From Saccharopolyspora endophytica (GTDB lineage Bacteria; Actinomycetota; Actinomycetes; Mycobacteriales; Pseudonocardiaceae): DNA of 64,000 nucleotides. The stretch lies in contig NZ_JAGPXE010000001.1 in assembly GCF_018070075.1 (NCBI RefSeq), positions 62,001 through 126,000 of the forward strand. The letters are read 5' to 3'. Of this stretch, positions 1 through 64,000 are shown one piece after another (within the stretch, counting starts at the first letter, position 1; each line of letters starts with the position of its first letter). The notes under the pieces are model-generated. The model saw only the letters and a program-made list of their open reading frames with translations. It did not search any database and was not told the origin of the DNA. A program made the position numbers and the translations under genes.

Positions 1-755
1 CACGACGTGATGTCGAAGCCGTAGGCGTCGGCCAGTTCGCGGTGCCACTCGGCCGGATAGCCCATCCGCAGGCTCCCCACCGCGATCGGCGTCAGGTCCC
101 ACTCGGGCTGCCCGATGCACAGCGAGTCCAGATCGCACAGCAGCGGGCCGTCCGGGCCACCGATCACGTTGCCCAGGTGGGCGTCCGCGTGGATGACCGC
201 GCGCGGCAGCGGGAACTCCAGCCCGTCGAGCTGCTCCTCCAGGTAATCGCACCGCTGCTGGAGGAACGCGTGGTCCTCCGGGTCGATGTCCACCGCGTCG
301 TTCAGCCGACGCCGGATGTCGGCCATCGGCCTCCAGGGCTTGAACGTCTCCTCGGCGAGCGGCTGGGAGTGCATCTGGCGCAGCAGATTCCCCAGGTCGG
401 CGCTGCCCGGCACCCGGCCCTCCTCGGGCACGAACTGCCACAGCGTCCCGCAGTGCGCACCGGAGTTGACCGGTTGCTCCACACCCGGGAGCAACCGCAC
501 CGCGGGCACCCCGTGCATCGCGAGCCAGTGCGCGGCCTCGACGGCGGTGCGCGCCCGGTGGGCGAACGACGAGGACAGCACGACGCGAACGATCACGGGT
601 TCGTCCCTCAGCAGGAAAACCCCGTTGTTGATGCACCTGATCAGCCGAGCGCCACGCGGGTTCAGGCCGACGGTCTCGCAGATCTCGGTCAGCGCCAGTT
701 CCAGTTCCGGGGGGACGCTCTGACCCTGTTGAACCTGGTATGTCTTCATGCTCAT
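1..755 (-). CDS. Phosphotransferase (APH-type kinase fold), partial
   Basis: Reading the minus strand from an ATG at 755 gives an open frame of 251 codons that runs off the window start, so the C-terminus is missing. Near residue 200 it has the catalytic-loop motif IHADAHLGN (family form HGDLHxxN), followed by a metal-binding CDLDSL segment and QPEWDL, as in aminoglycoside/choline-kinase-like phosphotransferases (APH family). The substrate cannot be deduced; many such actinobacterial proteins are not resistance enzymes. A second ATG at 749 is an alternative start; neither has a strong ribosome site. The gene lies 48 bases downstream of the XRE regulator on the same strand, which suggests co-transcription. 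Confidence 0.8.
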   Translation of the reverse strand, partial: MSMKTYQVQQGQSVPPELELALTEICETVGLNPRGARLIRCINNGVFLLRDEPVIVRVVLSSSFAHRARTAVEAAHWLAMHGVPAVRLLPGVEQPVNSGAHCGTLWQFVPEEGRVPGSADLGNLLRQMHSQPLAEETFKPWRPMADIRRRLNDAVDIDPEDHAFLQQRCDYLEEQLDGLEFPLPRAVIHADAHLGNVIGGPDGPLLCDLDSLCIGQPEWDLTPIAVGSLRMGYPAEWHRELADAYGFDITS

Positions 756-803
756 GTTCTCAACACCGACGTCGCCGGCCGGTCACCCGGAATCGGGGCG
801 ACC

Positions 804-2174
804 TCACGCCTGGCGGAACCGCCGGACTTCCTCGAAGAGGTCGCGGGAATCCGAGTTGGCCCGGTTCTTGCCCGCTTCCAGCTCCAGTGGTTTGAGCCGG
901 TCGGCGACCCGGGCGGACTTCACGCGCTCACCGAACTGCAGCGCACGACGCCCGACCTTCAGGCCCTCCTGAACGTCGCCGGCCCGGAAGTGGTTGGTTG
1001 CCTGCAGGCTCAACCCGAAAACGTGGGTTCGCTGCATGTCCGCGCCATAGGCCTCGTTGCACTTGATGGTCTCGGCGACCGCGATCGAGGCGTGCTTCTT
1101 GGGATCGAACACCGCCAGCGCGTCGTGCGCGGAGCCGATCATGCCGTGCAGGTCGTTCTCGGTGAAGAAGCGGACCCAGTCCGGAGCGTCGTCCACGTTG
1201 GCGCGGGCGAACTCGTCCTTGGTGCGGCCCACCATCTTCTGCACCTGGTCGGGCTTGTTGAGCATCCCGTAGGCCCACGCCTCGTTCGCGCACAACACCG
1301 CGACGGTCAGCGAAGAACCCGATTCCTGGGCCGCGATCTGGCCCAGCTGGAACAGCTTCAGCGCCTCGTTGGGCTCCTGGTAGTGCAGGTAGACCCGGCC
1401 CATCCGGTACAGCACGCTGGCCACGAGGCTGTCGTCGTCGGCGCGCTTGGCGAACTCCAGCGCGCGGCCGAAGTGGCTGCGCGCCGGGTCCAGCAGGCCC
1501 ACGTCGAACGAGGTCCAGCCGGCCAGGCTGTGCATGTCCGCCAGCGCCACGAACAGCTGCTTGCGGACGGGATCGCTGGAGGTGGAGTCCAGCAGCTGCT
1601 GGGCCCACGAAAGCTGGGCGACCACGGCGTCGCGGCAGGTGCCGCCGCCGTATCGGTAGTCGAGGTCACGCAGGGCCTTGGTGGCGGCCTGAATCTGCTG
1701 CACATCGGTCATGCCGATGCGCGTCGGAGCCGGAGTCTGGGCGTTGGCGGGCGCCCAAGCGCTGTCTTCGGTGCCGAACACCGCGGCGCCCATGGTCACC
1801 GCGGCCGCGTGGGACAGGAACTTCCGACGCTTCACCGATTCGTCCTCCTCAGCTTCCAGGGCGTTCGTCGCTTTCGCGACCCGCATGGCGGTCGCCCCGT
1901 CGTAGGCGAGGCCCATGTAGCCCCGCGGGATGCCGAGCCCGTCGGCTATTCGGGCCAGCACGTCATACGCCATGACCTGCCGACCCTTGAGGATCTCGGA
2001 CACCTCGGACTGGGATTGGCCCGTCGAGGCGGCGATCTGCCGCTGCGAGACCCCGTGCCGGCGCAGTTGCCGGTAGACCTCGCTGACGTCCCTCCGGGCC
2101 AGCGCATCCCGCATCTCCCGCTCGTTCCAGACGTCGGGAGTAACGGGCGAGCCGCCAGATCCGATGATGTTCAT
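804..2174 (-). CDS. XRE-family regulator with TPR-like C-terminal region
   Basis: 456 residues. Residues about 30-95 form a helix-turn-helix of the XRE/Cro type (VSQRQIAASTGQSQSEVSEI). A basic KRRKF segment with a hydrophobic alanine-rich stretch follows near residue 120. The remaining roughly 300 residues are helical and repeat-like (LLDPARSHFGRALEFAKRAD; HYQEPNEALKLFQLGQIA), as in TPR-type actinobacterial regulators of development or secondary metabolism, for example the NsdA group; that comparison is from memory. The ATG at 2174 was chosen over the longer frame because AGGGGG sits 5 bases upstream. Its ligand and targets are unknown. It precedes the phosphotransferase gene in the same direction. 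Confidence 0.8.
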   Translation of the reverse strand: MNIIGSGGSPVTPDVWNEREMRDALARRDVSEVYRQLRRHGVSQRQIAASTGQSQSEVSEILKGRQVMAYDVLARIADGLGIPRGYMGLAYDGATAMRVAKATNALEAEEDESVKRRKFLSHAAAVTMGAAVFGTEDSAWAPANAQTPAPTRIGMTDVQQIQAATKALRDLDYRYGGGTCRDAVVAQLSWAQQLLDSTSSDPVRKQLFVALADMHSLAGWTSFDVGLLDPARSHFGRALEFAKRADDDSLVASVLYRMGRVYLHYQEPNEALKLFQLGQIAAQESGSSLTVAVLCANEAWAYGMLNKPDQVQKMVGRTKDEFARANVDDAPDWVRFFTENDLHGMIGSAHDALAVFDPKKHASIAVAETIKCNEAYGADMQRTHVFGLSLQATNHFRAGDVQEGLKVGRRALQFGERVKSARVADRLKPLELEAGKNRANSDSRDLFEEVRRFRQA

Positions 2175-2398
2175 TTGACCCCCTGACGCTCTCAAACGGG
2201 CGTTGTTCGCAGAGTAAGCGCACTGCGGCAACTCGGTGAAGCCCGTATCGGTAGAGGTGATCGGTTGCGGTGAAGTCCGCTTACCGCTCGTCGCGGCCTT
2301 CGGTCCGGTCGTCGCCTGTCCTCTAGGCGAAGCGACCGCCAGGCATCAATGTAGTCATCAGCAAGCAACGAGCACAGACGGGATCTGGGGCACAGGCG

Positions 2399-2653
2399 AT
2401 GGACATTCGAGCGACGAACTCGCGGCAGGAGGGTGACGGAACCCCGCACGTTCCGGAACCCGCCGACCGCCGTCGCTGGTGGCACGTCGACTGCCGCGAT
2501 GTCGCGAACGCGCATCGGAACCTGGCCGTGCTCGTCAACAGGGACAAGGTGGTGCTCGTCGGACCGCCCGGCCACGCCGCGGAACTCGAAAGCCGTGGTG
2601 CGGGTCAGTTGTCGATGGCGTTGCGGGATGCCGCAACGCAGGCGAGAAAGTGA
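2399..2653 (+). CDS. Small conserved-looking hypothetical protein (84 aa)
   Basis: 84 residues from an ATG at 2399. No domain is recognised. The central part (RRWWHVDCRDVANAHRNLAV, then LVNRDKVVLVGPPGHAAEL) has a compact alpha/beta look, with two tryptophans and one cysteine. It lies 13 bases upstream of the next gene on the same strand and is probably co-transcribed with it. It is divergent from the XRE regulator, and the roughly 220 bases between them should hold both promoters. Coding status rests on amino-acid composition and on the tightly spaced neighbour. Confidence 0.6.
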   Translation: MDIRATNSRQEGDGTPHVPEPADRRRWWHVDCRDVANAHRNLAVLVNRDKVVLVGPPGHAAELESRGAGQLSMALRDAATQARK

Positions 2654-2666
2654 CGGTGGACGTCTC

Positions 2667-3005
2667 ATGGACGAGATCCTGGGGCAGGTGTTGCGCAGCG
2701 CGGTGCGTGAGCGGCTCGATGTTCTTTCCGAGCTCGCCGACCGCGCGGACGCCTCCTCCCTGCTCTCCGTGGCGCGCTCCGAACTCCCGCGGCTGACCGC
2801 GGGGTGGCGGGCGCTGCTCACCGCGCACGAAGCCGACGAGAAGGGCAACTGCCCAGAGTGCTCCGGACGTCGACGCCCAACGAAAGCACCGTGCTCGGTG
2901 TGGGAGTCGGCCTACGAACACCTGGTCGCAGGAGCCCTGGCACCCCGTCCCGCACGGCACCTGCGACCGGCGCACGCTTTGCAGCCGGCCACGCCGGTGC
3001 CGTAA
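2667..3005 (+). CDS. Small hypothetical protein with CPEC zinc-knuckle-like motif (112 aa)
   Basis: 112 residues from an ATG at 2667 with GGTGG 7 bases upstream. The N-terminal half is helical (ERLDVLSELADRADASSLLS). The middle contains GNCPECSGRRRPTKAPCSVW, a Cys-x-x-Cys pair plus a third cysteine that may bind zinc, followed by a tail rich in His, Ala and Pro. I recall similar proteins in Pseudonocardiaceae without a known function. The longer upstream frame on this strand was rejected because it overlaps the preceding gene and has no ribosome site. A strong hairpin lies about 260 bases downstream. Confidence 0.6.
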   Translation: MDEILGQVLRSAVRERLDVLSELADRADASSLLSVARSELPRLTAGWRALLTAHEADEKGNCPECSGRRRPTKAPCSVWESAYEHLVAGALAPRPARHLRPAHALQPATPVP

Positions 3006-3610
3006 GCCGGCGGACTCGGACCCGGACAGCAGCACCTCCTCCCCGACCCGGGACCGAGCAACCGCCAGGTGGCGGCCGATGAGCGCTTAGTCGCGAATCC
3101 CCGACCCCGGCCAACGCGAGTCGGCCGCCACCAAGCTCCACCGCTGTGACAACACAAGACTTCCGCGGGCCGGTGCTGACGCACTCCCCTCCCCCCGACC
3201 GGTACCGGTCCGCGGACTCCAACCACTCCGGATCACCGTTTCCCCGGACGGCCCGGAGGTGGAAAAGGCCCTGGACGCGACCTCCCCGACTCGCGCCCAG
3301 GGCCTTTCCTTATTTCGGAGTTTTCAGGTTGGTCGTCTCTCGGTGCCGGTCAGGTTCGGGTGTTCGGCGAGGTTTTGGGGTTCTGCTCACTGACACGACT
3401 CTGTGGTCGTTCTGCTCAGCGGTGCCAGAAGCGGAACCTGAGCGGCGCTGTGGACTCCGCGCGCCACGACTGATGTATGTCCAATACACGGCGTCGAGAC
3501 GTGCTCGCCACAGCACCGCTCAGAACCCGCGGCGGTGCCGGTTGCTCAGGTGGGGTACTGCGAAACCGGCTTCGCCGGTTGCCTGACGTTGGCCCGCTCG
3601 TTCGTTCTTC
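3006..3610. other. Intergenic region between convergent genes
   Basis: No convincing gene is seen. The region holds the hairpin terminator at 3266-3309 and a smaller hairpin (AACCGGC, loop, GCCGGTT) at 3564-3580 just beyond the stop of the minus-strand gene. Open frames here have poor composition and no ribosome sites. Confidence 0.5.
3266..3309. terminator. Hairpin terminator between convergent genes
   Basis: AAAGGCCCTGG (3266-3276) pairs perfectly with CCAGGGCCTTT (3299-3309). The flanks are A-rich on the left and T-rich on the right, so it could act in both directions. It lies between the end of the small CPEC gene and the end of the DIT1/PvcA fusion gene. Confidence 0.65.
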
Positions 3611-6600
3611 CTACTTCCTTCGGAGTCTTGCCCTTTCGGCGAAGTCCGGTTCCAGGCGCAGTCCCTCTCTGGGTGACACTCCGCGTGGGGTGGGGACGTT
3701 CGGGGGTTCGATGAGCTGGGTGCGGTCTGCGGGGACCATGGCCCAGGGTTGGCGGGGACCCAGGAGCGGTGAGTAGACCGGGACGAAACCCTGGTCCAGC
3801 AGCGAGATCGCGAAATCGATCGCCACGTGGCCGCGCGGGTCCAGCACTCCGGTGCCCTGCCAGGGGAGCAGGCCCGAACCGCCGAGGTAGGTGAAGCCGA
3901 GGCAGCCCTGCCGGACCGCGCTGAGCGTCAACCGCACCCGGTTCGGGAACATCCGCTCGTAGCCGAACTCCTCGTCCACCTGCATCGTCGCCATGTAGCG
4001 GATGACGGTGTGCCACGCGCGGCGCAGCACCGCACGTCGTCCTTGCCGGACCTCGGCGGAAGCGCTGGGATCGCTGACGTTGTAGATGTCGGCGTACAGG
4101 GCGGCCGACCACTCCAGCCGATCGGTGCCCGCCGGGACCGTCACCGGGACCGAGTACACCAGCGACATCAGGATTTCCCGGAACAGCCCGATCACGTGCG
4201 GCGCGAACTCGGCCTCCGACATCGACCAGTCGTGCACCGCTTCCAGGGTGCGCAACGGGTTGTCGGTGATGTCGAAGTCGCGCAACCGATCGCTGAGCAG
4301 CTTCCGGTAGTTCGCGATCCGGCGGGCGCGCTCGGCGGGAAGGCCCGGACCGAGCCGCTGCTCGGCGACCTCGTCGATGTCGGCCACCGTCGTCCGGTCC
4401 CCGATGCCGACGAGATCCACGTACTCGCGCAGCTTCCGCTGGTAGGCGTCGGCGATCGCGGCCGGCCTGCTCCGGAAGTGCCTGCCGTCGGTGAGGATGT
4501 TGAAGTGCAGCCCCGGCGGGTACACGGCCGCGACCGCGCGCTGCATCTCCCGCAACCGCGCCATCGCGCCCAGCTCCGCCAGGTCCGGCAGCGGGCCGGA
4601 CGCCTTGAGCCGGTTCAGGCACTGCTTGACCGGGAATCCCAGCAGCACGACGTCGATCGGTTCCCCCGCGCGCACCGGGGTTTCGGCGTCCCGCTTGAGA
4701 TCGGCGAGCCGGTAGTTGGCGCGCGAGCCCTTGATGAACTGCTTGCGGGTCAGCACGTGGTGCAGCGCGGCGAGCACCCGCTCGACGTCGCCCGGGTGCT
4801 CGTCCAGGCCGAACTTCGCGATCGCGCCGCGGCCGGTGCGCTGCGCGGCCCGGTCGGTGTCGGCGACGATCGAGTCCACGATGGACTGCGTCTCGCCCTC
4901 GGTGAGGTGCACCGCCCAGCGGCCGGCCAGCCGGTTCCGGCGCATCGCGCCGATCTGCAGCTCCTCCAGGGAATGCGTGTTGGACAGCTTCGGTCCGCCC
5001 GGAGCGCTGGGCCGCGTCTCGAAGGTGGCGATCACCGCGGCGTCGTCGGCGGCGGGGGCGTCCGGCCGCCGCTGCGCGGCCAGGCCCGGGATCTCGACCG
5101 CGACCGGCAGCGCGTCGCCGAACTCCGCGCGCACCGCCGTCCTGTTCTCCCCCTCGTCGTCGAAGACCGCGACGACGTCCAGCCCGCCGAGGGCGCGGAT
5201 GCGCTCCGCCTTGACCTCGGCGACCGGCCGGGAGACGTCGCTCGGCACGACCAGCAGCGTCGCGTCCGGCACACCGGCGTCGGCCAGCAGCTCGGCGGTG
5301 ATCTCGCGGAACCGCTCCTTGCGGGCGGTGCAGAACACCACCTGGCCCCCGGCGTCCTGGACGTCCCAGACGAACCGGGCCAGACCGGCGTTGACGCTGT
5401 CGGTGCGCAGCCGCTCGCGCGGCCGGGACTGGAAGGCGCGCAGGAAATCACCGCGCAGCGCGTCCCAGTCCACCGCCGGGTAGCGCTCGCCGAGGCCCGA
5501 GGAGCGCACGAAGTTCTCCCAGCTGCCGGGCAGGTGCGTCGGCAGCACCGGAAGCGTGGCCGGACCGGCCAGTTCGAGGATGCCGCCGGGCGCGCCCGGA
5601 CGAGGTCCGGAGATCGCGCGGGCCGCGTCGGTGATCCGCTGCAGCGGGATCAGCCCGCACAGGTCGACGTCGATGACCACGGCGGGACGCGGTGCGTCCG
5701 GGTTCCAGCGGCGCTCGCGGGTGCCCTGCTGGACGCGGTCGAGCACCGACTTGAGCACGCTGTCCTGGCTCTCCGGCACGGTGTGCGCGTAGCTCTGCAG
5801 CGGCTGCTCACCGGAGAGCAGCTCGGCGGTGTGCGGCGCGAGGTAGCGCAGCTCCTCGCCGATGACCCGCCACACCGCGTCGCGCACCTCGCGACCGCGG
5901 TCACCGGCGCGCAGCGAGGCGAAGCCCTCGCCCAGCCGTTCCAGGGTGCTGACCAGCCCCCGGACCCCGGTGGTGACCTCCGCGCGGCTCGGCTCTGCGG
6001 TGATCCGCTCGTGGTCGGTGACCACGATCCGGCCGGTGGCCTGCAGCTCCGGCGAGAGCTCGACGGCGAAACCCGTCTCGTCCAGCGCGAAGAGACCGAG
6101 GCCGTGGGCGTCCAGCGCCAGCCGGAACACCCGCAGCAGCGGCCGGACGAAGTGCTCCAGGAAGTGGTCGAGCTCGTCCTCGCGGCGCGCGAACCGGTTG
6201 TCCAGCACGACGCGCAGCAGCTTCGGGGTGCCGTCGGAGTCCGGGTGCAGCAGCGCGTCGAGGTCGGCGGCGATGGTGCCGCCGGGGTGCCTGGGGTGCG
6301 CGGGGGCCGGGTCGATGACCCGCAGCAGCGCGGTCGTCCCGGTGCCGGTGTCGACCACCGCGCCCGGCACCGGCTGGGTGGCGCAGTGCATCCGCAGTTC
6401 CGGGTCGCCGGCGACGACCGAGGCGAACCGCTCCCAGCCGCGCAGCGCGCGCAACGCCTGGTCGCGGGAGTCGATGGCCTGCACGCGAACGGCGCGCTCC
6501 CGTCGGCCGACGGTCACCCCGGCTTCGGGGAACGGCACCTTCGGCCCGGTCCCGGGGCCGCGCAGCGAGGCGAGCACCCGGTGCGCCAGTTCGCGGTCGG

Positions 6601-7009
6601 TGCCGCAGACCAGGTCGACGCGCTCGGCCGGAACCTCGGTGACCCGCGGTCGCGCGGTGCGCTCCGGGCTCAGCGATCCGGTGAGCCGGTTCAGCCAGGC
6701 CGCGTCGAAAACCCTCCTGGTCCGCCGTAATCGGACCAGCGCGCGGTACAGGTCGGCCCAGGTCGCCTCCGCGCCCAGCGGGATCCCGGTGCCGACACCG
6801 GCCAGCAGCAGATCACCGTCGGGGGCCTGCTCGACCCACAGCCCGTAGCCCCCGGCGGTGAGCAGGTCGTTCGCCTCGGCGACGGTGAGCAGGCGCCACG
6901 GTCCCGGGGCGGGAATCCCGTCCACCGGCCAGTCGTCCTGCGCGGAGTCCTCCAGCAACGGCAGGTCCGTCTCCACCTGTCGAGCCGTCACCGCTTCCCG
7001 GGCCGTCAC
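3611..7009 (-). CDS. Three-part fusion: N-terminal region, HAD-type domain, DIT1/PvcA isonitrile-synthase-like domain
   Basis: 1132 residues from a GTG at 7009 without a clear ribosome site. Residues 1-430 are not recognised; 260-330 faintly resemble the C-terminal part of IucA/IucC siderophore synthetases. Residues 440-645 show HAD-superfamily motifs in order: VVIDVDLCGL (447-449 DxD), VVFCTARKER, Lys600, and VAVFDDEGEN. Residues about 700-1100 resemble DIT1/PvcA proteins: GFPVKQCLNRLK (791), AVYPPGLHFNILTDGRHF (about 828-845), FPNRVRLTLS (1021) and PWQGTGV (1049). Known family members convert an amino-acid amine to an isonitrile (PvcA/IsnA) or make formyl-tyrosine (Dit1). The HAD domain might act on an activated or phosphorylated intermediate, but that is inference. 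The TetR gene faces it across a palindrome. Confidence 0.75.
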   Translation of the reverse strand: MTAREAVTARQVETDLPLLEDSAQDDWPVDGIPAPGPWRLLTVAEANDLLTAGGYGLWVEQAPDGDLLLAGVGTGIPLGAEATWADLYRALVRLRRTRRVFDAAWLNRLTGSLSPERTARPRVTEVPAERVDLVCGTDRELAHRVLASLRGPGTGPKVPFPEAGVTVGRRERAVRVQAIDSRDQALRALRGWERFASVVAGDPELRMHCATQPVPGAVVDTGTGTTALLRVIDPAPAHPRHPGGTIAADLDALLHPDSDGTPKLLRVVLDNRFARREDELDHFLEHFVRPLLRVFRLALDAHGLGLFALDETGFAVELSPELQATGRIVVTDHERITAEPSRAEVTTGVRGLVSTLERLGEGFASLRAGDRGREVRDAVWRVIGEELRYLAPHTAELLSGEQPLQSYAHTVPESQDSVLKSVLDRVQQGTRERRWNPDAPRPAVVIDVDLCGLIPLQRITDAARAISGPRPGAPGGILELAGPATLPVLPTHLPGSWENFVRSSGLGERYPAVDWDALRGDFLRAFQSRPRERLRTDSVNAGLARFVWDVQDAGGQVVFCTARKERFREITAELLADAGVPDATLLVVPSDVSRPVAEVKAERIRALGGLDVVAVFDDEGENRTAVRAEFGDALPVAVEIPGLAAQRRPDAPAADDAAVIATFETRPSAPGGPKLSNTHSLEELQIGAMRRNRLAGRWAVHLTEGETQSIVDSIVADTDRAAQRTGRGAIAKFGLDEHPGDVERVLAALHHVLTRKQFIKGSRANYRLADLKRDAETPVRAGEPIDVVLLGFPVKQCLNRLKASGPLPDLAELGAMARLREMQRAVAAVYPPGLHFNILTDGRHFRSRPAAIADAYQRKLREYVDLVGIGDRTTVADIDEVAEQRLGPGLPAERARRIANYRKLLSDRLRDFDITDNPLRTLEAVHDWSMSEAEFAPHVIGLFREILMSLVYSVPVTVPAGTDRLEWSAALYADIYNVSDPSASAEVRQGRRAVLRRAWHTVIRYMATMQVDEEFGYERMFPNRVRLTLSAVRQGCLGFTYLGGSGLLPWQGTGVLDPRGHVAIDFAISLLDQGFVPVYSPLLGPRQPWAMVPADRTQLIEPPNVPTPRGVSPREGLRLEPDFAERARLRRK

Positions 7010-7373
7010 GGGGCTGAGCGGACGGTCTCGGCACTCCGGTGGGGGAACCCGGGTGCGGCGAGCAGACGTGGGGCAGCCGTGCAGTAACCCACAATGACCT
7101 TTCTGTCACGGAGAATGACGACTCTCGTCACACTAGATAGCGACCCTCCGCGTTGACAACATGACTCAATGCATACCGGTTTCCTGTAACGCTCACGGAT
7201 CACCAGGCCGAATGGGGTTTTCACCCGCATGGGATGTAACACTTGGCCTAGGTCAAGTGACGCCCAACGAATTCACCCTTTCGCCTGACGACGTTGGCGG
7301 CATGTCCGATACGCACGGATGTCGGCTCAGCAGCAGACTGGTCGGCACAACTCCACAAACACAGGGAGTCGCA
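7010..7373. promoter_or_regulatory. Divergent regulatory region of the DIT1/PvcA fusion and TetR genes
   Basis: 364 bases between two outward-facing starts, if the TTG start of the TetR gene is right. It includes the near-perfect inverted repeat at 7240-7259. Promoter elements could not be assigned with confidence. An open frame runs through it in phase with the TetR gene, so a longer TetR protein starting at 7302 is possible. Confidence 0.5.
7240..7259. promoter_or_regulatory. 20-bp inverted repeat, candidate TetR operator
   Basis: CACTTGGCCT followed directly by AGGTCAAGTG: 9 of 10 positions pair about a central CTAG. Its length and its place between a TetR gene and its divergent neighbour fit an operator. 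Binding is inferred. Confidence 0.5.
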
Positions 7374-8066
7374 TTGCCTGCAGAAATAGCACCGCTGCGG
7401 CGCAAGCCCGTGCAGCAGCGGAGTGCCCAACGAGTGGAGAAGATGCTCGCCGCCACGGCCGGCCTCATCGACGAGGTGGGCTACGACGGATTAACGACCA
7501 CCCTCATCGCGGAACGGGCCGGCGTCGCGGTCGGATCGCTGTACCAGTTCTTCCCGGACAAGCGCGCCGTCGTGCAGGAGCTGACGCTGCGCAACCTGGA
7601 CCGCTTCGTGCGGACGGTGTCCAGCCGCTTCGAGCAGCTGGAGCTCGCGCACTGGTGGGATGCCGTGGACGCGGTCTTCGACACCTACCTGACCATGCAC
7701 CGCGAGGTCCCGGCGTTCAGCCGCTTGCACTTCGGGGACGTGGTCGACCTGCGGCTGCTCGATCCGAGCAAGGACAACAACGCGGTCATCGCGGAGAAGC
7801 TGACCGGGCTGATCGCCGAGGAGTTCCAGCTCGACCCGGCCGACCTCGCCCTGCCGCTGACCGTGGCCGTCGAAGCCGCGGACGCCGTGCTGCACCTGGC
7901 GTTCCGGCGCGATCCCCACGGCGACCAGGCCATGCTGGCCGAGGCCAAGGACCTGGTCCGCGGGTACCTGTCCAACCGGATCACCCAGGGAGAGCGGATG
8001 AGCTCGACCGTGGTCGAGCGGACGATCATGCCGAGTTACCCGAACGACCTGCCTTCCCCCCGGTAG
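7374..8066 (+). CDS. TetR-family transcriptional regulator
   Basis: 230 residues if started at the TTG at 7374, which has AGGGAG 5 bases upstream; an in-frame ATG at 7302 is the main alternative. A typical TetR N-terminal helix-turn-helix is present (GLTTTLIAERAGVAVGSLYQ, then FFPDKRAVVQEL). The C-terminal helical part is the ligand and dimer domain, which shows no recognisable ligand signature. It is divergent from the DIT1/PvcA fusion gene, so local repression of that gene is the simplest guess. Its last 31 bases overlap the end of the convergent racemase-fold gene. Confidence 0.85.
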   Translation: MPAEIAPLRRKPVQQRSAQRVEKMLAATAGLIDEVGYDGLTTTLIAERAGVAVGSLYQFFPDKRAVVQELTLRNLDRFVRTVSSRFEQLELAHWWDAVDAVFDTYLTMHREVPAFSRLHFGDVVDLRLLDPSKDNNAVIAEKLTGLIAEEFQLDPADLALPLTVAVEAADAVLHLAFRRDPHGDQAMLAEAKDLVRGYLSNRITQGERMSSTVVERTIMPSYPNDLPSPR

Positions 8067-9220
8067 GTCGGCACCTCCTCGACGGCCCGGACCCCGCCGT
8101 CGACCAGGTGGTACCGGTTGAACCGCTCCGCCAGTTCCCCCGCCTTGGCGTGCCGGAACCAGACCCGGTCCCCGATGCGCAGGCCACGCGCCGGCGCACC
8201 GGTCACCGGTGTCTGCACCTCACCGGCACCCTCGGCCCCCAGGAGACCCAGGCCGTTCGGCCAGTGCGGTGCCGGAACCCGGTCCGCCCCGGGCGGTCCG
8301 GAAGCGATGTAGCCGCCGCCGAACAACGTCGCGATGCGCCTGGCCGGTCGGTGCACGACCGGCAGGGCGTAGAGCACGGCCGGCCGCGGCTGGAAGGCGC
8401 GGTAGGCGTCGAACAAGGTAGGGCCGATCAGCCCGGAACCCGCCGCGACCTCGGTGATGATCCCGTCCTCCACCGCGGTCCGCTCCAGGCTGCCGGTTCC
8501 GCCGCCGTTGACGAACTCCAGGTCCGCGACCTCGCGGACCTCGCGCACCACCGCCGCCCGCCGCTGCGCCAGCTCGGCGGCGGAGCGGCGCTGGATGCCG
8601 CGCAGCAGCGCCCCGCGCAGCGGCCTGCCGGGCGGGGCGTCGCCGAGCCCTGCGATCTGGCCCTCGTAGGCCATCAGCCCGACCAGCTGGAATCCCGCGC
8701 GGCGCTGGGCCGCTTCGGCGAACCGCCGCACCTGCGCCGGGGTGTGCAGCGGGGACCGGCGGGTGCCGATGTGCACCCCGGGCACCGGCCGCCACGAGGC
8801 GTCGACCTCGACGCATAGCCGGATGTCCGGCCGGTCGCGCCCGACCGCGGCGTCGATGAGGTCCAGGTGATCGGTCGAGTCGACCATGACGCTGATCGCC
8901 GCCGCGGCGGACGGGTTCGCGGCGAGCTCCCGCAGCGCGGAGCGGTCCGCGGTCGGGTAGGCGACCAGGATGTCGTCGCTGAGGCCTTCGCCGTGCAGCC
9001 ACAGGGCTTCGGCCAGGGAGTAGCACATCAGGCCCGCGTAGCCGTCGATCCGCAGCGCGCGGGCGATGAGCTCCCGGCACCGGACGGATTTCGTGGCGAT
9101 CCGGATCGGCACACCTGCCGCGCGGCGCACCAGGTCCTGGGCGTTGTGGTCGAAGGCTGCCAAGTCCACCGCTACGAACGGTGCCTCGATTTCGCTGGTG
9201 ATCTCGTCGATCCGGCGCAC
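8036..9220 (-). CDS. PLP-dependent alanine-racemase-fold protein (amino acid deaminase/aldolase type)
   Basis: 394 residues from a GTG at 9220. The N-terminal part fits a fold-type III PLP barrel; the conserved lysine is in RIATKSVR, where PLP should form its Schiff base. Later landmarks are VEVDASWRPVPGVHIGTRR, GLMAYEGQIAG, FVNGGGTGS and EVAAGSGLIGPTLFD, then a C-terminal beta domain ending near LVDGG. The pattern matches proteins annotated as amino acid deaminase/aldolase or D-threonine-aldolase-like; the substrate is unknown. It is divergent from the sugar-lactone oxidase gene, sharing a short intergenic region with a perfect inverted repeat, so the two may be co-regulated. Confidence 0.8.
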   Translation of the reverse strand: MRRIDEITSEIEAPFVAVDLAAFDHNAQDLVRRAAGVPIRIATKSVRCRELIARALRIDGYAGLMCYSLAEALWLHGEGLSDDILVAYPTADRSALRELAANPSAAAAISVMVDSTDHLDLIDAAVGRDRPDIRLCVEVDASWRPVPGVHIGTRRSPLHTPAQVRRFAEAAQRRAGFQLVGLMAYEGQIAGLGDAPPGRPLRGALLRGIQRRSAAELAQRRAAVVREVREVADLEFVNGGGTGSLERTAVEDGIITEVAAGSGLIGPTLFDAYRAFQPRPAVLYALPVVHRPARRIATLFGGGYIASGPPGADRVPAPHWPNGLGLLGAEGAGEVQTPVTGAPARGLRIGDRVWFRHAKAGELAERFNRYHLVDGGVRAVEEVPTYRGEGRSFG

Positions 9221-9247
9221 GCCGCCAACCGTATGCCGATGGGCCTT

Positions 9248-9272
9248 GTTATGTGAATCGGTTTCACATAAC
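9248..9272. promoter_or_regulatory. Perfect 10+10 bp inverted repeat between divergent genes
   Basis: GTTATGTGAA (9248-9257), spacer TCGGT, TTCACATAAC (9263-9272). It lies 28 bases upstream of one start codon and 43 bases upstream of the other. It is a strong operator candidate for both genes; the protein that binds it is not evident. Confidence 0.6.
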
Positions 9273-9315
9273 TTCAGCCCATCGCGCCGACCACCTCACC
9301 CATTGGAGGCCCGGC

Positions 9316-10650
9316 ATGCAGCGTGATCCGGCCACCGCACAGCCGTGGACCAACTGGGGACGCACGACCACCGCGCACCCGGCGCGGGTCGTCGCCCCGC
9401 GAGACACCGCCGAAGCCGCCGAGGCGATCCGCGCCGCGACCCGGGAGGGCCTGCGGGTGCGGCCGATCGGGTCCGGGCACTCGTTCTCCGCCGTGGCCTC
9501 GCCGGAATCCGGTGTGGCGCTGGACCTCCGGCACTGGTCGGGGATCATCCACGCCGACCCGTCGACCGGCCTGGTCACCGCGCACGGCGGCACCCCGCTG
9601 CACGTGCTCAACGCCGAACTCGACTCGCTGGGCCTGGCGATGGCCAACCTCGGCGACATCGACCAGCAGACCGTCGCCGGCGCCATCTCCACCGGAACGC
9701 ACGGCACCGGAGCCGGTCTCGGCGGTCTGGCCACGCAGGTGGAGGCGCTGGAACTGCTGCTCGCCGACGGCACCGAGGTGCGCTGCTCGCCGACCGAGAA
9801 CCCCGAGCTCTTCGCCGCGGGCAGGCTCGGACTGGGCGCGCTCGGCGTGATCACCACCGTGACGCTGCGCTGCGTCCCGGCGTTCACGCTGGCGGCCGAA
9901 GAACGCCCGGCGCCGCTGGAGGAGGTGCTCGCCGACTTCCACGGGCTCGCCGAGGCCAACGACCACTTCGAGTTCCACTGGTTCCCGCACAGCCGCAACG
10001 CCATGGTCAAGCGCAACAACCGGCATCCGGGACCGCCGCGCCCGCTGCACCCGGTGCGGCACTTCCTGGAGTACGAGGTGATGGAGAACCGCCTGTTCGG
10101 CGCGGTCTGCGGGATCGGGAAGGCCGTTCCCGCGCTGGTCCGGCCGCTGAACCGGTTCTGCGCCGCGACCTGGTCGGCCCGCAACTACCAGGACCGCTCG
10201 TTCCGGGTGTTCACCACGCCGCGCCGGATCCGGTTCGTGGAGACCGAGTACGCGTTCCCCCGCGAGATCGTCCCGGACGTGGTGCGCGCACTGCGCGAGG
10301 TCGTCGGGCGGCTGGCCGACCCGGTGATGTTCCCGGTGGAGGTGCGGGTCGCCCGGGCCGACGACGTGTGGCTGTCCACCGCGCACGGCCGCGACACCGG
10401 CTACATCGCGGTGCACCAGTTCCTGGGAATGCCCCACCGGCACTTCTTCGACGCCTTCGAGGCGATCGCCCGGGACGCGGGCGGGCGACCGCACTGGGGG
10501 AAGATGCACCGCCTGGACGCCGCCGCGTTGTCCGGCATTTACCCCCGGTTCAACGAGTTTCGGCAGGTCCGCGCCTCGGTGGATCCGGGCGGGATCTTCC
10601 ACAACTCGTACCTGGACCGCGTCCTGGGGCCTGTGGATAACCCGAACTGA
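9316..10650 (+). CDS. FAD-dependent sugar-1,4-lactone oxidase (D-arabinono-1,4-lactone oxidase family)
   Basis: 444 residues; the ATG at 9316 has TTGGAGG 6 bases upstream. The N-terminal half is a VAO-type FAD-binding domain (RVVAPRDTAEAAEAIRAA; GSGHSFSAVA, whose His is the expected covalent FAD attachment site; TVAGAISTGTHGTGAGLGGL). The C-terminal half is the ALO domain, ending with RPHWGKMHRLDA, YPRFNEFRQVRASVDP and IFHNSYLDRVLG. Family members oxidise aldono-lactones or related polyols with O2; the actual substrate is not known. The 3' end abuts the stop of the next, convergent gene with no gap. A DnaA-box-like TGTGGATAA lies within its last codons. Confidence 0.88.
   Translation: MQRDPATAQPWTNWGRTTTAHPARVVAPRDTAEAAEAIRAATREGLRVRPIGSGHSFSAVASPESGVALDLRHWSGIIHADPSTGLVTAHGGTPLHVLNAELDSLGLAMANLGDIDQQTVAGAISTGTHGTGAGLGGLATQVEALELLLADGTEVRCSPTENPELFAAGRLGLGALGVITTVTLRCVPAFTLAAEERPAPLEEVLADFHGLAEANDHFEFHWFPHSRNAMVKRNNRHPGPPRPLHPVRHFLEYEVMENRLFGAVCGIGKAVPALVRPLNRFCAATWSARNYQDRSFRVFTTPRRIRFVETEYAFPREIVPDVVRALREVVGRLADPVMFPVEVRVARADDVWLSTAHGRDTGYIAVHQFLGMPHRHFFDAFEAIARDAGGRPHWGKMHRLDAAALSGIYPRFNEFRQVRASVDPGGIFHNSYLDRVLGPVDNPN
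10632..10640 (-). promoter_or_regulatory. DnaA-box-like sequence inside the lactone oxidase 3' end
   Basis: TGTGGATAA, the complement of TTATCCACA, a classical DnaA box. It is a single site in coding sequence, about 29 kb from oriC. Its significance depends on the larger cluster 0.7 kb away. Confidence 0.4.
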
Positions 10651-11307
10651 TTACCCCGCCGCGGCACGCACCGCGTCGGTGATCGCAACGTCACCGCCGA
10701 CGAGTTCCAGAGCCCGTCCGGCGGTCCCCGGTTCGCGCAGCAGGGCCGCCAGAACGGCGGCCACGTCGCGGCGCGTGACCGCGTCCCGGCCGACCTCCTC
10801 GGCGAGCGTGACCCGGCCGGTGGGCTCGTCGTCGGTGAGCCGTCCCGGGCGCAGGATCGTCCACTGGAGATCGCGCCCGCGCAGGTCCTCCTCGGCCGCC
10901 CGCTTGGCGTCCAAATAGGCCCCGAACACCGGGTCCACGTCGGGCGGGTTGGGGGTGCGGGTGCCCATCGAGCTCACCTGCACGAAGCGTCGAATTCCGG
11001 CCTGCTGACAGGCATCCGCGAGCAGCGCGGAGGCTCCGCGGTCCACTGTGTCCTTGCGCGGAGCACCGCTGCCCGGGCCCGCTCCCGCGAGGAAGACGGC
11101 GGCGTCCACTCCGGACAGCCGGCCCGCCAGCTCGGCCGCTCCGGCGCTCTCCAGATCGAGCACCAGGGGCTCGACGCCGTCGGTTTCGAGGTCGGCCGCG
11201 TGGTCGGGGTTGCGGATGATTCCGAGGACCTGATCGCCCCGTTCGGAGAGCAGTCGGCCGAGCGGCCGAGCGATCTTCCCGTGGGCTCCGGCGATGACGA
11301 TGCGCAT
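10651..11307 (-). CDS. NAD(P)-binding atypical short-chain dehydrogenase (NmrA/YwnB-like)
   Basis: 218 residues from an ATG at 11307. A Rossmann nucleotide-binding start (MRIVIAGAHGKIARPLGRLL) replaces the classical GxxGxxG. VDAAVFLAGAG and RRFVQVSSMGTRTP follow, then WTILRPGRLTDDEPTGRV, as in NmrA-like and SDR a5-type proteins that often lack the catalytic Tyr-x-x-x-Lys. Many act as redox-sensing or epimerase-like enzymes; the role here is unknown. It converges on the lactone oxidase with abutting stops. A cluster of DnaA-box-like sites lies 50-105 bases upstream of its start and could influence its promoter. Confidence 0.82.
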   Translation of the reverse strand: MRIVIAGAHGKIARPLGRLLSERGDQVLGIIRNPDHAADLETDGVEPLVLDLESAGAAELAGRLSGVDAAVFLAGAGPGSGAPRKDTVDRGASALLADACQQAGIRRFVQVSSMGTRTPNPPDVDPVFGAYLDAKRAAEEDLRGRDLQWTILRPGRLTDDEPTGRVTLAEEVGRDAVTRRDVAAVLAALLREPGTAGRALELVGGDVAITDAVRAAAG

Positions 11308-11355
11308 GTCCCCACGGTAGGCCCGATGCCGTTGCTCAACCGTTCAAGCACGGCC

Positions 11356-11411
11356 TGTGGACAACTCGCGATTTCTGGGGATAACCCACCTGTGGACACA
11401 CCTGTGGACAA
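11356..11411 (-). promoter_or_regulatory. Cluster of four DnaA-box-like sites outside oriC
   Basis: TGTGGACAA at 11356-11364, TGGGGATAA at 11376-11384, TGTGGACAC at 11391-11399 and TGTGGACAA at 11403-11411, all in the same orientation. Two are exact complements of TTGTCCACA. They lie upstream of the NAD(P)-binding protein gene. Such clusters can titrate DnaA or make a promoter DnaA-responsive; function is inferred. Confidence 0.6.
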
Positions 11412-11539
11412 CTCCCGGAGAAGCCTCGATCAGAGTCGGCGGACGGAGCCCGCCCACGCTGCGCGGTAGCGTGGTCCGGGCGGGCATCCGTCCGCTTCTC
11501 CCCCTCCAGCAGGCAACCCCCTGCCCACCGGTTGTAAGT

Positions 11540-11600
11540 GCAGTTCCAGCTGAAGCCCCCCGGTCCAACTGGAACTGCGGCCCCCAGGGGCCTTCAGCTG
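11540..11600. terminator. Overlapping hairpins at the 3' end of the unknown gene
   Basis: GCAGTTCCAG (11540-11549) pairs with CTGGAACTGC (11569-11578). CAGCTGAAGCCCC (11547-11559) can instead pair with GGGGCCTTCAGCTG (11587-11600, one bulge). The two stems share bases, so they exclude each other or form a pseudoknot. The place, at the end of the minus-strand gene, suggests a terminator. Confidence 0.4.
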
Positions 11601-12235
11601 CGCGACGGCGCTGGAGCTTCAGCCGACAGCAGTTGCTGGTAGACGACCTCGTTCACCCATCGCGAGACCGCGGTGTGCTCGACCGGCGGCGCGTCGTCGA
11701 GGCTGTGCCCCGGGAGTTCTTCGCGCACGTCGTCACCGTCGGCGCTGAGCACCGCGATGCCGAACTGGCGGGCGCGGATCAGGCAGGTCTCGGCGAAGTC
11801 CGGCGCGACGGCCACGCTGCGCGGCACGACGATCGCCGCGTTGACGAAGCGGGCGAAGGGCACCGCGGCGGTCAGCGCGGTGCGCCAGTGGCGCGCCGGC
11901 GCGAGGACTCCGGTGATGCGGGCCGCGGGCGGTGGCACCCGGCCGTCCATCTCGGGCCAGACCCAGGTGGCGATCTCCGCGCGGTCCAGGACCGGACCGC
12001 TGGCGAAGACCAGGCGCTCGGCGTGGGCGTCGGGCACCAGTTCCGCGGTGGCGATGATCTGGCGTCCGAGCAACTTGACCGGCGGCAGCACGCTGCCGGT
12101 CCAGCCCATCGCGTCCACCGATCGCTGGGCGAGCCGGCCCATGGAGGCGGCCTGCCCCAGCGGCGACCGGACCTGCGTGGTCGAGCAGGCTCTGAGCTCG
12201 TCTTCGGACCAGGCATGTCCCGGCATTGCGGTCAC
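11594..12235 (-). CDS. Hypothetical protein (213 aa)
   Basis: 213 residues from a GTG at 12235 with GGGAGG 9 bases upstream; an ATG three codons later is the alternative. No domain is recognised. It looks like a soluble alpha/beta protein with SPLGQAASMGRLAQRSVDAM near the N-terminus, then VLAPARHWRTALTAAVPFAR and VNAAIVVPRSVAVAPDFAET, followed by an acidic stretch near residue 180 (VLSADGDDVREEL). There are no signal peptide or membrane segments. It is transcribed towards the overlapping hairpins at 11540-11600 and has no obvious operon partner. Confidence 0.6.
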   Translation of the reverse strand: MTAMPGHAWSEDELRACSTTQVRSPLGQAASMGRLAQRSVDAMGWTGSVLPPVKLLGRQIIATAELVPDAHAERLVFASGPVLDRAEIATWVWPEMDGRVPPPAARITGVLAPARHWRTALTAAVPFARFVNAAIVVPRSVAVAPDFAETCLIRARQFGIAVLSADGDDVREELPGHSLDDAPPVEHTAVSRWVNEVVYQQLLSAEAPAPSRS

Positions 12236-12580
12236 AGCGTTCCGCCTCCCTCGCGCTACGTGCACTCCGCGACTTCAACTTCCCCCGGCCACCGGTGCGG
12301 GGGCCACGTTGACTAAAACAGCTCCGAGGCGGTTCTGCGCTGCTCATCGGGGGTCGCTGCGATCGGCGGCGGGCAGCTGTCGGTGACCGGTCGACGAATG
12401 ACATGGGGGCTTCAGCCCCGCCATGCGGCCAAACAGGTGATCCCTACCCGACACCCGCACGACAACGCCTTCCGCCCGTCATTCATGGCCCTGAAAATCC
12501 GCGCATGATCTCTGCGCCGGTCACGCGACCTGCACAAATGTACAGTTGACGGATTATTCGGCCAGTAAGCGGAAGATTAT
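12236..12580. other. Intergenic region, no gene seen
   Basis: Contains a short hairpin (GGGGCT, loop TC, AGCCCC at 12406-12419) inside a CATG...CATG frame, and an AT-richer stretch near 12530-12575 downstream of the IclR gene stop. No plausible coding sequence was found on either strand. Confidence 0.4.
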
Positions 12581-13369
12581 TCACCGCTGCAGCGCGTCGA
12601 GGTTGACCCGTTCGCCCTCTGCCAGCCGCTGCCGGATGCCGTCGGCCGCGGGCAGCAGCGAGCGGACGAGCCGGGTGACGTCGGCCCGGACGCTGTGAGC
12701 GACCACTCCGAGCGCCGCGACCACCGTTCCCGAGGCGTCGTGGACGGGCACGGCCACCGAGCAGTTCCCGAGCGTCATCTCCTCGTTGGCGGAGGCGTAG
12801 CCGCGGGTGCGCACGCCCTGCAGCTCGCGGCCGAGCCGGCCGGGCTCGGTGATCGTGTAGGCGGTGTGCCGGGACAGACCGGTCTCGCAGCAGGAGTGCA
12901 GAACGCTCGCGGGCGCGTGCGCGAGGAGGACCTTGCCGACCCCGGTCGCGTGCAGCGGCAGCCGTCCACCAGTGCGGGAGACGATCGGCACAGCCCTGGG
13001 CGTCGTGAGCTTCTCCACGTACAGGGCGTCCAGCTCGTCCCGGACCGCCAGGTGCACGTTGTCGTGAGTGGTTTCGCACAGCTCCTGCATGTAGGGCAGC
13101 GCGGCTTCGCGCAGCCGCCCGTTCACCGGGGCCAGCAGGCCGATCTCCCACAGCCGCAACCCGATGACGTACCGCCCGTCGGGGTCGCGCTGCAGCGCAC
13201 CCCAGAGCTCCAGCTCGCGCACCAGCCGGTGCGCGGTGGCCAGCGGGATGTCGGCCCGCTGCGCGATGCCCGTCAAGGTCAGCCGAGGGTGCTCCGCGTC
13301 GAAGGCGGTGAGCACGCTCAAGGCACGAGCGGTCACCGACCGCCCAGGATCCCGACTGTTTCCCGCCAC
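12581..13369 (-). CDS. IclR-family transcriptional regulator
   Basis: 262 residues; the GTG at 13369 has GGAGGTGG 5 bases upstream and was preferred to the longer frame. The winged helix-turn-helix is at about 10-75 (RSVTARALSVLTAFDAEHPR; LTGIAQRADIPLATAHRLVR). The IclR effector domain follows (YVEKLTTPRAVPIVSRTGGR; LPLHATGVGKVLLAHAP; ANEEMTLGNCSVAVPVHDAS; ALGVVAHS). The family regulates catabolic and amino-acid genes; the target is not evident, as no catabolic genes adjoin it. An unusual A/C-rich leader of about 320 bases lies upstream. Confidence 0.88.
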   Translation of the reverse strand: MAGNSRDPGRSVTARALSVLTAFDAEHPRLTLTGIAQRADIPLATAHRLVRELELWGALQRDPDGRYVIGLRLWEIGLLAPVNGRLREAALPYMQELCETTHDNVHLAVRDELDALYVEKLTTPRAVPIVSRTGGRLPLHATGVGKVLLAHAPASVLHSCCETGLSRHTAYTITEPGRLGRELQGVRTRGYASANEEMTLGNCSVAVPVHDASGTVVAALGVVAHSVRADVTRLVRSLLPAADGIRQRLAEGERVNLDALQR

Positions 13370-13693
13370 GAGGCCACCTCCGAGCCACAACCCCCAGCCG
13401 GACTCCCCCACCCCAGCACAAGAACCACCCAACACCAAGAAAGATCACGAAAAGATTTCGCTCAACGCTGAACCCCACAAAAACCCCCAAACCAACCAAG
13501 AACGAGCCCACAAGGAGAGGACACGAGGGGGGAAGAAGCAGACGCGGCGAGGACCGGAAACCCGAGGCCGAAGGCCGAGCACGAGGTGTGACGTGAGCAG
13601 GCCGAAGAAGAAACCAAGGCGACGACCAGGAAGAACGCGCCCAGCCGCACCGTGGGGGGCATGGGGGGTTCGACCCCCCAACATGACGACGAA
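13370..13693. promoter_or_regulatory. Long A/C-rich upstream region of the IclR gene
   Basis: 324 bases between the IclR start and the tRNA-Leu terminator. From about 13410 to 13620 the plus strand is rich in A and C with runs of AAAA and CCCC, unlike neighbouring sequence. The minus strand has a hydrophobic 79-codon open frame (13445-13684), but it lacks a ribosome site and is not called. Confidence 0.35.
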
Positions 13694-13732
13694 GAAGGCC
13701 CCACCGGCGAAGCATGAGCCGGTGGGGCCTTC
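13694..13732 (-). terminator. Terminator of tRNA-Leu
   Basis: A 15-bp perfect stem (GAAGGCCCCACCGGC at 13694-13708 with its complement at 13718-13732). It ends 4 bases past the tRNA 3' end, and TTCTTCG follows on the minus strand. Confidence 0.8.
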
Positions 13733-13736
13733 GAAG

Positions 13737-13819
13737 TGGGCGAGGAGGGAGTTGAACCCTCACGTCCTTTCGGACACACGGACCTGAACCGTGCGCGTCT
13801 GCCATTCCGCCACTCGCCC
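13737..13819 (-). tRNA. tRNA-Leu (anticodon CAG)
   Basis: The minus strand folds as a class II tRNA: 5' GGGCGAG pairs with CTCGCCC at the 3' end. The D-arm contains GGCGGAATGGCAGACGC, and the anticodon stem CACGG/CCGTG encloses TTCAGGT with CAG at the anticodon. A variable arm (GTGTCCGAAAGGACGT) and a T-arm with GGTTCAACTCC follow. CCA is not encoded. It sits just before fhaA on the opposite strand, a place where actinobacteria commonly carry a tRNA-Leu. Confidence 0.95.
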
Positions 13820-14035
13820 GTGGCACGATGAGAAGCTTAACTTGCCGCTTTTCACCGCTGGGCACCGGGGTGAGCTTTCGCTTTTCCCTGCTGCCCTGTT
13901 GGCGAAAAGAAGATTAGCACGGCCCTGAGAGGGGTCTGCGCAGGGGGGTCAGGAAGTTGGGAGCAGGGCGGTGTCTCGGGCCGTGGGCCCAGATACGATG
14001 GTCGGCAGAAGTCGTACGCGTGGAGGGATATTGCC

Positions 14036-15376
14036 GTGGGCCTCGTGCAGCGCTTTGAGCGCCGGATCGAAGGCATCGTCGGTAATGGCTTTGCGCGCGT
14101 GTTCGGCGGGAACGTAGTTCCGCAGGAAGTCGCCCAGGCCTTGCAGCGAGATGCTGAGCTGAAGGTCAGGGAGCTTGCCGGTGGTCGGTTGCTCGCTTGT
14201 AACCACTACGTTGTGCAACTGAGCCCGTCGGACCATGATCGGCTCACCGGCGATGAGGACCGGGTGACGGACCTCCTCGCCGACTGCGTTCAAGAGCACC
14301 TCACCGAGCAGGGGTGGGACACATATGGTGACGTCGTAGTCTCCCTGGAGCGCTCTGAAACGCTGCACACGGGACAGTTTCGAATCAGTTCGACCGTCGA
14401 CCCCGATGTAACTCGACGGCCGACACAACCGCGTACCGCAGGAGACCGACCCATGAGCCAGCCACCAGGCCACTACCCCCAGGGAGATCCGTACAACCAG
14501 CAGGGGCAGTACGGCTACGACCAGGGATACGGCCAAGGCCAGGACCCCAACTACGGCTACGGTCAGCAGCCCGGCTACGACCAGCAGGGTTATGGCCAGC
14601 AGCAGGGCTACGGTCAGCAGCCCGGCTACGACCAGCAGGGCGGGTACGGCCAGCCGCCGCAGCCCGGCTACGACCAGGGCTACGCACAGCAGCCCGGGTA
14701 CGACCAGGGCTACGGCCAGCCGCCGCAGCAGCCCGGTTTCGACCAGGGTTACGGGCAGCAGCCGCCGCAGCAGGGATTCGACCAGGGTTACGGCCAGCCG
14801 CCGCAGCCCGGCTACGACCAGGGTTACGGCCAGCCGCAGCAGGGTTATGACCAGGGCTACGCACAGCCGCCCGGTTTCGACCAGGGCTACGGCCAGCCCC
14901 AGCAGGGCTTCGACCAGGGCTACCCGCAGCAGCCTGGCTTCGACCAGGGCTACGGACAGCCGGGGGGTGCCTACCCGCAGAGCGCTCCGGGCGGTTTCCC
15001 GGACCAGGGCGGCTACGGCCAGCCCGGCGGTGGCTACCCGCAGAGCGCACCGGGCGGTTACCCGGCCGGTGGTCCTCGTGGTCAGATGACCGCCACGCTG
15101 CACCTGGACGACGGTTCGAACCGCTCGTACACGCTGCAGCAGGGCTCGAACATCATCGGCCGCGGACAGGAGGGCCAGTTCCGCCTTCCCGACACGGGGG
15201 TCTCGCGCAAGCACATCGAGATCACCTGGGATGGTCAGAGCGCGATGCTGGCTGATCTCGGTTCGACAAACGGCACCACGGTGAACGGCACTCCGGTGCA
15301 GACTTGGCAGTTGGCAGATGGTGACGTGATCAGGGTCGGGCATTCGTCCCTGGTCTTCCGCGCCCAGCAGGGCTGA
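14036..15376 (+). CDS. fhaA: FhaA: FHA-domain protein of cell-wall synthesis control
   Basis: 446 residues from a GTG at 14036 with GGAGGG upstream. Residues 1-120 are the DUF3662 domain ([19 protein letters not shown]). Residues about 135-350 are a low-complexity linker with ten DQGY units plus related Gly/Tyr/Gln/Pro repeats. Residues about 351-446 are the FHA domain ([34 protein letters not shown]), which binds phosphothreonine. In mycobacteria FhaA binds the phosphorylated pseudokinase part of MviN/MurJ and restrains peptidoglycan precursor flipping. It is first in the operon fhaA-fhaB-pstP-rodA-pbpA-pknA-pknB. The repeat linker is longer and more regular than I would expect. Confidence 0.95.
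14480..15070 (+). repeat. In-frame tandem repeats within fhaA
   Basis: Imperfect 24-33 base repeats encode GYDQGYGQ-type units (variants [24 protein letters not shown]), with ten DQGY cores. Codon choice is also nearly repeated, so the array could expand or contract by slippage. Confidence 0.85.
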
Positions 15377-15422
15377 GCGCGGTTCGCCGATCCCCGAATA
15401 CGAGTAGGAGCGTTCACAACAA

Positions 15423-15884
15423 GTGCCGGAGCTGGTTATTCAGCTGACCAGAGCAGGGTTTCTCGCCCTGCTCTGGTTGTTCGTGCTGGCTGCGCTTCGC
15501 GTGGTTCGTTCAGATCTCTACTCCGCGTCGGGGATGCGAGTCCCGATGCCAGGTGCGAGTCGGGCCCCGGGCAAAGCCCGGGGCAAGAGCAAGGCGCCCC
15601 GCCAGATGGTGGTGACGCACGGCGCTCTCGCCGGCACGCGCATTTCCCTGGACGGCCGGCCGATCCTGATCGGCCGAGCCGATGACTCCACGTTGGTGCT
15701 GGACGACGACTACGCGTCGACCCGGCACGCTCGGTTGTCGCTTCGCGGCTCCGATTGGTACGTGGAGGATCTAGGCTCCACTAACGGCACATACCTCGAT
15801 CGGGCGAAGGTCACGGGGCCGACCAAGGTCCCGCTCGGCGTTCCGATCAGAATCGGCAAGACGGTGATCGAGCTGCGCTCATGA
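15423..15884 (+). CDS. fhaB: FhaB (FipA): membrane-anchored FHA-domain protein
   Basis: 153 residues from a GTG at 15423. One N-terminal membrane segment (about residues 10-28, AGFLALLWLFVLAALRVV), a basic linker, then a C-terminal FHA domain ([38 protein letters not shown]). In mycobacteria this protein links PknA/PknB phosphorylation to division via FtsZ and FtsQ. The stop overlaps the pstP start by 4 bases (ATGA), indicating translational coupling. The length is normal for the family. Confidence 0.95.
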   Translation: MPELVIQLTRAGFLALLWLFVLAALRVVRSDLYSASGMRVPMPGASRAPGKARGKSKAPRQMVVTHGALAGTRISLDGRPILIGRADDSTLVLDDDYASTRHARLSLRGSDWYVEDLGSTNGTYLDRAKVTGPTKVPLGVPIRIGKTVIELRS

Positions 15885-17329
15885 CCCTCGTCCTTCACTA
15901 CGCAGCCCGCAGCGACCGCGGCCTGGTGCGCTCCAACAACCAGGACTCGGTCTATGCCGGCCCACGACTACTCGCCCTCGCGGACGGCATGGGTGGACAT
16001 GCCGCCGGTGAGGTCGCCAGCAAGGTCGTCATCGCGGCGTTGGCGCCGTTGGATGATGACGAGCCAGGTGACGACCTGCTCGGCCAGCTCCGCGGTGCGG
16101 TGCTGGACGGCAACAGCGCGATCGCCGAGCTGGTGGCCAACGACCCGGAGCTGGACGGGATGGGCACCACCCTCACCGCTGTGCTGTTCGCAGGCAGCAA
16201 GCTGGGTCTGGTGCACATCGGCGACTCCCGCGCATACCTGGTCCGCGACGGCGAGCTGACCCAGATAACCCACGACGACACCTTCGTGCAGTCGCTGATC
16301 GACGAAGGCCGGATCACCGAGGAGGAGGCCGCCAACCACCCGCAGCGCTCGCTGCTGCTGCACGCGTTGACCGGCCACGAGGTGGAACCGAGCCTGGCGA
16401 TCCGCGAGGCTCGCGCGGGCGATCGCTACCTGCTGTGCTCCGACGGCCTGACCGGCCCGGTGAGCACGGAGACGATGGCGGAAGCCCTGCGCATTCCGGA
16501 TCCGCAGCAGTGCGCGGACCGGATGATCGAGCTGGCGCTCAAAGGTGGCGGTCCCGACAACGTGACCGTGATCATCGCCGACGTCGTCGACGTCGAGTTC
16601 GGCGACGACGCCCCCATAGTCGGGGGTGCGGCGGGAAATGGCGATGAGCATCCGCAACCCGATTCGTCGGCGGCGCGCGCTTCCGCGGTGACCATGCCGC
16701 GGCCGCAGCCGAAGCGTTTCGAGCCCACCTCACCTCCGGCGGAGAAGCCGCGCAAACGGCGCTGGCTGACCTCGCTGGTGGTGGCCTGCGGCGTGCTCAT
16801 CGTGTTGGCGGCTGTCGCGCTGGTTGGGCGTTGGTGGGTGCTCAACCAGTACTACATCGGCGTCAACCGCGCCGATGAGGTCGTGATCTACCAGGGCGTT
16901 CAGGGATCCACGCTGGGCGTGGCGCTGAACTGGCAGGTCGAGACCTCCTGCCCGCCGGACTCCGCCAAGGACTGCCAGCCGATCAAGCTGGACGACCTGC
17001 AGGAGGCGCAGCGTCCCGACGTGCGCAACGGCATCACCGAGGTCAACGGCCTCACCGAGGCGCGGGAGGCGATGCGGCGGCTGCGGATGACCGCGCTGCT
17101 GCCGGAGTGCCAGACGCCCGAGCCCTCGGTGCCGACGGTTCCGCCCGCCCCGGGTGCCCCCGTTCCGGGTGCGCCGACACCGCCTCCTCCCGGTCAGCCG
17201 CAGGTGCAGCCCACGCCGGGTGCGCCGGTGCCCGGTCAGGCCCTTCCGCCGGAGTCCTCGGCGGCGGACGCCACGCCGCTGCAACCGGAGGAGCCGAAGC
17301 CTGGCGTGAACTGCCGGACGGTGAGTTGA
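15881..17329 (+). CDS. pstP: PstP: membrane PP2C-type Ser/Thr protein phosphatase
   Basis: 482 residues. The PP2C catalytic domain covers residues 1-235 with metal-binding motifs SDRGLVRSNNQDS, ALADGMGGHAAGE, MGTTLTAVL, HIGDSRAYL, CSDGLTG and GGPDNVTVI. It is followed by a basic juxtamembrane part, one membrane segment near 297-317 (SLVVACGVLIVLAAVALV) and an external Pro-rich tail. It reverses PknA/PknB phosphorylation of cell-division and wall proteins. It overlaps fhaB by 4 bases and rodA by one base (TGATG). Confidence 0.96.
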   Translation: MTLVLHYAARSDRGLVRSNNQDSVYAGPRLLALADGMGGHAAGEVASKVVIAALAPLDDDEPGDDLLGQLRGAVLDGNSAIAELVANDPELDGMGTTLTAVLFAGSKLGLVHIGDSRAYLVRDGELTQITHDDTFVQSLIDEGRITEEEAANHPQRSLLLHALTGHEVEPSLAIREARAGDRYLLCSDGLTGPVSTETMAEALRIPDPQQCADRMIELALKGGGPDNVTVIIADVVDVEFGDDAPIVGGAAGNGDEHPQPDSSAARASAVTMPRPQPKRFEPTSPPAEKPRKRRWLTSLVVACGVLIVLAAVALVGRWWVLNQYYIGVNRADEVVIYQGVQGSTLGVALNWQVETSCPPDSAKDCQPIKLDDLQEAQRPDVRNGITEVNGLTEAREAMRRLRMTALLPECQTPEPSVPTVPPAPGAPVPGAPTPPPPGQPQVQPTPGAPVPGQALPPESSAADATPLQPEEPKPGVNCRTVS

Positions 17330-18753
17330 TGTCCGAACCGGCCGCGACGACCGGAGCAGTCAACGGGGCCCCCCGAGTCAACACTCGGCGGGGCACCGAA
17401 CTGTTCATGCTCGTTTTCTCCGCGATCATCGTGACCGCGGCGTTGATCGTGGTGGAGGTGTCGCAGGAGCAGACCCTCACCCGTGAGCTGCTGTTCTACG
17501 GGGTCGCGTTCCTGATCCTCTACGGCGCCGCGCACTTCGGCGTGCGCTACTTCGCGCCGTACGCCGACCCGTTGATCCTGCCGCTGGTGGCGTTGATCAA
17601 CGGGCTCGGCCTGGTGATGCTGCACAGGCTGGACCTGGCCCCGGTCGTCGGGGCGCCGTACACGCCGAAGCAGATCCTCTACACCACCGCGGGCGTGGCG
17701 ATGTTCATCCTCGTCCTGTGGCTGGTGAAGGACCACCGCACGCTCGCGCAGTACGGCTACACCTGCGGTTTCGTCGGGATCGCGCTGCTGGCGCTGCCCG
17801 GTGTGCTGCCGGCGAGCATCTCGGAGGCCAACGGCGCGAAGCTGTGGGTCAACCTGGGCTTCATCTCGATCCAGCCGAGCGAGTTCGCCAAGATCCTGCT
17901 GCTGATCTTCTTCGCCTCGTTCCTGGTGGGCAAGCGCGAGCTGTTCACCACGGCGGGCAAGCGGTTCCTCGGCGTGGACTGGCCGCGTCCGCGTGACCTG
18001 GGCCCGGTGCTGGTCGCCTGGGTCCTGTCGATCGGCATCGTGGTGCTGGAGAAGGACCTGGGCACCTCGCTGCTGTTCTTCGGCATCGTGCTGGTGATGA
18101 TCTACATCGCCACCGAGCGCGCGGTGTGGGTCGGCCTCGGCCTGACGATGTTCGCGGTGGGCGCGGTCATCGCCTTCAACCTCTTCTCGCACGTCCAGGT
18201 CCGGGTGAACACCTGGCTCGACCCGATGATGCGAGTGGCCGACGGCGAGTCCGACCCCGGCTACCAGCTGCGCACCGGCCTGTTCGGGATGGCCCACGGC
18301 GGCATCCCGGGCTCGGGTCTGGGCAGCGGGATGCCGAACATCACGCCGCTGTCGTTCAGCGACTTCATCATCCCGGCGCTGGGCGAGGAGCTCGGCCTCA
18401 TCGGGTTGATGTCGTTGCTGCTGGTCTACGTGCTGCTGATGATGCGCGGGCTGCGCAGCGCGCTGGCGGTGCGCGACTCCTTCGGCAAGCTGTTCGCCGG
18501 CGGTCTGTCGTTCACCATCGCGCTGCAGCTGTTCGTGGTCGCCGGCGGTTCGACCGGCCTGATCCCGATGACCGGTCTCACGGCGCCGTTCCTGGCGGCC
18601 GGTGGTTCGTCGATGCTCGCCAACTACGTGCTGATCGCGCTGCTGCTGCGGGTGTCCGACGCGGCCCGCCGCCCGCAGGCCCCGGCCAAGCCCAAGCCCA
18701 AGCAGGCGCCGATCGCGGAAGCGCATACGGAACTGGTGGAGCGTCCCCGATGA
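17329..18753 (+). CDS. rodA: RodA: SEDS-family peptidoglycan glycosyltransferase
   Basis: 474 residues, started at the ATG that overlaps the pstP stop (TGATG). A polytopic membrane protein of the FtsW/RodA/SpoVE family: many hydrophobic segments, GAKLWVNLGFISIQPSEFAK, VVLEKDLGTSLLFFGIV, and near the C-terminus NITPLSFSDFIIPALGEELG and GLIPMTGLTAPFLAAGGSS. SEDS proteins polymerise lipid II with a partner class B PBP, here PbpA encoded next with a 4-base overlap. The position within the PknA/PknB operon points to the RodA rather than the FtsW member. Confidence 0.95.
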   Translation: MSEPAATTGAVNGAPRVNTRRGTELFMLVFSAIIVTAALIVVEVSQEQTLTRELLFYGVAFLILYGAAHFGVRYFAPYADPLILPLVALINGLGLVMLHRLDLAPVVGAPYTPKQILYTTAGVAMFILVLWLVKDHRTLAQYGYTCGFVGIALLALPGVLPASISEANGAKLWVNLGFISIQPSEFAKILLLIFFASFLVGKRELFTTAGKRFLGVDWPRPRDLGPVLVAWVLSIGIVVLEKDLGTSLLFFGIVLVMIYIATERAVWVGLGLTMFAVGAVIAFNLFSHVQVRVNTWLDPMMRVADGESDPGYQLRTGLFGMAHGGIPGSGLGSGMPNITPLSFSDFIIPALGEELGLIGLMSLLLVYVLLMMRGLRSALAVRDSFGKLFAGGLSFTIALQLFVVAGGSTGLIPMTGLTAPFLAAGGSSMLANYVLIALLLRVSDAARRPQAPAKPKPKQAPIAEAHTELVERPR

Positions 18754-20204
18754 ACAAGCCGCTGCGCCGAGTGGCGCTGGCCATGATGGCGATGGTCCTG
18801 CTGCTGATGGGCAACATGACCTACGTCCAGGTCATCAAGGCCGATGAGTACCGCGAGGACGCCCGCAACACGCGCACCCAGCTGGAGGAGTTCTCCCGGG
18901 AGCGCGGTCAGATCATCGCGTCCGGTCAGTCGCTGGCCAGCTCCACGCCGATCGAGCACGACCGCTACAAGTTCCAGCGGACCTACCCGAACGGCCCGCT
19001 GTACGCGCCGGTCACCGGGTTCTACTCGTTCTTCTACGGGTCGAACGGCGTCGAGCGCGCCAACGACAAGATCCTCAACGGCACCGACGACAGCATGGCG
19101 TTCGGCCGGCTGTCGGACATGATCACCGGCAACACGCCGCGCGGCGGCAGCGTCGAGCTGACGATCAAGCCCGAGATGCAGCAGGTCGCCTACGACCAGC
19201 TGACGAAGAAGGGCTTCCAGGGTTCCGTGGTGGCGCTGAACCCGTCGACGGGCGAGATCCTGGCGATGGTCAACGCGCCGTCCTACGACCCGAACAAGCT
19301 CACCGGCCCGGACAACAACCAGGTCGCCGAGCAGTGGAACGCGCTCAACAACGCCGAGGGCAACCCGATGGCCAACCGGGCGGTCTCCGAGATCTACCCG
19401 CCCGGTTCGACGTTCAAGCTGATCACCACGGCCGCTGCGCTGGAGAACGGGTACAACCCGAACAGCCAGGTGCAGGACGCCGCGTCGATCACGCTGCCGC
19501 AGTCGTCGACCCAGCTGCCCAACTACGGCGGCAAGAAGTGCGCGGGCAACACGCTGACCGACGCGCTGGCGCACTCCTGCAACACCGCGTTCGCCGAGAT
19601 CGCGGGCAAGGTCGGCGCCGACAAGCTGCGGGAGACCGCGGCGTCCTTCGGCTTCGGCCAGGACCTGCAGATCCCGATGAGCGTGGCCAAGTCGGACCTG
19701 GGCCCGATGGACGACGGCGCGTCGCTGTACCAGAGCGGCATCGGCCAGCGCGACGTGCGCGTCACGCCGATGCAGAACGCGATGATGGCCGCGACGATCG
19801 CCAACGGCGGCAAGGTGATGAAGCCGCAGCTGGTCAGCTCGACGAAGGCTCCCGACATGGAGGAGCTCGACTCCCTCCGGCCCGAGGAGCTCGGCCAGGC
19901 GGTCTCGCCGGACGTCGCGGGCAAGATCCGCGACATGATGATCAAGTCGGAGCAGAACACCAAGGGCTCCGGCAAGATCACCGGGATCGAGATCGCCTCG
20001 AAGACCGGTACCGCTCAGCACGGTGACCCCGGTGACCGGCCGCACGGCTGGTACGTCGCGTTCGCGCCGGCCGCCAACCCCACGATCGCCGTCGCGGTGA
20101 TCGTGGAGAACGGCGGCGACGAGGGCGACGAGGCCACCGGTGGTTCGCTCGCAGCCCCCATCGGCCGGGAGGTCATCCGGGCCGGTTTGCGGGGAGGTGG
20201 CTGA
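18750..20204 (+). CDS. pbpA: PbpA: class B penicillin-binding protein (transpeptidase)
   Basis: 484 residues, ATG at 18750 overlapping the rodA stop. One N-terminal membrane anchor (about 8-27). The transpeptidase domain has the three active-site motifs: STFK (Ser220-Lys223), SCN (276-278) and KTG (418-420). The length and the lack of a long N-terminal dimerisation module match mycobacterial PbpA, which cross-links peptidoglycan with RodA during growth and division. It ends 3 bases before the pknA start. Confidence 0.96.
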   Translation: MNKPLRRVALAMMAMVLLLMGNMTYVQVIKADEYREDARNTRTQLEEFSRERGQIIASGQSLASSTPIEHDRYKFQRTYPNGPLYAPVTGFYSFFYGSNGVERANDKILNGTDDSMAFGRLSDMITGNTPRGGSVELTIKPEMQQVAYDQLTKKGFQGSVVALNPSTGEILAMVNAPSYDPNKLTGPDNNQVAEQWNALNNAEGNPMANRAVSEIYPPGSTFKLITTAAALENGYNPNSQVQDAASITLPQSSTQLPNYGGKKCAGNTLTDALAHSCNTAFAEIAGKVGADKLRETAASFGFGQDLQIPMSVAKSDLGPMDDGASLYQSGIGQRDVRVTPMQNAMMAATIANGGKVMKPQLVSSTKAPDMEELDSLRPEELGQAVSPDVAGKIRDMMIKSEQNTKGSGKITGIEIASKTGTAQHGDPGDRPHGWYVAFAPAANPTIAVAVIVENGGDEGDEATGGSLAAPIGREVIRAGLRGGG

Positions 20205-20207
20205 TCC

Positions 20208-21566
20208 GTGCTGACCACCGGCCAGTTACTCGCCGAGCGCTACCGCCTCGGCCGCCGCATCGCGGTCGGCGGTATGGGCGAGGTGTGGGAGGCGGTGGAC
20301 GTCCGGCTGGACCGGACGGTGGCGGTCAAGGTGCTCAAGGCCGAGCTGTGCGGGGACGCCGAGTTCCTGCACCGGTTCCGCACCGAGGCCCGCACCACGG
20401 CGTCGCTGAACCACCCGGGAATCGCAGCGGTCCACGACTACGGTGAGACCGCTGCGGTCCCGGACGGTCCGGAGGACACCGCCTACCTGGTGATGGAGCT
20501 GGTCGAGGGAGAGCCGCTGGCGGCGATCCTGGCTCGGGAACGGCGGATCAACACCGATCACACGATGGACATGCTGGAGCAGGCGGGCCAGGCGCTGCAG
20601 GCCGCGCACGAACGCGGCCTGGTGCACCGGGACGTCAAGCCCGGCAACATCCTGATCACCCCCGAGGGCAAGGTGAAGCTGACCGACTTCGGCATCGCCA
20701 AGGCGGCCGACGCGGCACCGGTCACCCGCAACGGGATGGTGATGGGAACGGCGCACTACATCGCGCCGGAACAGGCGCTCGGCAGCGACGCGACACCGGC
20801 CAGCGACGTGTACTCGCTGGCCGTCGTCGGTTACGAGTGCCTGATGGGGCACCGCCCGTTTCTCTCCGAGAACGCGGTGACGGTCGCCATGATGCACATC
20901 CGCGACATCGCTCCACCGCTCCCGCCGGACGTTCCGCCGGGAGTGCGGGCGCTGATCGAGGCGACCCTGGTGAAGGACCCGCGCCGGCGCTACGCCGACG
21001 GCGGGGAGTTCGCCGCGGCGGTCGCCGCGGTGCGCGCGGGTCGGCCGCTGCCGACGCCGTCAGCCCTGGTCGCCCAACCGCAGCGACCGGTGAACGTGCA
21101 CGGGCCGGGCACCGGCGTGCACCCGGTACCGCCGGGTCCGCCACCGATGGGCAACACCTATCCGCCCGGCATCATCCCGCCCCAGCAGCCCGTGCAGCAG
21201 CAAGCGGTTCAGCAACACCAGGTTTCACAGCAGCAGGCCCCGATGCCGGTCCCGGCCAACGGCGCGGGGGTGGCAGGAGCCATGGGTGGCAATGCTCACC
21301 GGGAAAGCGGCAACACCAGGGTTGTCGTGTGGATTCTCGTCGCCGTGCTGGCGGTAGTCTTGCTGGTCGCCATCGGTCTGCTGACGTACTGGGCGATCAA
21401 CCGCCACGACCTCGGCATGGCCGGACGCGGTCCGGTGGCCACGCTGAGCCTGGATTCCACGAACGGTTTGGGCCAAACTTCGCATCGGCAGGAACCCATG
21501 ATCGGAATGCCTCCCGCGGGTGAGATGGGACGATCGTTGACAAGGATCGGAACGACGATTCGATGA
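20208..21566 (+). CDS. pknA: PknA: transmembrane Ser/Thr protein kinase
   Basis: 452 residues from a GTG at 20208. Kinase domain about 11-275: glycine loop [10 protein letters not shown], Lys41, HRD (140-142), DFG (160-162) and IAPEQAL. A Pro/Gln-rich linker (about 285-360) leads to one membrane segment (371-396), and the external tail is short, as expected for PknA. Mycobacterial PknA phosphorylates division and wall-synthesis proteins. The pknB start overlaps its stop by 4 bases. Confidence 0.96.
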
Positions 21567-23524
21567 GTTCACCTCGACTTCTATCCGACCGCTACGAGCT
21601 CGGCGAGACTCTCGGCTACGGCGGTATGTCGGAGGTGCACAAGGGCCGCGACACCCGCCTGAGCCGAGACGTCGCGGTCAAGATCCTGCGTGCCGACCTG
21701 GCCCGGGACCCCACCTTCCAGCTGCGCTTCCGCCGCGAGGCGCAGAACGCCGCGGCGCTCAACCACCCGGCGATCGTCGCGGTCTACGACACCGGCGAGA
21801 CGGACTCCGAGAACGGGCCGCTGCCCTACATCGTCATGGAGTACGTCGACGGCCGGACGCTGCGCGACATCGTCAAGACCGAGGGGCCGCTGTCCCCCCG
21901 GCGGGCGATGGAGGTCATGGCGGACGGCTCGGCCGCGCTGGACTTCAGCCACCGGCACGGGATCGTGCACCGCGACGTGAAACCGGCGAACATCATGATC
22001 ACCCGCTCCGGCGCGGTGAAGGTGATGGACTTCGGCATCGCTCGCGCGCTGGCCGACGGCCAGGCGGCGGTGACCCAGACCGCGGCGGTCATCGGCACCG
22101 CCCAGTACCTCTCGCCGGAGCAGGCGCGCGGCGAGGCGGTGGACGCGCGAAGCGACGTCTACGCCTCCGGCTGCGTGCTCTTCGAGCTGCTCACCGGGGA
22201 ACCCCCGTTCACCGGTGACTCACCGGTCGCGGTGGCCTACCAGCACGTCCGGGAGGAACCCCGCAAGCCGTCCGACGTCGTTCCGGCCACCCCGGCATCG
22301 CTGGACGCCGTGGTGCTCAAGGCGCTGAGCAAGAACCCGGCCAACCGCTACCAGTCGGCGGCCGAGATGCGCGCCGACCTGGTCCGCGTGCTGTCCGGTC
22401 AGCGCCCGAAGGCTCCGATGATCATGTCGGAGGAAGAGCACACCGCGATGCTCGGCCAGGGCGCCGGTCCCACCGAGATGATCGGCTCCGGCCGGCACCG
22501 CTCGGACGACGTCGAGGACTACCCGCCGGCCCACCCGCCGGAGCGCCGGCGCAGCAAGAACGCCGTCGTCGCGCTGGTCACCCTGGCCTGCGTGGCCGTG
22601 TTCGCGCTGGCCGCGTGGCTGGTGACGATGCTGGTCGGAGCGGGTGCTCCGGATCGCGTGCCGGTCCCGAACCTGATGCACATGACGGCCCAGGCCGCCA
22701 ACGAGAAGGCGAAGTCGGAGGGCTGGATGGTCCTCCCGCGCTCCTGCCCCTCCCCTGAGGACAAGCGCGGCACGATCGTGCGCCAAACGCCGGGGCCGGG
22801 GACGCAGGGCGTCAAGGCCGAGACCAAGATCGAGCTCTGCGCGGGCACCGGTCCGGAGTCCACCGCGGTCCCGGACCTGTCCGGCATGACCATGACCGAG
22901 GCTCAGCAGGCCCTCGAAGCGGCTGGTCTGAAGATCGGGCTGAACCCGGACAAGAAGGAGACGTCCGACCCCAAGCAGGTCGACAAGATCCTCGACTGGG
23001 ACAGCAAGGGCACCGAGGTCGCCAAGGGCACCACGATCAACGTCGTGGTCGGCCAGGCGATCCCGCAGACGGAGGTCCAGGACCTGCGCGGCCAGCAGCT
23101 GGAGACCGCGAGGGCGTTCCTCGAGGGCGCCGGCTTCAAGGTCAGCGTGGAGCAGCGCGACTCCGGCGAGCCCGCGAACACGGTCCTCAGCCAGTCGCCG
23201 TCCGGCGGCACCAAAGCCCGGACCGGTTCGACGGTGACCCTGGTGGTCTCCAAGGGCAACCAGATCACCATGCCGCAGCTGCAGAACATGTCGAAGGACG
23301 AGGCCGAGGCCGCGCTGAAGGCCGCGGGCTGGAACGGCACCCTCAGCGAGTCCGAGCAGCCCACCGGCGACATCTCCAAGGACGACAAGGTCCTCAGCAG
23401 CTCGCCGCAGGCCGGTCAGAAGATCAGCAAGGACCAGTCGATCACGATCTACGTCGGCAAGTACGACAGCTCCAGCACGAGCACGCCCCCGGGCAGCGGA
23501 GGCGGGTTCTTCCCGTTCCCCTGA
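21563..23524 (+). CDS. pknB: PknB: PASTA-domain Ser/Thr protein kinase
   Basis: 653 residues. Kinase domain about 11-275: Lys40, HRD (136-138), DFG (156-158), and an activation loop with Thr171 and Thr173 ([18 protein letters not shown]), the two autophosphorylation positions known in mycobacterial PknB. One membrane segment at about 335-359. The external part has four PASTA repeats (roughly 366-433, 434-501, 502-568, 569-637), which sense muropeptides or lipid II. Last gene of the operon; a hairpin follows 15 bases after the stop. CwlM, FhaA and the MurJ-linked pseudokinase in this window are plausible targets. Confidence 0.97.
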
Positions 23525-23539
23525 GGGGACTGACGAGAG

Positions 23540-23569
23540 CGGGGCGGTGGCCGAGTGGCCACCGCCCCG
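23540..23569. terminator. Terminator hairpin after pknB
   Basis: CGGGGCGGTGGCC pairs with GGCCACCGCCCCG around a 4-base loop, followed by TTTCG on the plus strand. It lies between the convergent pknB and pabA genes. Confidence 0.75.
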
Positions 23570-23592
23570 TTTCGCGTCAGGGAAGGTGCTGG

Positions 23593-24237
23593 TCAGCGGG
23601 CCGATGCGGCTGCGGCGACCTTGCGCATCTCGGCTTCGAGCTGGTCGACGACGTGGTCGGCCACCGGGTGACCCGCCGAGGCCATCCAGTTGGCGAGCAT
23701 CCGGTGGCCGCCGTCGGTGAGCACCGACTCGGGGTGGAACTGGACGCCCTCGATCGGCAGCTCGCGGTGGCGCATGCCCATCACGATGCCGGACTCGGTG
23801 CGCGCGGTGACCTCGAAGTCGTCCGGGATGGTGTCCGCGCGGACGATCAGCGAGTGGTAGCGGGTCGCGATGAACGGCTGCGGCAGCCCGGCGAACACAC
23901 CGGTTCCGGAGTGCTCGATCTCGCTGACCTTGCCGTGCACCAGCTCGGGGGCTCGCTCGACCGTGCCGCCCCACACCGCGCCGATGGCCTGGTGCCCGAG
24001 GCACACGCCGAAGGCCGGTTTGCGCTCGGCGGCGCAGCGCTGGATGAGCTCCATCGTCCGCCCCGCGCGATCCGGAGTCCCCGGACCGGGGCTGAGCAGC
24101 ACACCGTCAGCTGCGGCCACGTCGTCGTCGGTGACCACGTCGTTGCGGCGCACCTCGCACTCGGCTCCGAGCTGCGCGAGGTACTGCACGAGGTTGTAGA
24201 CGAAGCTGTCGTAGTTGTCGACCACCAGTACACGCAC
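23593..24237 (-). CDS. pabA: Aminodeoxychorismate/anthranilate synthase glutamine amidotransferase subunit
   Basis: 214 residues from a GTG at 24237. A class I glutamine amidotransferase: oxyanion motif LLSPGPGTPDRAG, nucleophile elbow FGVCLGHQAIG (Cys), and catalytic His-Glu in GVQFHPES. It supplies ammonia from glutamine to the PabB or TrpE partner for folate or tryptophan synthesis. The partner gene is not in the window. The mycobacterial gene at this position is called trpG; pathway assignment between pabA and trpG cannot be settled from sequence alone. Confidence 0.93.
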   Translation of the reverse strand: MRVLVVDNYDSFVYNLVQYLAQLGAECEVRRNDVVTDDDVAAADGVLLSPGPGTPDRAGRTMELIQRCAAERKPAFGVCLGHQAIGAVWGGTVERAPELVHGKVSEIEHSGTGVFAGLPQPFIATRYHSLIVRADTIPDDFEVTARTESGIVMGMRHRELPIEGVQFHPESVLTDGGHRMLANWMASAGHPVADHVVDQLEAEMRKVAAAASAR

Positions 24238-24298
24238 GCGCCCAGACTACGCGTCCGGCGCAGCCGAATTTCCCCGCTCTCGCCTCGCTCGGCGGGGA

Positions 24299-24454
24299 TC
24301 AGCCGAGGGTGACGTCGTTGAACGGCAGCAGCGGTTCGACCCGGGGGAACGCCACGAACAGCAGCAGGGCGACGGCGGCGGCGATCAGCACGAGCGCCCC
24401 CAGGACCTTCGCCGCGAACGGGCCGGGCAGGTGCCGCCAGATCCACGCGTACAT
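24299..24454 (-). CDS. Small single-pass membrane protein after the sortase gene (51 aa)
   Basis: 51 residues; the ATG at 24454 overlaps the sortase stop (TGATG) and has GGAGGAG 6 bases upstream. An aromatic N-terminus (MYAWIWRHLPGPFAAKVLGA) is followed by one membrane helix (about residues 17-38) and a short tail ending PFNDVTLG. Translational coupling to the sortase suggests a partner in its function, for example assembly or localisation. No family name is recalled. Confidence 0.8.
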   Translation of the reverse strand: MYAWIWRHLPGPFAAKVLGALVLIAAAVALLLFVAFPRVEPLLPFNDVTLG

Positions 24455-25290
24455 CAGCGCTCCTCCAGTTCCGGGGGCCGCAGCTCGGGGCGGCCGGCGA
24501 CCTTGGGGTACTGCGTGGTGAGCACGCCGTGGACGATCAGCCGCTCGCGCGCGGAGAACTCCGGGTGGCAGGTGGTCAGGGTGATGAGCCTGGTCAGCCC
24601 CTCGCGCCGGTAGGTCTCCGGGGCGAGACCGGGCACCGGGAAGATCACCTCGCCCTGCGAGGGCTGCACGACCTGCCTGCCGACCACGCGGTCGTAGGGC
24701 GCGGGGATCGGCGCGACGCCCCGGCAGCGCGGATCGCCTCCGCGCCCGTCCCAGGTCGCGACCTCCTCGGCCATCGGCAGGACCCGGTAGACGTACCAGT
24801 GGGTCGCCGTCTCCACGACGATCGGCGCGCAGGAGGGCAGCTGGTCCAGGTCGTTGAACGGCGCTCCGCGCCCGATCCGGTGCCCGGCGACCGCGAAGTT
24901 CCCCTGCTCCCCCGGCCACGCCGTGCCGCTGTAGTGCCCGGGGCCGCCGCTGAGGGTCTTCAGGTCGGTGCCCTCCAGCACGGTGAAGTCGAAGTCCGTA
25001 CCGAAGGTCGGCAGGTGGAGCTGCGCGAACCCGGTCCCGGGGGCGGGCGGCGGCGGTTCGGCGATCGGGTGCCGCTGCTGGGCCTGCCACTCCTCGTGCA
25101 TCCGCCCGGTCGCCTTCGCCTGGTCGCGCGCGGTGAACAGGTCGGTCACGTGCACGACGTAGAAGACGAACAGCAGCAGCACCAGGCCGGCGGTGATCAT
25201 CAGCTCGCCGAGGACCCGGATCGCCGCGCGCGCGGTGTCGCCTCCGCGCCGCGGTGGCGGTGGGGGCGAGCTCTGCACCGACGGAACCAC
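24454..25290 (-). CDS. Class E sortase
   Basis: 278 residues from a GTG at 25290. N-terminal cytoplasmic Pro/Arg segment, one membrane anchor (about 27-48), then the sortase barrel: His in FAVAGHRIG, the active-site Cys in LITLTTCHPEFSARERLIV (TLTTC), and the following Arg in the same stretch. Sortases attach or polymerise surface proteins by transpeptidation; class E recognises LAxTG-like signals in actinobacteria. No sortase substrate with such a signal was noticed in the window. It is divergent from crgA and coupled to the small membrane protein. Confidence 0.92.
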   Translation of the reverse strand: MVPSVQSSPPPPPRRGGDTARAAIRVLGELMITAGLVLLLFVFYVVHVTDLFTARDQAKATGRMHEEWQAQQRHPIAEPPPPAPGTGFAQLHLPTFGTDFDFTVLEGTDLKTLSGGPGHYSGTAWPGEQGNFAVAGHRIGRGAPFNDLDQLPSCAPIVVETATHWYVYRVLPMAEEVATWDGRGGDPRCRGVAPIPAPYDRVVGRQVVQPSQGEVIFPVPGLAPETYRREGLTRLITLTTCHPEFSARERLIVHGVLTTQYPKVAGRPELRPPELEER

Positions 25291-25444
25291 GACGTTCCTC
25301 TCCGGTCACGGGTTTGCGAGGGGTGCTCGCTCAGCGCTGTGATTACGTTAACGTGGTAGGTGGAAATGGAGCCGTTCCGCCGCCACCGGCGACGAGCCGG
25401 GCGGGCGCGGGACGGCGGTGCCGCATCACCTGGCGAGGACACCT

Positions 25445-25711
25445 ATGCCGAAGTCCAAGGTCCGCAAGAAGGACGACTCCAACCCGGTTGTCGATCGCCG
25501 CACGCCGGTCAAGGCGAAATCGGTCGGTCCGTCGCACCCGATCTACGTCGCCGTGATGCTCGGCCTGATGATCATCGGGTTGCTCTGGCTCGTCGTCAAC
25601 TACATCGCCGGCGACAAGATCGGATTCATGAGCGACCTGGGCGGGTGGAATTTCGCCGTCGGCTTCTCGTTCATGATCGTCGGCCTGCTGATGACCATGC
25701 GGTGGCGTTGA
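25445..25711 (+). CDS. crgA: CrgA: cell-division membrane protein
   Basis: 88 residues from an ATG at 25445 with GAGGA upstream. A charged N-terminus (MPKSKVRKKDD) and two membrane helices (about 40-61 and 68-85, the latter NFAVGFSFMIVGLLMTMRW) match the CrgA family. CrgA recruits divisome proteins such as FtsI and CwsA in mycobacteria and affects sporulation septation in Streptomyces. The neighbourhood (CwsA-like gene, PknA/PknB operon) agrees. A hairpin at 25738-25764 follows. Confidence 0.95.
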   Translation: MPKSKVRKKDDSNPVVDRRTPVKAKSVGPSHPIYVAVMLGLMIIGLLWLVVNYIAGDKIGFMSDLGGWNFAVGFSFMIVGLLMTMRWR

Positions 25712-25737
25712 CCCATCCCGCTGACCTGCGGTGACGT

Positions 25738-25764
25738 CCGGCCTTGACGGTTCCATAAGGCCGG
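25738..25764 (+). terminator. Hairpin downstream of crgA
   Basis: CCGGCCTT (25738-25745) pairs with AAGGCCGG (25757-25764). There is no T run, so termination strength is uncertain. Confidence 0.5.
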
Positions 25765-25907
25765 GCGCACGCGGTCGCAATTCGAGCGCCCAGCACGACG
25801 ACGCTTCGTGCACGAGCTCCGGAGGAGGGAACTCCTTCGGAGCTCACTCATCCCTTTGGCGTCTTGACAGACGGTCAGCGAAACACACCTGTGTAACTAG
25901 TCCCCAG

Positions 25908-25929
25908 TGGGGATAAGTCCTGTGGATAA
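25908..25929 (-). promoter_or_regulatory. Pair of DnaA-box-like sites upstream of the PH-domain gene
   Basis: TGGGGATAA at 25908-25916 and TGTGGATAA at 25921-25929, same orientation, 13 bases apart. The first overlaps the palindrome TCCCCAGTGGGGA at 25901-25913. They lie 25-46 bases upstream of the GTG start, where a promoter would be. DnaA binding is inferred. Confidence 0.45.
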
Positions 25930-25953
25930 CTCGTCGATAGCGGGTGGATAGCG

Positions 25954-26364
25954 GTGGACATGGCGGAGCAGTCGATGGGCTGGGCGCCTCCGGCCGCGCT
26001 GGTGGGCTGCGGCTGGCTGCTCACGGCGGGCGCCGCGACCTGGGCCTTCCTCGCCTCGACACCGACCGACCGGGTCTTCGTGGGAGTGCTCGCGCTCGCC
26101 CTGCTGACGGCCTCGGCCTTCGGCACGATCTGCCGGCCCAGGCTGCACGCCGACGCCACCGGCATCACGGTGCGCGCGCTGACCGGCCGCAGGCACTACT
26201 CCTGGGACCAGGTCACCATCCGCGTCCGGGAGACCCGCCGGCTGGGCCTGACCGGCACCAGCCTGGAGCTCGACGCGAACCCGGACCTCATGGTCCTCAC
26301 CCGCCTCGACCTCGGCGAAGACCCCTACGCCGCGGCCGACGTCCTGCACGCGCTGCGCAGGTGA
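25954..26364 (+). CDS. PH-domain membrane protein
   Basis: 136 residues from a GTG at 25954 (an ATG two codons later is possible). Two membrane segments near the N-terminus (about 13-33 and 40-58) are followed by a bacterial PH-like domain (RPRLHADATGITVRALTGRR, YSWDQVTIRV, LELDANPDLMVLTRLDLGED). It sits where mycobacteria carry a PH-domain membrane protein (Rv0010c position). Function unknown. The 3' end almost abuts the convergent rhomboid gene (one base between stops). Confidence 0.85.
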   Translation: MDMAEQSMGWAPPAALVGCGWLLTAGAATWAFLASTPTDRVFVGVLALALLTASAFGTICRPRLHADATGITVRALTGRRHYSWDQVTIRVRETRRLGLTGTSLELDANPDLMVLTRLDLGEDPYAAADVLHALRR

Positions 26365-26365
26365 G

Positions 26366-27283
26366 TCAGCCGCAGGCCAGTTCGTAGCCGGAACCGATGC
26401 AGGACAGGTCGCCGTAGGAGACGTCCCGGACGAACAGCACGACCACCAGCACCACCAGCAGTCCGACCAGCGCACCGGCCTGGACGAGGGTGCGGCGCTC
26501 GCGCGGCGCGTAGACCAGGGCCGCCGTCGACGCGGCGCCCAGGAGCAGGCCGCCGATGTGCCCGAGCAGCGAGATGCCGGGGATCAGCACGCTGGCGACG
26601 ATGTTCAGCGCGATCACGGTGATCACCGGGCGCAGGCTCACCTTCAGCCGGAGCGCGGCCACGGCGATGCCGCCCATCAGGCCGTACACCGCACCGGAAG
26701 CACCCGCGACCGGGACATCGGCGGCGCCCAGCAGGAACACCGCGGTGCTGCCGCCGATCAGCGACAACCCGTAGACGGCGGCGAAGCGCGCGCGGCCGAC
26801 CAGCAGCTCCAGATCCCGCCCGATCACCCACAGCGCGAGCATGTTCATCACCAGGTGCACCACACCGATGTGCAGGAACCCGGAGGTGAGCAGGCGCCAC
26901 CACTGCCCGCCGGCGACCGTGAGCGGGATCAACGAGTAGTCGACGAACAGCGCCGACCGGAAGTTCGCCCCGAAGTCGCCCGCCTGGACGGCGGTGAGCA
27001 CGTACGCGGCGACGTTGGCCGCGATCAGCAGCGGCACCAGGATCGGCTTGTCGCGCAGCCGCGCACCGGCGACCGTCACGGGTCGGCGCACGGTCGCGCC
27101 GCCCTCCCGGACGCAGTCCACGCACTGCTGGCCGACGGAGGCGTCGCGCAGGCATTCCGGGCACGCCGGGCGTTCGCACCTGGTGCAACGCAGGCCCGTC
27201 GGCCGGTCGGGGTGCCGCGCGCACGTGGGTAACTGCGGCGGCGCCCCGTCCGGTCCGGGCGTCGTTCCGGGTGGCACAGTCAC
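26366..27283 (-). CDS. Rhomboid-family intramembrane serine protease with N-terminal zinc finger
   Basis: 305 residues from a GTG at 27283. The N-terminus has a cysteine/histidine cluster (CARHPDRPTGLRCTRCERPA, CPECLRD, CVDC), a B-box-like zinc-binding module. Six or more membrane segments carry the rhomboid signatures: FLHIGVVHLVMNM, the catalytic Ser in VAGASGAVYGLMGG, and the catalytic His in LLGHIGGLLLG. Rhomboids cleave membrane proteins within the bilayer; no substrate is apparent. It lies between the PH-domain gene and cyclophilin, a position I do not recall being occupied in mycobacteria. Confidence 0.92.
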   Translation of the reverse strand: MTVPPGTTPGPDGAPPQLPTCARHPDRPTGLRCTRCERPACPECLRDASVGQQCVDCVREGGATVRRPVTVAGARLRDKPILVPLLIAANVAAYVLTAVQAGDFGANFRSALFVDYSLIPLTVAGGQWWRLLTSGFLHIGVVHLVMNMLALWVIGRDLELLVGRARFAAVYGLSLIGGSTAVFLLGAADVPVAGASGAVYGLMGGIAVAALRLKVSLRPVITVIALNIVASVLIPGISLLGHIGGLLLGAASTAALVYAPRERRTLVQAGALVGLLVVLVVVLFVRDVSYGDLSCIGSGYELACG

Positions 27284-27310
27284 GGGTGAGACCTGCTTTC
27301 CCGGGCGGTG

Positions 27311-27859
27311 TCAGCCGCGCTCGATCGAAACCTTCTCGATGACGATGTCGTTCACCGGGCGGTCGTTGCGACCGGTCGCGGTGCCGGCGATCGTGTCGAC
27401 CACCTCGCGCGACTCCTTGTCGGCGACCTCACCGAAGATGGTGTGCTTGTAGTTCAGCCAGGACGTGGCCGCCACGGTGACGAAGAACTGCGAGCCGTTG
27501 GTGTTCGGCCCCGCGTTCGCCATCGCGAGCAGGTACGGCTTGGTGAACTGGAGCTCCGGGTGGAACTCGTCGCCGAACTGGTAGCCGGGGCCACCCCGTC
27601 CGGTGCCGGTCGGGTCACCGGTCTGGATCATGAAGCCTTCGATGACCCGGTGGAAGATCACGCCGTCGTAGAACGGGCCGGAGCGTTCGCCCTTGGCGTT
27701 CGGCTCCGTGTATTCCTGGGTCCCTTCGGCGAGGCCCACGAAGTTTTTCACGGTCTTGGGCGCCTGGTCGGGGAACAGGTTGATCCGGATGTCTCCCTGC
27801 GAGGTGTGCAGGGTCGCGGTCAACGTCGTCCCAACGAGCGATCCGTTGTCTTCAGCCAC
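27311..27859 (-). CDS. ppiA: Cyclophilin-type peptidyl-prolyl cis-trans isomerase
   Basis: 182 residues from a GTG at 27859. Cyclophilin core: INLFPDQAPKTVKNFVGLAE, YDGVIFHRVIEGFMIQTGDP (with the catalytic Arg), GYQFGDEFHPEL, LAMANAGPNTNGSQFFVT, WLNYKHTIFGEV. It has no signal peptide, so it is cytosolic. The gene position matches ppiA next to the origin in mycobacteria. It ends 27 bases before the rhomboid start on the same strand. Confidence 0.95.
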   Translation of the reverse strand: MAEDNGSLVGTTLTATLHTSQGDIRINLFPDQAPKTVKNFVGLAEGTQEYTEPNAKGERSGPFYDGVIFHRVIEGFMIQTGDPTGTGRGGPGYQFGDEFHPELQFTKPYLLAMANAGPNTNGSQFFVTVAATSWLNYKHTIFGEVADKESREVVDTIAGTATGRNDRPVNDIVIEKVSIERG

Positions 27860-28020
27860 CCGACCATCCTGCCATCGAGCGGGCCGATTGCGGTGTCTGG
27901 GTGCAATATGGGCGGGTCCGCGCCCCTTACCCGGCTCCGTGGTGGAGGCGTGGTTGGCATGTGCTCATCCGGGATAACCGGACTGGTGAAGACAAGCCAG
28001 GCCAAGGAGGTCAACAGGCG

Positions 28021-28584
28021 ATGGATGAAGTGAACGCGATGGCCAAGGCCGGCGAGACCGTGGGGAAGGCGGTTGGCACCGGCATCAAGCAGGCCCGCCA
28101 CGGCGCGAAACACGCAGGTGAAACAGGTGCTGTGCTGTCCAGGCAGGCGGCAGCGAGGGCTGAGCAGGAACTGGCCAACCGCGGCTATTCGACCGAGGAG
28201 TTGCAGGAGCTCATCGCCCAGCGCGCCACGGGCAAGTCCCGCAAGGAACTCGCCAAGCAGGCCAAGCAGGCCCGCAAGGATTGGGAGAAGCGGACGACCG
28301 AATCCCGCAAACGGCTGGCCGCCAGGATCGACCCCACTCCGGTGAAGAAGAAGCGCCGCTGGCCGTGGCTGCTGCTGATGCTGGTGGTCTTGGGCATCGC
28401 CGCTGCGGCGATCGCGCTGACCCGCCGTCCGGAGGAGCTCCCGCTCGCAGCGGCCGACGACGAGCCGTGGGACTCGCACACCCCGGGCACCACCCCGCCC
28501 CGCCACCGGGCCGCGGCCGAGACCGACGGCCACCAGGAACCCCGCGGGGTGGAAACGCCCAGGGCGAACCCGCCAACCCCCTGA
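28021..28584 (+). CDS. Putative CwsA-like single-pass membrane protein
   Basis: 187 residues; the ATG at 28021 has AAGGAGG 9 bases upstream. Residues 1-110 are helical and rich in Ala, Lys, Arg and Gln (coiled-coil-like: KELAKQAKQARKDWEKRTTE). One membrane segment (about 113-133, WPWLLLMLVVLGIAAAAIAL) and a short Pro-rich external tail follow. Topology and position between the tRNA genes and ppiA match CwsA of mycobacteria, which works with CrgA and Wag31 in wall synthesis and polarity. Sequence identity to CwsA is not obvious, so the name rests mainly on synteny. Confidence 0.65.
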   Translation: MDEVNAMAKAGETVGKAVGTGIKQARHGAKHAGETGAVLSRQAAARAEQELANRGYSTEELQELIAQRATGKSRKELAKQAKQARKDWEKRTTESRKRLAARIDPTPVKKKRRWPWLLLMLVVLGIAAAAIALTRRPEELPLAAADDEPWDSHTPGTTPPRHRAAAETDGHQEPRGVETPRANPPTP

Positions 28585-28595
28585 TCAGACGACAC

Positions 28596-28622
28596 GAGGC
28601 CGGGCCCAGCGGGCCCGGCCTC
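28596..28622 (+). terminator. Terminator of the CwsA-like gene
   Basis: GAGGCCGGGCCC pairs with GGGCCCGGCCTC around a 3-base loop, followed by TTCATATT. It starts 11 bases after the stop codon. Confidence 0.8.
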
Positions 28623-28710
28623 TTCATATTCACTATTAATAGTGGCTTCGATCATTCAGTGTCATGCATTCACTGGAACCACCACACCGCGAAACCGCAG
28701 GTCAGACGGA

Positions 28711-28745
28711 GAAAACAAAAAACGCCCCGCTCTGCGCAGGGCGTT
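28711..28745 (-). terminator. Rho-independent terminator of tRNA-Ala
   Basis: On the minus strand AACGCCC pairs with GGGCGTT, followed by TTTTTTGTTTTC. It lies 10 bases past the tRNA-Ala 3' end. One of the few classical U-tract terminators in the window. Confidence 0.85.
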
Positions 28746-28754
28746 GTCGTGCAG

Positions 28755-28827
28755 TGGAGACGAGGGGAATCGAACCCCTAACCCCCGCCTTGCAAAGGCG
28801 GTGCTCTGCCAATTGAGCTACGTCCCC
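28755..28827 (-). tRNA. tRNA-Ala (anticodon TGC)
   Basis: 73 nt cloverleaf on the minus strand: acceptor GGGGACG/CGTCTCC with discriminator A, D-arm GCTCAATTGGCAGAGC, anticodon stem CCGCC/GGCGG with TTTGCAA (TGC anticodon), and T-arm AGGGGTTCGATTCCCCT. CCA is not encoded. Together with tRNA-Ile it forms the usual alaT/ileT pair downstream of gyrA. Confidence 0.96.
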
Positions 28828-28863
28828 CAACGGCGGCGGAGGTCAGGGCCCCCGGCCGGAGGA

Positions 28864-28980
28864 TCAGACCTCCGCGGTGGCCTCGCGCCAGAGGTCGGCC
28901 TCGGCCTTGGCGGCCTTGTTGCGACGGACCACGAACAGCACGACTCCGGCAACTGCGGCGAGTGCGAGCAGCTTCTTCAT
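28864..28980 (-). CDS. DLW-39 family microprotein (38 aa)
   Basis: 38 residues from an ATG at 28980 with AGGAGG 8 bases upstream. It begins MKKLLALAAVAGVVLFVVRR (a short hydrophobic helix with a basic edge) and continues NKAAKAEADLWREATAEV; the ADLW segment is the hallmark of the DLW-39 family, a very small actinobacterial protein found near gyrA. The hydrophobic helix suggests membrane association. Function is unknown. It lies between tRNA-Ile and tRNA-Ala, all on one strand. Confidence 0.88.
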   Translation of the reverse strand: MKKLLALAAVAGVVLFVVRRNKAAKAEADLWREATAEV

Positions 28981-29057
28981 TCCGGTCGCCTCCTAGAACA
29001 CGGCATCCATGCCGTTGATGTTCGAGTCTCTGAAAGAGGGGGGAAGAAATTCCCGAG

Positions 29058-29131
29058 TGGGCCTAGAAGGACTTGAACCTTCGACCTCTTCGTTATCAGC
29101 GAAGCGCTCTAACCGCCTGAGCTATAGGCCC
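29058..29131 (-). tRNA. tRNA-Ile (anticodon GAT)
   Basis: 74 nt on the minus strand: acceptor GGGCCTA/TAGGCCC with discriminator A, D-arm GCTCAGGCGGTTAGAGC, anticodon stem CTTCG/CGAAG around CTGATAA (GAT anticodon), and T-arm AAGGTTCAAGTCCTT. CCA is not encoded. Confidence 0.96.
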
Positions 29132-29205
29132 TCGTTCGTTGTGCTGCAAACATTACAGGACGGCCTCCCGCTCTCGTCACGGGGGGTCACTCCGTCCCGA
29201 CCGCA

Positions 29206-29245
29206 CCGCGGCGGCGCTCCCCTACCTCGGAAAACGCCGCCGCGG
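29206..29245 (-). terminator. Strong GC hairpin after the DUF3566 gene
   Basis: CCGCGGCGGCG (29206-29216) pairs perfectly with CGCCGCCGCGG (29235-29245). It lies 13 bases past the DUF3566 stop on the minus strand and 75 bases before tRNA-Ile. There is no T tract. Confidence 0.55.
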
Positions 29246-29258
29246 CTCGGTCAGCGAC

Positions 29259-30140
29259 TCACTCGCGCTCGGACAGCGTGATCTCGATGCCGCCGGCGAA
29301 GTCCGCCGCCACGTTGTAGATGAACGCGGCCACGGTCGCCAGAGCCGTGATCAGGACGATGTTGATCGCACCGATGATCGAGGCGACGCCGAAGACCCTG
29401 CCCGCGCTGATCAGCGGCTCGTTCACCGCGTCGTCGGGCTGGGTCAGCTCGGTGAAGGTGCCGTTGAGCTGCTCCCAGACGCCCATGCCGTCGAGCACGC
29501 CGTAGAGCACGGCCACGGCGATCATCCACACGAAGAACAGCGCAACGCTGAGCACCAGGGCCAGCTTCAGCACCGACCACGGATCGAACCGCTTGACCTG
29601 CAGGCTCGCCCGGCGCGGTCCCCGGCTGGGGCGCCGCGCGGACGGGCCGGAGGAGCTGCGCTGCTGCTGCGCCCCCGAACCGCTTCCCGCACCGGTGTAG
29701 GACACCTGGGTGCGTCCCGACTGCGGGATCTGCGTGCGGACCGTCTCCTGGTCGGACACGGTCTTCGGGATCGTCTGCGTGTCGTCGGTGTCACGGCTCC
29801 CGGCGGCCGAACCGCCTGCCGAGGCACCGGCGGCGCCGCCGAGGGCACCCGCAGCCAGCGATCCCGAAAGACTGCTCGGCTCCTCCTCCGCGGATTCTTC
29901 CTCCGAGGAGGAGGCCGAGCCGCGCTGCCACGGCGGCGGCGCGTCGGTGCCGTCGAGGTCCTCCCCGCCGTCGGTGGCGGTCGGCTCGGCCGTCGAGCCG
30001 GACTCGTCGGTCCCGCTCGCAGAGGCAGCAGCCTCAGAACCGGTCGTGGAGACCTTGTCGTCGACTGTCTGGGTGCTGGCCGAGCCCCGGCCCGCATCCT
30101 TCTGCGGGTCCGAGGACTCCGGCTTCTCGGAACTTGTCAC
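29259..30140 (-). CDS. DUF3566 membrane protein
   Basis: 293 residues from a GTG at 30140. A long acidic and Ser/Thr/Ala-rich disordered N-terminal region (1-175) precedes the DUF3566 domain: RRASLQVKRFDPWSVLKLAL, a first membrane helix (about 192-213), a loop with VWEQLNGTFTEL, and a second membrane helix (about 250-272) ending at GGIEITLSERE. The family sits directly downstream of gyrA in most actinobacteria; its role is unknown but it is thought to be envelope-associated. Gap to gyrA is 77 bases on the same strand. Confidence 0.9.
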   Translation of the reverse strand: MTSSEKPESSDPQKDAGRGSASTQTVDDKVSTTGSEAAASASGTDESGSTAEPTATDGGEDLDGTDAPPPWQRGSASSSEEESAEEEPSSLSGSLAAGALGGAAGASAGGSAAGSRDTDDTQTIPKTVSDQETVRTQIPQSGRTQVSYTGAGSGSGAQQQRSSSGPSARRPSRGPRRASLQVKRFDPWSVLKLALVLSVALFFVWMIAVAVLYGVLDGMGVWEQLNGTFTELTQPDDAVNEPLISAGRVFGVASIIGAINIVLITALATVAAFIYNVAADFAGGIEITLSERE

Positions 30141-30217
30141 GAGCGATCCTTCGGTGATCGTCGGCGTCGGTGTGCCCCGTGGCGTGCCACGGCATGTTCA
30201 GTTGGTCGGCGCTGCGG

Positions 30218-32713
<2,496 letters not shown>

Positions 32714-32762
32714 GCTCTTCCCTTGCTAGTTCGGAGAGTTCGCTGGTTGACCTGCGCGTCGA

Positions 32763-35116
<2,354 letters not shown>

Positions 35117-35818
35117 CTAGCCGTAGGTGTCTCGCGGACCGCGCCCGGAGATGTGTCGCGGACCGTGTCGCCAGCTCGGAGCCGCAGGTCCCTGCACCTT
35201 GATCCGCTTGACCACGCCGGGCCCCACCCCGTCGCTGATCCGCTTGAGGATCTGGCGCTGGAGCAGCCGCAGCTGCGTGGCCCACGCCGTGGACTGCGCC
35301 TGCACGGTGAGCTCGCAGTCCTTGAGCTGCAACGGCTTGGTGTGCTCGGCGATCTCCCCGCCGACCAGCGAATCCCACTTGGCGAAGACCTGACCACCGG
35401 AGAGGTGCTCGGTCCAGCCGTGCTCGGAGGCGATCCGCGCAGCGAGCCTGCCCAGCGGCTGCGGGTCCCGGTCGTCAGGTCCGGCACCGGTCCAGCCACG
35501 ACGCCTGCGGGTGCGGAGCTTGCCCGGCTTGCCGGGTTTGCCCATCGCCTTGCGCTTGGCCGCGGACTGCTCGCGCGCCGACTGCAGCGCGGCACGAGCC
35601 AGGTCCGGCCCGGCCAGCTCGCTGCCGTCGATCCCCTGACCTGGCGCTTTGTCCTCGGGCAGGGCGGCGCCGTCGGAGCCGCGAACGGGCGCTGAGTTAT
35701 CCACACCATCCACAGGGTTATCCCCAGATGTGGGTAGTTCCACGGATTGCTCCGTGGTCGCGGTCACTCTGCGTGCAATTTTTCGTCCGTTTCCGTCAGG
35801 CGGCACGGTGCACCTCAC
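35117..35818 (-). CDS. dciA: DciA (DUF721): replicative helicase operator/loader-associated protein
   Basis: Up to 233 residues from a GTG at 35818, overlapping the recF end by 23 bases; a GTG at 35806 is another possible start. A disordered N-terminal half is followed by the DUF721 domain at about 120-215 ([69 protein letters not shown]). DciA binds the DnaB helicase in bacteria lacking DnaC/DnaI. The N-terminal coding part contains three DnaA-box-like sequences. It belongs to the dnaN-gnd-recF-dciA series on one strand. Confidence 0.9.
35697..35726 (+). promoter_or_regulatory. DnaA-box-like trio inside dciA
   Basis: TTATCCACA (35697-35705), CCATCCACA (35706-35714) and TTATCCCCA (35718-35726), all in one orientation within the dciA coding sequence. 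Clustering of three in 30 bases is unlikely by chance at this GC content, but binding is inferred. Confidence 0.45.
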
Positions 35819-36983
35819 CTTCCCGGACGTCGAATCGGGCGCCGGTGAGCTCCTCGGGGACGTCCTCGCCGACCGCGGCCGTCACCAGGACCTGCTCGGC
35901 CCCCGAGACGAGCGCGGCGAGCCGGGAACGCCTGCGGCGGTCGAGCTCGGCGAACACGTCGTCCAGGATCAACACCGGTTCCGCGCCATCCTCTGTGAGC
36001 AGGTGGTAAGAAGCCAGCCGCAACGCCAGGACGAACGACCACGATTCACCGTGACTGGCATAACCCTTCGCGGGCAGCTCGCCGAGCAGCAGGTCCAGGT
36101 CATCGCGGTGCGGGCCGACCAGCGACACGCCGCGCTCGATCTCCTGCGGCCGGACGCGCTCCAGCTCCGCGAGCAGAGCGGCCTCCAGCTCCGGCACAGC
36201 CTCGTCCCACGGGATCTCCGGGCCTCCGGGCACCCCGTAGCGCTCCGGCATCGATTCGCCCAAGCTGCTGCGATATCGCAGGTCAGCGACCCGACCGGAC
36301 GGAGTGCTCGCCTCGTCGGTCGCCGCGACGTTCGCGTATGCGCTGGTCACGTGAGGGGCAAGCGCCGACACCAGGGACAGCCTCCCGGCCAGCAGCTCGG
36401 CGCCGTAGCGCGCGAGGTGGCCGTCCCAGACCGCCAAGGTGCTCAGATCCGCCTTGCCCCCGCCCCGCCGGGCGGCGCCCGCCGACTTCAGCAGCGCGCT
36501 GCGCTGCTTGAGCACCCGCTCGTAGTCGGAGCGGATCCCCGCGTAGCGCGGCGCCCGCGCTACCAGCAGGTCGTCCATGAACCGGCGGCGTTCGCCCGGG
36601 TCACCTCGCACGATCGCCAGGTCCTCCGGTGCGAACAGCACGGTCCGCAGGATCCCCAGCACGTCGCGGGGTTTGCCGGCCCCGCCCCGGTTGATCCTGG
36701 CGCGGTTGGCCTTGCCGGGGGTGATCTCCAGTTCGACCAGCAGCTCCCGGCCGTTGTTGACCACCGCGGCCCGCACCACCGCGCGGCCCGCTCCGTAGCG
36801 GACCAGCGGCGCGTCGTTGGAGACCCGGTGCGAGCCGAGGGTGGCGACGTAGCCGATCGCCTCGACCAGGTTGGTCTTGCCCTGACCGTTCGACCCGACC
36901 AGGACGGTGACTCCGGGTTCGAGTTCGAGGTCGGCGAGCGGCCACGACCGGAAGTCGTTGACCTGCAAGTGACGCACGTACAC
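35796..36983 (-). CDS. recF: RecF: DNA repair and recombination ATPase
   Basis: 395 residues from the GTG at 36983 that begins [14 protein letters not shown], the canonical RecF N-terminus; longer frames were rejected. Walker [10 protein letters not shown] (30-38), signature region near [16 protein letters not shown], Walker [13 protein letters not shown], and D-loop [11 protein letters not shown]. It loads RecA at single-strand gaps with RecO and RecR. It overlaps dciA by 23 bases and lies 232 bases after gnd. Confidence 0.96.
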
Positions 36984-37215
36984 GACGATCCAACTCAGTT
37001 GTTCTTGCCGGGCAGGTTCCGCGGACGCCGCGGCTGCGATGTCCGCACAATCCGAATGGGTGTGTCCGGACCGTGCCGGACGGCCTGTCCGCGTGCCGCG
37101 ACCAGCGCGGACACCCGCGGAACGGCGGGGAGATCTGTCGACAAGTCTCCCCGTCGACGTTGCCGCGATGTGGGGACGCTCCGGCCGGAACGCCCCCACA
37201 CGAGGAGTCGGGAGG

Positions 37216-38103
37216 TCAGCCCTCGGACTTCTGGACCGCGTGGCCGCCGAACTGGTTGCGCAGCGCCGAGACCGCCTTCATCGCGGGCGAGTCCTCCTGG
37301 CGCGAGGCGAACCGGGCGTACAGCGCGGCGGTCATGACCGGGGCCGGGACCGCGTTGTTGATCGCTTCCTCGATGGTCCACCGGCCCTCGCCCGAGTCCT
37401 GCACGTAGCCGCGCAGCTCGGACAGCTCCGGGTCCTCGTCGAGAGCGCGAACCAGCAGGTCGAGCAGCCAGGAGCGCACGACGGTGCCCTTGCTCCAGGC
37501 CTTGATCGTGGCGGGCACGTCGGTGACGACGTCGGAGGCGGCGAGCAGCTCGAAGCCCTCGGCGTAGGCCTGCATCAGGCCGTACTCGATGCCGTTGTGC
37601 ACCATCTTCGCGTAGTGACCGGCCCCGACCGGACCGGCGTGCGCGAAGCCCTCCTCGCGCGGACCCTCCGGCCGCAGCGCGTCGAAGATCGGCAGCGCGC
37701 GCTCGACGTCCTCGGCGTCACCGCCGGCCATCAGGCCGTAGCCGTTCTTGGCGCCCCAGACCCCGCCGGACACGCCCACGTCCACGTACTTGATGCCGTT
37801 CTCGGCCAGCAGCGCGGCATTCGCCTGGTCATCGGTGAACTTGGAGTTCCCGCCCTCGATCACCAGGTCGCCGGCGGACAGCAGTCCGGACAGCTCCTCG
37901 ACGGTCTGCCGGGTCGGGTCGCCGTGCGGAACCATGATCCACACGATCCGCGGACCGGCCAGCTTCTCGACCATCTCCGCCACGGACGCCGCGTCGCTGA
38001 CGTCCGGGTTGCGGTCGTACCCCACGACCTCGTGGCCGGCGGCCCGCAGCCGCTCGCGCATGTTGAAACCCATTCGGCCGAGGCCGACAAGCCCGAGTTG
38101 CAC
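37216..38103 (-). CDS. gnd: 6-phosphogluconate dehydrogenase, short decarboxylating form
   Basis: 295 residues from a GTG at 38103 with AGGGAG 5 bases upstream. Rossmann motif [13 protein letters not shown], substrate-binding [20 protein letters not shown], catalytic Lys and neighbours in [16 protein letters not shown]. The short form (about 300 residues rather than 470) is often NAD-linked; YDRNP after the second strand would favour NAD over NADP, as inference. It oxidises 6-phosphogluconate to ribulose 5-phosphate. Its place between dnaN and recF is shared with several actinobacteria. Confidence 0.95.
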
Positions 38104-38280
38104 TGGAACTCCCTATCCGAACTGTGTGTCGACTTGTGGAGGTCGGCGCGTGGCCGGCCGCGCTGCGGGATCATGGCACCCGCTGAATCGATCTGGCGCG
38201 AGCCTACGACCACGAACCGGGACGACGGGGCGGGTGGTGCGCCGGATGTGAGCCGCGCACCACCTCGGCCTCGCCGGGGA

Positions 38281-39405
38281 TCAACCGGGCAGGCGGACCG
38301 GCATCAACAGGTAGAGGTAGCCCTCCTGGACCTTGCCCTCGTCGTCGATCGGCTTGATCAACGCCGGGCGGTTGGCGGTGGTGAACTGCATCTGGGCGCG
38401 CTCGGACTTCAGGGCGCTGAGACCGTCGAGCAGGTACGCCGGGTTGAAGGCGATGGTCAGCTCCTCGCCGTCGAGCTCGATCGGGAGCTCTTCCTCGGCG
38501 CTGCCCTCGTCGTCACCGCCGGCGGACAGCCGCAGCAGGCGGTCGGAGAACTCCAGCCGGACCTGCGTGCCGCGCTCGGCCACCAGCGACACGCGCTTGA
38601 TCGCCTCGGCCAGCGGCCCGACGTCGATGTTCGCGGTCACCGCGGTCTCGGCGGGCAGCAGCTGGCGGTACTTCGGGAACTCCGCGTCCAGCAGGCGGCT
38701 GGTGTTCCGGCGGGTCGTGCCGGACAGGCCGAGCAGTCCGTCACCGGAGGCCAGCGAGATCTCGACCTTGCTCGCACCGGCGCCCAGCGTCTTGGCCGAG
38801 TCCGCCAGCGTCTTGGCCGGGACCAGCACCTGGGTGTCCGCGATGCTCGTGCCGGGCTCCCAGGTGATCTCGCGCATCGCCAGCCGGAACCGGTCGGTGG
38901 CGACCATGGTCAGCTTGTCCGCGTTGATCTCCATCCGGATGCCGGTCAGCATCGGGAGCGTGTCGTCCTTGCCCGCGGCCACGGCGACCTGGCCGACCGC
39001 TTCGCTGAACAGGTCGGTCGGCACGGATCCGGCGTGCTCGGGCATCTCCGGCAGCGCCGGGTAGTCCTCGACCGGCATGGTCGGCAGGCTGAACCGCGAG
39101 CTGCCGCAGGTGATGGTCACCCGGGAACCGTCGACGGTCATCTCGACCGGACGTGCCGGCAGCGCCTTGGTGATGTCGGCCAGCAGACGCCCCGAGACCA
39201 GGGTCTTCCCGCTGGCGTCGATCGAGGCGTCGATGGTGACCTGGGCGGAAACCTCGTAGTCGAAGCCGGAGATGGTGAGCGCTTCCCCGGAGCTCGCATC
39301 GAGCAGCACCCCGCCCAGCACCGGAACCGGTGGCCGCGACGGCAGGCTGCGCGCGACCCAGGCGACGGCGTCGGCAAGACCGTCACGCTCCACGCGGATC
39401 TTCAT
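38281..39405 (-). CDS. dnaN: DNA polymerase III beta subunit (sliding clamp)
   Basis: 374 residues; the ATG at 39405 ([20 protein letters not shown]) has AAAGGA 6 bases upstream. The three repeated clamp domains are present, and the C-terminus ([12 protein letters not shown]) matches the family pattern YL.MPVR that forms part of the client-binding pocket. The upstream in-frame extension into oriC was rejected. The dnaA and dnaN genes flank the origin on the same strand. Confidence 0.98.
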
Positions 39406-39639
39406 GGGTGTCCTTTCGGTTTCAGCCGTGGCTCGGCTGCCGAGAACTGTGTCGAGCCGTGCGCGGCTGGAAGGTTCGGTGTGCTCCGCATCGGGGGCGA
39501 AGCGATCCCGCAGCGAGAACGGCTTGGACTTCGCTAGGAGTTCGAGCCGGGCTTCTCGTTGCGGGGAGTTCCACCGTAGAGCGTGCTCACCGATCTCCGC
39601 ATCCGGGTCGTGGCTGTTGGCCGGAGCCGGTTCGAGCGT

Positions 39640-40080
39640 CGAGGCGGGAGTTGTCCACTTATCCACCGCCCCTAGTTCTCTTTTCTTTTTTTCTAAGAAG
39701 AGAAGAAATGTCCGCAGTAGTAGTAAGGCCTGTGAGTTGTGGGGACAACCGTCGTTTGGGCTGGTCGGGTGGCGTGGTCGCGTGTGGATGACCACTGGAA
39801 GTAACCGGGGACTACGACAGCCGGGTGGTGGACAACTTCTGGCCGTCTTGAGTTCTTCCACAACCATCCCCAGTTGTCCACACTCCCATCCACAGTCGGA
39901 CCCCAGGTTGTACCCATCCCCGGGTGGATTGGCGGTTCTCCACCGGTCGGGTTGTGGGCAGAGTTGTGGGAACTCTGTTGGCAACCGGCCTCGACCATGT
40001 GGGCAGGCTGTGCACAGCTTGTGGATGGACTGGGGAAAATTGCAGGTCAAGCCTGGGGATGGAAATTCTGTGGACAGCTG
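39640..40080. other. Chromosomal origin of replication (oriC)
   Basis: Between dnaN and dnaA. A perfect DnaA box TTGTCCACA is at 39874-39882. One-mismatch boxes are at 39651 (TTGTCCACT), 39659 (TTATCCACC), 39740 (TGGGGACAA, complement), 39827 (GGTGGACAA, complement) and 40069 (TGTGGACAG, complement). Weaker ones are at 39783, 39854, 39886 and 40020. An AT-rich, T-then-A-biased stretch at 39673-39710 is the best candidate for the unwinding element. Boxes to its left and right point in both directions. Exact ends are approximate. Confidence 0.9.
39673..39710. other. Candidate DNA unwinding element
   Basis: The most AT-rich stretch in oriC: a pyrimidine run (TTCTCTTTTCTTTTTTTC) followed by a purine run (AAGAAGAGAAGAAA), which can also pair as a hairpin. 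It lies directly beside two DnaA boxes at 39651-39667. Confidence 0.6.
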
Positions 40081-40623
40081 GCGTCTTCGAGGGTTTTTTG
40101 TTCTGGCGGTGAGGTGAAGCCCACGGGGCCGGGCAGAAAACTTCTTGGCGTGAATGTTCCCGATCCCACGCACCGCGCTCGGACGAACACTGAAAGTGGT
40201 GATTTCCGGGCGCAGGTCTTGCGCGGAGGCGTTCGGAGGCCCCGTCGTGCGACCGGATCTGGCTCGAATGTTTCTGCTCGGCGCCCAGGATCAGGCCGGA
40301 GGGGTCCAGCAGAAACCTCGCGAGCGCCTCGGCGGACACCGGTGCGGGGCGCGCGGGCAGGGCTGGACCCGCGTCAGAACGCCGGAACATTTCTGCTGGG
40401 GTGGGTGGGTCGGGGCATGCCCCCGTACCAGAAAGATGGGCCGCGCGCGGCCTAGGGAATCACACCAGGGGACCCGCAAAATCCCGTCAGCGGCGAAATG
40501 AGCGGCTGACGCCGAAAAAGCGCAGTTCAGAGCCTCGCGTTGACTGGCTTGGTCAGGCAGGCGGTGTGCTGGAAGGCCCGAGAACTACTCGGACGGCGGT
40601 TGTCCTCGGCGTGGTGCGGTCGT

Positions 40624-42486
40624 TCAGCGGGACTGCTGCTTGATGCGGGCGGTCAGCTCCTGGACGTGCTCGTACACGCGCCGGCGCTCCGCCATCTCCT
40701 TGCGGATCTTCTTGTCGGCGTACATGACCGTGGTGTGGTCGCGGCTGCCGAAGTACTGCCCGATCTTCGGCAGCGACGAGTCCGTCAGCTCCCGGCACAG
40801 GTACATCGCGATCTGCCGGGCCTGGGCCAGCGCCTTCGTCTTGCCGGGCCCGCAGAGGTCGTCCATGGTCACGCCGAAGTAGTCCGCGGTGACCGCCATG
40901 ATCGTCGGCGCGGTGATCTCCGGGGTCTGCGAGTCCGGGATGAGGTCGCGCAGCACGATCTCGGCCAGTTGCAGGTCGACGGGCTGGCGGTTCAGCGACG
41001 CGAACGCCGTGACCCGGATCAGCGCGCCCTCCAGCTCGCGGATGTTGCGCTCGATGCGGGAGGCGATGAACTCCAGCACGTCGGCCGGCGCGTTCATCCG
41101 GTCCTGGGCCGCCTTCTTGCGGAGGATCGCGATCCGGGTCTCCAGCTCAGGCGGCTGGATGTCGGTGATCAGACCCCACTCGAACCGGGTCCGCAGCCGG
41201 TCCTCCAGCGTGCGCAGCCCCTTCGGCGGCCGGTCGGAGGACACCACGATCTGCTTGTTCGAGTTGTGCAGCGTGTTGAAGGTGTGGAAGAACTCCTCCT
41301 GAGTACCTTCCTTGCCCTCCAAGAACTGGATGTCGTCGACCAGCAGCACGTCGACGTCCCGGTAGCGGCGTTGGAACGCCACCTGCCGGTCGTCGCGCAG
41401 CGAGTTGATGAAGTCGTTGGTGAATTCCTCGGTCGAGACGTACCGGACGCGCATCCCGGGGAACAGCCGTTGCGTGTAGTGCCCGACCGCGTGCAGCAGG
41501 TGCGTCTTGCCGAGACCCGACTCGCCCCAGATGAACAGGGGGTTGTACGCCCGAGCAGGTGCCTCGGCCGCGGCGACCGCGGCAGCGTGCGCGAACCGGT
41601 TCGACGAACCGATCACGAAGGTGTCGAAGGTGTACTTGGCGTTGAGCCTGGTCTGCGAGGTCGGCGGCGCGTGCTTGGGCGCGGTGAACGGCTGGCCCTG
41701 CTGCGGCTCGGCCGACGGGATCGTCTGACCGCCCTGGCCGCGACCGAAGGTCGGCCACACGCCCTCGTCAGCGGCCTGCTCACCTGATTCGGGCTCGGCC
41801 GAGTTCGAATCGGTGGAGGGCTCGGAGCTCTCGGACGCGGGTTCGGCCGGCTCGGGCTCCGGTTCGGCCTCGGGTTCAGGCTTGGCCGAGGCGGGCTTCG
41901 GGATCTCGCCGTTGGGCCACTTGAACTCGGCCGTCGGGAAGTCGATGTCCGCGGCCTTCGGCTTCGGCTCGGGCGCGGCGTGCCTGCCCTGGGGCTCTGA
42001 ACTGGGAGAACCGGCGCTGTGCGGGCCGGTGCCGGGCACGATCGGGATGGATCCCGTGTGCCCGATCGAACCGGTGTGCGCCGTGTGCCCGAAGGAGCTG
42101 TCGCCGCCGTAACCGGGGACGGAGATGTAGCTGGACGACGACTGGTCGTCGCCGCCGCGAGGGCTCCACGTCTCCGGGGCGGGTGCAGGAGCGGGCGCGG
42201 CGACCGGGCGGGTCGGCGCGGGCACCGCGGTGTCGACCTTCACGGCCAGCGAGACGTCGCGGCCGAGACGGCGGGAGAGGGCATCGGTGATCGGATCGCG
42301 CAGCGCGCGTTCGATGGCTTCCTTCGCGAAGTCGCTCGGAGCGGCCAGCAGCGCGGTCCCGTCGAGCAGCCCGATGGGGCGGGTGACCCGCATCCACGCG
42401 CGTTGCTGCGGCGAGAGAGTGCCGGAGGACAGCTCCTGCACCACCTCTTCCCAAACTCGACCGAGATCGGCTTGGTGGTCGGACAC
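40624..42486 (-). CDS. dnaA: DnaA: replication initiator ATPase
   Basis: 620 residues from a GTG at 42486 ([18 protein letters not shown]) with GGGAG upstream; the longer frame was rejected. Domain I 1-85; domain II about 88-278, an unusually long Pro/Glu/Ser-rich linker; domain III AAA+ ATPase with Walker [10 protein letters not shown] (321-329), Walker [15 protein letters not shown]; domain IV with the DNA-binding signature [15 protein letters not shown] near the C-terminus. It binds the boxes in oriC and probably the two boxes in its own upstream region. Confidence 0.98.
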
Positions 42487-43151
42487 CGCCTGCTCCCCTC
42501 CCCTCGCTTGATGCTCCCCGGTTGCGGCCCCGGTCCCCAACCCCCAAGGTTGCACGGGTAGCGGGTACCACGGAATGAGTGGGCGACTCGATGGACACAC
42601 GTGTCCACAGAGTTGTCCACAGCTTGTGTATGAAGGTACGGCAGCCCGTTCCGGTGTTTCCCCCTGGGGCCGTAGTACCCCTGCGATCCAGGTCAGTTCC
42701 CCCTGACTGCCGACCGATGCTCCCAACCACCGGTCTGCGACATCGCAGGGAGGCACGCTAACAAGCGGCGGCCTCAGCCACAAGCAGGTCCCCGGGGCCT
42801 CGCGGAGATCGTGATGTGGCAGGCTCTTCGGTGTCGACGAGCGGTGACCCGATCACCAGCGCGGACATCTCCGCGAGCCTCGCAACCCGCTTCGCCGGAC
42901 CTGGCCGCCTTCGTTATGGGGCCGATATCGCCGGATGCCGACCCCGGCTGTGAACCTGCTGTTGGCTCTGGCGTACCCTCGTACAGTCCCCCGCTTGTGC
43001 AGCGGGCATGTCGGCGCGCCGACATCACGCCCGGCCTTGCGGCTCTTGGTCCGTAACCTGCGGACCTGCGGGTTGAAGAACCGGGGACACCAAGACCGAA
43101 CCGTGGTCCGAAAGCGACCATCGGTGCCTGTAGTAACCGGGAGATCCGACC
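42487..43151. promoter_or_regulatory. Divergent dnaA/rpmH regulatory region
   Basis: 665 bases between outward-facing dnaA and rpmH. Contains two DnaA boxes about 115-135 bases upstream of the dnaA start. No gene was found; the longest frames have shadow-like composition. Promoters for rpmH must lie in the right-hand part, but no hexamer pair was convincing. Confidence 0.6.
42601..42621 (+). promoter_or_regulatory. DnaA boxes upstream of dnaA
   Basis: GTGTCCACA (42601-42609) and the perfect TTGTCCACA (42613-42621), same orientation, 12 bases apart. Their location fits autoregulation of dnaA, which is known in Streptomyces and mycobacteria. Confidence 0.7.
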
Positions 43152-43295
43152 GTGAGCAAGGGCAAGCGCACTTTCCAGCCGAACAACCGCCGCCGTGCCA
43201 GGAAGCACGGGTTCCGGCTGCGCATGCGCACTCGCGCCGGCCGGGCCATCGTGGCCACGCGCCGTCGCCGGGGCCGCGCGCAGCTGTCTGCCTGA
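43152..43295 (+). CDS. rpmH: Ribosomal protein bL34
   Basis: 47 residues from a GTG at 43152 with GGGAG 7 bases upstream. The sequence [20 protein letters not shown] continues with [20 protein letters not shown], the invariant L34 pattern. A component of the 50S subunit. First gene of the rpmH-rnpA-yidD-yidC-khpB series reading away from oriC; rnpA starts 12 bases after its stop. Confidence 0.98.
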
Positions 43296-43307
43296 TCGCG
43301 TCCGGCC

Positions 43308-43739
43308 GTGCTTCCCACGGCAGCCCGGCTGACCAGGAACCAGGACTTTCGCCTGGTGGTCCGTCGTGGTCGTCGGGCCGGACGTCCCCGACTGGTGGTC
43401 CACGTCCTGCGCCCGGATCAGACCCGGGCTCGGGACTGTGGTGAGGCCAAGCCGGAGGCTCAAGCTAATACGGCACCCACCCGGGACTCGTCTGCTTCGA
43501 CCCGGGTGGGTTTTGTCGTCAGCAAGGCCGTGGGTGTCGCGGTGGTGCGCCACCGGGTCGCCCGCCGTCTGCGTCACTTGATGCGAGACCGCCTCCCGGA
43601 CCTGCCCGCTGGCACACTGGTGGTGGTTCGGGCGCTGCCTCCGGCAGCGGACGCGTCCAGCCGGGAGCTCGGCACGGACATCGACGCGGCGTTGAAAAAG
43701 CTTCGCGTCCGTTACCCCGATGGCCCGGACAGCAGGTGA
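43308..43739 (+). CDS. rnpA: Ribonuclease P protein component
   Basis: 143 residues from a GTG at 43308. Begins [20 protein letters not shown]; the RNR-type basic helix is [16 protein letters not shown] after [14 protein letters not shown], all expected for RnpA. An insertion near residues 40-65 ([20 protein letters not shown]) lengthens the central loop relative to the usual 115-125 residues. It supports the RNA subunit in tRNA 5' maturation. Overlaps yidD by 4 bases. Confidence 0.95.
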
Positions 43740-44086
43740 TGGCGGGGTTGCAGGAGATGGCACCGGATCGGCGGCATGACGAATCGCATGACGAAAGTCG
43801 TGCGGGGCGCAAACCCCACCTGTCCGCCTGGCTCCTGCTCGGCCCGGTGCACGTCTACCGCAAGGTCATCTCCCCACTGCTGCCGCCGATGTGCCGGTTC
43901 TACCCCAGCTGCAGCGCCTACGCTGTCGAGGCGCTGACCGTGCACGGGTTGTTCCGCGGCGGATGGCTCACCGTCCGCAGGCTCCTGCGCTGCGGCCCCT
44001 GGCACCCCGGAGGACTGGACCCGGTCCCACCACACCGTGAGCGGCGAGCCGGCATTCGCCTTTCCGACAAACCCGCCGAGGAGTAG
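43736..44086 (+). CDS. yidD: YidD: membrane protein insertion efficiency factor
   Basis: 116 residues from a GTG at 43736 overlapping the rnpA stop; an ATG at 43739 or 43757 is possible. The family core is clear: [58 protein letters not shown]. The N-terminal 25 residues are a variable, charged extension. YidD assists YidC/Sec-dependent insertion. The yidC gene starts 5 bases later. Confidence 0.95.
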
Positions 44087-44091
44087 CCCGC

Positions 44092-45030
44092 GTGCTGGAC
44101 TTCATCTACTACCCCGTGTCGGCCATCCTCTGGTTCTGGCACAAGGTCTTCGGCTCCGTGCTCGAACCGTCGAGCGGATTCGCTTGGGCGCTCTCGGTCA
44201 TCTTCCTGGTCTTCACCCTGCGCGTTCTGCTGTTCAAGCCGTTCGTGCACCAGGTGCGGTCGATGAAGAAGATGCAGGAGTTCGCTCCCCTGGTGCGGGA
44301 GCTGCAGGAGAAGCACGGCGACGACAAGCAGAAGCTCGCCGCGGAGATGCAGAAGCTCCAGACCGAGCAGGGCTTCAACCCGCTCTCCGGCTGCCTGCCC
44401 ATGCTCGTGCAGGTCCCGGTGTTCATCGGTCTCTTCCACGTGCTCAACGGCTTCAAGCCCGGCGCCCCCGGCAACTTCGTGTTCAACGCCGCCGACGTCG
44501 CCTCCTTCGTCGAGGCCGACCTGTTCGGCGCGAAGCTGTCCAACACGCTCAGTCAGCCGGCCGAGCTGCTCGCCACGTTCGGCACCGACCGGCTGTCCAT
44601 GATGACCGTCGCCGTGCCGCTGATGATCGCCGCTGCGATCGCCACGCACTTCACCGCCCGGCACTCGCTGCAGCGGCAGAGCCCCGAGGCCGCCGCCAGC
44701 CCGCAGGCGGCGATGACCAACAAACTGATGCTGTGGATCTTCCCGATGTTCGCTATCGTCGGTGGTCCGTTCCTCCCGCTGGCCATTCTGATCTACTGGC
44801 TGGCCAACAACTTCTGGACGCTGGGACAGCAACGAGTGGTGTACCGCCGGATCGATCGCGAGGAGGCTGCGTCCGCTGACGCGCCCGCGGTCGCGAACTC
44901 GGCAGGCGCTGCTACGGCAGTCGTCGACAGCACCACCGCTGAGAAGGCGTCCGATGACCAACCCGGTGAGATCCCCGGGGTGATCGAAGACCGCGCTCGT
45001 GACACGGACAAGCCGGGCGAGACCCGCTGA
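44092..45030 (+). CDS. yidC: YidC/Oxa1-family membrane protein insertase
   Basis: 312 residues from a GTG at 44092. Gram-positive-type YidC without the large periplasmic domain: MLDFIYYPVSAILWFWHKVF, first helix SVIFLVFTLRVLLFKPFV containing the functionally key Arg, a cytoplasmic coiled coil (KKMQEFAPLVRELQEKHGDD), NPLSGCLPMLVQVPVFIGLF, and later helices to LAILIYWLANNFW. The acidic, Ala-rich tail (about 255-312) is cytoplasmic. It inserts membrane proteins alone or with SecYEG. Confidence 0.96.
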   Translation: MLDFIYYPVSAILWFWHKVFGSVLEPSSGFAWALSVIFLVFTLRVLLFKPFVHQVRSMKKMQEFAPLVRELQEKHGDDKQKLAAEMQKLQTEQGFNPLSGCLPMLVQVPVFIGLFHVLNGFKPGAPGNFVFNAADVASFVEADLFGAKLSNTLSQPAELLATFGTDRLSMMTVAVPLMIAAAIATHFTARHSLQRQSPEAAASPQAAMTNKLMLWIFPMFAIVGGPFLPLAILIYWLANNFWTLGQQRVVYRRIDREEAASADAPAVANSAGAATAVVDSTTAEKASDDQPGEIPGVIEDRARDTDKPGETR

Positions 45031-45063
45031 CCCCGTCGCGAACCCCTGGAGAGGAGACACCCA

Positions 45064-45615
45064 GTGTCTGAAACTGTGCAGGAGAGCCCGGCCGTCGCCG
45101 AGGCCACCGACTCCCCCGCCAACGACGAGTCCTCCCCCGAGGTGTCCAACACCGAGGCCTTGCTGGTGCAGGAAGGTGACGTCGCAGGCGACTACCTGGA
45201 GCGGCTGCTCGACCTGCTCGACTACGACGGCGACATCGACCTCGACGTCGAGGCCGGCCGTGCGGTGGTGAGCATCGACGGAGGATCCGACCTCGAGAAG
45301 CTCGTCGGCGGTCGCGGCCAGGTGCTCGAAGCCCTGCAGGAGCTGACCCGGCTCGCCGTCCAGCAGGACACTGGCGTGCGCAGCCGCCTCATGCTCGACG
45401 TCGCCGGCTGGCGAGCCGGGCGCCGCGAGGAGCTCTCCGAGATCGGCCGGTCCACCGCCGAGGAAGTTCTCAAGAGCGGCCAGGAGGCTCGGCTGCGGCC
45501 GATGACCCCGTTCGAGCGGAAGATCATCCACGACGCCGTCGCGGCGATCGATGGGGTCTACAGCGAGAGCGAAGGCGAAGAGCCCAACCGCAAGGTCGTC
45601 GTCTTCAAGAGCTGA
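45064..45615 (+). CDS. khpB: KhpB (Jag): KH/R3H RNA-binding protein
   Basis: 183 residues from a GTG at 45064 with GGAGAGGAG upstream. An acidic N-terminal segment, a KH-like domain at about 45-115 (VVSIDGGSDLEKLVGGRGQV, LEALQELTRLAV), then an R3H domain (LRPMTPFERKIIHDAVAAID, GVYSESEGEEPNRKVVV). It binds RNA and, in other Gram-positives, acts with KhpA in cell-size control. Last gene before the terminator at 45631-45667. Confidence 0.94.
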   Translation: MSETVQESPAVAEATDSPANDESSPEVSNTEALLVQEGDVAGDYLERLLDLLDYDGDIDLDVEAGRAVVSIDGGSDLEKLVGGRGQVLEALQELTRLAVQQDTGVRSRLMLDVAGWRAGRREELSEIGRSTAEEVLKSGQEARLRPMTPFERKIIHDAVAAIDGVYSESEGEEPNRKVVVFKS

Positions 45616-45630
45616 CCCGCTCCCCTGCTG

Positions 45631-45667
45631 AACGCCCCCGTCGGACTCGAAGTCCGGCGGGGGCGTT
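45631..45667 (+). terminator. Terminator after khpB
   Basis: AACGCCCCCG (45631-45640) pairs with CGGGGGCGTT (45658-45667) with an inner TCGGACT/AGTCCG stem, followed by TTG. It ends the rpmH-khpB operon. Confidence 0.85.
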
Positions 45668-45789
45668 TTGTCGACTTGGGCACTGGCGGGTGTGCCGCGC
45701 GCCGGACTGGGCTGTAGTCGTGGTGCAACCGTTCTGAAACTCTGGTCTGGCTGAATGGTCCTTGGCCTCGCCGGTACTCGTTCGGCGTG

Positions 45790-45803
45790 GTTTCACGTGA
45801 AAC
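45790..45803. promoter_or_regulatory. parS site
   Basis: Perfect GTTTCACGTGAAAC palindrome, the ParB-binding centromere sequence. First of the cluster, 91 bases upstream of the rsmG start. Confidence 0.95.
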
Positions 45804-45860
45804 AGCGGGTTGGTGCGCGGCTTCGGATCGCGATCCGGCAGGCTAGACGCGACGTCTTTG

Positions 45861-45874
45861 GTTTCACGTGAAAC
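45861..45874. promoter_or_regulatory. parS site at the rsmG ribosome-binding region
   Basis: Perfect GTTTCACGTGAAAC ending 6 bases before the GTG start codon of rsmG, so it occupies the promoter or leader of the rsmG-parA-parB operon. Confidence 0.95.
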
Positions 45875-45880
45875 AGCGGG

Positions 45881-46585
45881 GTGAATGTCTTGACCGGAGG
45901 TGCGCCCGAGGCGGCGCGGGTCGTTTTCGGCGAGCGAGTGGAGTTGGCGGAGAGGTTCGCCGAGTTACTCCACGAGCACGGAATCCGTCGCGGATTGATC
46001 GGTCCACGCGAATTGGACCGGCTCTGGGAAAGACATCTGCTGAACTCTGCTGTGATTGCGGAGTTGCTCCCCCCTCAAAGCCGGGTTGTGGACGTAGGCT
46101 CTGGGGCGGGGTTGCCGGGCATCCCGTTGGCGATCGCTCGCCCGGATCTCACCCTCACCTTGCTGGAGCCGATGGCTCGGCGGGTGACGTGGTTGCAGGA
46201 AGTCATCACCGAGCTGGCACTCACCGTTGAGGTGGTGCGTGGTCGTGCCGAGGAGGGTCCGGTGCGCGAACGACTTGCCGATCAGGACGTCGTGACCGCG
46301 CGCGCCGTGGCGCCGATGGAACGGCTCGCGAAGTGGTCTCTCCCGCTGCTGCGGCAGGACGGCCTACTGCTCGCCATGAAGGGCGATAGCGCGGCTGAAG
46401 AACTCGAACGGGATGCGGCGGCGATCGCCGCGGCCGGTGGCGGTCGTGGCGAAGTCAAATCATGCGGTGTCGGCGTACTCGATGTGCCGACGACCGTTGT
46501 CGTGGTGGAGCGGGTCGCGGCGGCCCGAACCTCGTCCGGTCGGCGTCGTGAGACACGTCGAGCGAGAAAGGAACGTGGACGGTGA
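45881..46585 (+). CDS. rsmG: RsmG (GidB): 16S rRNA G527 N7-methyltransferase
   Basis: 234 residues from a GTG at 45881. Conserved GidB features: AELLHEHGIRRGLIGPRELD, RLWERHLLNSAVI, SAM site RVVDVGSGAGLPGIPLAIAR, and VVTARAVAPMERLAKWSLPL. It methylates G527 (E. coli numbering) of 16S rRNA; loss gives low-level streptomycin resistance in other bacteria. A basic Arg-rich C-terminal tail is present. Its stop overlaps the parA GTG by 4 bases. Confidence 0.96.
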   Translation: MNVLTGGAPEAARVVFGERVELAERFAELLHEHGIRRGLIGPRELDRLWERHLLNSAVIAELLPPQSRVVDVGSGAGLPGIPLAIARPDLTLTLLEPMARRVTWLQEVITELALTVEVVRGRAEEGPVRERLADQDVVTARAVAPMERLAKWSLPLLRQDGLLLAMKGDSAAEELERDAAAIAAAGGGRGEVKSCGVGVLDVPTTVVVVERVAAARTSSGRRRETRRARKERGR

Positions 46586-47577
46586 ATCCGGAGGAAAACG
46601 GAGCGGGTCGGGTTTCACGTGAAACAAGGGGGCGCGCGATGGGCGCCATGCGATTCCCCTCCGGCCCGGAGACCAACGCCATGAGCTTCGGCCGGGACGA
46701 CATCGGCTGGACTCCGATCATGGAGGAGGCGCAGCGCGCCACGCGCGTGCTGCACCCCGACGAGCTGGACCTCCCCCGCCCCAAGAACCGGCGCATCATC
46801 ACCGTGGCCAACCAGAAGGGCGGCGTCGGCAAGACGACGAGCACGGTGAACCTCGCGGCCGGTCTGGCGCTGCACGGCCTCAAGGTTCTGGTGATCGACC
46901 TCGACCCGCAGGGCAACGCGAGCACCGCGCTGGGTGTCGAGCACCGCGGTGGCGTTCCCTCGGTCTACGAGGTGCTGCTCGGTGAGATCAGCGTCGCGGA
47001 CGCGGCGGCCAAGAGCACCCAGTCGGACAACCTCTTCTGCGTCCCGGCCACGATCGACCTCGCCGGCTCGGAGATCGAGCTCGTCACCATGGTGGCTCGG
47101 GAGGGCCGCCTGAAGGAGGCGCTGAACTCCGAAGCGGTCGAGGCGCTGGACTTCGACTACGTCTTCGTGGACTGCCCTCCGTCGCTCGGCCTGCTCACGG
47201 TGAACGCGTTGGTCGCCGCGCACGAGGTGCTGATCCCGATCCAGTGCGAGTACTACGCGCTGGAGGGTCTGGGACAGCTGCTCCGCAACATCGAGCTGGT
47301 GCAGTCCCACCTCAACCCGGCTCTGTGGGTCTCGACGATCCTGCTGACGATGTACGACGGGCGGACCAAGCTCGCCGATCAGGTCACCGCCGAGGTGCGC
47401 GGTCATTTCGGAGACCTGACCCTGCGGACGGTGATTCCGCGTAGCGTGAAGATTTCTGAGGCTCCGGGCTTCGGTCAGACTGTGCTGACCTACGATCCGG
47501 GATCACGAGGCTCGATGAGCTACCTGGACGCGGCGCGAGAGATCGCGGAGCGGGGTGCCGAAAGGAAGACAGCATGA
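46582..47577 (+). CDS. parA: ParA: chromosome-partitioning ATPase
   Basis: 331 residues from a GTG at 46582 overlapping rsmG. The ATG at 46639 has AAGGGGG 6 bases upstream and is a serious alternative start (312 residues). Deviant Walker [12 protein letters not shown] with the signature first Lys79 and Lys84; [30 protein letters not shown]. ParA forms a DNA-bound gradient that moves ParB-parS complexes after replication. A parS site lies in its N-terminal codons or 5' leader depending on the start. The parB start overlaps its stop by 4 bases. Confidence 0.97.
46612..46625. promoter_or_regulatory. parS site at the parA 5' end
   Basis: Perfect GTTTCACGTGAAAC. If parA starts at 46582 it encodes VSRET in frame; if at 46639 it lies in the leader just before the ribosome site. 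Confidence 0.95.
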
Positions 47578-48584
47578 CCGAGCGACGAGGTGGTCTGGGC
47601 CGCGGTATCGCCGCGCTGATCCCGAGCGCTCCCCCAGCCGGTGCGGATGGCGCCACGCTGGGCGGAGCGACCTCAGGTTTGCGTGGTGGGCCCGCGTACG
47701 GCGGCTCCCAGCCCGAGCCCTCCGTTTCACGTGAAACGGAGAGCGAGGCGCAGGGATCCGTCGCGGGTGCCGTCTACAAAGAGATCGCCATCGCATCGAT
47801 CAACCCCAACCCGAAGCAGCCTCGTCAGGTCTTCGACGAGGAAGCGCTCAACGAGTTGGAGCACTCGATCCGCGAGTTCGGGCTCATGCAGCCCATCGTG
47901 GTGCGCGAGATCGAGGCCGATCAGTACGAGCTGATCATGGGCGAGCGCCGGTGGCGCGCTTCCCAGCTGGCGGGTCTGGAGTACATCCCCGCGATCGTCC
48001 GCGAGACCAAGGACGACGCACTGCTCCGGGACGCGCTGCTGGAGAACATCCACCGCGTTCAGCTCAACCCGCTGGAAGAGGCGGCGGCCTACCAGCAGCT
48101 GCTGGACGAGTTCGGCGTGACCCACGATGAACTCGCGGACCGGATCGGTCGGAGCCGTCCGGTCATCACCAACACCATCCGGCTGCTGCGCCTCCCCCTC
48201 GAAGTCCAGCGTCGGGTCGCCGTCGGCGTGCTGTCGGCCGGCCACGCCCGCGCGCTGCTGAGCCTCGAGGACGTCGGGCATCAGGAAGACCTGGCGAAGC
48301 GGATCGTCGCGGAGGGTCTTTCGGTCCGCGCGACCGAGGAGCAGGTGACGCTCAAGAAGTCCGAGGCTCCTGCGAAGGAGAAGTCCTCGGCGAAGAAGCA
48401 GATCCAGGCGCCTGGGTTCGATCGGTTGGCGGACCGGCTCGCGAACCACTTCGACACCAAGGTGAAGGTGGCCCGCGGGAGCCGGAAGGGCAAGATCGTC
48501 ATCGAATACGGCTCGGTTGACGATCTTGAGCGCATCGCGGAGTTGATCTTGGGTCACGAGGCCCGTGGAATCAGCGAGGAATGA
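47574..48584 (+). CDS. parB: ParB: centromere-binding CTPase
   Basis: 336 residues. N-terminal ParA-contact peptide [15 protein letters not shown], a disordered linker (16-65) that contains an in-frame parS, then the CTP-binding core ([54 protein letters not shown]), a helix-turn-helix for parS ([20 protein letters not shown]) and the C-terminal dimerisation domain ([19 protein letters not shown]). It loads at parS, spreads as a CTP clamp and recruits condensin. Followed by hairpins and another parS. Confidence 0.97.
47724..47737. promoter_or_regulatory. parS site inside parB
   Basis: Perfect GTTTCACGTGAAAC in the coding sequence of parB, read in frame as VSRET at about residues 51-55 of the disordered linker. 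Confidence 0.95.
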
Positions 48585-48619
48585 CACCGGGGCCTTACGT
48601 CACGGTGATGATTACTGAT

Positions 48620-48642
48620 CGTGATCGAATGGCTCGATCACG
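48620..48642 (+). terminator. Hairpin downstream of parB
   Basis: CGTGATCGA (48620-48628) pairs with TCGATCACG (48634-48642). No T run; it may help the stronger hairpin 20 bases further on. Confidence 0.45.
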
Positions 48643-48662
48643 GTGACGGTCGGCGATCGACG

Positions 48663-48697
48663 AAAAAGCGGCGGACTCCACGGAGTCCGCCGCTTTT
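48663..48697. terminator. Bidirectional terminator between parB and the ligase-like gene
   Basis: AAAAGCGGCGGACTCC pairs with GGAGTCCGCCGCTTTT around a 2-base loop; A and T runs flank the GC stem on both sides. A parS site begins at the next base. Confidence 0.85.
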
Positions 48698-48711
48698 GTT
48701 TCACGTGAAAC
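48698..48711. promoter_or_regulatory. parS site after parB
   Basis: Perfect GTTTCACGTGAAAC, 114 bases past the parB stop, directly next to the terminator hairpin and 8 bases before the end of the ligase-like gene. Confidence 0.95.
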
Positions 48712-48718
48712 GCGCGAG

Positions 48719-49669
48719 TCAGCCGCCGCGCTTGATCGCCCGCTCGACGAGTCCGGCGTAGGTCTCCCCCAGCGAGCGCCCGGCGGCTTCGACGGCCATC
48801 GGCAGGAGCGAGGTCTCGGTCAGCCCGGGCGACACCTTCGCGTCGAGGAAGTGCGGGACGCCGTCGGTGTCGATGATCGCGTCCGTCCGGGAGATGTCGC
48901 GCAGCCCGAGCAGCTTGTGCGCGGCGATCGCCAGCTCTCCCGCCGCCGCGGCGGTGTCGGCGGAGATGTCCGCCGGGGACCGGTAGTTCGTCAGCCCGGC
49001 GGTGTAGCGAGCGGTGTAGTCGTAGACGCCGTCGGCCGCTTCGATCTCGACGGCCGGCAACGCCTCCGGACCGTCCGGTCCCTCGACGACGGTGATCGCG
49101 ACCTCGGTCCCCTCGATGAAGCGCTCGACGAGAACCGCGTCGCCGTAGGACAGCGCGCCCACCATCGCCGACGGCAGGTTCGCCGCGTCGCGCACCACCT
49201 GGGCGCCCAGCCCCGAGCCGCCCTGGTCCGGCTTGAGCATCAGCGGCAGACCCAGCTTGCTCACGAGCGCGTCCAGCACTGCTTGCGCTCCCAGCTCGCG
49301 GAAGGTCGCGTGCGGCAGTGCCACCCAGTCCGGCGTCGTCAGCCCGGCACGGGCCACCTCAGCCTTCGCAGTGGGCTTGTCCCAGGTGCGACGGGAAGCG
49401 TGCGGACCGGTTCCGACGTAGGGGATGCCGAGCATGTCCAGCACGGCCTGCACCGAGCCGTTCTCCCCTTCCCCGCCGTGCAGGGCGATGACCACCGCGT
49501 CCGGCCGCTCCTCGGTGAGTCGGGACAGCAGCCGGGCATCGGCGTCCCACTCTGCGACGGTCATGCCGACCGAGCGCAGCGCGGCGGACAACCGGCGGCC
49601 GGAACGCAGCGACACATCGCGCTCGTGCGAAAGCCCACCGGCGAGCACGGCAACCCAGCGATCAGACAC
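48719..49669 (-). CDS. ATP-grasp D-alanine-D-alanine-ligase-like protein, divergent active site
   Basis: 316 residues from the GTG at 49669 (GAGGTG 9 bases upstream). The Ddl fold is evident: VLAGGLSHERDVSLRSGRR, ALHGGEGENGSVQAVLDMLG, LPLMLKPDQGGSGLGAQVV, LVERFIEGTEVAITVVEG and DYTARYTAG. The end of the ATP-grasp reads FLDAKVSPGLTETS, where canonical ligases have E-x-N (Glu and Asn binding Mg2+); here these are Asp276 and Lys278. The loop GEN replaces GED and the usual KY is RY. A true D-Ala-D-Ala ligase is likely elsewhere on the chromosome, so this may be a paralogue with another substrate. Reads towards parB. Confidence 0.85.
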   Translation of the reverse strand: MSDRWVAVLAGGLSHERDVSLRSGRRLSAALRSVGMTVAEWDADARLLSRLTEERPDAVVIALHGGEGENGSVQAVLDMLGIPYVGTGPHASRRTWDKPTAKAEVARAGLTTPDWVALPHATFRELGAQAVLDALVSKLGLPLMLKPDQGGSGLGAQVVRDAANLPSAMVGALSYGDAVLVERFIEGTEVAITVVEGPDGPEALPAVEIEAADGVYDYTARYTAGLTNYRSPADISADTAAAAGELAIAAHKLLGLRDISRTDAIIDTDGVPHFLDAKVSPGLTETSLLPMAVEAAGRSLGETYAGLVERAIKRGG

Positions 49670-49748
49670 TCTCTTCAGCACCTCGGAAAAGTAGCGGTCC
49701 ACTGCACCAGATCAGGCGCAGTGGACCGGTCGTGTGGATGGGGAAAAC

Positions 49749-51086
49749 TCACGCGGTGTCGGGCGACGGCGCCTGCGGTCCCGGCACGCTCCTGGGCGGC
49801 ACGGTACCGAAGGTGCGAACCAGCTCCATCTCCTCGGACAGCGTGTTGGCGAGCCGGCGCACACCCTCGCGGATCCGCTCCGGCGTGGGGTAGCAGAAGG
49901 ACAACCGCATCTGGCGGCTGCCGAACCCGTCCCGGTAGAAGCCGGTGCCCGAGACGTAGGCGACCCGCTGGGTCACCGCACGCGGCAGCATCGCCTTGGT
50001 GTCCACGCCCTCCGGCACGGTCAGCCAGACGAAGAAGCCGCCTTCGGGCTTCGTCCACGTGCACCCCGCCGGCATGTGCTGCTCCAGCGCGGACATCATC
50101 GCGTCGCGGCGTTCCCGGTACTGCTCCTGGAAGATCTTGATCTGGCCCTGCCAGTCGTGCGTCGACAGGTAGCGGGAGACGATCATCTGGTTCAGCGTGG
50201 GCGGGCACAGCGTGGCCGACTCGGCCGTGAGGACCAGCTTCTCCCTGATCGCCAGCGGGGCCAGCACCCAGCCCACTCGCAGGCCCGACGCGAACGTCTT
50301 CGAGAACGAACCCAGGTACACCACGTTGTCCGGGTCCATGCTGCGCAGCGCCGGGTACGGCTTCCCGTCGAAGCCCAGCAGGCCGTACGGGTTGTCCTCC
50401 ACGACGAGGATGTCCGCCTGGCGGCAGATCTCCAGGACCTCCGCCCGCCGGTTCACCGCCAGCGTGATGCCGCCCGGGTTGTGGAAGTTCGGGATCGTGT
50501 ACAGGAACTTGATCCGCTTGCCCTGCTTGCCCAGGTCCGCGATCGCCTGGCGCAGCGCCTCGGGCTGCAGGCCGTCCTCGTCCATCGCGACGTGAACGAC
50601 CTCGGCCTGGTAGGCGCCGAACGAGCCCAGCGCGCCCACGTAGGACGGCCCCTCGGCCAGGATCACGTCACCCGGGTCGCAGAAGATGCGGGTCACCATG
50701 TCCAGGCCCATCTGGGAGCCGGCGGTCACCACCACGTCGTCCGGGTGGGCGCTGATCCCCTCCAGGGCCATGACCTCGCAGATCTGCTCGCGCAGTTCCG
50801 GCACGCCGTGAGCGGAGCCGTACTGCAGCGCGACCTGCCCGTCCTCGGACACCAGCCTGGCCACCTCGGTGGCCAGGGAGTCCAGCGGGAGGGCGGCGAG
50901 GTTCGGCATGCCACCCGCCAGCGACACCACCTCGGGACGGCTGGCGACGGCGAAGAGAGCTCGGATCTCGGAGGCGGTCATCCCGGCGGTCCGCTCGGCG
51001 TAACGAGCCCGGTACGCGTCCAGGTTGCGGGCCGCCTTGTCCACGGAGTGGTCAGGCTGGTCCGGTTGGCTTCCTTGATCCGACAT
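49749..51086 (-). CDS. PLP-dependent class I/II aminotransferase (MocR/2-aminoadipate type)
   Basis: 445 residues from an ATG at 51086. Fold-type I aminotransferase: VVSLAGGMPNLAALPLDSLA, LQYGSAHGVPELREQICEVM, TAGSQMGLDM, IPNFHNPGGITL, VVEDNPYGLL, the PLP lysine in LGSFSKTFASGLRVGWVLAP, and the substrate carboxylate Arg near RQMRLSFCYPTPE. It lacks the GntR DNA-binding domain of MocR regulators. Close relatives act on 2-aminoadipate or aromatic and branched amino acids; the substrate here is not fixed. It ends 79 bases before the ligase-like start on the same strand and may be co-transcribed with it. Confidence 0.9.
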   Translation of the reverse strand: MSDQGSQPDQPDHSVDKAARNLDAYRARYAERTAGMTASEIRALFAVASRPEVVSLAGGMPNLAALPLDSLATEVARLVSEDGQVALQYGSAHGVPELREQICEVMALEGISAHPDDVVVTAGSQMGLDMVTRIFCDPGDVILAEGPSYVGALGSFGAYQAEVVHVAMDEDGLQPEALRQAIADLGKQGKRIKFLYTIPNFHNPGGITLAVNRRAEVLEICRQADILVVEDNPYGLLGFDGKPYPALRSMDPDNVVYLGSFSKTFASGLRVGWVLAPLAIREKLVLTAESATLCPPTLNQMIVSRYLSTHDWQGQIKIFQEQYRERRDAMMSALEQHMPAGCTWTKPEGGFFVWLTVPEGVDTKAMLPRAVTQRVAYVSGTGFYRDGFGSRQMRLSFCYPTPERIREGVRRLANTLSEEMELVRTFGTVPPRSVPGPQAPSPDTA

Positions 51087-51454
51087 ATCGCGCTCCCGTT
51101 TCGGTTAGGCGCACCAGCGCGTTTGCAGCTCGTACAAACGATCGGGCGATTCTATAGTCCCTATCGTTTCGCGGTATCGCCTGTGTAACAGGTCTCTCGT
51201 CGGTGGCCCTGCTCGTGCCTGGTGAGGGCGGGCGCCCCGGGCGCTTTTCGGCCGTTGTTTCACGTGGAACAACAGGTTGGCGCTGGTCGCCGGAGTCCGC
51301 CCGTTGGATCTTGGTTCGGTTGTGGTTAGGCATGTCACCCCATCGAGACGGTGCGGGTGAGTAGCGGTGCTAGCCGTCCGGCCGGACAGCGGCTTATTCT
51401 GACCTCAACCCGCCGTGGTCGCGTGCGGGCAATTGCGGCTTGCCAGGAGGTCAG
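51087..51454. other. Divergent intergenic region with an imperfect parS
   Basis: 368 bases between the outward-facing aminotransferase and GNAT genes. It contains the imperfect parS at 51257-51270. No gene was seen; promoters for both genes should lie here. Confidence 0.5.
51257..51270. promoter_or_regulatory. Imperfect parS site
   Basis: GTTTCACGTGGAAC differs from parS at one position (A to G). It is the sixth and outermost member of the cluster, about 11 kb from oriC. Confidence 0.75.
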
Positions 51455-52081
51455 GTGTCGCGACGCGTGGTCGGCATCACGCTGGACAACCTCGACCACC
51501 TGCCCCCGCGGTGTCGCCGGTGCGTCTACTGGGAACTCGCACCGCACATCAGGGAGCAGGCGGAGGAGTTCGGCGAGACCGAGCTCGAGAAGGAGGCCTG
51601 GGTCTCCAGCGTCCTGCTGGAGTGGGGCTCCTGCGGTCGCATCATCTACGTCGACGGCGTCCCGGCCGGATACGCGATCTACGCGCCGCCGGCCGCCGTT
51701 CCGCGTGCCGCGTCCTTCCCCACCGCGCCGGTGAGCGCGGATGCCGTGCTGCTCACGGCGTTGAAGGTGACCACGGAGTTCGAGGAGGGCGGCCTGGGGC
51801 GCGTCCTGGTGCAGAACGTCGCCAAGGACCTCACCCGGCGCGGCGTGAAGGCCGTCGAGGCCTTCGGCGATCTGACCGGCGAAGCCGACGGTTGCGTGAT
51901 CCCGGCCGGGTTCCTCCAGCAGGTCGGATTCAAGACCGTCCGCCAGCACCCCAAGTGGCCGCGCATGCGCCTGGAGCTGCGCACCGCCATCAGCTGGAAG
52001 GAGGACGTCGAGGCGGCTCTGGAGCGCCTGCTGACGTCCGTGACCATCAAGACGGCGGAACCGGCCGTCGGCGGTGCCTGA
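51455..52081 (+). CDS. GNAT-family N-acetyltransferase
   Basis: 208 residues from the GTG at 51455, which has AGGAGG 4 bases upstream. A GNAT-like fold with RIIYVDGVPAGYAIYAPP (central strands), VLLTALKVTTEFEEGGLGRV (start of the acetyl-CoA site) and a C-terminal GFLQQVGFKTVRQHPKWPRM. An N-terminal CRRCVYWEL cysteine pair is a recurrent feature of actinobacterial proteins at this location. Acceptor substrate unknown. A hairpin shared with the convergent cwlM follows. Confidence 0.8.
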   Translation: MSRRVVGITLDNLDHLPPRCRRCVYWELAPHIREQAEEFGETELEKEAWVSSVLLEWGSCGRIIYVDGVPAGYAIYAPPAAVPRAASFPTAPVSADAVLLTALKVTTEFEEGGLGRVLVQNVAKDLTRRGVKAVEAFGDLTGEADGCVIPAGFLQQVGFKTVRQHPKWPRMRLELRTAISWKEDVEAALERLLTSVTIKTAEPAVGGA

Positions 52082-52102
52082 CCGAATGCTCGATCGGGAA
52101 CT

Positions 52103-52139
52103 GAGCGGCTCCCCGGTTTTCCTCGCCTGAGAGCCGCTC
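52103..52139. terminator. Hairpin between the GNAT gene and cwlM
   Basis: GAGCGGCTC (52103-52111) pairs with GAGCCGCTC (52131-52139). It lies 21 bases past the GNAT stop, between convergent genes. Confidence 0.55.
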
Positions 52140-52196
52140 AGAACGCGCGGCGCGCCTCTTCGCTCCAGGTGTCGCCACCGAGCGGTTGAGAGGCTC

Positions 52197-53345
52197 TCAG
52201 GCTCCCTCGGCGCGTGCCAGCTCGTGCCGCAGCAGGTCGTCGAAGGTGAAGGTTCCGGTCGGCTGGTCGTCCTTGCCGAGCAGGTACAGGCGCTTCACCG
52301 CGACCAGCAGGCCCTCGGCCACCACGTCGCGGAACGACGGGTCGAGCAGGCGGTTGCGGTCGTGCTCGTTGGTCAGGTAGCCGATCTCCATGCGGACCGC
52401 GGGCATCCGGGTCAGCCGGAGCACGTCCCAGGTCTTCGGGTGGGTGCGGCAATCGCGCATGCCGGTGCGGGCGACGATCTCGCGCTGCAGGAACCCGGCC
52501 AGCGCCTCCCCCACCGTCGAGGTGGTGCCGTTGCCGGTGCCGAAGTGGAAGCTCGCCACGCCCTCGGCTCCCGGGGACGGGTTGGCGTCGGCGTGCAGCG
52601 ACAGGAACATGTCGGCGCCCGCTTCGTTGGCGAACGCGGCGCGGTCCGAGTCGGGTGGGCAGGCGTTCGGTCCGCGCGTGATCAGCGCTTCCATGCCGGT
52701 GGCCACCATCCGGCCTTCGAGCCGGCGGGCCAGGTCCCAGGTCAGGTCGGCCTCGGAGACGTCGCCGACGGTCACGCCGCGGTCGCCGCCGCCGTGGCCC
52801 GGGTCGATCACGATGCGCTTGCCGCGCAACCGCGGACCGGCGCGCCGGACCTTCTCCTGCTCGCGCAGGAACACCGGGCGGCCACCGCGGACCTTGGGGG
52901 CGAGCTGCTTGAGCGCGCGCAAGGTTCCGGGGCCGCAGATGCCGTCCGGGGTGAGCCCGTAGTCGCGCTGGAAGCTGCGCAGCGCCTGCTCGGTCTCGGC
53001 GCTGAAGATGCCGTCCGGGCGGCCCGCGTCGTAGCCCAGCTCCAGCAGGCGCTCCTGCAGGGCGAACACGTCGTCGCCGCTGACCGGCTTGGACACCAGG
53101 AATGCCAGCGAGCGGTCGCCGAGGCGCCAGCGGGCGTCGGTCAGCGCGCGGTAGGTCGCCGGGCCGACGACTCCGTCGGTGATCAGGCCCCGCTGCTGCT
53201 GGAAGCCGCGTACCGCTTGTTCCACCGCTTCGTCGAAGAGCGCGGGCCCTGGCCGGCCGTTTGCCGGCAGCAGTCCCAGCGACGCAAGGGTGTTCTTGAT
53301 CTCGGCAACGGCCGGACCGACGTCACCGCGGTGGAGCAGCTGCAT
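52197..53345 (-). CDS. cwlM: CwlM: amidase-family peptidoglycan synthesis regulator
   Basis: 382 residues; the ATG at 53345 has GAGGAG just upstream and the longer frame was rejected. Two peptidoglycan-binding repeats (FDEAVEQAVRGFQQQRGLIT; FSAETEQALRSFQRDYGLTP) precede an Amidase_3 domain with zinc-site motifs IDPGHGGGDRG and FLSLHADANPS and the catalytic-type Glu in RMEIGYLTNEHD. No signal peptide is visible, so it should be cytoplasmic, as in mycobacteria, where PknB-phosphorylated CwlM activates MurA. It lies 331 bases after trxA on the same strand. Confidence 0.92.
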   Translation of the reverse strand: MQLLHRGDVGPAVAEIKNTLASLGLLPANGRPGPALFDEAVEQAVRGFQQQRGLITDGVVGPATYRALTDARWRLGDRSLAFLVSKPVSGDDVFALQERLLELGYDAGRPDGIFSAETEQALRSFQRDYGLTPDGICGPGTLRALKQLAPKVRGGRPVFLREQEKVRRAGPRLRGKRIVIDPGHGGGDRGVTVGDVSEADLTWDLARRLEGRMVATGMEALITRGPNACPPDSDRAAFANEAGADMFLSLHADANPSPGAEGVASFHFGTGNGTTSTVGEALAGFLQREIVARTGMRDCRTHPKTWDVLRLTRMPAVRMEIGYLTNEHDRNRLLDPSFRDVVAEGLLVAVKRLYLLGKDDQPTGTFTFDDLLRHELARAEGA

Positions 53346-53676
53346 GCACTCCTCGCTCGATTCAGGCGTCGGCGAGACCGACGCGGAGGATAGTCGGGAT
53401 TCTCCCGAGTTCTGCGTTTGCGGAGCGGGCCCGCGGGTGGGCGGACCCGTCGGGTCATTGTGCCTTGTGCGCCGTACCCCGGCGCTGCGGCCTACGAGCA
53501 CCGGGCCGGACGTGCGACAACGGACCGTACACGAATGATCCCTCGCTGCGGCGGAAACGAGTCCCACCGCAGCGGCGGTGCCGTGAAAGCACGAACCCGC
53601 CGTCACTGTCCTATCGACAAGACGGCGGGCGCGCGTTATTCGGTTGCCTCAAAACGAGGCTGACTTCACAGCGAAA
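53346..53676. other. Intergenic region between trxA and cwlM
   Basis: 331 bases on the path trxA to cwlM. It holds the hairpin at 53596-53629 and a small GCCTC/GAGGC hairpin near 53647. The rest should contain the cwlM promoter; none could be pinpointed. Confidence 0.5.
53596..53629 (-). terminator. Terminator hairpin after trxA
   Basis: CCCGCCGTC (53596-53604) pairs with GACGGCGGG (53621-53629). It lies 47 bases past the trxA stop on the minus strand. Confidence 0.6.
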
Positions 53677-54003
53677 TCACAGGTAGTCGGACAGGTCCGA
53701 CAGCAGCGCGGCCTTGGGCTTGGCGCCGACGATCTGCTTGACCGGCTGGCCGTTCTGGAAGACCAGCAGGGTCGGGACCGACATGACCTGGTAGTCGCGG
53801 GAGATGCCGGGGTTCTGGTCGATGTCGAGCTTGGCGACGGTGATCTTGTCGGCGTGCTCGTCGGCGATCTCCTCCAGCACCGGGGCGACCATCTTGCACG
53901 GGCCGCACCAGGTCGCCCAGAAGTCGACCAGCACGGGCTTGTCGCTGTCCAGCACGGTGCTCTTGAAGGAATCGGCGTCCACGGTCACGGTGTTGCCGGC
54001 CAT
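53677..54003 (-). CDS. trxA: Thioredoxin
   Basis: 108 residues from the second ATG at 54003, chosen because AGGGAG lies 6 bases upstream; an ATG two codons earlier is possible. Thioredoxin fold with the redox site FWATWCGPCKM (Cys33, Cys36) and the cis-proline region YQVMSVPTLLVFQNG. Reduced by the adjacent TrxB. The two genes are 64 bases apart and form an operon. Confidence 0.97.
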   Translation of the reverse strand: MAGNTVTVDADSFKSTVLDSDKPVLVDFWATWCGPCKMVAPVLEEIADEHADKITVAKLDIDQNPGISRDYQVMSVPTLLVFQNGQPVKQIVGAKPKAALLSDLSDYL

Positions 54004-54067
54004 GTTCATCTCCCTGTTCTCTGCTCGGGTTGAAGTGGTCTGGGTGTCGAGCGGTGCGCGCCGGGGC

Positions 54068-55048
54068 TCAGGCCCCGTAGCCGCCGCCGACCAGCTCGGA
54101 GGCGATCTCGGCCTGCGGGGTCTCGTTCTCGGCGAGCCAGCGCTCGGCGTCGATCGCGGCGGAGCAACCGGACCCGGCGGCGGTGATGGCCTGCCGGTAG
54201 GTGTGGTCCACCAGGTCGCCGCAGGCGAACACGCCGGGCACGCCGGTGTGGGTGCTGGGCTGCTGCACCTGCACGTAGCCCTCGTCGTCGAGAGCGACCT
54301 GGTCGCGCACCAGCTGGCTGCGCGGGTCGTGACCGATGGCCACGAACATGCCGCTCACGGCGAGCTCGGAGGTCTCACCGGTGACCGTGTCGCGCAGCTT
54401 GAGCCCGGCGACCTTGCCCTCGCCCTGGACTTCCTCGACGGCCTTGTTGGTCAGCCACTTGATCTTCTCGTTGGCCCGAGCGCGCTCCAGCATGATCTTG
54501 GAGGCGCGGAACTCGTCGCGGCGGTGGATGATCGTCACCGACTTCGCGAAGCGGGTCAGGAAGGTGGCCTCCTCCATCGCCGAGTCACCGCCGCCGATCA
54601 CGGCGATGTCCTGGTCGCGGAAGAAGAACCCGTCGCAGGTGGCGCAGGCGGAAACACCGCGTCCGAGCAGGGTCTCCTCGCCCGGGATGCCGAGGTAGCG
54701 CGCGGCGGCACCCATCGCGAGGATGACCGCGCGGGCCTTGTGCTCGACCCCGTTGGCCACGACGGTCTTGACGTCACCGGAGAGGTCGACGCTCTCGACG
54801 TCCTCGGTGCGCAGCTCGGCGCCGAAGCGCTCGGCCTGCGACCGCATCTGCTCCATCAGGTCGGGACCCATGATCCCGTCTTTGAACCCGGGGTAGTTCT
54901 CCACGTCGGTGGTGGTCATCAGTGCCCCACCGAACTGGGTTCCTTCGAAGATCACCGGCTCCAGCTCTGCCCGTGCCGCGTACACCGCAGCGGTGTAGCC
55001 GGCAGGACCGGAACCAACGATGATCACGTTGCGGACGTCGCTGGTCAC
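54068..55048 (-). CDS. trxB: Thioredoxin reductase (NADPH)
   Basis: 326 residues. FAD motif [19 protein letters not shown], redox disulfide [10 protein letters not shown] (Cys135, Cys138), NADPH motif [12 protein letters not shown] (near 150-161), second FAD motif [20 protein letters not shown]. It transfers electrons from NADPH to thioredoxin. It precedes trxA on the same strand and follows the sigM/anti-sigma pair, the arrangement known from mycobacteria, where SigM controls part of the redox response. Confidence 0.97.
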
Positions 55049-55160
55049 CGCGCCCCTTCCCTTCGTAGCGTCTCCGCCGCGCTGAGCGCGACCGTATTGG
55101 CATCAACGCGATCCTATTCGGCGATGTTCCCGAACCCCGGGACCCGGTGCGTCACAGCAC

Positions 55161-55202
55161 AACGCGCCCGGTGCCTCCCACGATGCGGGAGCCGGGCGCG
55201 TT
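55161..55202 (-). terminator. Terminator hairpin after the anti-sigma gene
   Basis: AACGCGCCCGG (55161-55171) pairs with CCGGGCGCGTT (55192-55202), with an inner CTCCC/GGGAG stem. It lies 14 bases past the stop. Confidence 0.7.
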
Positions 55203-55216
55203 GCGGGCCGTGCTGT

Positions 55217-56041
55217 TCAGCCGCCGAAGGTGCTGTCGGAGACGGTCGAGGGGTTGCCCGGGCCGCAGTCCGCTCCCACAGCTAAGAGGCGGAACTTGCC
55301 GAGGCCGCCGCCGGGCAGGATCAGCAGCTGGGCGGGTCGGCCGTTGAGGGTGATCTCGCGAGCGCCCATCGGCTTGCCGCCCCGCACGCCGTTGGCCTGC
55401 AGGCAGCCGATCAGCTGCTGCGGGTCGGCGAGCGTGGACACGTACTGGTCCGAGGTCATGACCTGCGAGAACTGCTGTCCGTCGAGGCTGACCTGGTCAC
55501 CGGCCAGGGCCAGCGGAGCGCTGGGTCCCGCACCCGGCTGGGTGGAGGTCGGGACCGGTGGCTGGGCGGTGTTGTCGTCGTCGCCGGTTCCGGGCAGCAC
55601 CGCGAAGACCACGGCGGCAGCCGCAGCGGCGACGCCGACCAGCCCGGCACCGATGGTCGTCCTGCGACGTCGGCGGGCCTTGGCCGCGGCGAAGTCGACG
55701 ACCTGCGCCCCGTTCCCGGCGGGCGCTGACATCGTTGGCATCTGCTGCGCGGGTTGCGCGGGCGCGGACTCGCGGGTCCAGTTCCGGACCTCGTCCTGCA
55801 GCGCCGCGTCGATGCGCGCCGAGACGTCGTCGGGAACGGTCAGCGGGGGCAGGTCGGCGAGATCGGTGGTGGTGGCGTCGAGCGCCGCCATGATCTCCCT
55901 GGCCTCCGGGTCCGCTTCGACCTGACGACGCAGTTCGTCGGCGGTCGGTCCGTCCAGCACTCCTGCGTGCAGATCGGCCAGCAGGTCCAGGGACCAAGGT
56001 GGTCCCTGCGGCGCCCCCGTGCGCCGGCTCTCCCCACTCAT
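55217..56041 (-). CDS. Anti-sigma factor, partner of SigM
   Basis: 274 residues; the start overlaps the sigM stop by 4 bases. The N-terminal part (LDLLADLHAGVLDGPTADEL) resembles anti-sigma domains but lacks the His-x3-Cys-x2-Cys zinc motif. One membrane segment lies at about 146-168 (TIGAGLVGVAAAAAAVVFAV), followed by an external domain of about 100 residues. By position it should bind and hold SigM at the membrane and release it under a signal sensed outside. Direct homology to the mycobacterial anti-SigM protein is presumed from synteny. Confidence 0.82.
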   Translation of the reverse strand: MSGESRRTGAPQGPPWSLDLLADLHAGVLDGPTADELRRQVEADPEAREIMAALDATTTDLADLPPLTVPDDVSARIDAALQDEVRNWTRESAPAQPAQQMPTMSAPAGNGAQVVDFAAAKARRRRRTTIGAGLVGVAAAAAAVVFAVLPGTGDDDNTAQPPVPTSTQPGAGPSAPLALAGDQVSLDGQQFSQVMTSDQYVSTLADPQQLIGCLQANGVRGGKPMGAREITLNGRPAQLLILPGGGLGKFRLLAVGADCGPGNPSTVSDSTFGG

Positions 56042-56643
56042 CGTCCCTCCCGTCGACGCATTGCCATCGCGTCATCTGGGACGTTCGCATCTGCACTTGG
56101 GTTCCGCAGGTGCCCCAGAAGTTTCGCGAGTCTTGCCCGGCCGCGTGCACATCGGCTCTTGACGGTGCCGTCGGCGACGCCGAGCATCACCGCGGTTTCG
56201 GCCACCGAATACCCCTCCACGTCGACCAGCACGATCGCCGCTCGCTGGTCCTCGGGGAGCTGGGACAGGGCTTCCTGCACGACCATGCTGGTGTCCCGGT
56301 CGGCGATCGCGTCGCGCGGGACCGCCGGTTCGGGACCGGTCTCGGGCAGCGGAACCGTGGGCCGCGCCTGGCGGCGCCGGATCCGGTCCAGGCACGCGTT
56401 CACCACGATCCGGTGCAGCCAGGTCGTGACGGCCGATTCGGCGCGGAACGACGCGGCGTTGCGGAAGGCCGAGATCATCGCGTCCTGTAACGCGTCCGCC
56501 GCTTCATCGGGGTCGCGCATGGTCCGCAGGGCCACGGCCCACAGCCGGTCCCGATGTCGGCGGAAGAGCTCGGAGAACGCATGTGGATCCCCGTTGGTGT
56601 GCGCCGCTATGAGATCGGCGTCTGAGAGGGCAGGGACAGACAC
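56038..56643 (-). CDS. sigM: ECF RNA polymerase sigma factor SigM
   Basis: 201 residues. Sigma region 2 at about 20-90 (FSELFRRHRDRLWAVALRTM; DPDEAADALQDAMISAFRNA; VTTWLHRIVVNACLDRIRRR) and region 4 at about 125-175 (LSQLPEDQRAAIVLVDVEGY; SVAETAVMLGVADGTVKSRC; ARGRARL). An ECF-type factor encoded with an anti-sigma gene and followed by trxB-trxA-cwlM, as in mycobacterial sigM loci. Autoregulation would be expected, but no SigM promoter was identified. Confidence 0.92.
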   Translation of the reverse strand: MSVPALSDADLIAAHTNGDPHAFSELFRRHRDRLWAVALRTMRDPDEAADALQDAMISAFRNAASFRAESAVTTWLHRIVVNACLDRIRRRQARPTVPLPETGPEPAVPRDAIADRDTSMVVQEALSQLPEDQRAAIVLVDVEGYSVAETAVMLGVADGTVKSRCARGRARLAKLLGHLRNPSADANVPDDAMAMRRREGR

Positions 56644-56725
56644 GGCTCAAGACAATACTGACCGTGCATCACGGGTAGGGCCCCGTGCGGAAATGGAATC
56701 GAATTCTCCTGGTCAGCCAAAGAAA

Positions 56726-56761
56726 AAGCGGATGTGACCGTGACTGCGATCACATCCGCTT
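56726..56761 (-). terminator. Rho-independent terminator after the pseudokinase gene
   Basis: AAGCGGATGTGA (56726-56737) pairs with TCACATCCGCTT (56750-56761); on the minus strand the stem is followed by TTTCTTTGG. It lies 14 bases past the pseudokinase stop. Confidence 0.85.
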
Positions 56762-56775
56762 CGTCGTTCCGGCGG

Positions 56776-58335
56776 TCAGGCCACCGAGCCGGTGACCGTG
56801 ACCTCGTTGATCTGCGAGGAGAACTCGCCGCCCTTCTGGGACAGCTGGGTGAGCACCACCATGATCTTGCTGCTGGGGGCGACCGCCTCCAGCTTGATCG
56901 GGGTGTCGCCCGCGCCGAGGACCGCGCTGCCGAGCAGCTTGGAGCTCATGCTCGGCGACCCGTCGACCTGGCGGATCTCGACCTTCGAACCCGGGCTGGG
57001 CGAGTTGATGACGACCTGCTGCAAGACCGACGGGCGTTCCAGCGTCAGCACGGCACCGGTGGCGGTGTTGATGCCGCCCGGACCGAGCTGCTGGAAGTAG
57101 CCGAAGGTCGACCAGTAGGTGCCCGGGTCACCGTCGAAGAGGTTGTTGATCCGCCCCGGCGCGTCCGGCTCGCCCTGGGCGGTGAACGACGTCCCCTCCG
57201 TGACCCGCACCGGTGCCGCTTGCGCGGGCGGTTGCTGGGTGTTGGTTCCGGGGTTGTTGCCCTCGATCACCGTGCCGGTGCCGCTGGACTGGTTCGACTC
57301 GGTGAAGATGCCGATCACGCCGACCGCGATCCAGCCGATCACCAGGATCGTCGCCACCGCGAGCACGCCGACGCTGATCGCGAGCTTGCGGCGCTTGGCC
57401 TGGTCGGGCTTCGGGTCGTCGCGGCGCCACACCTCGTTGGACTCGGCCGGAGGCGCGCCGTTGGACAGCGTGTTCGCCGGCTCGTAGGTCGCGTACTGCT
57501 CCAGGACCCGCAGCACGGCGGCACCGGTCCGGACTCCCCCGGTGGTGCCGGTCGAATCCGGGTTGCCCAGCGCGCGAACCGCGACGGTGGACAGCTCCAT
57601 CGGCACGGTCGGGCGGAGGGTGCGCGGCGCGACGAGGTTCCCGTCCGGTCCGGTCGGAGCCGACGGCAGTCCCTCGGGCGTGTCGCCGAGCGCCCAGCGC
57701 CCGGTCAGCAGCAGGTACAGCGCGGCGCCGAGCCCCCGCACGTCGTCGCTGGAGGAGGCGTGCGAGAGCGGACCCGGGAACGCCATCCGCACTTCGCCTT
57801 CGGGCGTGACCCGGATGCGCTGCGGGTGGTCGGCGCCCAGGACGAGACCGGCGTGGTGCGCCGATTCCACCGCGGCGGCCAGCGGTTGCATCAGCCGAGC
57901 GGCGGTTCCGGGAGGCAGCGGTCCTTCGGCGACCAGGTCCAAAAGGTCCGTGCCGTGCGTCCATTCGGCGATGACCAGGCCGAGAACGCCGGGCGGATCA
58001 CCTGCGGACTGCGTGACGACGTCGAGCACCCGCGCGACGCCGACGTGGTTGAAGGTGCTGGCGTGCATCGCGCGTTCCAGGGTGCGTCGCGCGTTCGTGG
58101 CGGCCTGCGCGTCGGCGCGATCCCCGATCAGGATCGTCAGCGCGACGTCGCGGCCCAGGACTCCGTCCTTGGCACGCCACAGTTCGGCGTTGCAGCGCTC
58201 GTCCGAGCCGACCTTGGAGAGCAGCCGATACCGGCCGTGGTCCAAGACCCGGCCCGGAGTGAGCTGCTCAGCCGAAGAATCGGCTTCCGGTTCGTCGCTG
58301 TCCGCCGCGATCCGCTCGGTGGGTTTGCTGGTCAC
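56776..58335 (-). CDS. Membrane pseudokinase associated with MurJ
   Basis: 519 residues from the GTG at 58335 (a GTG 15 codons upstream is possible). A kinase-like domain (about 25-300) begins GRVLDHGRYRLLSKVG, but the HRD position reads LGADHPQRIRV and there is no DFG, so catalysis is unlikely. One membrane segment is at about 340-365, then a Gln/Pro linker and an external discoidin-like domain (NNLFDGDPGTYWSTFGY). In mycobacteria the same module is fused to the C-terminus of MviN/MurJ, where a phosphothreonine binds FhaA. Here it is a separate gene 84 bases downstream of murJ. Confidence 0.88.
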   Translation of the reverse strand: MTSKPTERIAADSDEPEADSSAEQLTPGRVLDHGRYRLLSKVGSDERCNAELWRAKDGVLGRDVALTILIGDRADAQAATNARRTLERAMHASTFNHVGVARVLDVVTQSAGDPPGVLGLVIAEWTHGTDLLDLVAEGPLPPGTAARLMQPLAAAVESAHHAGLVLGADHPQRIRVTPEGEVRMAFPGPLSHASSSDDVRGLGAALYLLLTGRWALGDTPEGLPSAPTGPDGNLVAPRTLRPTVPMELSTVAVRALGNPDSTGTTGGVRTGAAVLRVLEQYATYEPANTLSNGAPPAESNEVWRRDDPKPDQAKRRKLAISVGVLAVATILVIGWIAVGVIGIFTESNQSSGTGTVIEGNNPGTNTQQPPAQAAPVRVTEGTSFTAQGEPDAPGRINNLFDGDPGTYWSTFGYFQQLGPGGINTATGAVLTLERPSVLQQVVINSPSPGSKVEIRQVDGSPSMSSKLLGSAVLGAGDTPIKLEAVAPSSKIMVVLTQLSQKGGEFSSQINEVTVTGSVA

Positions 58336-58419
58336 CTTCCCTCTCCCGCTCCTTCCGGTCCGCCTACGGGTTGCCCTCACGGAAGGAGACTTCCTAGACG
58401 AGGGTACGTGACGCGAATG

Positions 58420-60228
58420 TCAGCGACGACGCAGCAAACCGGTGAGGCGCCCGATCGCGGGTTGAAGTTCGGCCACTCGAAGCATCGACATCAACCCGAA
58501 GATGACCGCGAATCCCACAACGCTGCCGATCAGCAGCTGGAGCCATCCGGTTCCGGCGCCCGCCGAACCCGGGACGAGCGCGTCGATGCCGATCGCGACA
58601 CCCCACGCGGCGAGTCCGCCGATCACCGAGGCGACGAGGGATTTTCCCAGTGTCACCAGGAATCGGCTGCTGCCGAGCGGGCCGAGCCGGTGCCGCAGCC
58701 ACGCCTCGCCGACCAGCCAGCCGACGATGAAGGTGAAGGAGTTGACGAAGGTCAGGCCGAACACGATCTGGTCCGACGGCAGCATCGCGGCGACCAGGAC
58801 CGCCAGCAGCACCTTCGCGACGGTCATCACGACCATGATCAGCGTCGGGGTGCGGGCGTCGTTGAGCGCGTTGAACGTCCGCATCTGCATCATCGTCAGC
58901 GCGTACGGCAGCACGCCGAAGGCCGAAATCGCCAGCGCCAGACCGAGTGTCGTGGCCGATCCGGTCTCGCCGCGCAGCGCGAACAGCGACAGCGCCAGCG
59001 GCACGCCGAGCGCGGTCATCACCGCGCTGACCGGCATCAGCGTCACCGTCGACAGCCGGTTGCCCAGCGACAGGTCGTCGATGACCTTGGCGTAGTCCTC
59101 GTCCGCCGCGGCTGCCGACATGCGCGGCAGGATCGCGGTCATGATCGAGAAGCCGATGACGCCGTACGGCAGCTGCAGCAGCATCCACACGTAGTTGTAG
59201 GTCGACCAACCGCCCGCGTCGCCGGTGAAGGCGACCCGGCTCAGCGCGACCAGGCCGACCTGGCTGACCGCGACGTAGGCCAGCATCCACAGCGCCAGAC
59301 CGGAGAACTCCGACAGCCGCGAGTCCCAGCCCCAGCGCCAGCGGAAGGTGAAGCCGGTGGCGCGCAGCGCGGGGACCTGGATGGCGGCCTGGCTGACCAC
59401 GCCGAGCGTGACGCCGATGCCCAGCACCAGCACGTGCGCGTCGGTCATCGACACCGGGTTCACCGACATCTCGCCCGGCAGCAGCATGTAGACGCCGATC
59501 GTGACGATCACGACCAGGTTGTTGACCACCGGCGCCCAGGCCGGCGGGCTGAAGATCTGCTTGGACTGCAGGATCGCGCCGGCCAGCGCGGACAGGCCGT
59601 AGAAGAAGATCTGCGGCAGCAGCAGGTAGGCCAGGACGTTGACCAGCTCGGTGTTCGAGGTGTCCGACTCGGTGACGAAGATCCAGGTCAGCAGCGGGGC
59701 GCAGACCACGGCGATCAGCGTGCCGATGCCCAGCACCACCACGGCCAGCGTCATCATCTGCTGCACGAAACGCTCGCCGCCGTCGGCGTCGGCCTTCTGC
59801 GAGCGCACCAGCACCGGGACCACGACGCTGGTCAGCACGCCGCCGATGAGCAGCTCGAAGATGCTGTTGGGCAGCGTGTTGGAGACGTTGAACGAGTCGT
59901 TGACGACGCCGAAGCCGACCGCGAAGGCCAGCAGCAGCTTCCACAGGAAGCCGGTGATCCGGCTGATCAGCGTCGCGATGGCCATCGAACCGCTGGCCTT
60001 GAGCAGCGACGGCTTGCCGGGCGAGACCGGTCGGATGACCTGGGTCTGCTCGGCGGACTGCTCGAACGCCTGGTCCGGTCCCGGCTCGGCGGGGATCGCG
60101 GCGATCGGCTGCGTCTCGGCGACGTGCCAGCCCTGCCTGCCGCCCGCGCCCGGTACGGGGGTGCGGTGGATCGGCATGGTCGGGCCGTCCGGCTGCCCGC
60201 TCGTCCGCCGTGGATCTTGTCGGTTCAC
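58420..60228 (-). CDS. murJ: MurJ (MviN): lipid II flippase
   Basis: 602 residues from a GTG at 60228. A disordered N-terminal cytoplasmic region (1-75) precedes 14 or so membrane helices of the MOP/MviN family (SMAIATLISRITGFLWKLLL; VNDSFNVSNTLPNSIFELLI; GGVLTSVVVPVLV; YVWMLLQLPYGVIGFSIMTA; ALTMMQMRTFNALNDARTPT). It flips lipid-linked peptidoglycan precursors. Unlike mycobacterial MviN it ends shortly after the last helix (GRLTGLLRRR), with the pseudokinase as the next gene. Confidence 0.95.
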   Translation of the reverse strand: MNRQDPRRTSGQPDGPTMPIHRTPVPGAGGRQGWHVAETQPIAAIPAEPGPDQAFEQSAEQTQVIRPVSPGKPSLLKASGSMAIATLISRITGFLWKLLLAFAVGFGVVNDSFNVSNTLPNSIFELLIGGVLTSVVVPVLVRSQKADADGGERFVQQMMTLAVVVLGIGTLIAVVCAPLLTWIFVTESDTSNTELVNVLAYLLLPQIFFYGLSALAGAILQSKQIFSPPAWAPVVNNLVVIVTIGVYMLLPGEMSVNPVSMTDAHVLVLGIGVTLGVVSQAAIQVPALRATGFTFRWRWGWDSRLSEFSGLALWMLAYVAVSQVGLVALSRVAFTGDAGGWSTYNYVWMLLQLPYGVIGFSIMTAILPRMSAAAADEDYAKVIDDLSLGNRLSTVTLMPVSAVMTALGVPLALSLFALRGETGSATTLGLALAISAFGVLPYALTMMQMRTFNALNDARTPTLIMVVMTVAKVLLAVLVAAMLPSDQIVFGLTFVNSFTFIVGWLVGEAWLRHRLGPLGSSRFLVTLGKSLVASVIGGLAAWGVAIGIDALVPGSAGAGTGWLQLLIGSVVGFAVIFGLMSMLRVAELQPAIGRLTGLLRRR

Positions 60229-60330
60229 TGCCTCAATCCTTACCCGCCTGCGCCACCCGGGAGCACCGGGACGTTCGCACCAGGATCTCAGAAGCAGTTC
60301 GCGAACTTGCTTCGGTTCTCGGCCACCCGG

Positions 60331-62544
60331 TCAGCCCTGGTCGCGGTCGCCCTCGGCAGCGGGCCGGGAGGAGATCACCGCGTGCGCCAGCGGCTGCGTC
60401 TCCGCCTCGGCCGCGGACTTCTGAGCTGCCGCGGTGCGCTCCCGACGGGCCTTGGCCTTCTTCACGATCCGGCGCACCGACATCAGCACCAGCACGGCTC
60501 CCGCGATGCCGGTGAGCCACGGGATCATCGCGCCGTACTCGGTGGACTCCATCGGCAGCCGCTTGGTGGTGCCCAGCGGAGTGCCCGCGTCGGCGGTCAC
60601 GCTGATGTCGACCATGAACCGGCCGGCGCGCTGCGCGGAGGCCTCCAGCATGAACTGGCGCCGCCCGTTGGCGGGCACGGTGGCCAGGCCGCCGCCGAAG
60701 TCGTGCTGCACCTCGACGCCGGGAACCGTGGGGATCTTGAACCGGATGCCGACGGTGAACGGCAGGTCGTTGACCACGGTGACCGGGATCGGGCTGTCCG
60801 AGGACAGCCGGTTGGTGGTGCCCGGGTACTCCTCGATGCGGACCTTGCCGAGCATGTCGTTGATCGGCCCGGTGGCCCGGCGGACCCAGTCCTCGGCCGC
60901 GCCGGAGTTGCCGCGCCAGGCGCTGGAGACGCCGTGCAGCAGGCCGTTGCGCAGCGGGGTGGTGACCCGGCCGGGCGAGACGGTCTGGGCGCGGTCCGAT
61001 TCGGAGGATCGCGCCAGGTCACCGACCCTGAAGTTCTGCGCGGCCAGCTTGTCGATCGCCTCGCGCGGGATCTCCGAGCCGCCGGCCTGCACCGGGTAGG
61101 TCAGGTCGGCCTCGGCGAGCGTCGCCGGGTTCGGCGAGGGCAGCGCGGTGAGGCGGATCAGCCCGTCGGCGTCCAGCTTCGACATGCCGGTGAGCAGTCC
61201 GCGCAGGTCGTCGGCCCGCATGTTCCAGCGGCGCGGCGGCACCAGCACCGAGGTCGCGTTCGGCACGTATCCGCCGGTCGCCCGGAAGGCCAGCGCCCCG
61301 AGCGCGTTCTGCGAGGTCAGCGCGCCGCCGCTGGGCGGCGAGGGTTCGGTGACCTCCTGCTTGGTGTCGCGGTTGGGGTCCAGCGCGGACGCCAGCAGCG
61401 GGTCGATCGGGATGGCGGTCCGGTTCTGGCCGCGCAGCTTGACCGGGGTCAGCGAGCCTGCCGGGACGTTCACCGCGCGGGTGTCCAGCAGCATCGTCGA
61501 GGGCAGGTCGCCCACGGGGTGCTCGGCCAGGGCGCCTTCGATCGGCCACATCACGTCGCGCGGTTCGACGCCCAGGCCGTCCGGGGCGCTGAGCAGCTGG
61601 GCGCCGTCCATCGCGCCGTTGACCAGGTCGTCGAGCCCGGCGCGTCCCAGCGCGACCACGTCGGCGTCGGCGTAGGGCAGCGGGATGACGCAGCGGCCGG
61701 TGGTGGCCTGGCGCAGCTTGGTCAGCCACAGGTCGGCGGCGGAGCGGCCGATGCCCTCGACGAGGGCGCCGTTGGGCTGGCGGACCTGGTAGCCGCCCTG
61801 CATGGCCTTGGCGGTGATCAGCAGGTCCGGATCGATGGCGAAGCACAGCGCGTTGCCCAGCGAGGATCCGGCCGGGGCGCTGTCGCTGATGGCCTGCACG
61901 AGGTCGTAGAGCCGGCCGCCGGGGGCCAGCGAGGTGGACAGCTGGTCGTCGACGAGCACCGCGCGACCGCCCGGCAGCGCCTCGCGCTCCAGCCGCGGCG
62001 TGTCGACGATCGGCACGACCAGCGTCGTCGGGGTGGCCTGCGCGGGGCGCATCGGCGGTTGCCCCGGCAGCGAGGTGACCGGCAGCAGGAACTGGGTCTC
62101 GGCGACCGAGCTGCGCCCGGCCTGGATGTTGACCACCAGCGGGTAGACGCCGGTCTGGCTCAGCTGCAGCGAGTTCGAGCCGGTCAGCGGGATGCGGACC
62201 TGGACGGGCAGCGACTGGCCGGGTTCGAGCCGGTCGGTGACCGGCGAGAACGCCGGTTCGGTGATGCCGCTGACGCCCTCGCGCATGGCGCGCTGGACGG
62301 CGGGTTCGCCGGTCGGCGGGGTGCCGCGCTCGATGCGGGCCTGGACGCCGGTCAAGGCGCGTCCGCTGCGGTTGGTCAGCGTGCCGCTGACGACGACCTC
62401 GCCCGGTGAACCCCCACCCACCACCGAGGGCGTGACCTTGGTCACGTCGAAGTCGGCTGAACTGCCGCTCTGCGCGGTCGCCGGAGTGACCGGCAGCATC
62501 GCGGCCATCAGCAGCGCGCACAGCGCGGCCAGCAGAAACCTCAC
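60331..62544 (-). CDS. DUF6049 family secreted/membrane protein
   Basis: 737 residues; its ATG overlaps the Nudix stop by 4 bases. A signal peptide (about 1-24, [20 protein letters not shown]), a long extracellular part with beta-rich segments ([20 protein letters not shown] near the start and [16 protein letters not shown] near the end), one C-terminal membrane helix (about 680-700, [20 protein letters not shown]) and a basic cytoplasmic tail. The family always sits between a Nudix gene and murJ in actinobacteria. Function unknown; a link to MurJ or wall assembly is a fair guess from position. Confidence 0.88.
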
Positions 62545-63113
62545 GCCTGCTCCGTCCCGCTCCCTCTCGTCGGTCGTGCCCCGAGGCGCTCGCTCCTCGC
62601 GAGACCCACACCGCCGTGATCGCCGTCGTCGCGCAGGCTCAGGGCCCGGCGCACCAGCCGGCGTTCGTCGGCGTAGGCCAACACCTCGTCCAGCTCACCG
62701 AGCGGCACCCATGCCACCTCGGTGACCTCCACGTCCTCGTCGGACAGCTCTCCGTCCACCGCATCCATCAGGAAGTGGTGCACGGTCTTGTGGATCCGTC
62801 GATTTCCCGCGACGAACCAGTAATCGATGGTGCCGATCGCGGTCACAACACGGCCGATGATGCCGGTCTCCTCAGCGACTTCCCGCACCGCGGTCTGCTC
62901 CGGCGTCTCACCAGGCTCGATGTGACCCTTCGGCAACGACCACAGAAGTCGCCCCCGACGATCAAGCCTCCCGATGATCGCAGCCAGCCCGTGGACGCCG
63001 TCGATCACCAGCCCGCCCGCCGAGGTCTCGTCGACAGTCCGCAGCCGACGCCGCCGGCGCCGGTTTCGACGCCCCGGCTGGGAACCGCCGGAGCGGCCGG
63101 GCGACGGGGGCAT
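62541..63113 (-). CDS. Nudix hydrolase (MutT4-like)
   Basis: 190 residues from an ATG at 63113. An N-terminal Arg-rich segment precedes the Nudix domain with the box [20 protein letters not shown] followed by TGI (form Gx5Ex7REUxEExGU). Later [19 protein letters not shown] resembles diadenosine-polyphosphate or nucleotide-cleaving members. The mycobacterial equivalent is called MutT4; the true substrate is uncertain. Divergent from the CCA-adding enzyme gene. Confidence 0.92.
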
Positions 63114-63238
63114 GCCCCTGATGGTAGTTGCTCCAGGATCGCGTGGTCGTCTTGCTCAGCGGCGCGGGCGGTGGAACCTCGGCGCACTTCCGGGCGTGCG
63201 TCGTGGGTGCCCTCGCACGGCCGATACCCTGGTTCATC

Positions 63239-64000
63239 GTGTCTAACAAGCAGCCCATCGGTTCCGGCCCGACGTCCTTGGAGCGGGACGCCCAGCGCAA
63301 CGCGGTCGTCGAGCTGATCAAGGTCGCACCGGTCGCCGAGGAGCTCGGCACGCGGTTCGCCGCAGCCGGGCACCGGCTGTACCTGGTCGGCGGCAGCGTG
63401 CGGGACGCGCTGCTGGGTCGCCTGGGCACGGACCTGGACTTCACCACCGACGCGCGGCCCGAGCAGGTCCGCGAGCTGCTGACCGGGTGGGCGGAGACGA
63501 TCTGGGACACCGGGATCCAGTTCGGCACGCTCGGCGCCTTCCGGCACGGCACCACCGTGGAGATCACGACCTTCCGCGCCGACAGCTACGACCGCGTCGG
63601 CCGCAATCCCGAGGTGGCCTTCGGCGACACCATCGAGGGCGACCTGGTGCGCCGCGACTTCACCGTCAACGCGATGGCCATCCAGCTGCCCGAGCGCGCC
63701 TTCGTCGACCTGCACGGCGGCATGACCGACCTGGTCGACAAGCGGCTCGACACCCCGGCCGCGCCGGAGGACTCCTTCGCCGACGACCCGCTGCGGATGC
63801 TGCGCGCCGCCCGCTTCGTCGCCCAGCTCGGCTTCACCCCCACCGACCGGGTGGTGACGGCGATGACCGAGATGTCCGCCGAGATCGCCCGGATCACCCC
63901 CGAGCGGGTGCAGGTGGAGCTCTCGAAGCTGCTGTGCGGCGAGTTCCCGAGGCGCGGCGTGGAGCTGCTGGTGTCGTCCGGCCTGGCCGATCACGTGCTG
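63239..64000 (+). CDS. cca: CCA tRNA nucleotidyltransferase, partial (5' end)
   Basis: The first 254 codons from a GTG at 63239; the gene runs off the window. Class II nucleotidyltransferase head: LYLVGGSVRDALLGR, GTDLDFTTDARPEQV (catalytic D-x-D), RRDFTVNAMAIQLPE, and the tRNA-binding helix DPLRMLRAARFVAQLGF. It adds CCA to tRNA 3' ends, which agrees with the three tRNA genes here lacking encoded CCA. In mycobacteria the gene at this location is called pcnA. Start supported by spacing only; no strong ribosome site. Confidence 0.92.
   Translation, partial: MSNKQPIGSGPTSLERDAQRNAVVELIKVAPVAEELGTRFAAAGHRLYLVGGSVRDALLGRLGTDLDFTTDARPEQVRELLTGWAETIWDTGIQFGTLGAFRHGTTVEITTFRADSYDRVGRNPEVAFGDTIEGDLVRRDFTVNAMAIQLPERAFVDLHGGMTDLVDKRLDTPAAPEDSFADDPLRMLRAARFVAQLGFTPTDRVVTAMTEMSAEIARITPERVQVELSKLLCGEFPRRGVELLVSSGLADHVL

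Follow-up and report, generated by a model that had tools for sequence, protein, structure and literature searches.

Among the closest described systems are the isocyanide synthases (ICS) and the proteins that resemble them. According to the accessible part of PMC7345447, yeast Dit1 is similar to isocyanide synthases yet is not one, with its product being most likely formyl tyrosine. As far as the accessible part of PMC10153163 goes, dit1 forms a two-gene cluster with a P450, the fungal multidomain enzymes include the ICS-TauD and the ICS-NRPS-like types such as CrmA, and the fungal survey gives only three isocyanide-synthase architectures, with the bacterial ones being said to need study. Here, we describe a bacterial three-part protein whose architecture is new and which forms a divergent branch of this known fold. 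The host is a soil actinobacterium, Saccharopolyspora (Pseudonocardiaceae), and the window, i.e., the whole stretch of 64,000 nucleotides analysed, contains the following features at and around the gene.

1..755, minus strand: APH-type phosphotransferase, truncated by the start of the window, seen in full in locus L019 (17841-18755)
804..2231, minus strand: NsdA-family TPR regulator (NCBIfam NF053720, E 4.9e-96)
2399..2653, plus strand: small conserved protein of 84 aa, in cluster c16, unmatched in Pfam
2667..3005, plus strand: small conserved protein of 112 aa, in cluster c10, unmatched in Pfam; its gene lies tail-to-tail with that of the three-part protein
3611..7009, minus strand: protein of 1132 aa in three parts (NIS-like fold, HAD, DIT1_PvcA-like), from ORF, Pfam, model and Foldseek
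3710..4972, minus strand: DIT1_PvcA-like domain, residues ~680-1100, from Pfam, hhalign and fold
5030..5692, minus strand: HAD domain, residues ~440-660 (DxD 447/449, T561, K600, DD 617-618), motifs I and II being separated by a helical insert
5714..6952, minus strand: N-terminal region, residues 20-432, NIS siderophore-synthetase fold by model and Foldseek, NIS motifs absent
7116..7130, no strand assigned: inverted repeat TGACGAGAGTCGTCA (minus-strand reading) between the two divergent genes, a candidate operator from comparison of loci
7161..8066, plus strand: TetR-type regulator, divergent neighbour, a family core gene and not specific

The 1132-residue gene is real and constrained. The minus-strand frame is taken as the gene because of its GC content by codon position (0.756/0.500/0.932) and its low dN/dS against two congeners (L004 and L013), which is 0.09-0.32 across four segments of the gene; a 967-aa plus-strand ORF inside 3611-7009 was rejected. 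The first start codon, a GTG at 7009, is a candidate start. The model of the full protein has pLDDT 88.9 and pTM 0.87. The initial annotation had claimed that DIT1/PvcA motifs, a full set of HAD motifs and a third part are joined in this ORF, and all the motifs that it quoted are located in the protein: DVDLCG at 447, CTAR at 560, Lys600 and FDDEGEN at 616, and then GFPVKQCLNRLK at 791, DGRHF at 841 and PNRVRLTLSA at 1022.

We consider first the C-terminal domain. The match of residues 680-1110 to DIT1_PvcA, on which the initial annotation had made its domain assignment depend, is significant by both profile and structure. The Pfam family DIT1_PvcA (PF05141) matches residues 779-908 with 59.8 bits (gathering cut-off 26.4) and E 3.8e-16, or with a score of 63.2 in the genome scan, the match spanning profile positions 5-138 of 273. 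Profile-profile comparison of the domain with nine PvcAs by hhalign gives E 1.8e-21 over 273 columns, and Foldseek with the full model places PvcA/PIsnA at ranks 1-8 (E 1.4e-9 to 4.8e-8), among them PvcA 3e59 (1.4e-9) and PIsnA with L-Tyr 9dh4 (3.7e-9). In its front half, the PvcA pattern (FPxK...K...PDxAE and DG) is kept, except that the Ser after FPxK is missing: K795, K802, P808, D809 and D841 are present in 60/60 family rows and E812 in 59/60. W1050 and Q1087 are also present in all 60.

By contrast, the classical signature RLSIHPQ/TPWH/GRPSHY is present in 24, 22 and 21 of 24 classical enzymes, which were selected by FPxKSxN..K with L100-L102 excluded (27/25/24 of 27 with them), versus 0/0/0 of the 60 family rows, where GGSxxxPW[HQ] replaces the classical pattern in 59. 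The classical PvcA-type matches fetched in the search of the family genomes numbered 13. Moreover, the window protein scores 23.4 bits against NF045653 (L-tyrosine isonitrile synthase), the cut-off being 600; it was this protein, rather than the collected classical set, that was scored. In a tree of 44 rows, 35 family rows lie on one side of a 98/91 branch and seven PvcAs on one side of a 100/94 branch.

These data bear on the reading that the protein is a working isonitrile synthase. Its active site would then be altered yet equivalent, with a HAD domain that handles what is left of Ru5P and an NIS-like part that adds or holds a carboxylate partner. The membership and fold of the domain and the fixed front-half residues are consistent with it, as are the relative L099, which still retains RLS-P-HP, and the 22/60 family rows that have PWH rather than PWQ. 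However, the window protein itself has PWQ, the NF045653 score is far below its cut-off, and no Fe/2OG oxygenase, P450 or NRPS occurs among the proteins scanned nearby. Because the C-terminal domain is without the signature of the classical enzymes examined, isonitrile formation is less likely than had been assumed, and we regard this reading as unlikely.

We infer that catalysis centres on the C-terminal domain. Among 19 chosen pairs, 13 have their lowest segment dN/dS in this domain, including the three pairs formed by the window protein, L004 and L013 (0.09-0.14). The lowest value falls in the HAD domain in four of the 19 pairs and in the NIS-like part in two, which counts against a C-terminal core.

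For the middle part, the initial annotation had proposed a check against HAD profiles. The HAD fold is clear and the motif set (DxD, T/S, K, DD) is complete in the window protein, but the Pfam models all stay below their cut-offs, with the best match having E 0.0071 and 16.3 bits (cut-off 27). By fold, Foldseek matches the domain to HAD phosphatases (MtlD, AphA) with E 2.6e-5 to 1e-3. The set is complete in all nine paralogue rows and in five of the ten genera having both end parts, and in both pairs of the genus g20 the constraint is strongest on the HAD domain (dN/dS 0.08 and 0.17). The motifs are incomplete in the rows of the genera g38, g43, g24 and g6 and partly elsewhere, and the Lys lies in the expected HAD stretch in at least 7/15 Saccharopolyspora rows, a minimum given that the alignment is shifted in this stretch; both observations count against a fixed HAD step. 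Thus, of the single-protein route with a HAD step that had been suggested before, the intact HAD domain in the window stands, while an essential role is weakened because the motifs are lost in several lineages where the C-terminal domain is constrained and because C-terminal homologues occur alone.

The N-terminal part, which had been called unrecognised, has a recognisable NIS-synthetase fold in its predicted structure (pLDDT 90.2, pTM 0.89), an assignment by fold alone. Foldseek ranks 1-22 with this model are all NIS synthetases (SbnC E 1.2e-7, probability 1.00; TM by query 0.38-0.49), and AcsD/IucC are among the matches of the full model. The five NIS motifs (GHP..K.R.G, HPWQ, SxRT, HxQN, KDF) are found in 0/26 family rows versus 14/14 NIS rows, the patterns having been shaped from the same 14 rows. 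Pfam IucA_IucC gives no match to the window protein at E up to 10, and PF04183 hits three genes elsewhere in the same genome, on a different contig, and not the three-part gene. A profile search with this part against solved structures gives no match (best E 0.58), and hhalign against 14 NIS sequences gives probability 2 and E 0.024, with a PvcA control at probability 0.4 and E 0.15. The NIS-like part could bind nucleotide in a manner missed by the motif test.

The losses in the three domains invite the reading that the protein has lost its enzymatic function, with three former enzyme domains serving as a binding or regulatory scaffold. The absent NIS motifs, the HAD motifs decaying in several genera and the lost PvcA signature agree with this. 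On the other hand, K795, K802, D809, D841, W1050 and Q1087 are invariant, the HAD set is complete in the window protein and in every paralogue row, and the HAD domain is under the strongest constraint in both g20 pairs, so that we consider a pure scaffold improbable.

The family is found at E <= 1e-60 in 55/200 Pseudonocardiaceae genomes and in 13/46 genera. Both end parts co-occur in ten genera in the search of the family genomes, bearing out the claim that three parts belong to a single protein. The idea of a lone protein does not hold, as a HAD-bearing second copy lies 4.5 kb away in 15/16 Saccharopolyspora loci. The C-terminal domain alone makes up the whole gene in the genera g3, g18 and g37 and in the second copy of one g20 genome; this last copy sits among a ROK kinase, a Sa_NUDIX protein and unknown genes. 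At E <= 1e-12, the full protein is matched in 24/397 genomes of the order and in 1/396 of the phylum, which is its own genome. The C-terminal profile matched 15/394 genomes of the class; outside the own genome, the class search gave 16 short-range matches in 14 genomes, namely 14 classical PvcA ORFs and two other DIT1-like ones (L126, L134). Plasmids, searched with the single query L065, a stand-alone relative, gave no match.

We now turn to the neighbourhood. As had been claimed before, no Fe/2OG oxygenase gene adjoins: none occurs among the scanned proteins around the gene and its paralogue, both direct neighbours included, and the scan around the gene, which covered small and uncalled ORFs in part, found no P450 or NRPS either. 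TetR and APH were dropped as specific partners and the copper link via CopC/DUF1775 was dropped as well, because these genes are far commoner than the three-part gene: the APH gene is in 178/200 and the TetR gene in 169/200 family genomes, versus 55/200, and CopC, encoded next to the paralogue, is in 164/180. Like TetR and APH, CopC is a family core gene; at E <= 1e-15 it is missing in the sampled g6, g35 and g38 genomes, which do have the three-part gene, while APH and CopC are also close together in genomes that have no strong match to this gene (e.g., G034, G059). Besides the window, 5/16 named loci carry the inverted repeat of 7116-7130, with identical arms or a single mismatch; it is absent from the other 11. 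A promoter and terminator scan of 2200-7400 gave nothing exceeding chance. Streptomyces namesakes of the NsdA family control sporulation and antibiotic production.

The nearby NsdA-family regulator, together with the formyl tyrosine ascribed to Dit1 in the accessible part of PMC7345447, would fit a Dit1-like formylation, in which an amino acid or amine is N-formylated to supply a polymer of the cell wall or spore wall. However, the likeness to Dit1 is one by description, no P450 is among the proteins scanned, and the neighbourhood says little on this reading because APH, TetR and CopC also occur in genomes without the gene. We give such a formylation a low probability.

The reading that we tentatively prefer is a single multi-domain protein of many Pseudonocardiaceae, built on a divergent DIT1/PvcA-fold catalytic domain with an altered product. 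Judging from the conserved residues, the C-terminal domain probably still links a carbon derived from a sugar phosphate to an amine or amino acid, and because the back half (RLSIHPQ, TPWH, GRPSHY) is rebuilt, a modified N-C1 compound, formamide-like or other, would be a more likely product than a classical vinyl isonitrile. The HAD domain, where intact, may remove phosphate from the sugar-phosphate product or by-product, with lineages lacking the HAD motifs using a separate phosphatase or none, and the NIS-fold part, which is without known NIS motifs, may be a substrate-holding or scaffold domain. It is also conceivable, if rather doubtful, that an old NIS-fold/HAD/isonitrile-synthase-type fusion acts as a new class of self-contained synthetase, in which the parts work as an assembly line to make an undescribed N-C1 metabolite of the isonitrile or formamide type, perhaps one that serves as a metal ligand. 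The metabolite would then come from a chromosomal trait passed on vertically and not from a secondary-metabolite cluster.

The retention across genera of a bacterial branch whose active-site pattern is rebuilt and which carries two extra enzyme folds would suggest that the fold does more than make isonitriles. Moreover, the natural series of complete, HAD-decayed and stand-alone forms can serve to find which parts the chemistry needs.

Finally, we compare the protein with the known systems; it is noted that no NIS-HAD-DIT1 fusion is named in the titles and abstract openings among the open-licence PMC papers listed. With PvcA/IsnA (PDB 3e59, 9dh4, 9dhm; NF045653) it shares the fold of residues ~680-1100 and the FPxK...K...PDxAE and DG motifs, but the C-terminal domain here has ~430 residues, whereas whole classical proteins mostly have 300-370, and here it is fused to two further domains, RLSIHPQ/TPWH/GRPSHY are missing and no Fe/2OG gene is seen. 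With the NIS synthetases (SbnC, IucA, IucC, AcsD) it shares the fold of residues 20-432, but this part has only ~413 residues and has neither the NIS motifs nor a Pfam IucA_IucC match. With the HAD phosphatases (MtlD phosphatase domain, AphA, beta-phosphoglucomutase) it shares the fold and, in the window protein, DxD/T/K/DD, but this set has gaps in the rows of g38, g43, g24 and g6 and, in part, in others. Yeast Dit1 gives its name to the DIT1_PvcA Pfam family and is set beside our protein by description, but dit1 clusters with a P450, as the accessible part of the source has it, while no P450 is among the scanned neighbours here. As in the fungal multidomain enzymes, so far as the same partial source describes them, an isocyanide-synthase-type domain is fused to others, but the partners there are TauD or NRPS-like, whereas here they are an NIS fold and a HAD domain.

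The 1132-residue reading frame claimed at 3611-7009 is present on the minus strand, and the codon-position GC of this frame (0.756/0.500/0.932) indicates that it is coding. Compared with two congeners, its four segments give dN/dS ratios of 0.09-0.32, it being noted that all such ratios here are rough because of the high GC and the overlapping antisense ORFs. The nearest named locus, that of S. aridisoli, is 97% identical along the entire protein, and thus the genome is taken as Saccharopolyspora. The features discussed below are as follows.

Window 1-2231: NsdA-family TPR regulator adjoining an APH-type phosphotransferase
Residues about 440-660 of the window protein: HAD domain, its motifs I and II separated by a helical insert
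G000:C1:58733-61150 (L019:14733-17150), on the minus strand beyond the window: 805-aa second copy with HAD and DIT1-like parts
L019:13320-14590, on the plus strand beyond the window: genes for DUF1775 and CopC proteins, in tail-to-tail orientation to the second copy

The initial annotation assigned the C-terminal region to DIT1_PvcA, and this assignment holds because residues 779-908 match the Pfam DIT1_PvcA profile at 59.8 bits (cut-off 26.4), the 35-member family profile matches nine classical PvcA-type proteins at E 1.8e-21 over 273 columns, and PvcA and PIsnA occupy ranks 1-8 in the fold search with the full-protein model (pLDDT 88.9, pTM 0.87), which was built from a 60-row alignment without classical PvcA rows. 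The family profile also matches PIsnA in the PDB (E 1.4e-14), with the match confined to the first half.

In its sequence, however, the domain departs from the classical enzymes. Among 24 classical ORFs selected by FPxKSxN..K within this family, its order and its class, RLSIHPQ occurs in 24, TPWH in 22 and GRPSHY in 21, while none of these three motifs, nor FPxKSxN, occurs in any of the 60 family rows, a degenerate RLS-x-HP being present in one (L099). Conversely, GGSxxxPW[HQ] is found in 59/60 family rows and 0/24 classical ORFs, with Q in 38 rows, including the window protein (PWQ), and H in 22. K795, K802, P808, D809 and D841 are invariant in the 60 rows, E812 is kept in 59 and G842 in 50, the DG of the DIT1 motif reading DP or DA in each of the nine paralogue rows. 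The window protein scores 23.4 against the tyrosine isonitrile synthase model, for which the cut-off is 600. In a tree of 44 rows, 35 family rows and seven PvcAs are split by supported branches (98/91 and 100/94); two other DIT1-like rows lie on very long branches and their placement is unsure.

The HAD motifs were also correctly read as complete in the window protein (DVD 447/449, T561, K600, DD 617/618), and in the full-protein model the fold neighbours of this domain are sugar-phosphate phosphatases, class B acid phosphatases and further HAD hydrolases. Across the relatives the motifs are retained unevenly, as listed below.

Completeness of HAD motifs by group (DxD/T/DD; then DxD/T/DD with Lys in the expected stretch, the Lys counts being lower bounds owing to alignment shifts)
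Saccharopolyspora main rows: 14/15; at least 7/15
Other main rows: 8/11; at least 8/11
Genus g20: 3/4, the fourth row truncated by a contig end; at least 3/4
Paralogues: 9/9; 9/9
Genus g38: 3/9; at least 0/9
g43/g24/f80: 0/4; at least 0/4
Stand-alone rows: 0/8; at least 0/8

Segment dN/dS was calculated for 19 chosen pairs. In L005-L007 and L007-L018, which retain DxD/T/DD without the HAD Lys, and in the g38 pairs L044-L045 and L062-L073, the ratio is 0.42-0.52 for the HAD and 0.09-0.16 for the C-terminal domain. A simple interpretation is countered by the HAD ratios of 0.24-0.32 in the other decayed pairs L042-L043, L042-L072 and L057-L074 and by the ratio of 0.41 in the intact pair L031-L032. 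In both g20 pairs the lowest ratio of all segments belongs to the HAD (0.08, 0.17). Based on the motif counts by group and this pattern of dN/dS, the HAD looks like a real yet dispensable module.

The N-terminal part was described as unrecognised, which stands for sequence search, where no significant match was found, but not for structure. In the fold search with the separate model of residues 20-432 (pLDDT 90.2, pTM 0.89), ranks 1-22 are taken by the NIS siderophore synthetases SbnC, IucC, AcsD and IucA (prob 1.00, TM by query 0.38-0.49, E 1.2e-7 to 5.3e-4), followed from rank 23 on by mostly protein and lipid kinases, also choline kinase and YdiU. All 14 NIS sequences taken from relatives, on which the motif patterns were modelled, have the five NIS motifs, against 0/26 family rows. 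From these fold ranks and motif counts, the N-terminal part is, by the model, a NIS-like fold with the known synthetase site lost or never present. The hhalign comparison with NIS gives a weak match (prob 2, E 0.024, against prob 0.4, E 0.15 for the control), which agrees with this fold without proving it.

With the 200 Pseudonocardiaceae genomes, 79 match at E <= 1e-3 and 55, from 13 of 46 genera, at E <= 1e-60; in the remaining 24 the matches are weak (2e-11 or worse) and, judging by the matched stretch, mostly to PvcA-type or HAD proteins, identified for only some of them. Both the N- and C-terminal parts are matched in ten genera (g1, g6, g13, g14, g20, g24, g35, g38, g43, g46), with complete HAD motifs in rows of g1, g13, g20, g35 and g46, while the C-terminal part occurs alone in g3, g18 and g37, and one g20 genome carries it as an additional copy. 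The latter is a stand-alone DIT1-like gene of 472 aa, which shares the stretch L065:6732-12732 with LysR, an Sa_NUDIX protein, two proteins lacking annotation and a divergently oriented ROK kinase; this group could be a separate small pathway. At E <= 1e-12, 24/397 order genomes match, two of them outside the family, and 1/396 phylum genomes, namely the own genome. Note also that in L058:8860-11744 (g24) and L099:7015-9317 (f80) the NIS-like and DIT1-like parts lie in two overlapping frames, which may reflect a real split, a frameshift or an assembly error, and that L126:976-2229 and L134:1321-2565, from other actinobacterial families, encode DIT1-like proteins of ~415 aa belonging neither to classical PvcA nor to the window-protein family.

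In Saccharopolyspora the window gene is followed by two small antisense genes, the NsdA-family regulator, the APH-type phosphotransferase, a 102-aa protein and the second copy, which lies 4.5 kb away in S. endophytica and is present in 15/16 named loci, the sixteenth contig ending before it. Its NIS-like part is shortened, and the one paralogue pair measured gives dN/dS of 0.34-0.60. A TetR gene is divergent from the window gene in 16/16 Saccharopolyspora loci and in at least 6/11 loci of other genera, the gene caller having missed at least one (G035). TetR (169/200 family genomes), APH (178/200) and CopC are, however, core genes present also where the window-type gene is absent, and thus their nearness is weak functional evidence; CopC, present in 164/180 family genomes, is not specific to the second copy. 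Upstream of the gene, window 7010-7160 is well conserved in six close Saccharopolyspora and contains an inverted repeat, TGACGAGAGTCGTCA, and an overlapping frame starting MTERSLWVTARLPHV. Of the 18 one-contig family genomes having the gene, eight place it ~43-91 kb after the contig start, one (G043) near the contig end and nine elsewhere; if those contigs start at dnaA, only part of the family is likely to have it close to the origin.

The architecture, the constraint and the altered motif pattern are established, as are, at the level of the models, the predicted folds. Because the C-terminal domain has the lowest dN/dS in 13/19 pairs and can stand alone, we infer that it would be the catalyst. 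By analogy with PvcA, its chemistry probably still involves an amine and a sugar-phosphate, with the outcome changed. The HAD, where intact, would remove phosphate from the product or a by-product, and the NIS-like part may hold the substrate or pack the assembly.

In the titles and abstract starts of the open-licence literature no mention of a NIS-HAD-ICS fusion was found, and a fungal survey gives three ICS architectures: monodomain, ICS-TauD and ICS-NRPS-like (PMC10153163). According to another paper, Dit1 is similar to isocyanide synthases, yet PvcA does not substitute for it, and formyl tyrosine is the most likely product of Dit1 (PMC7345447).
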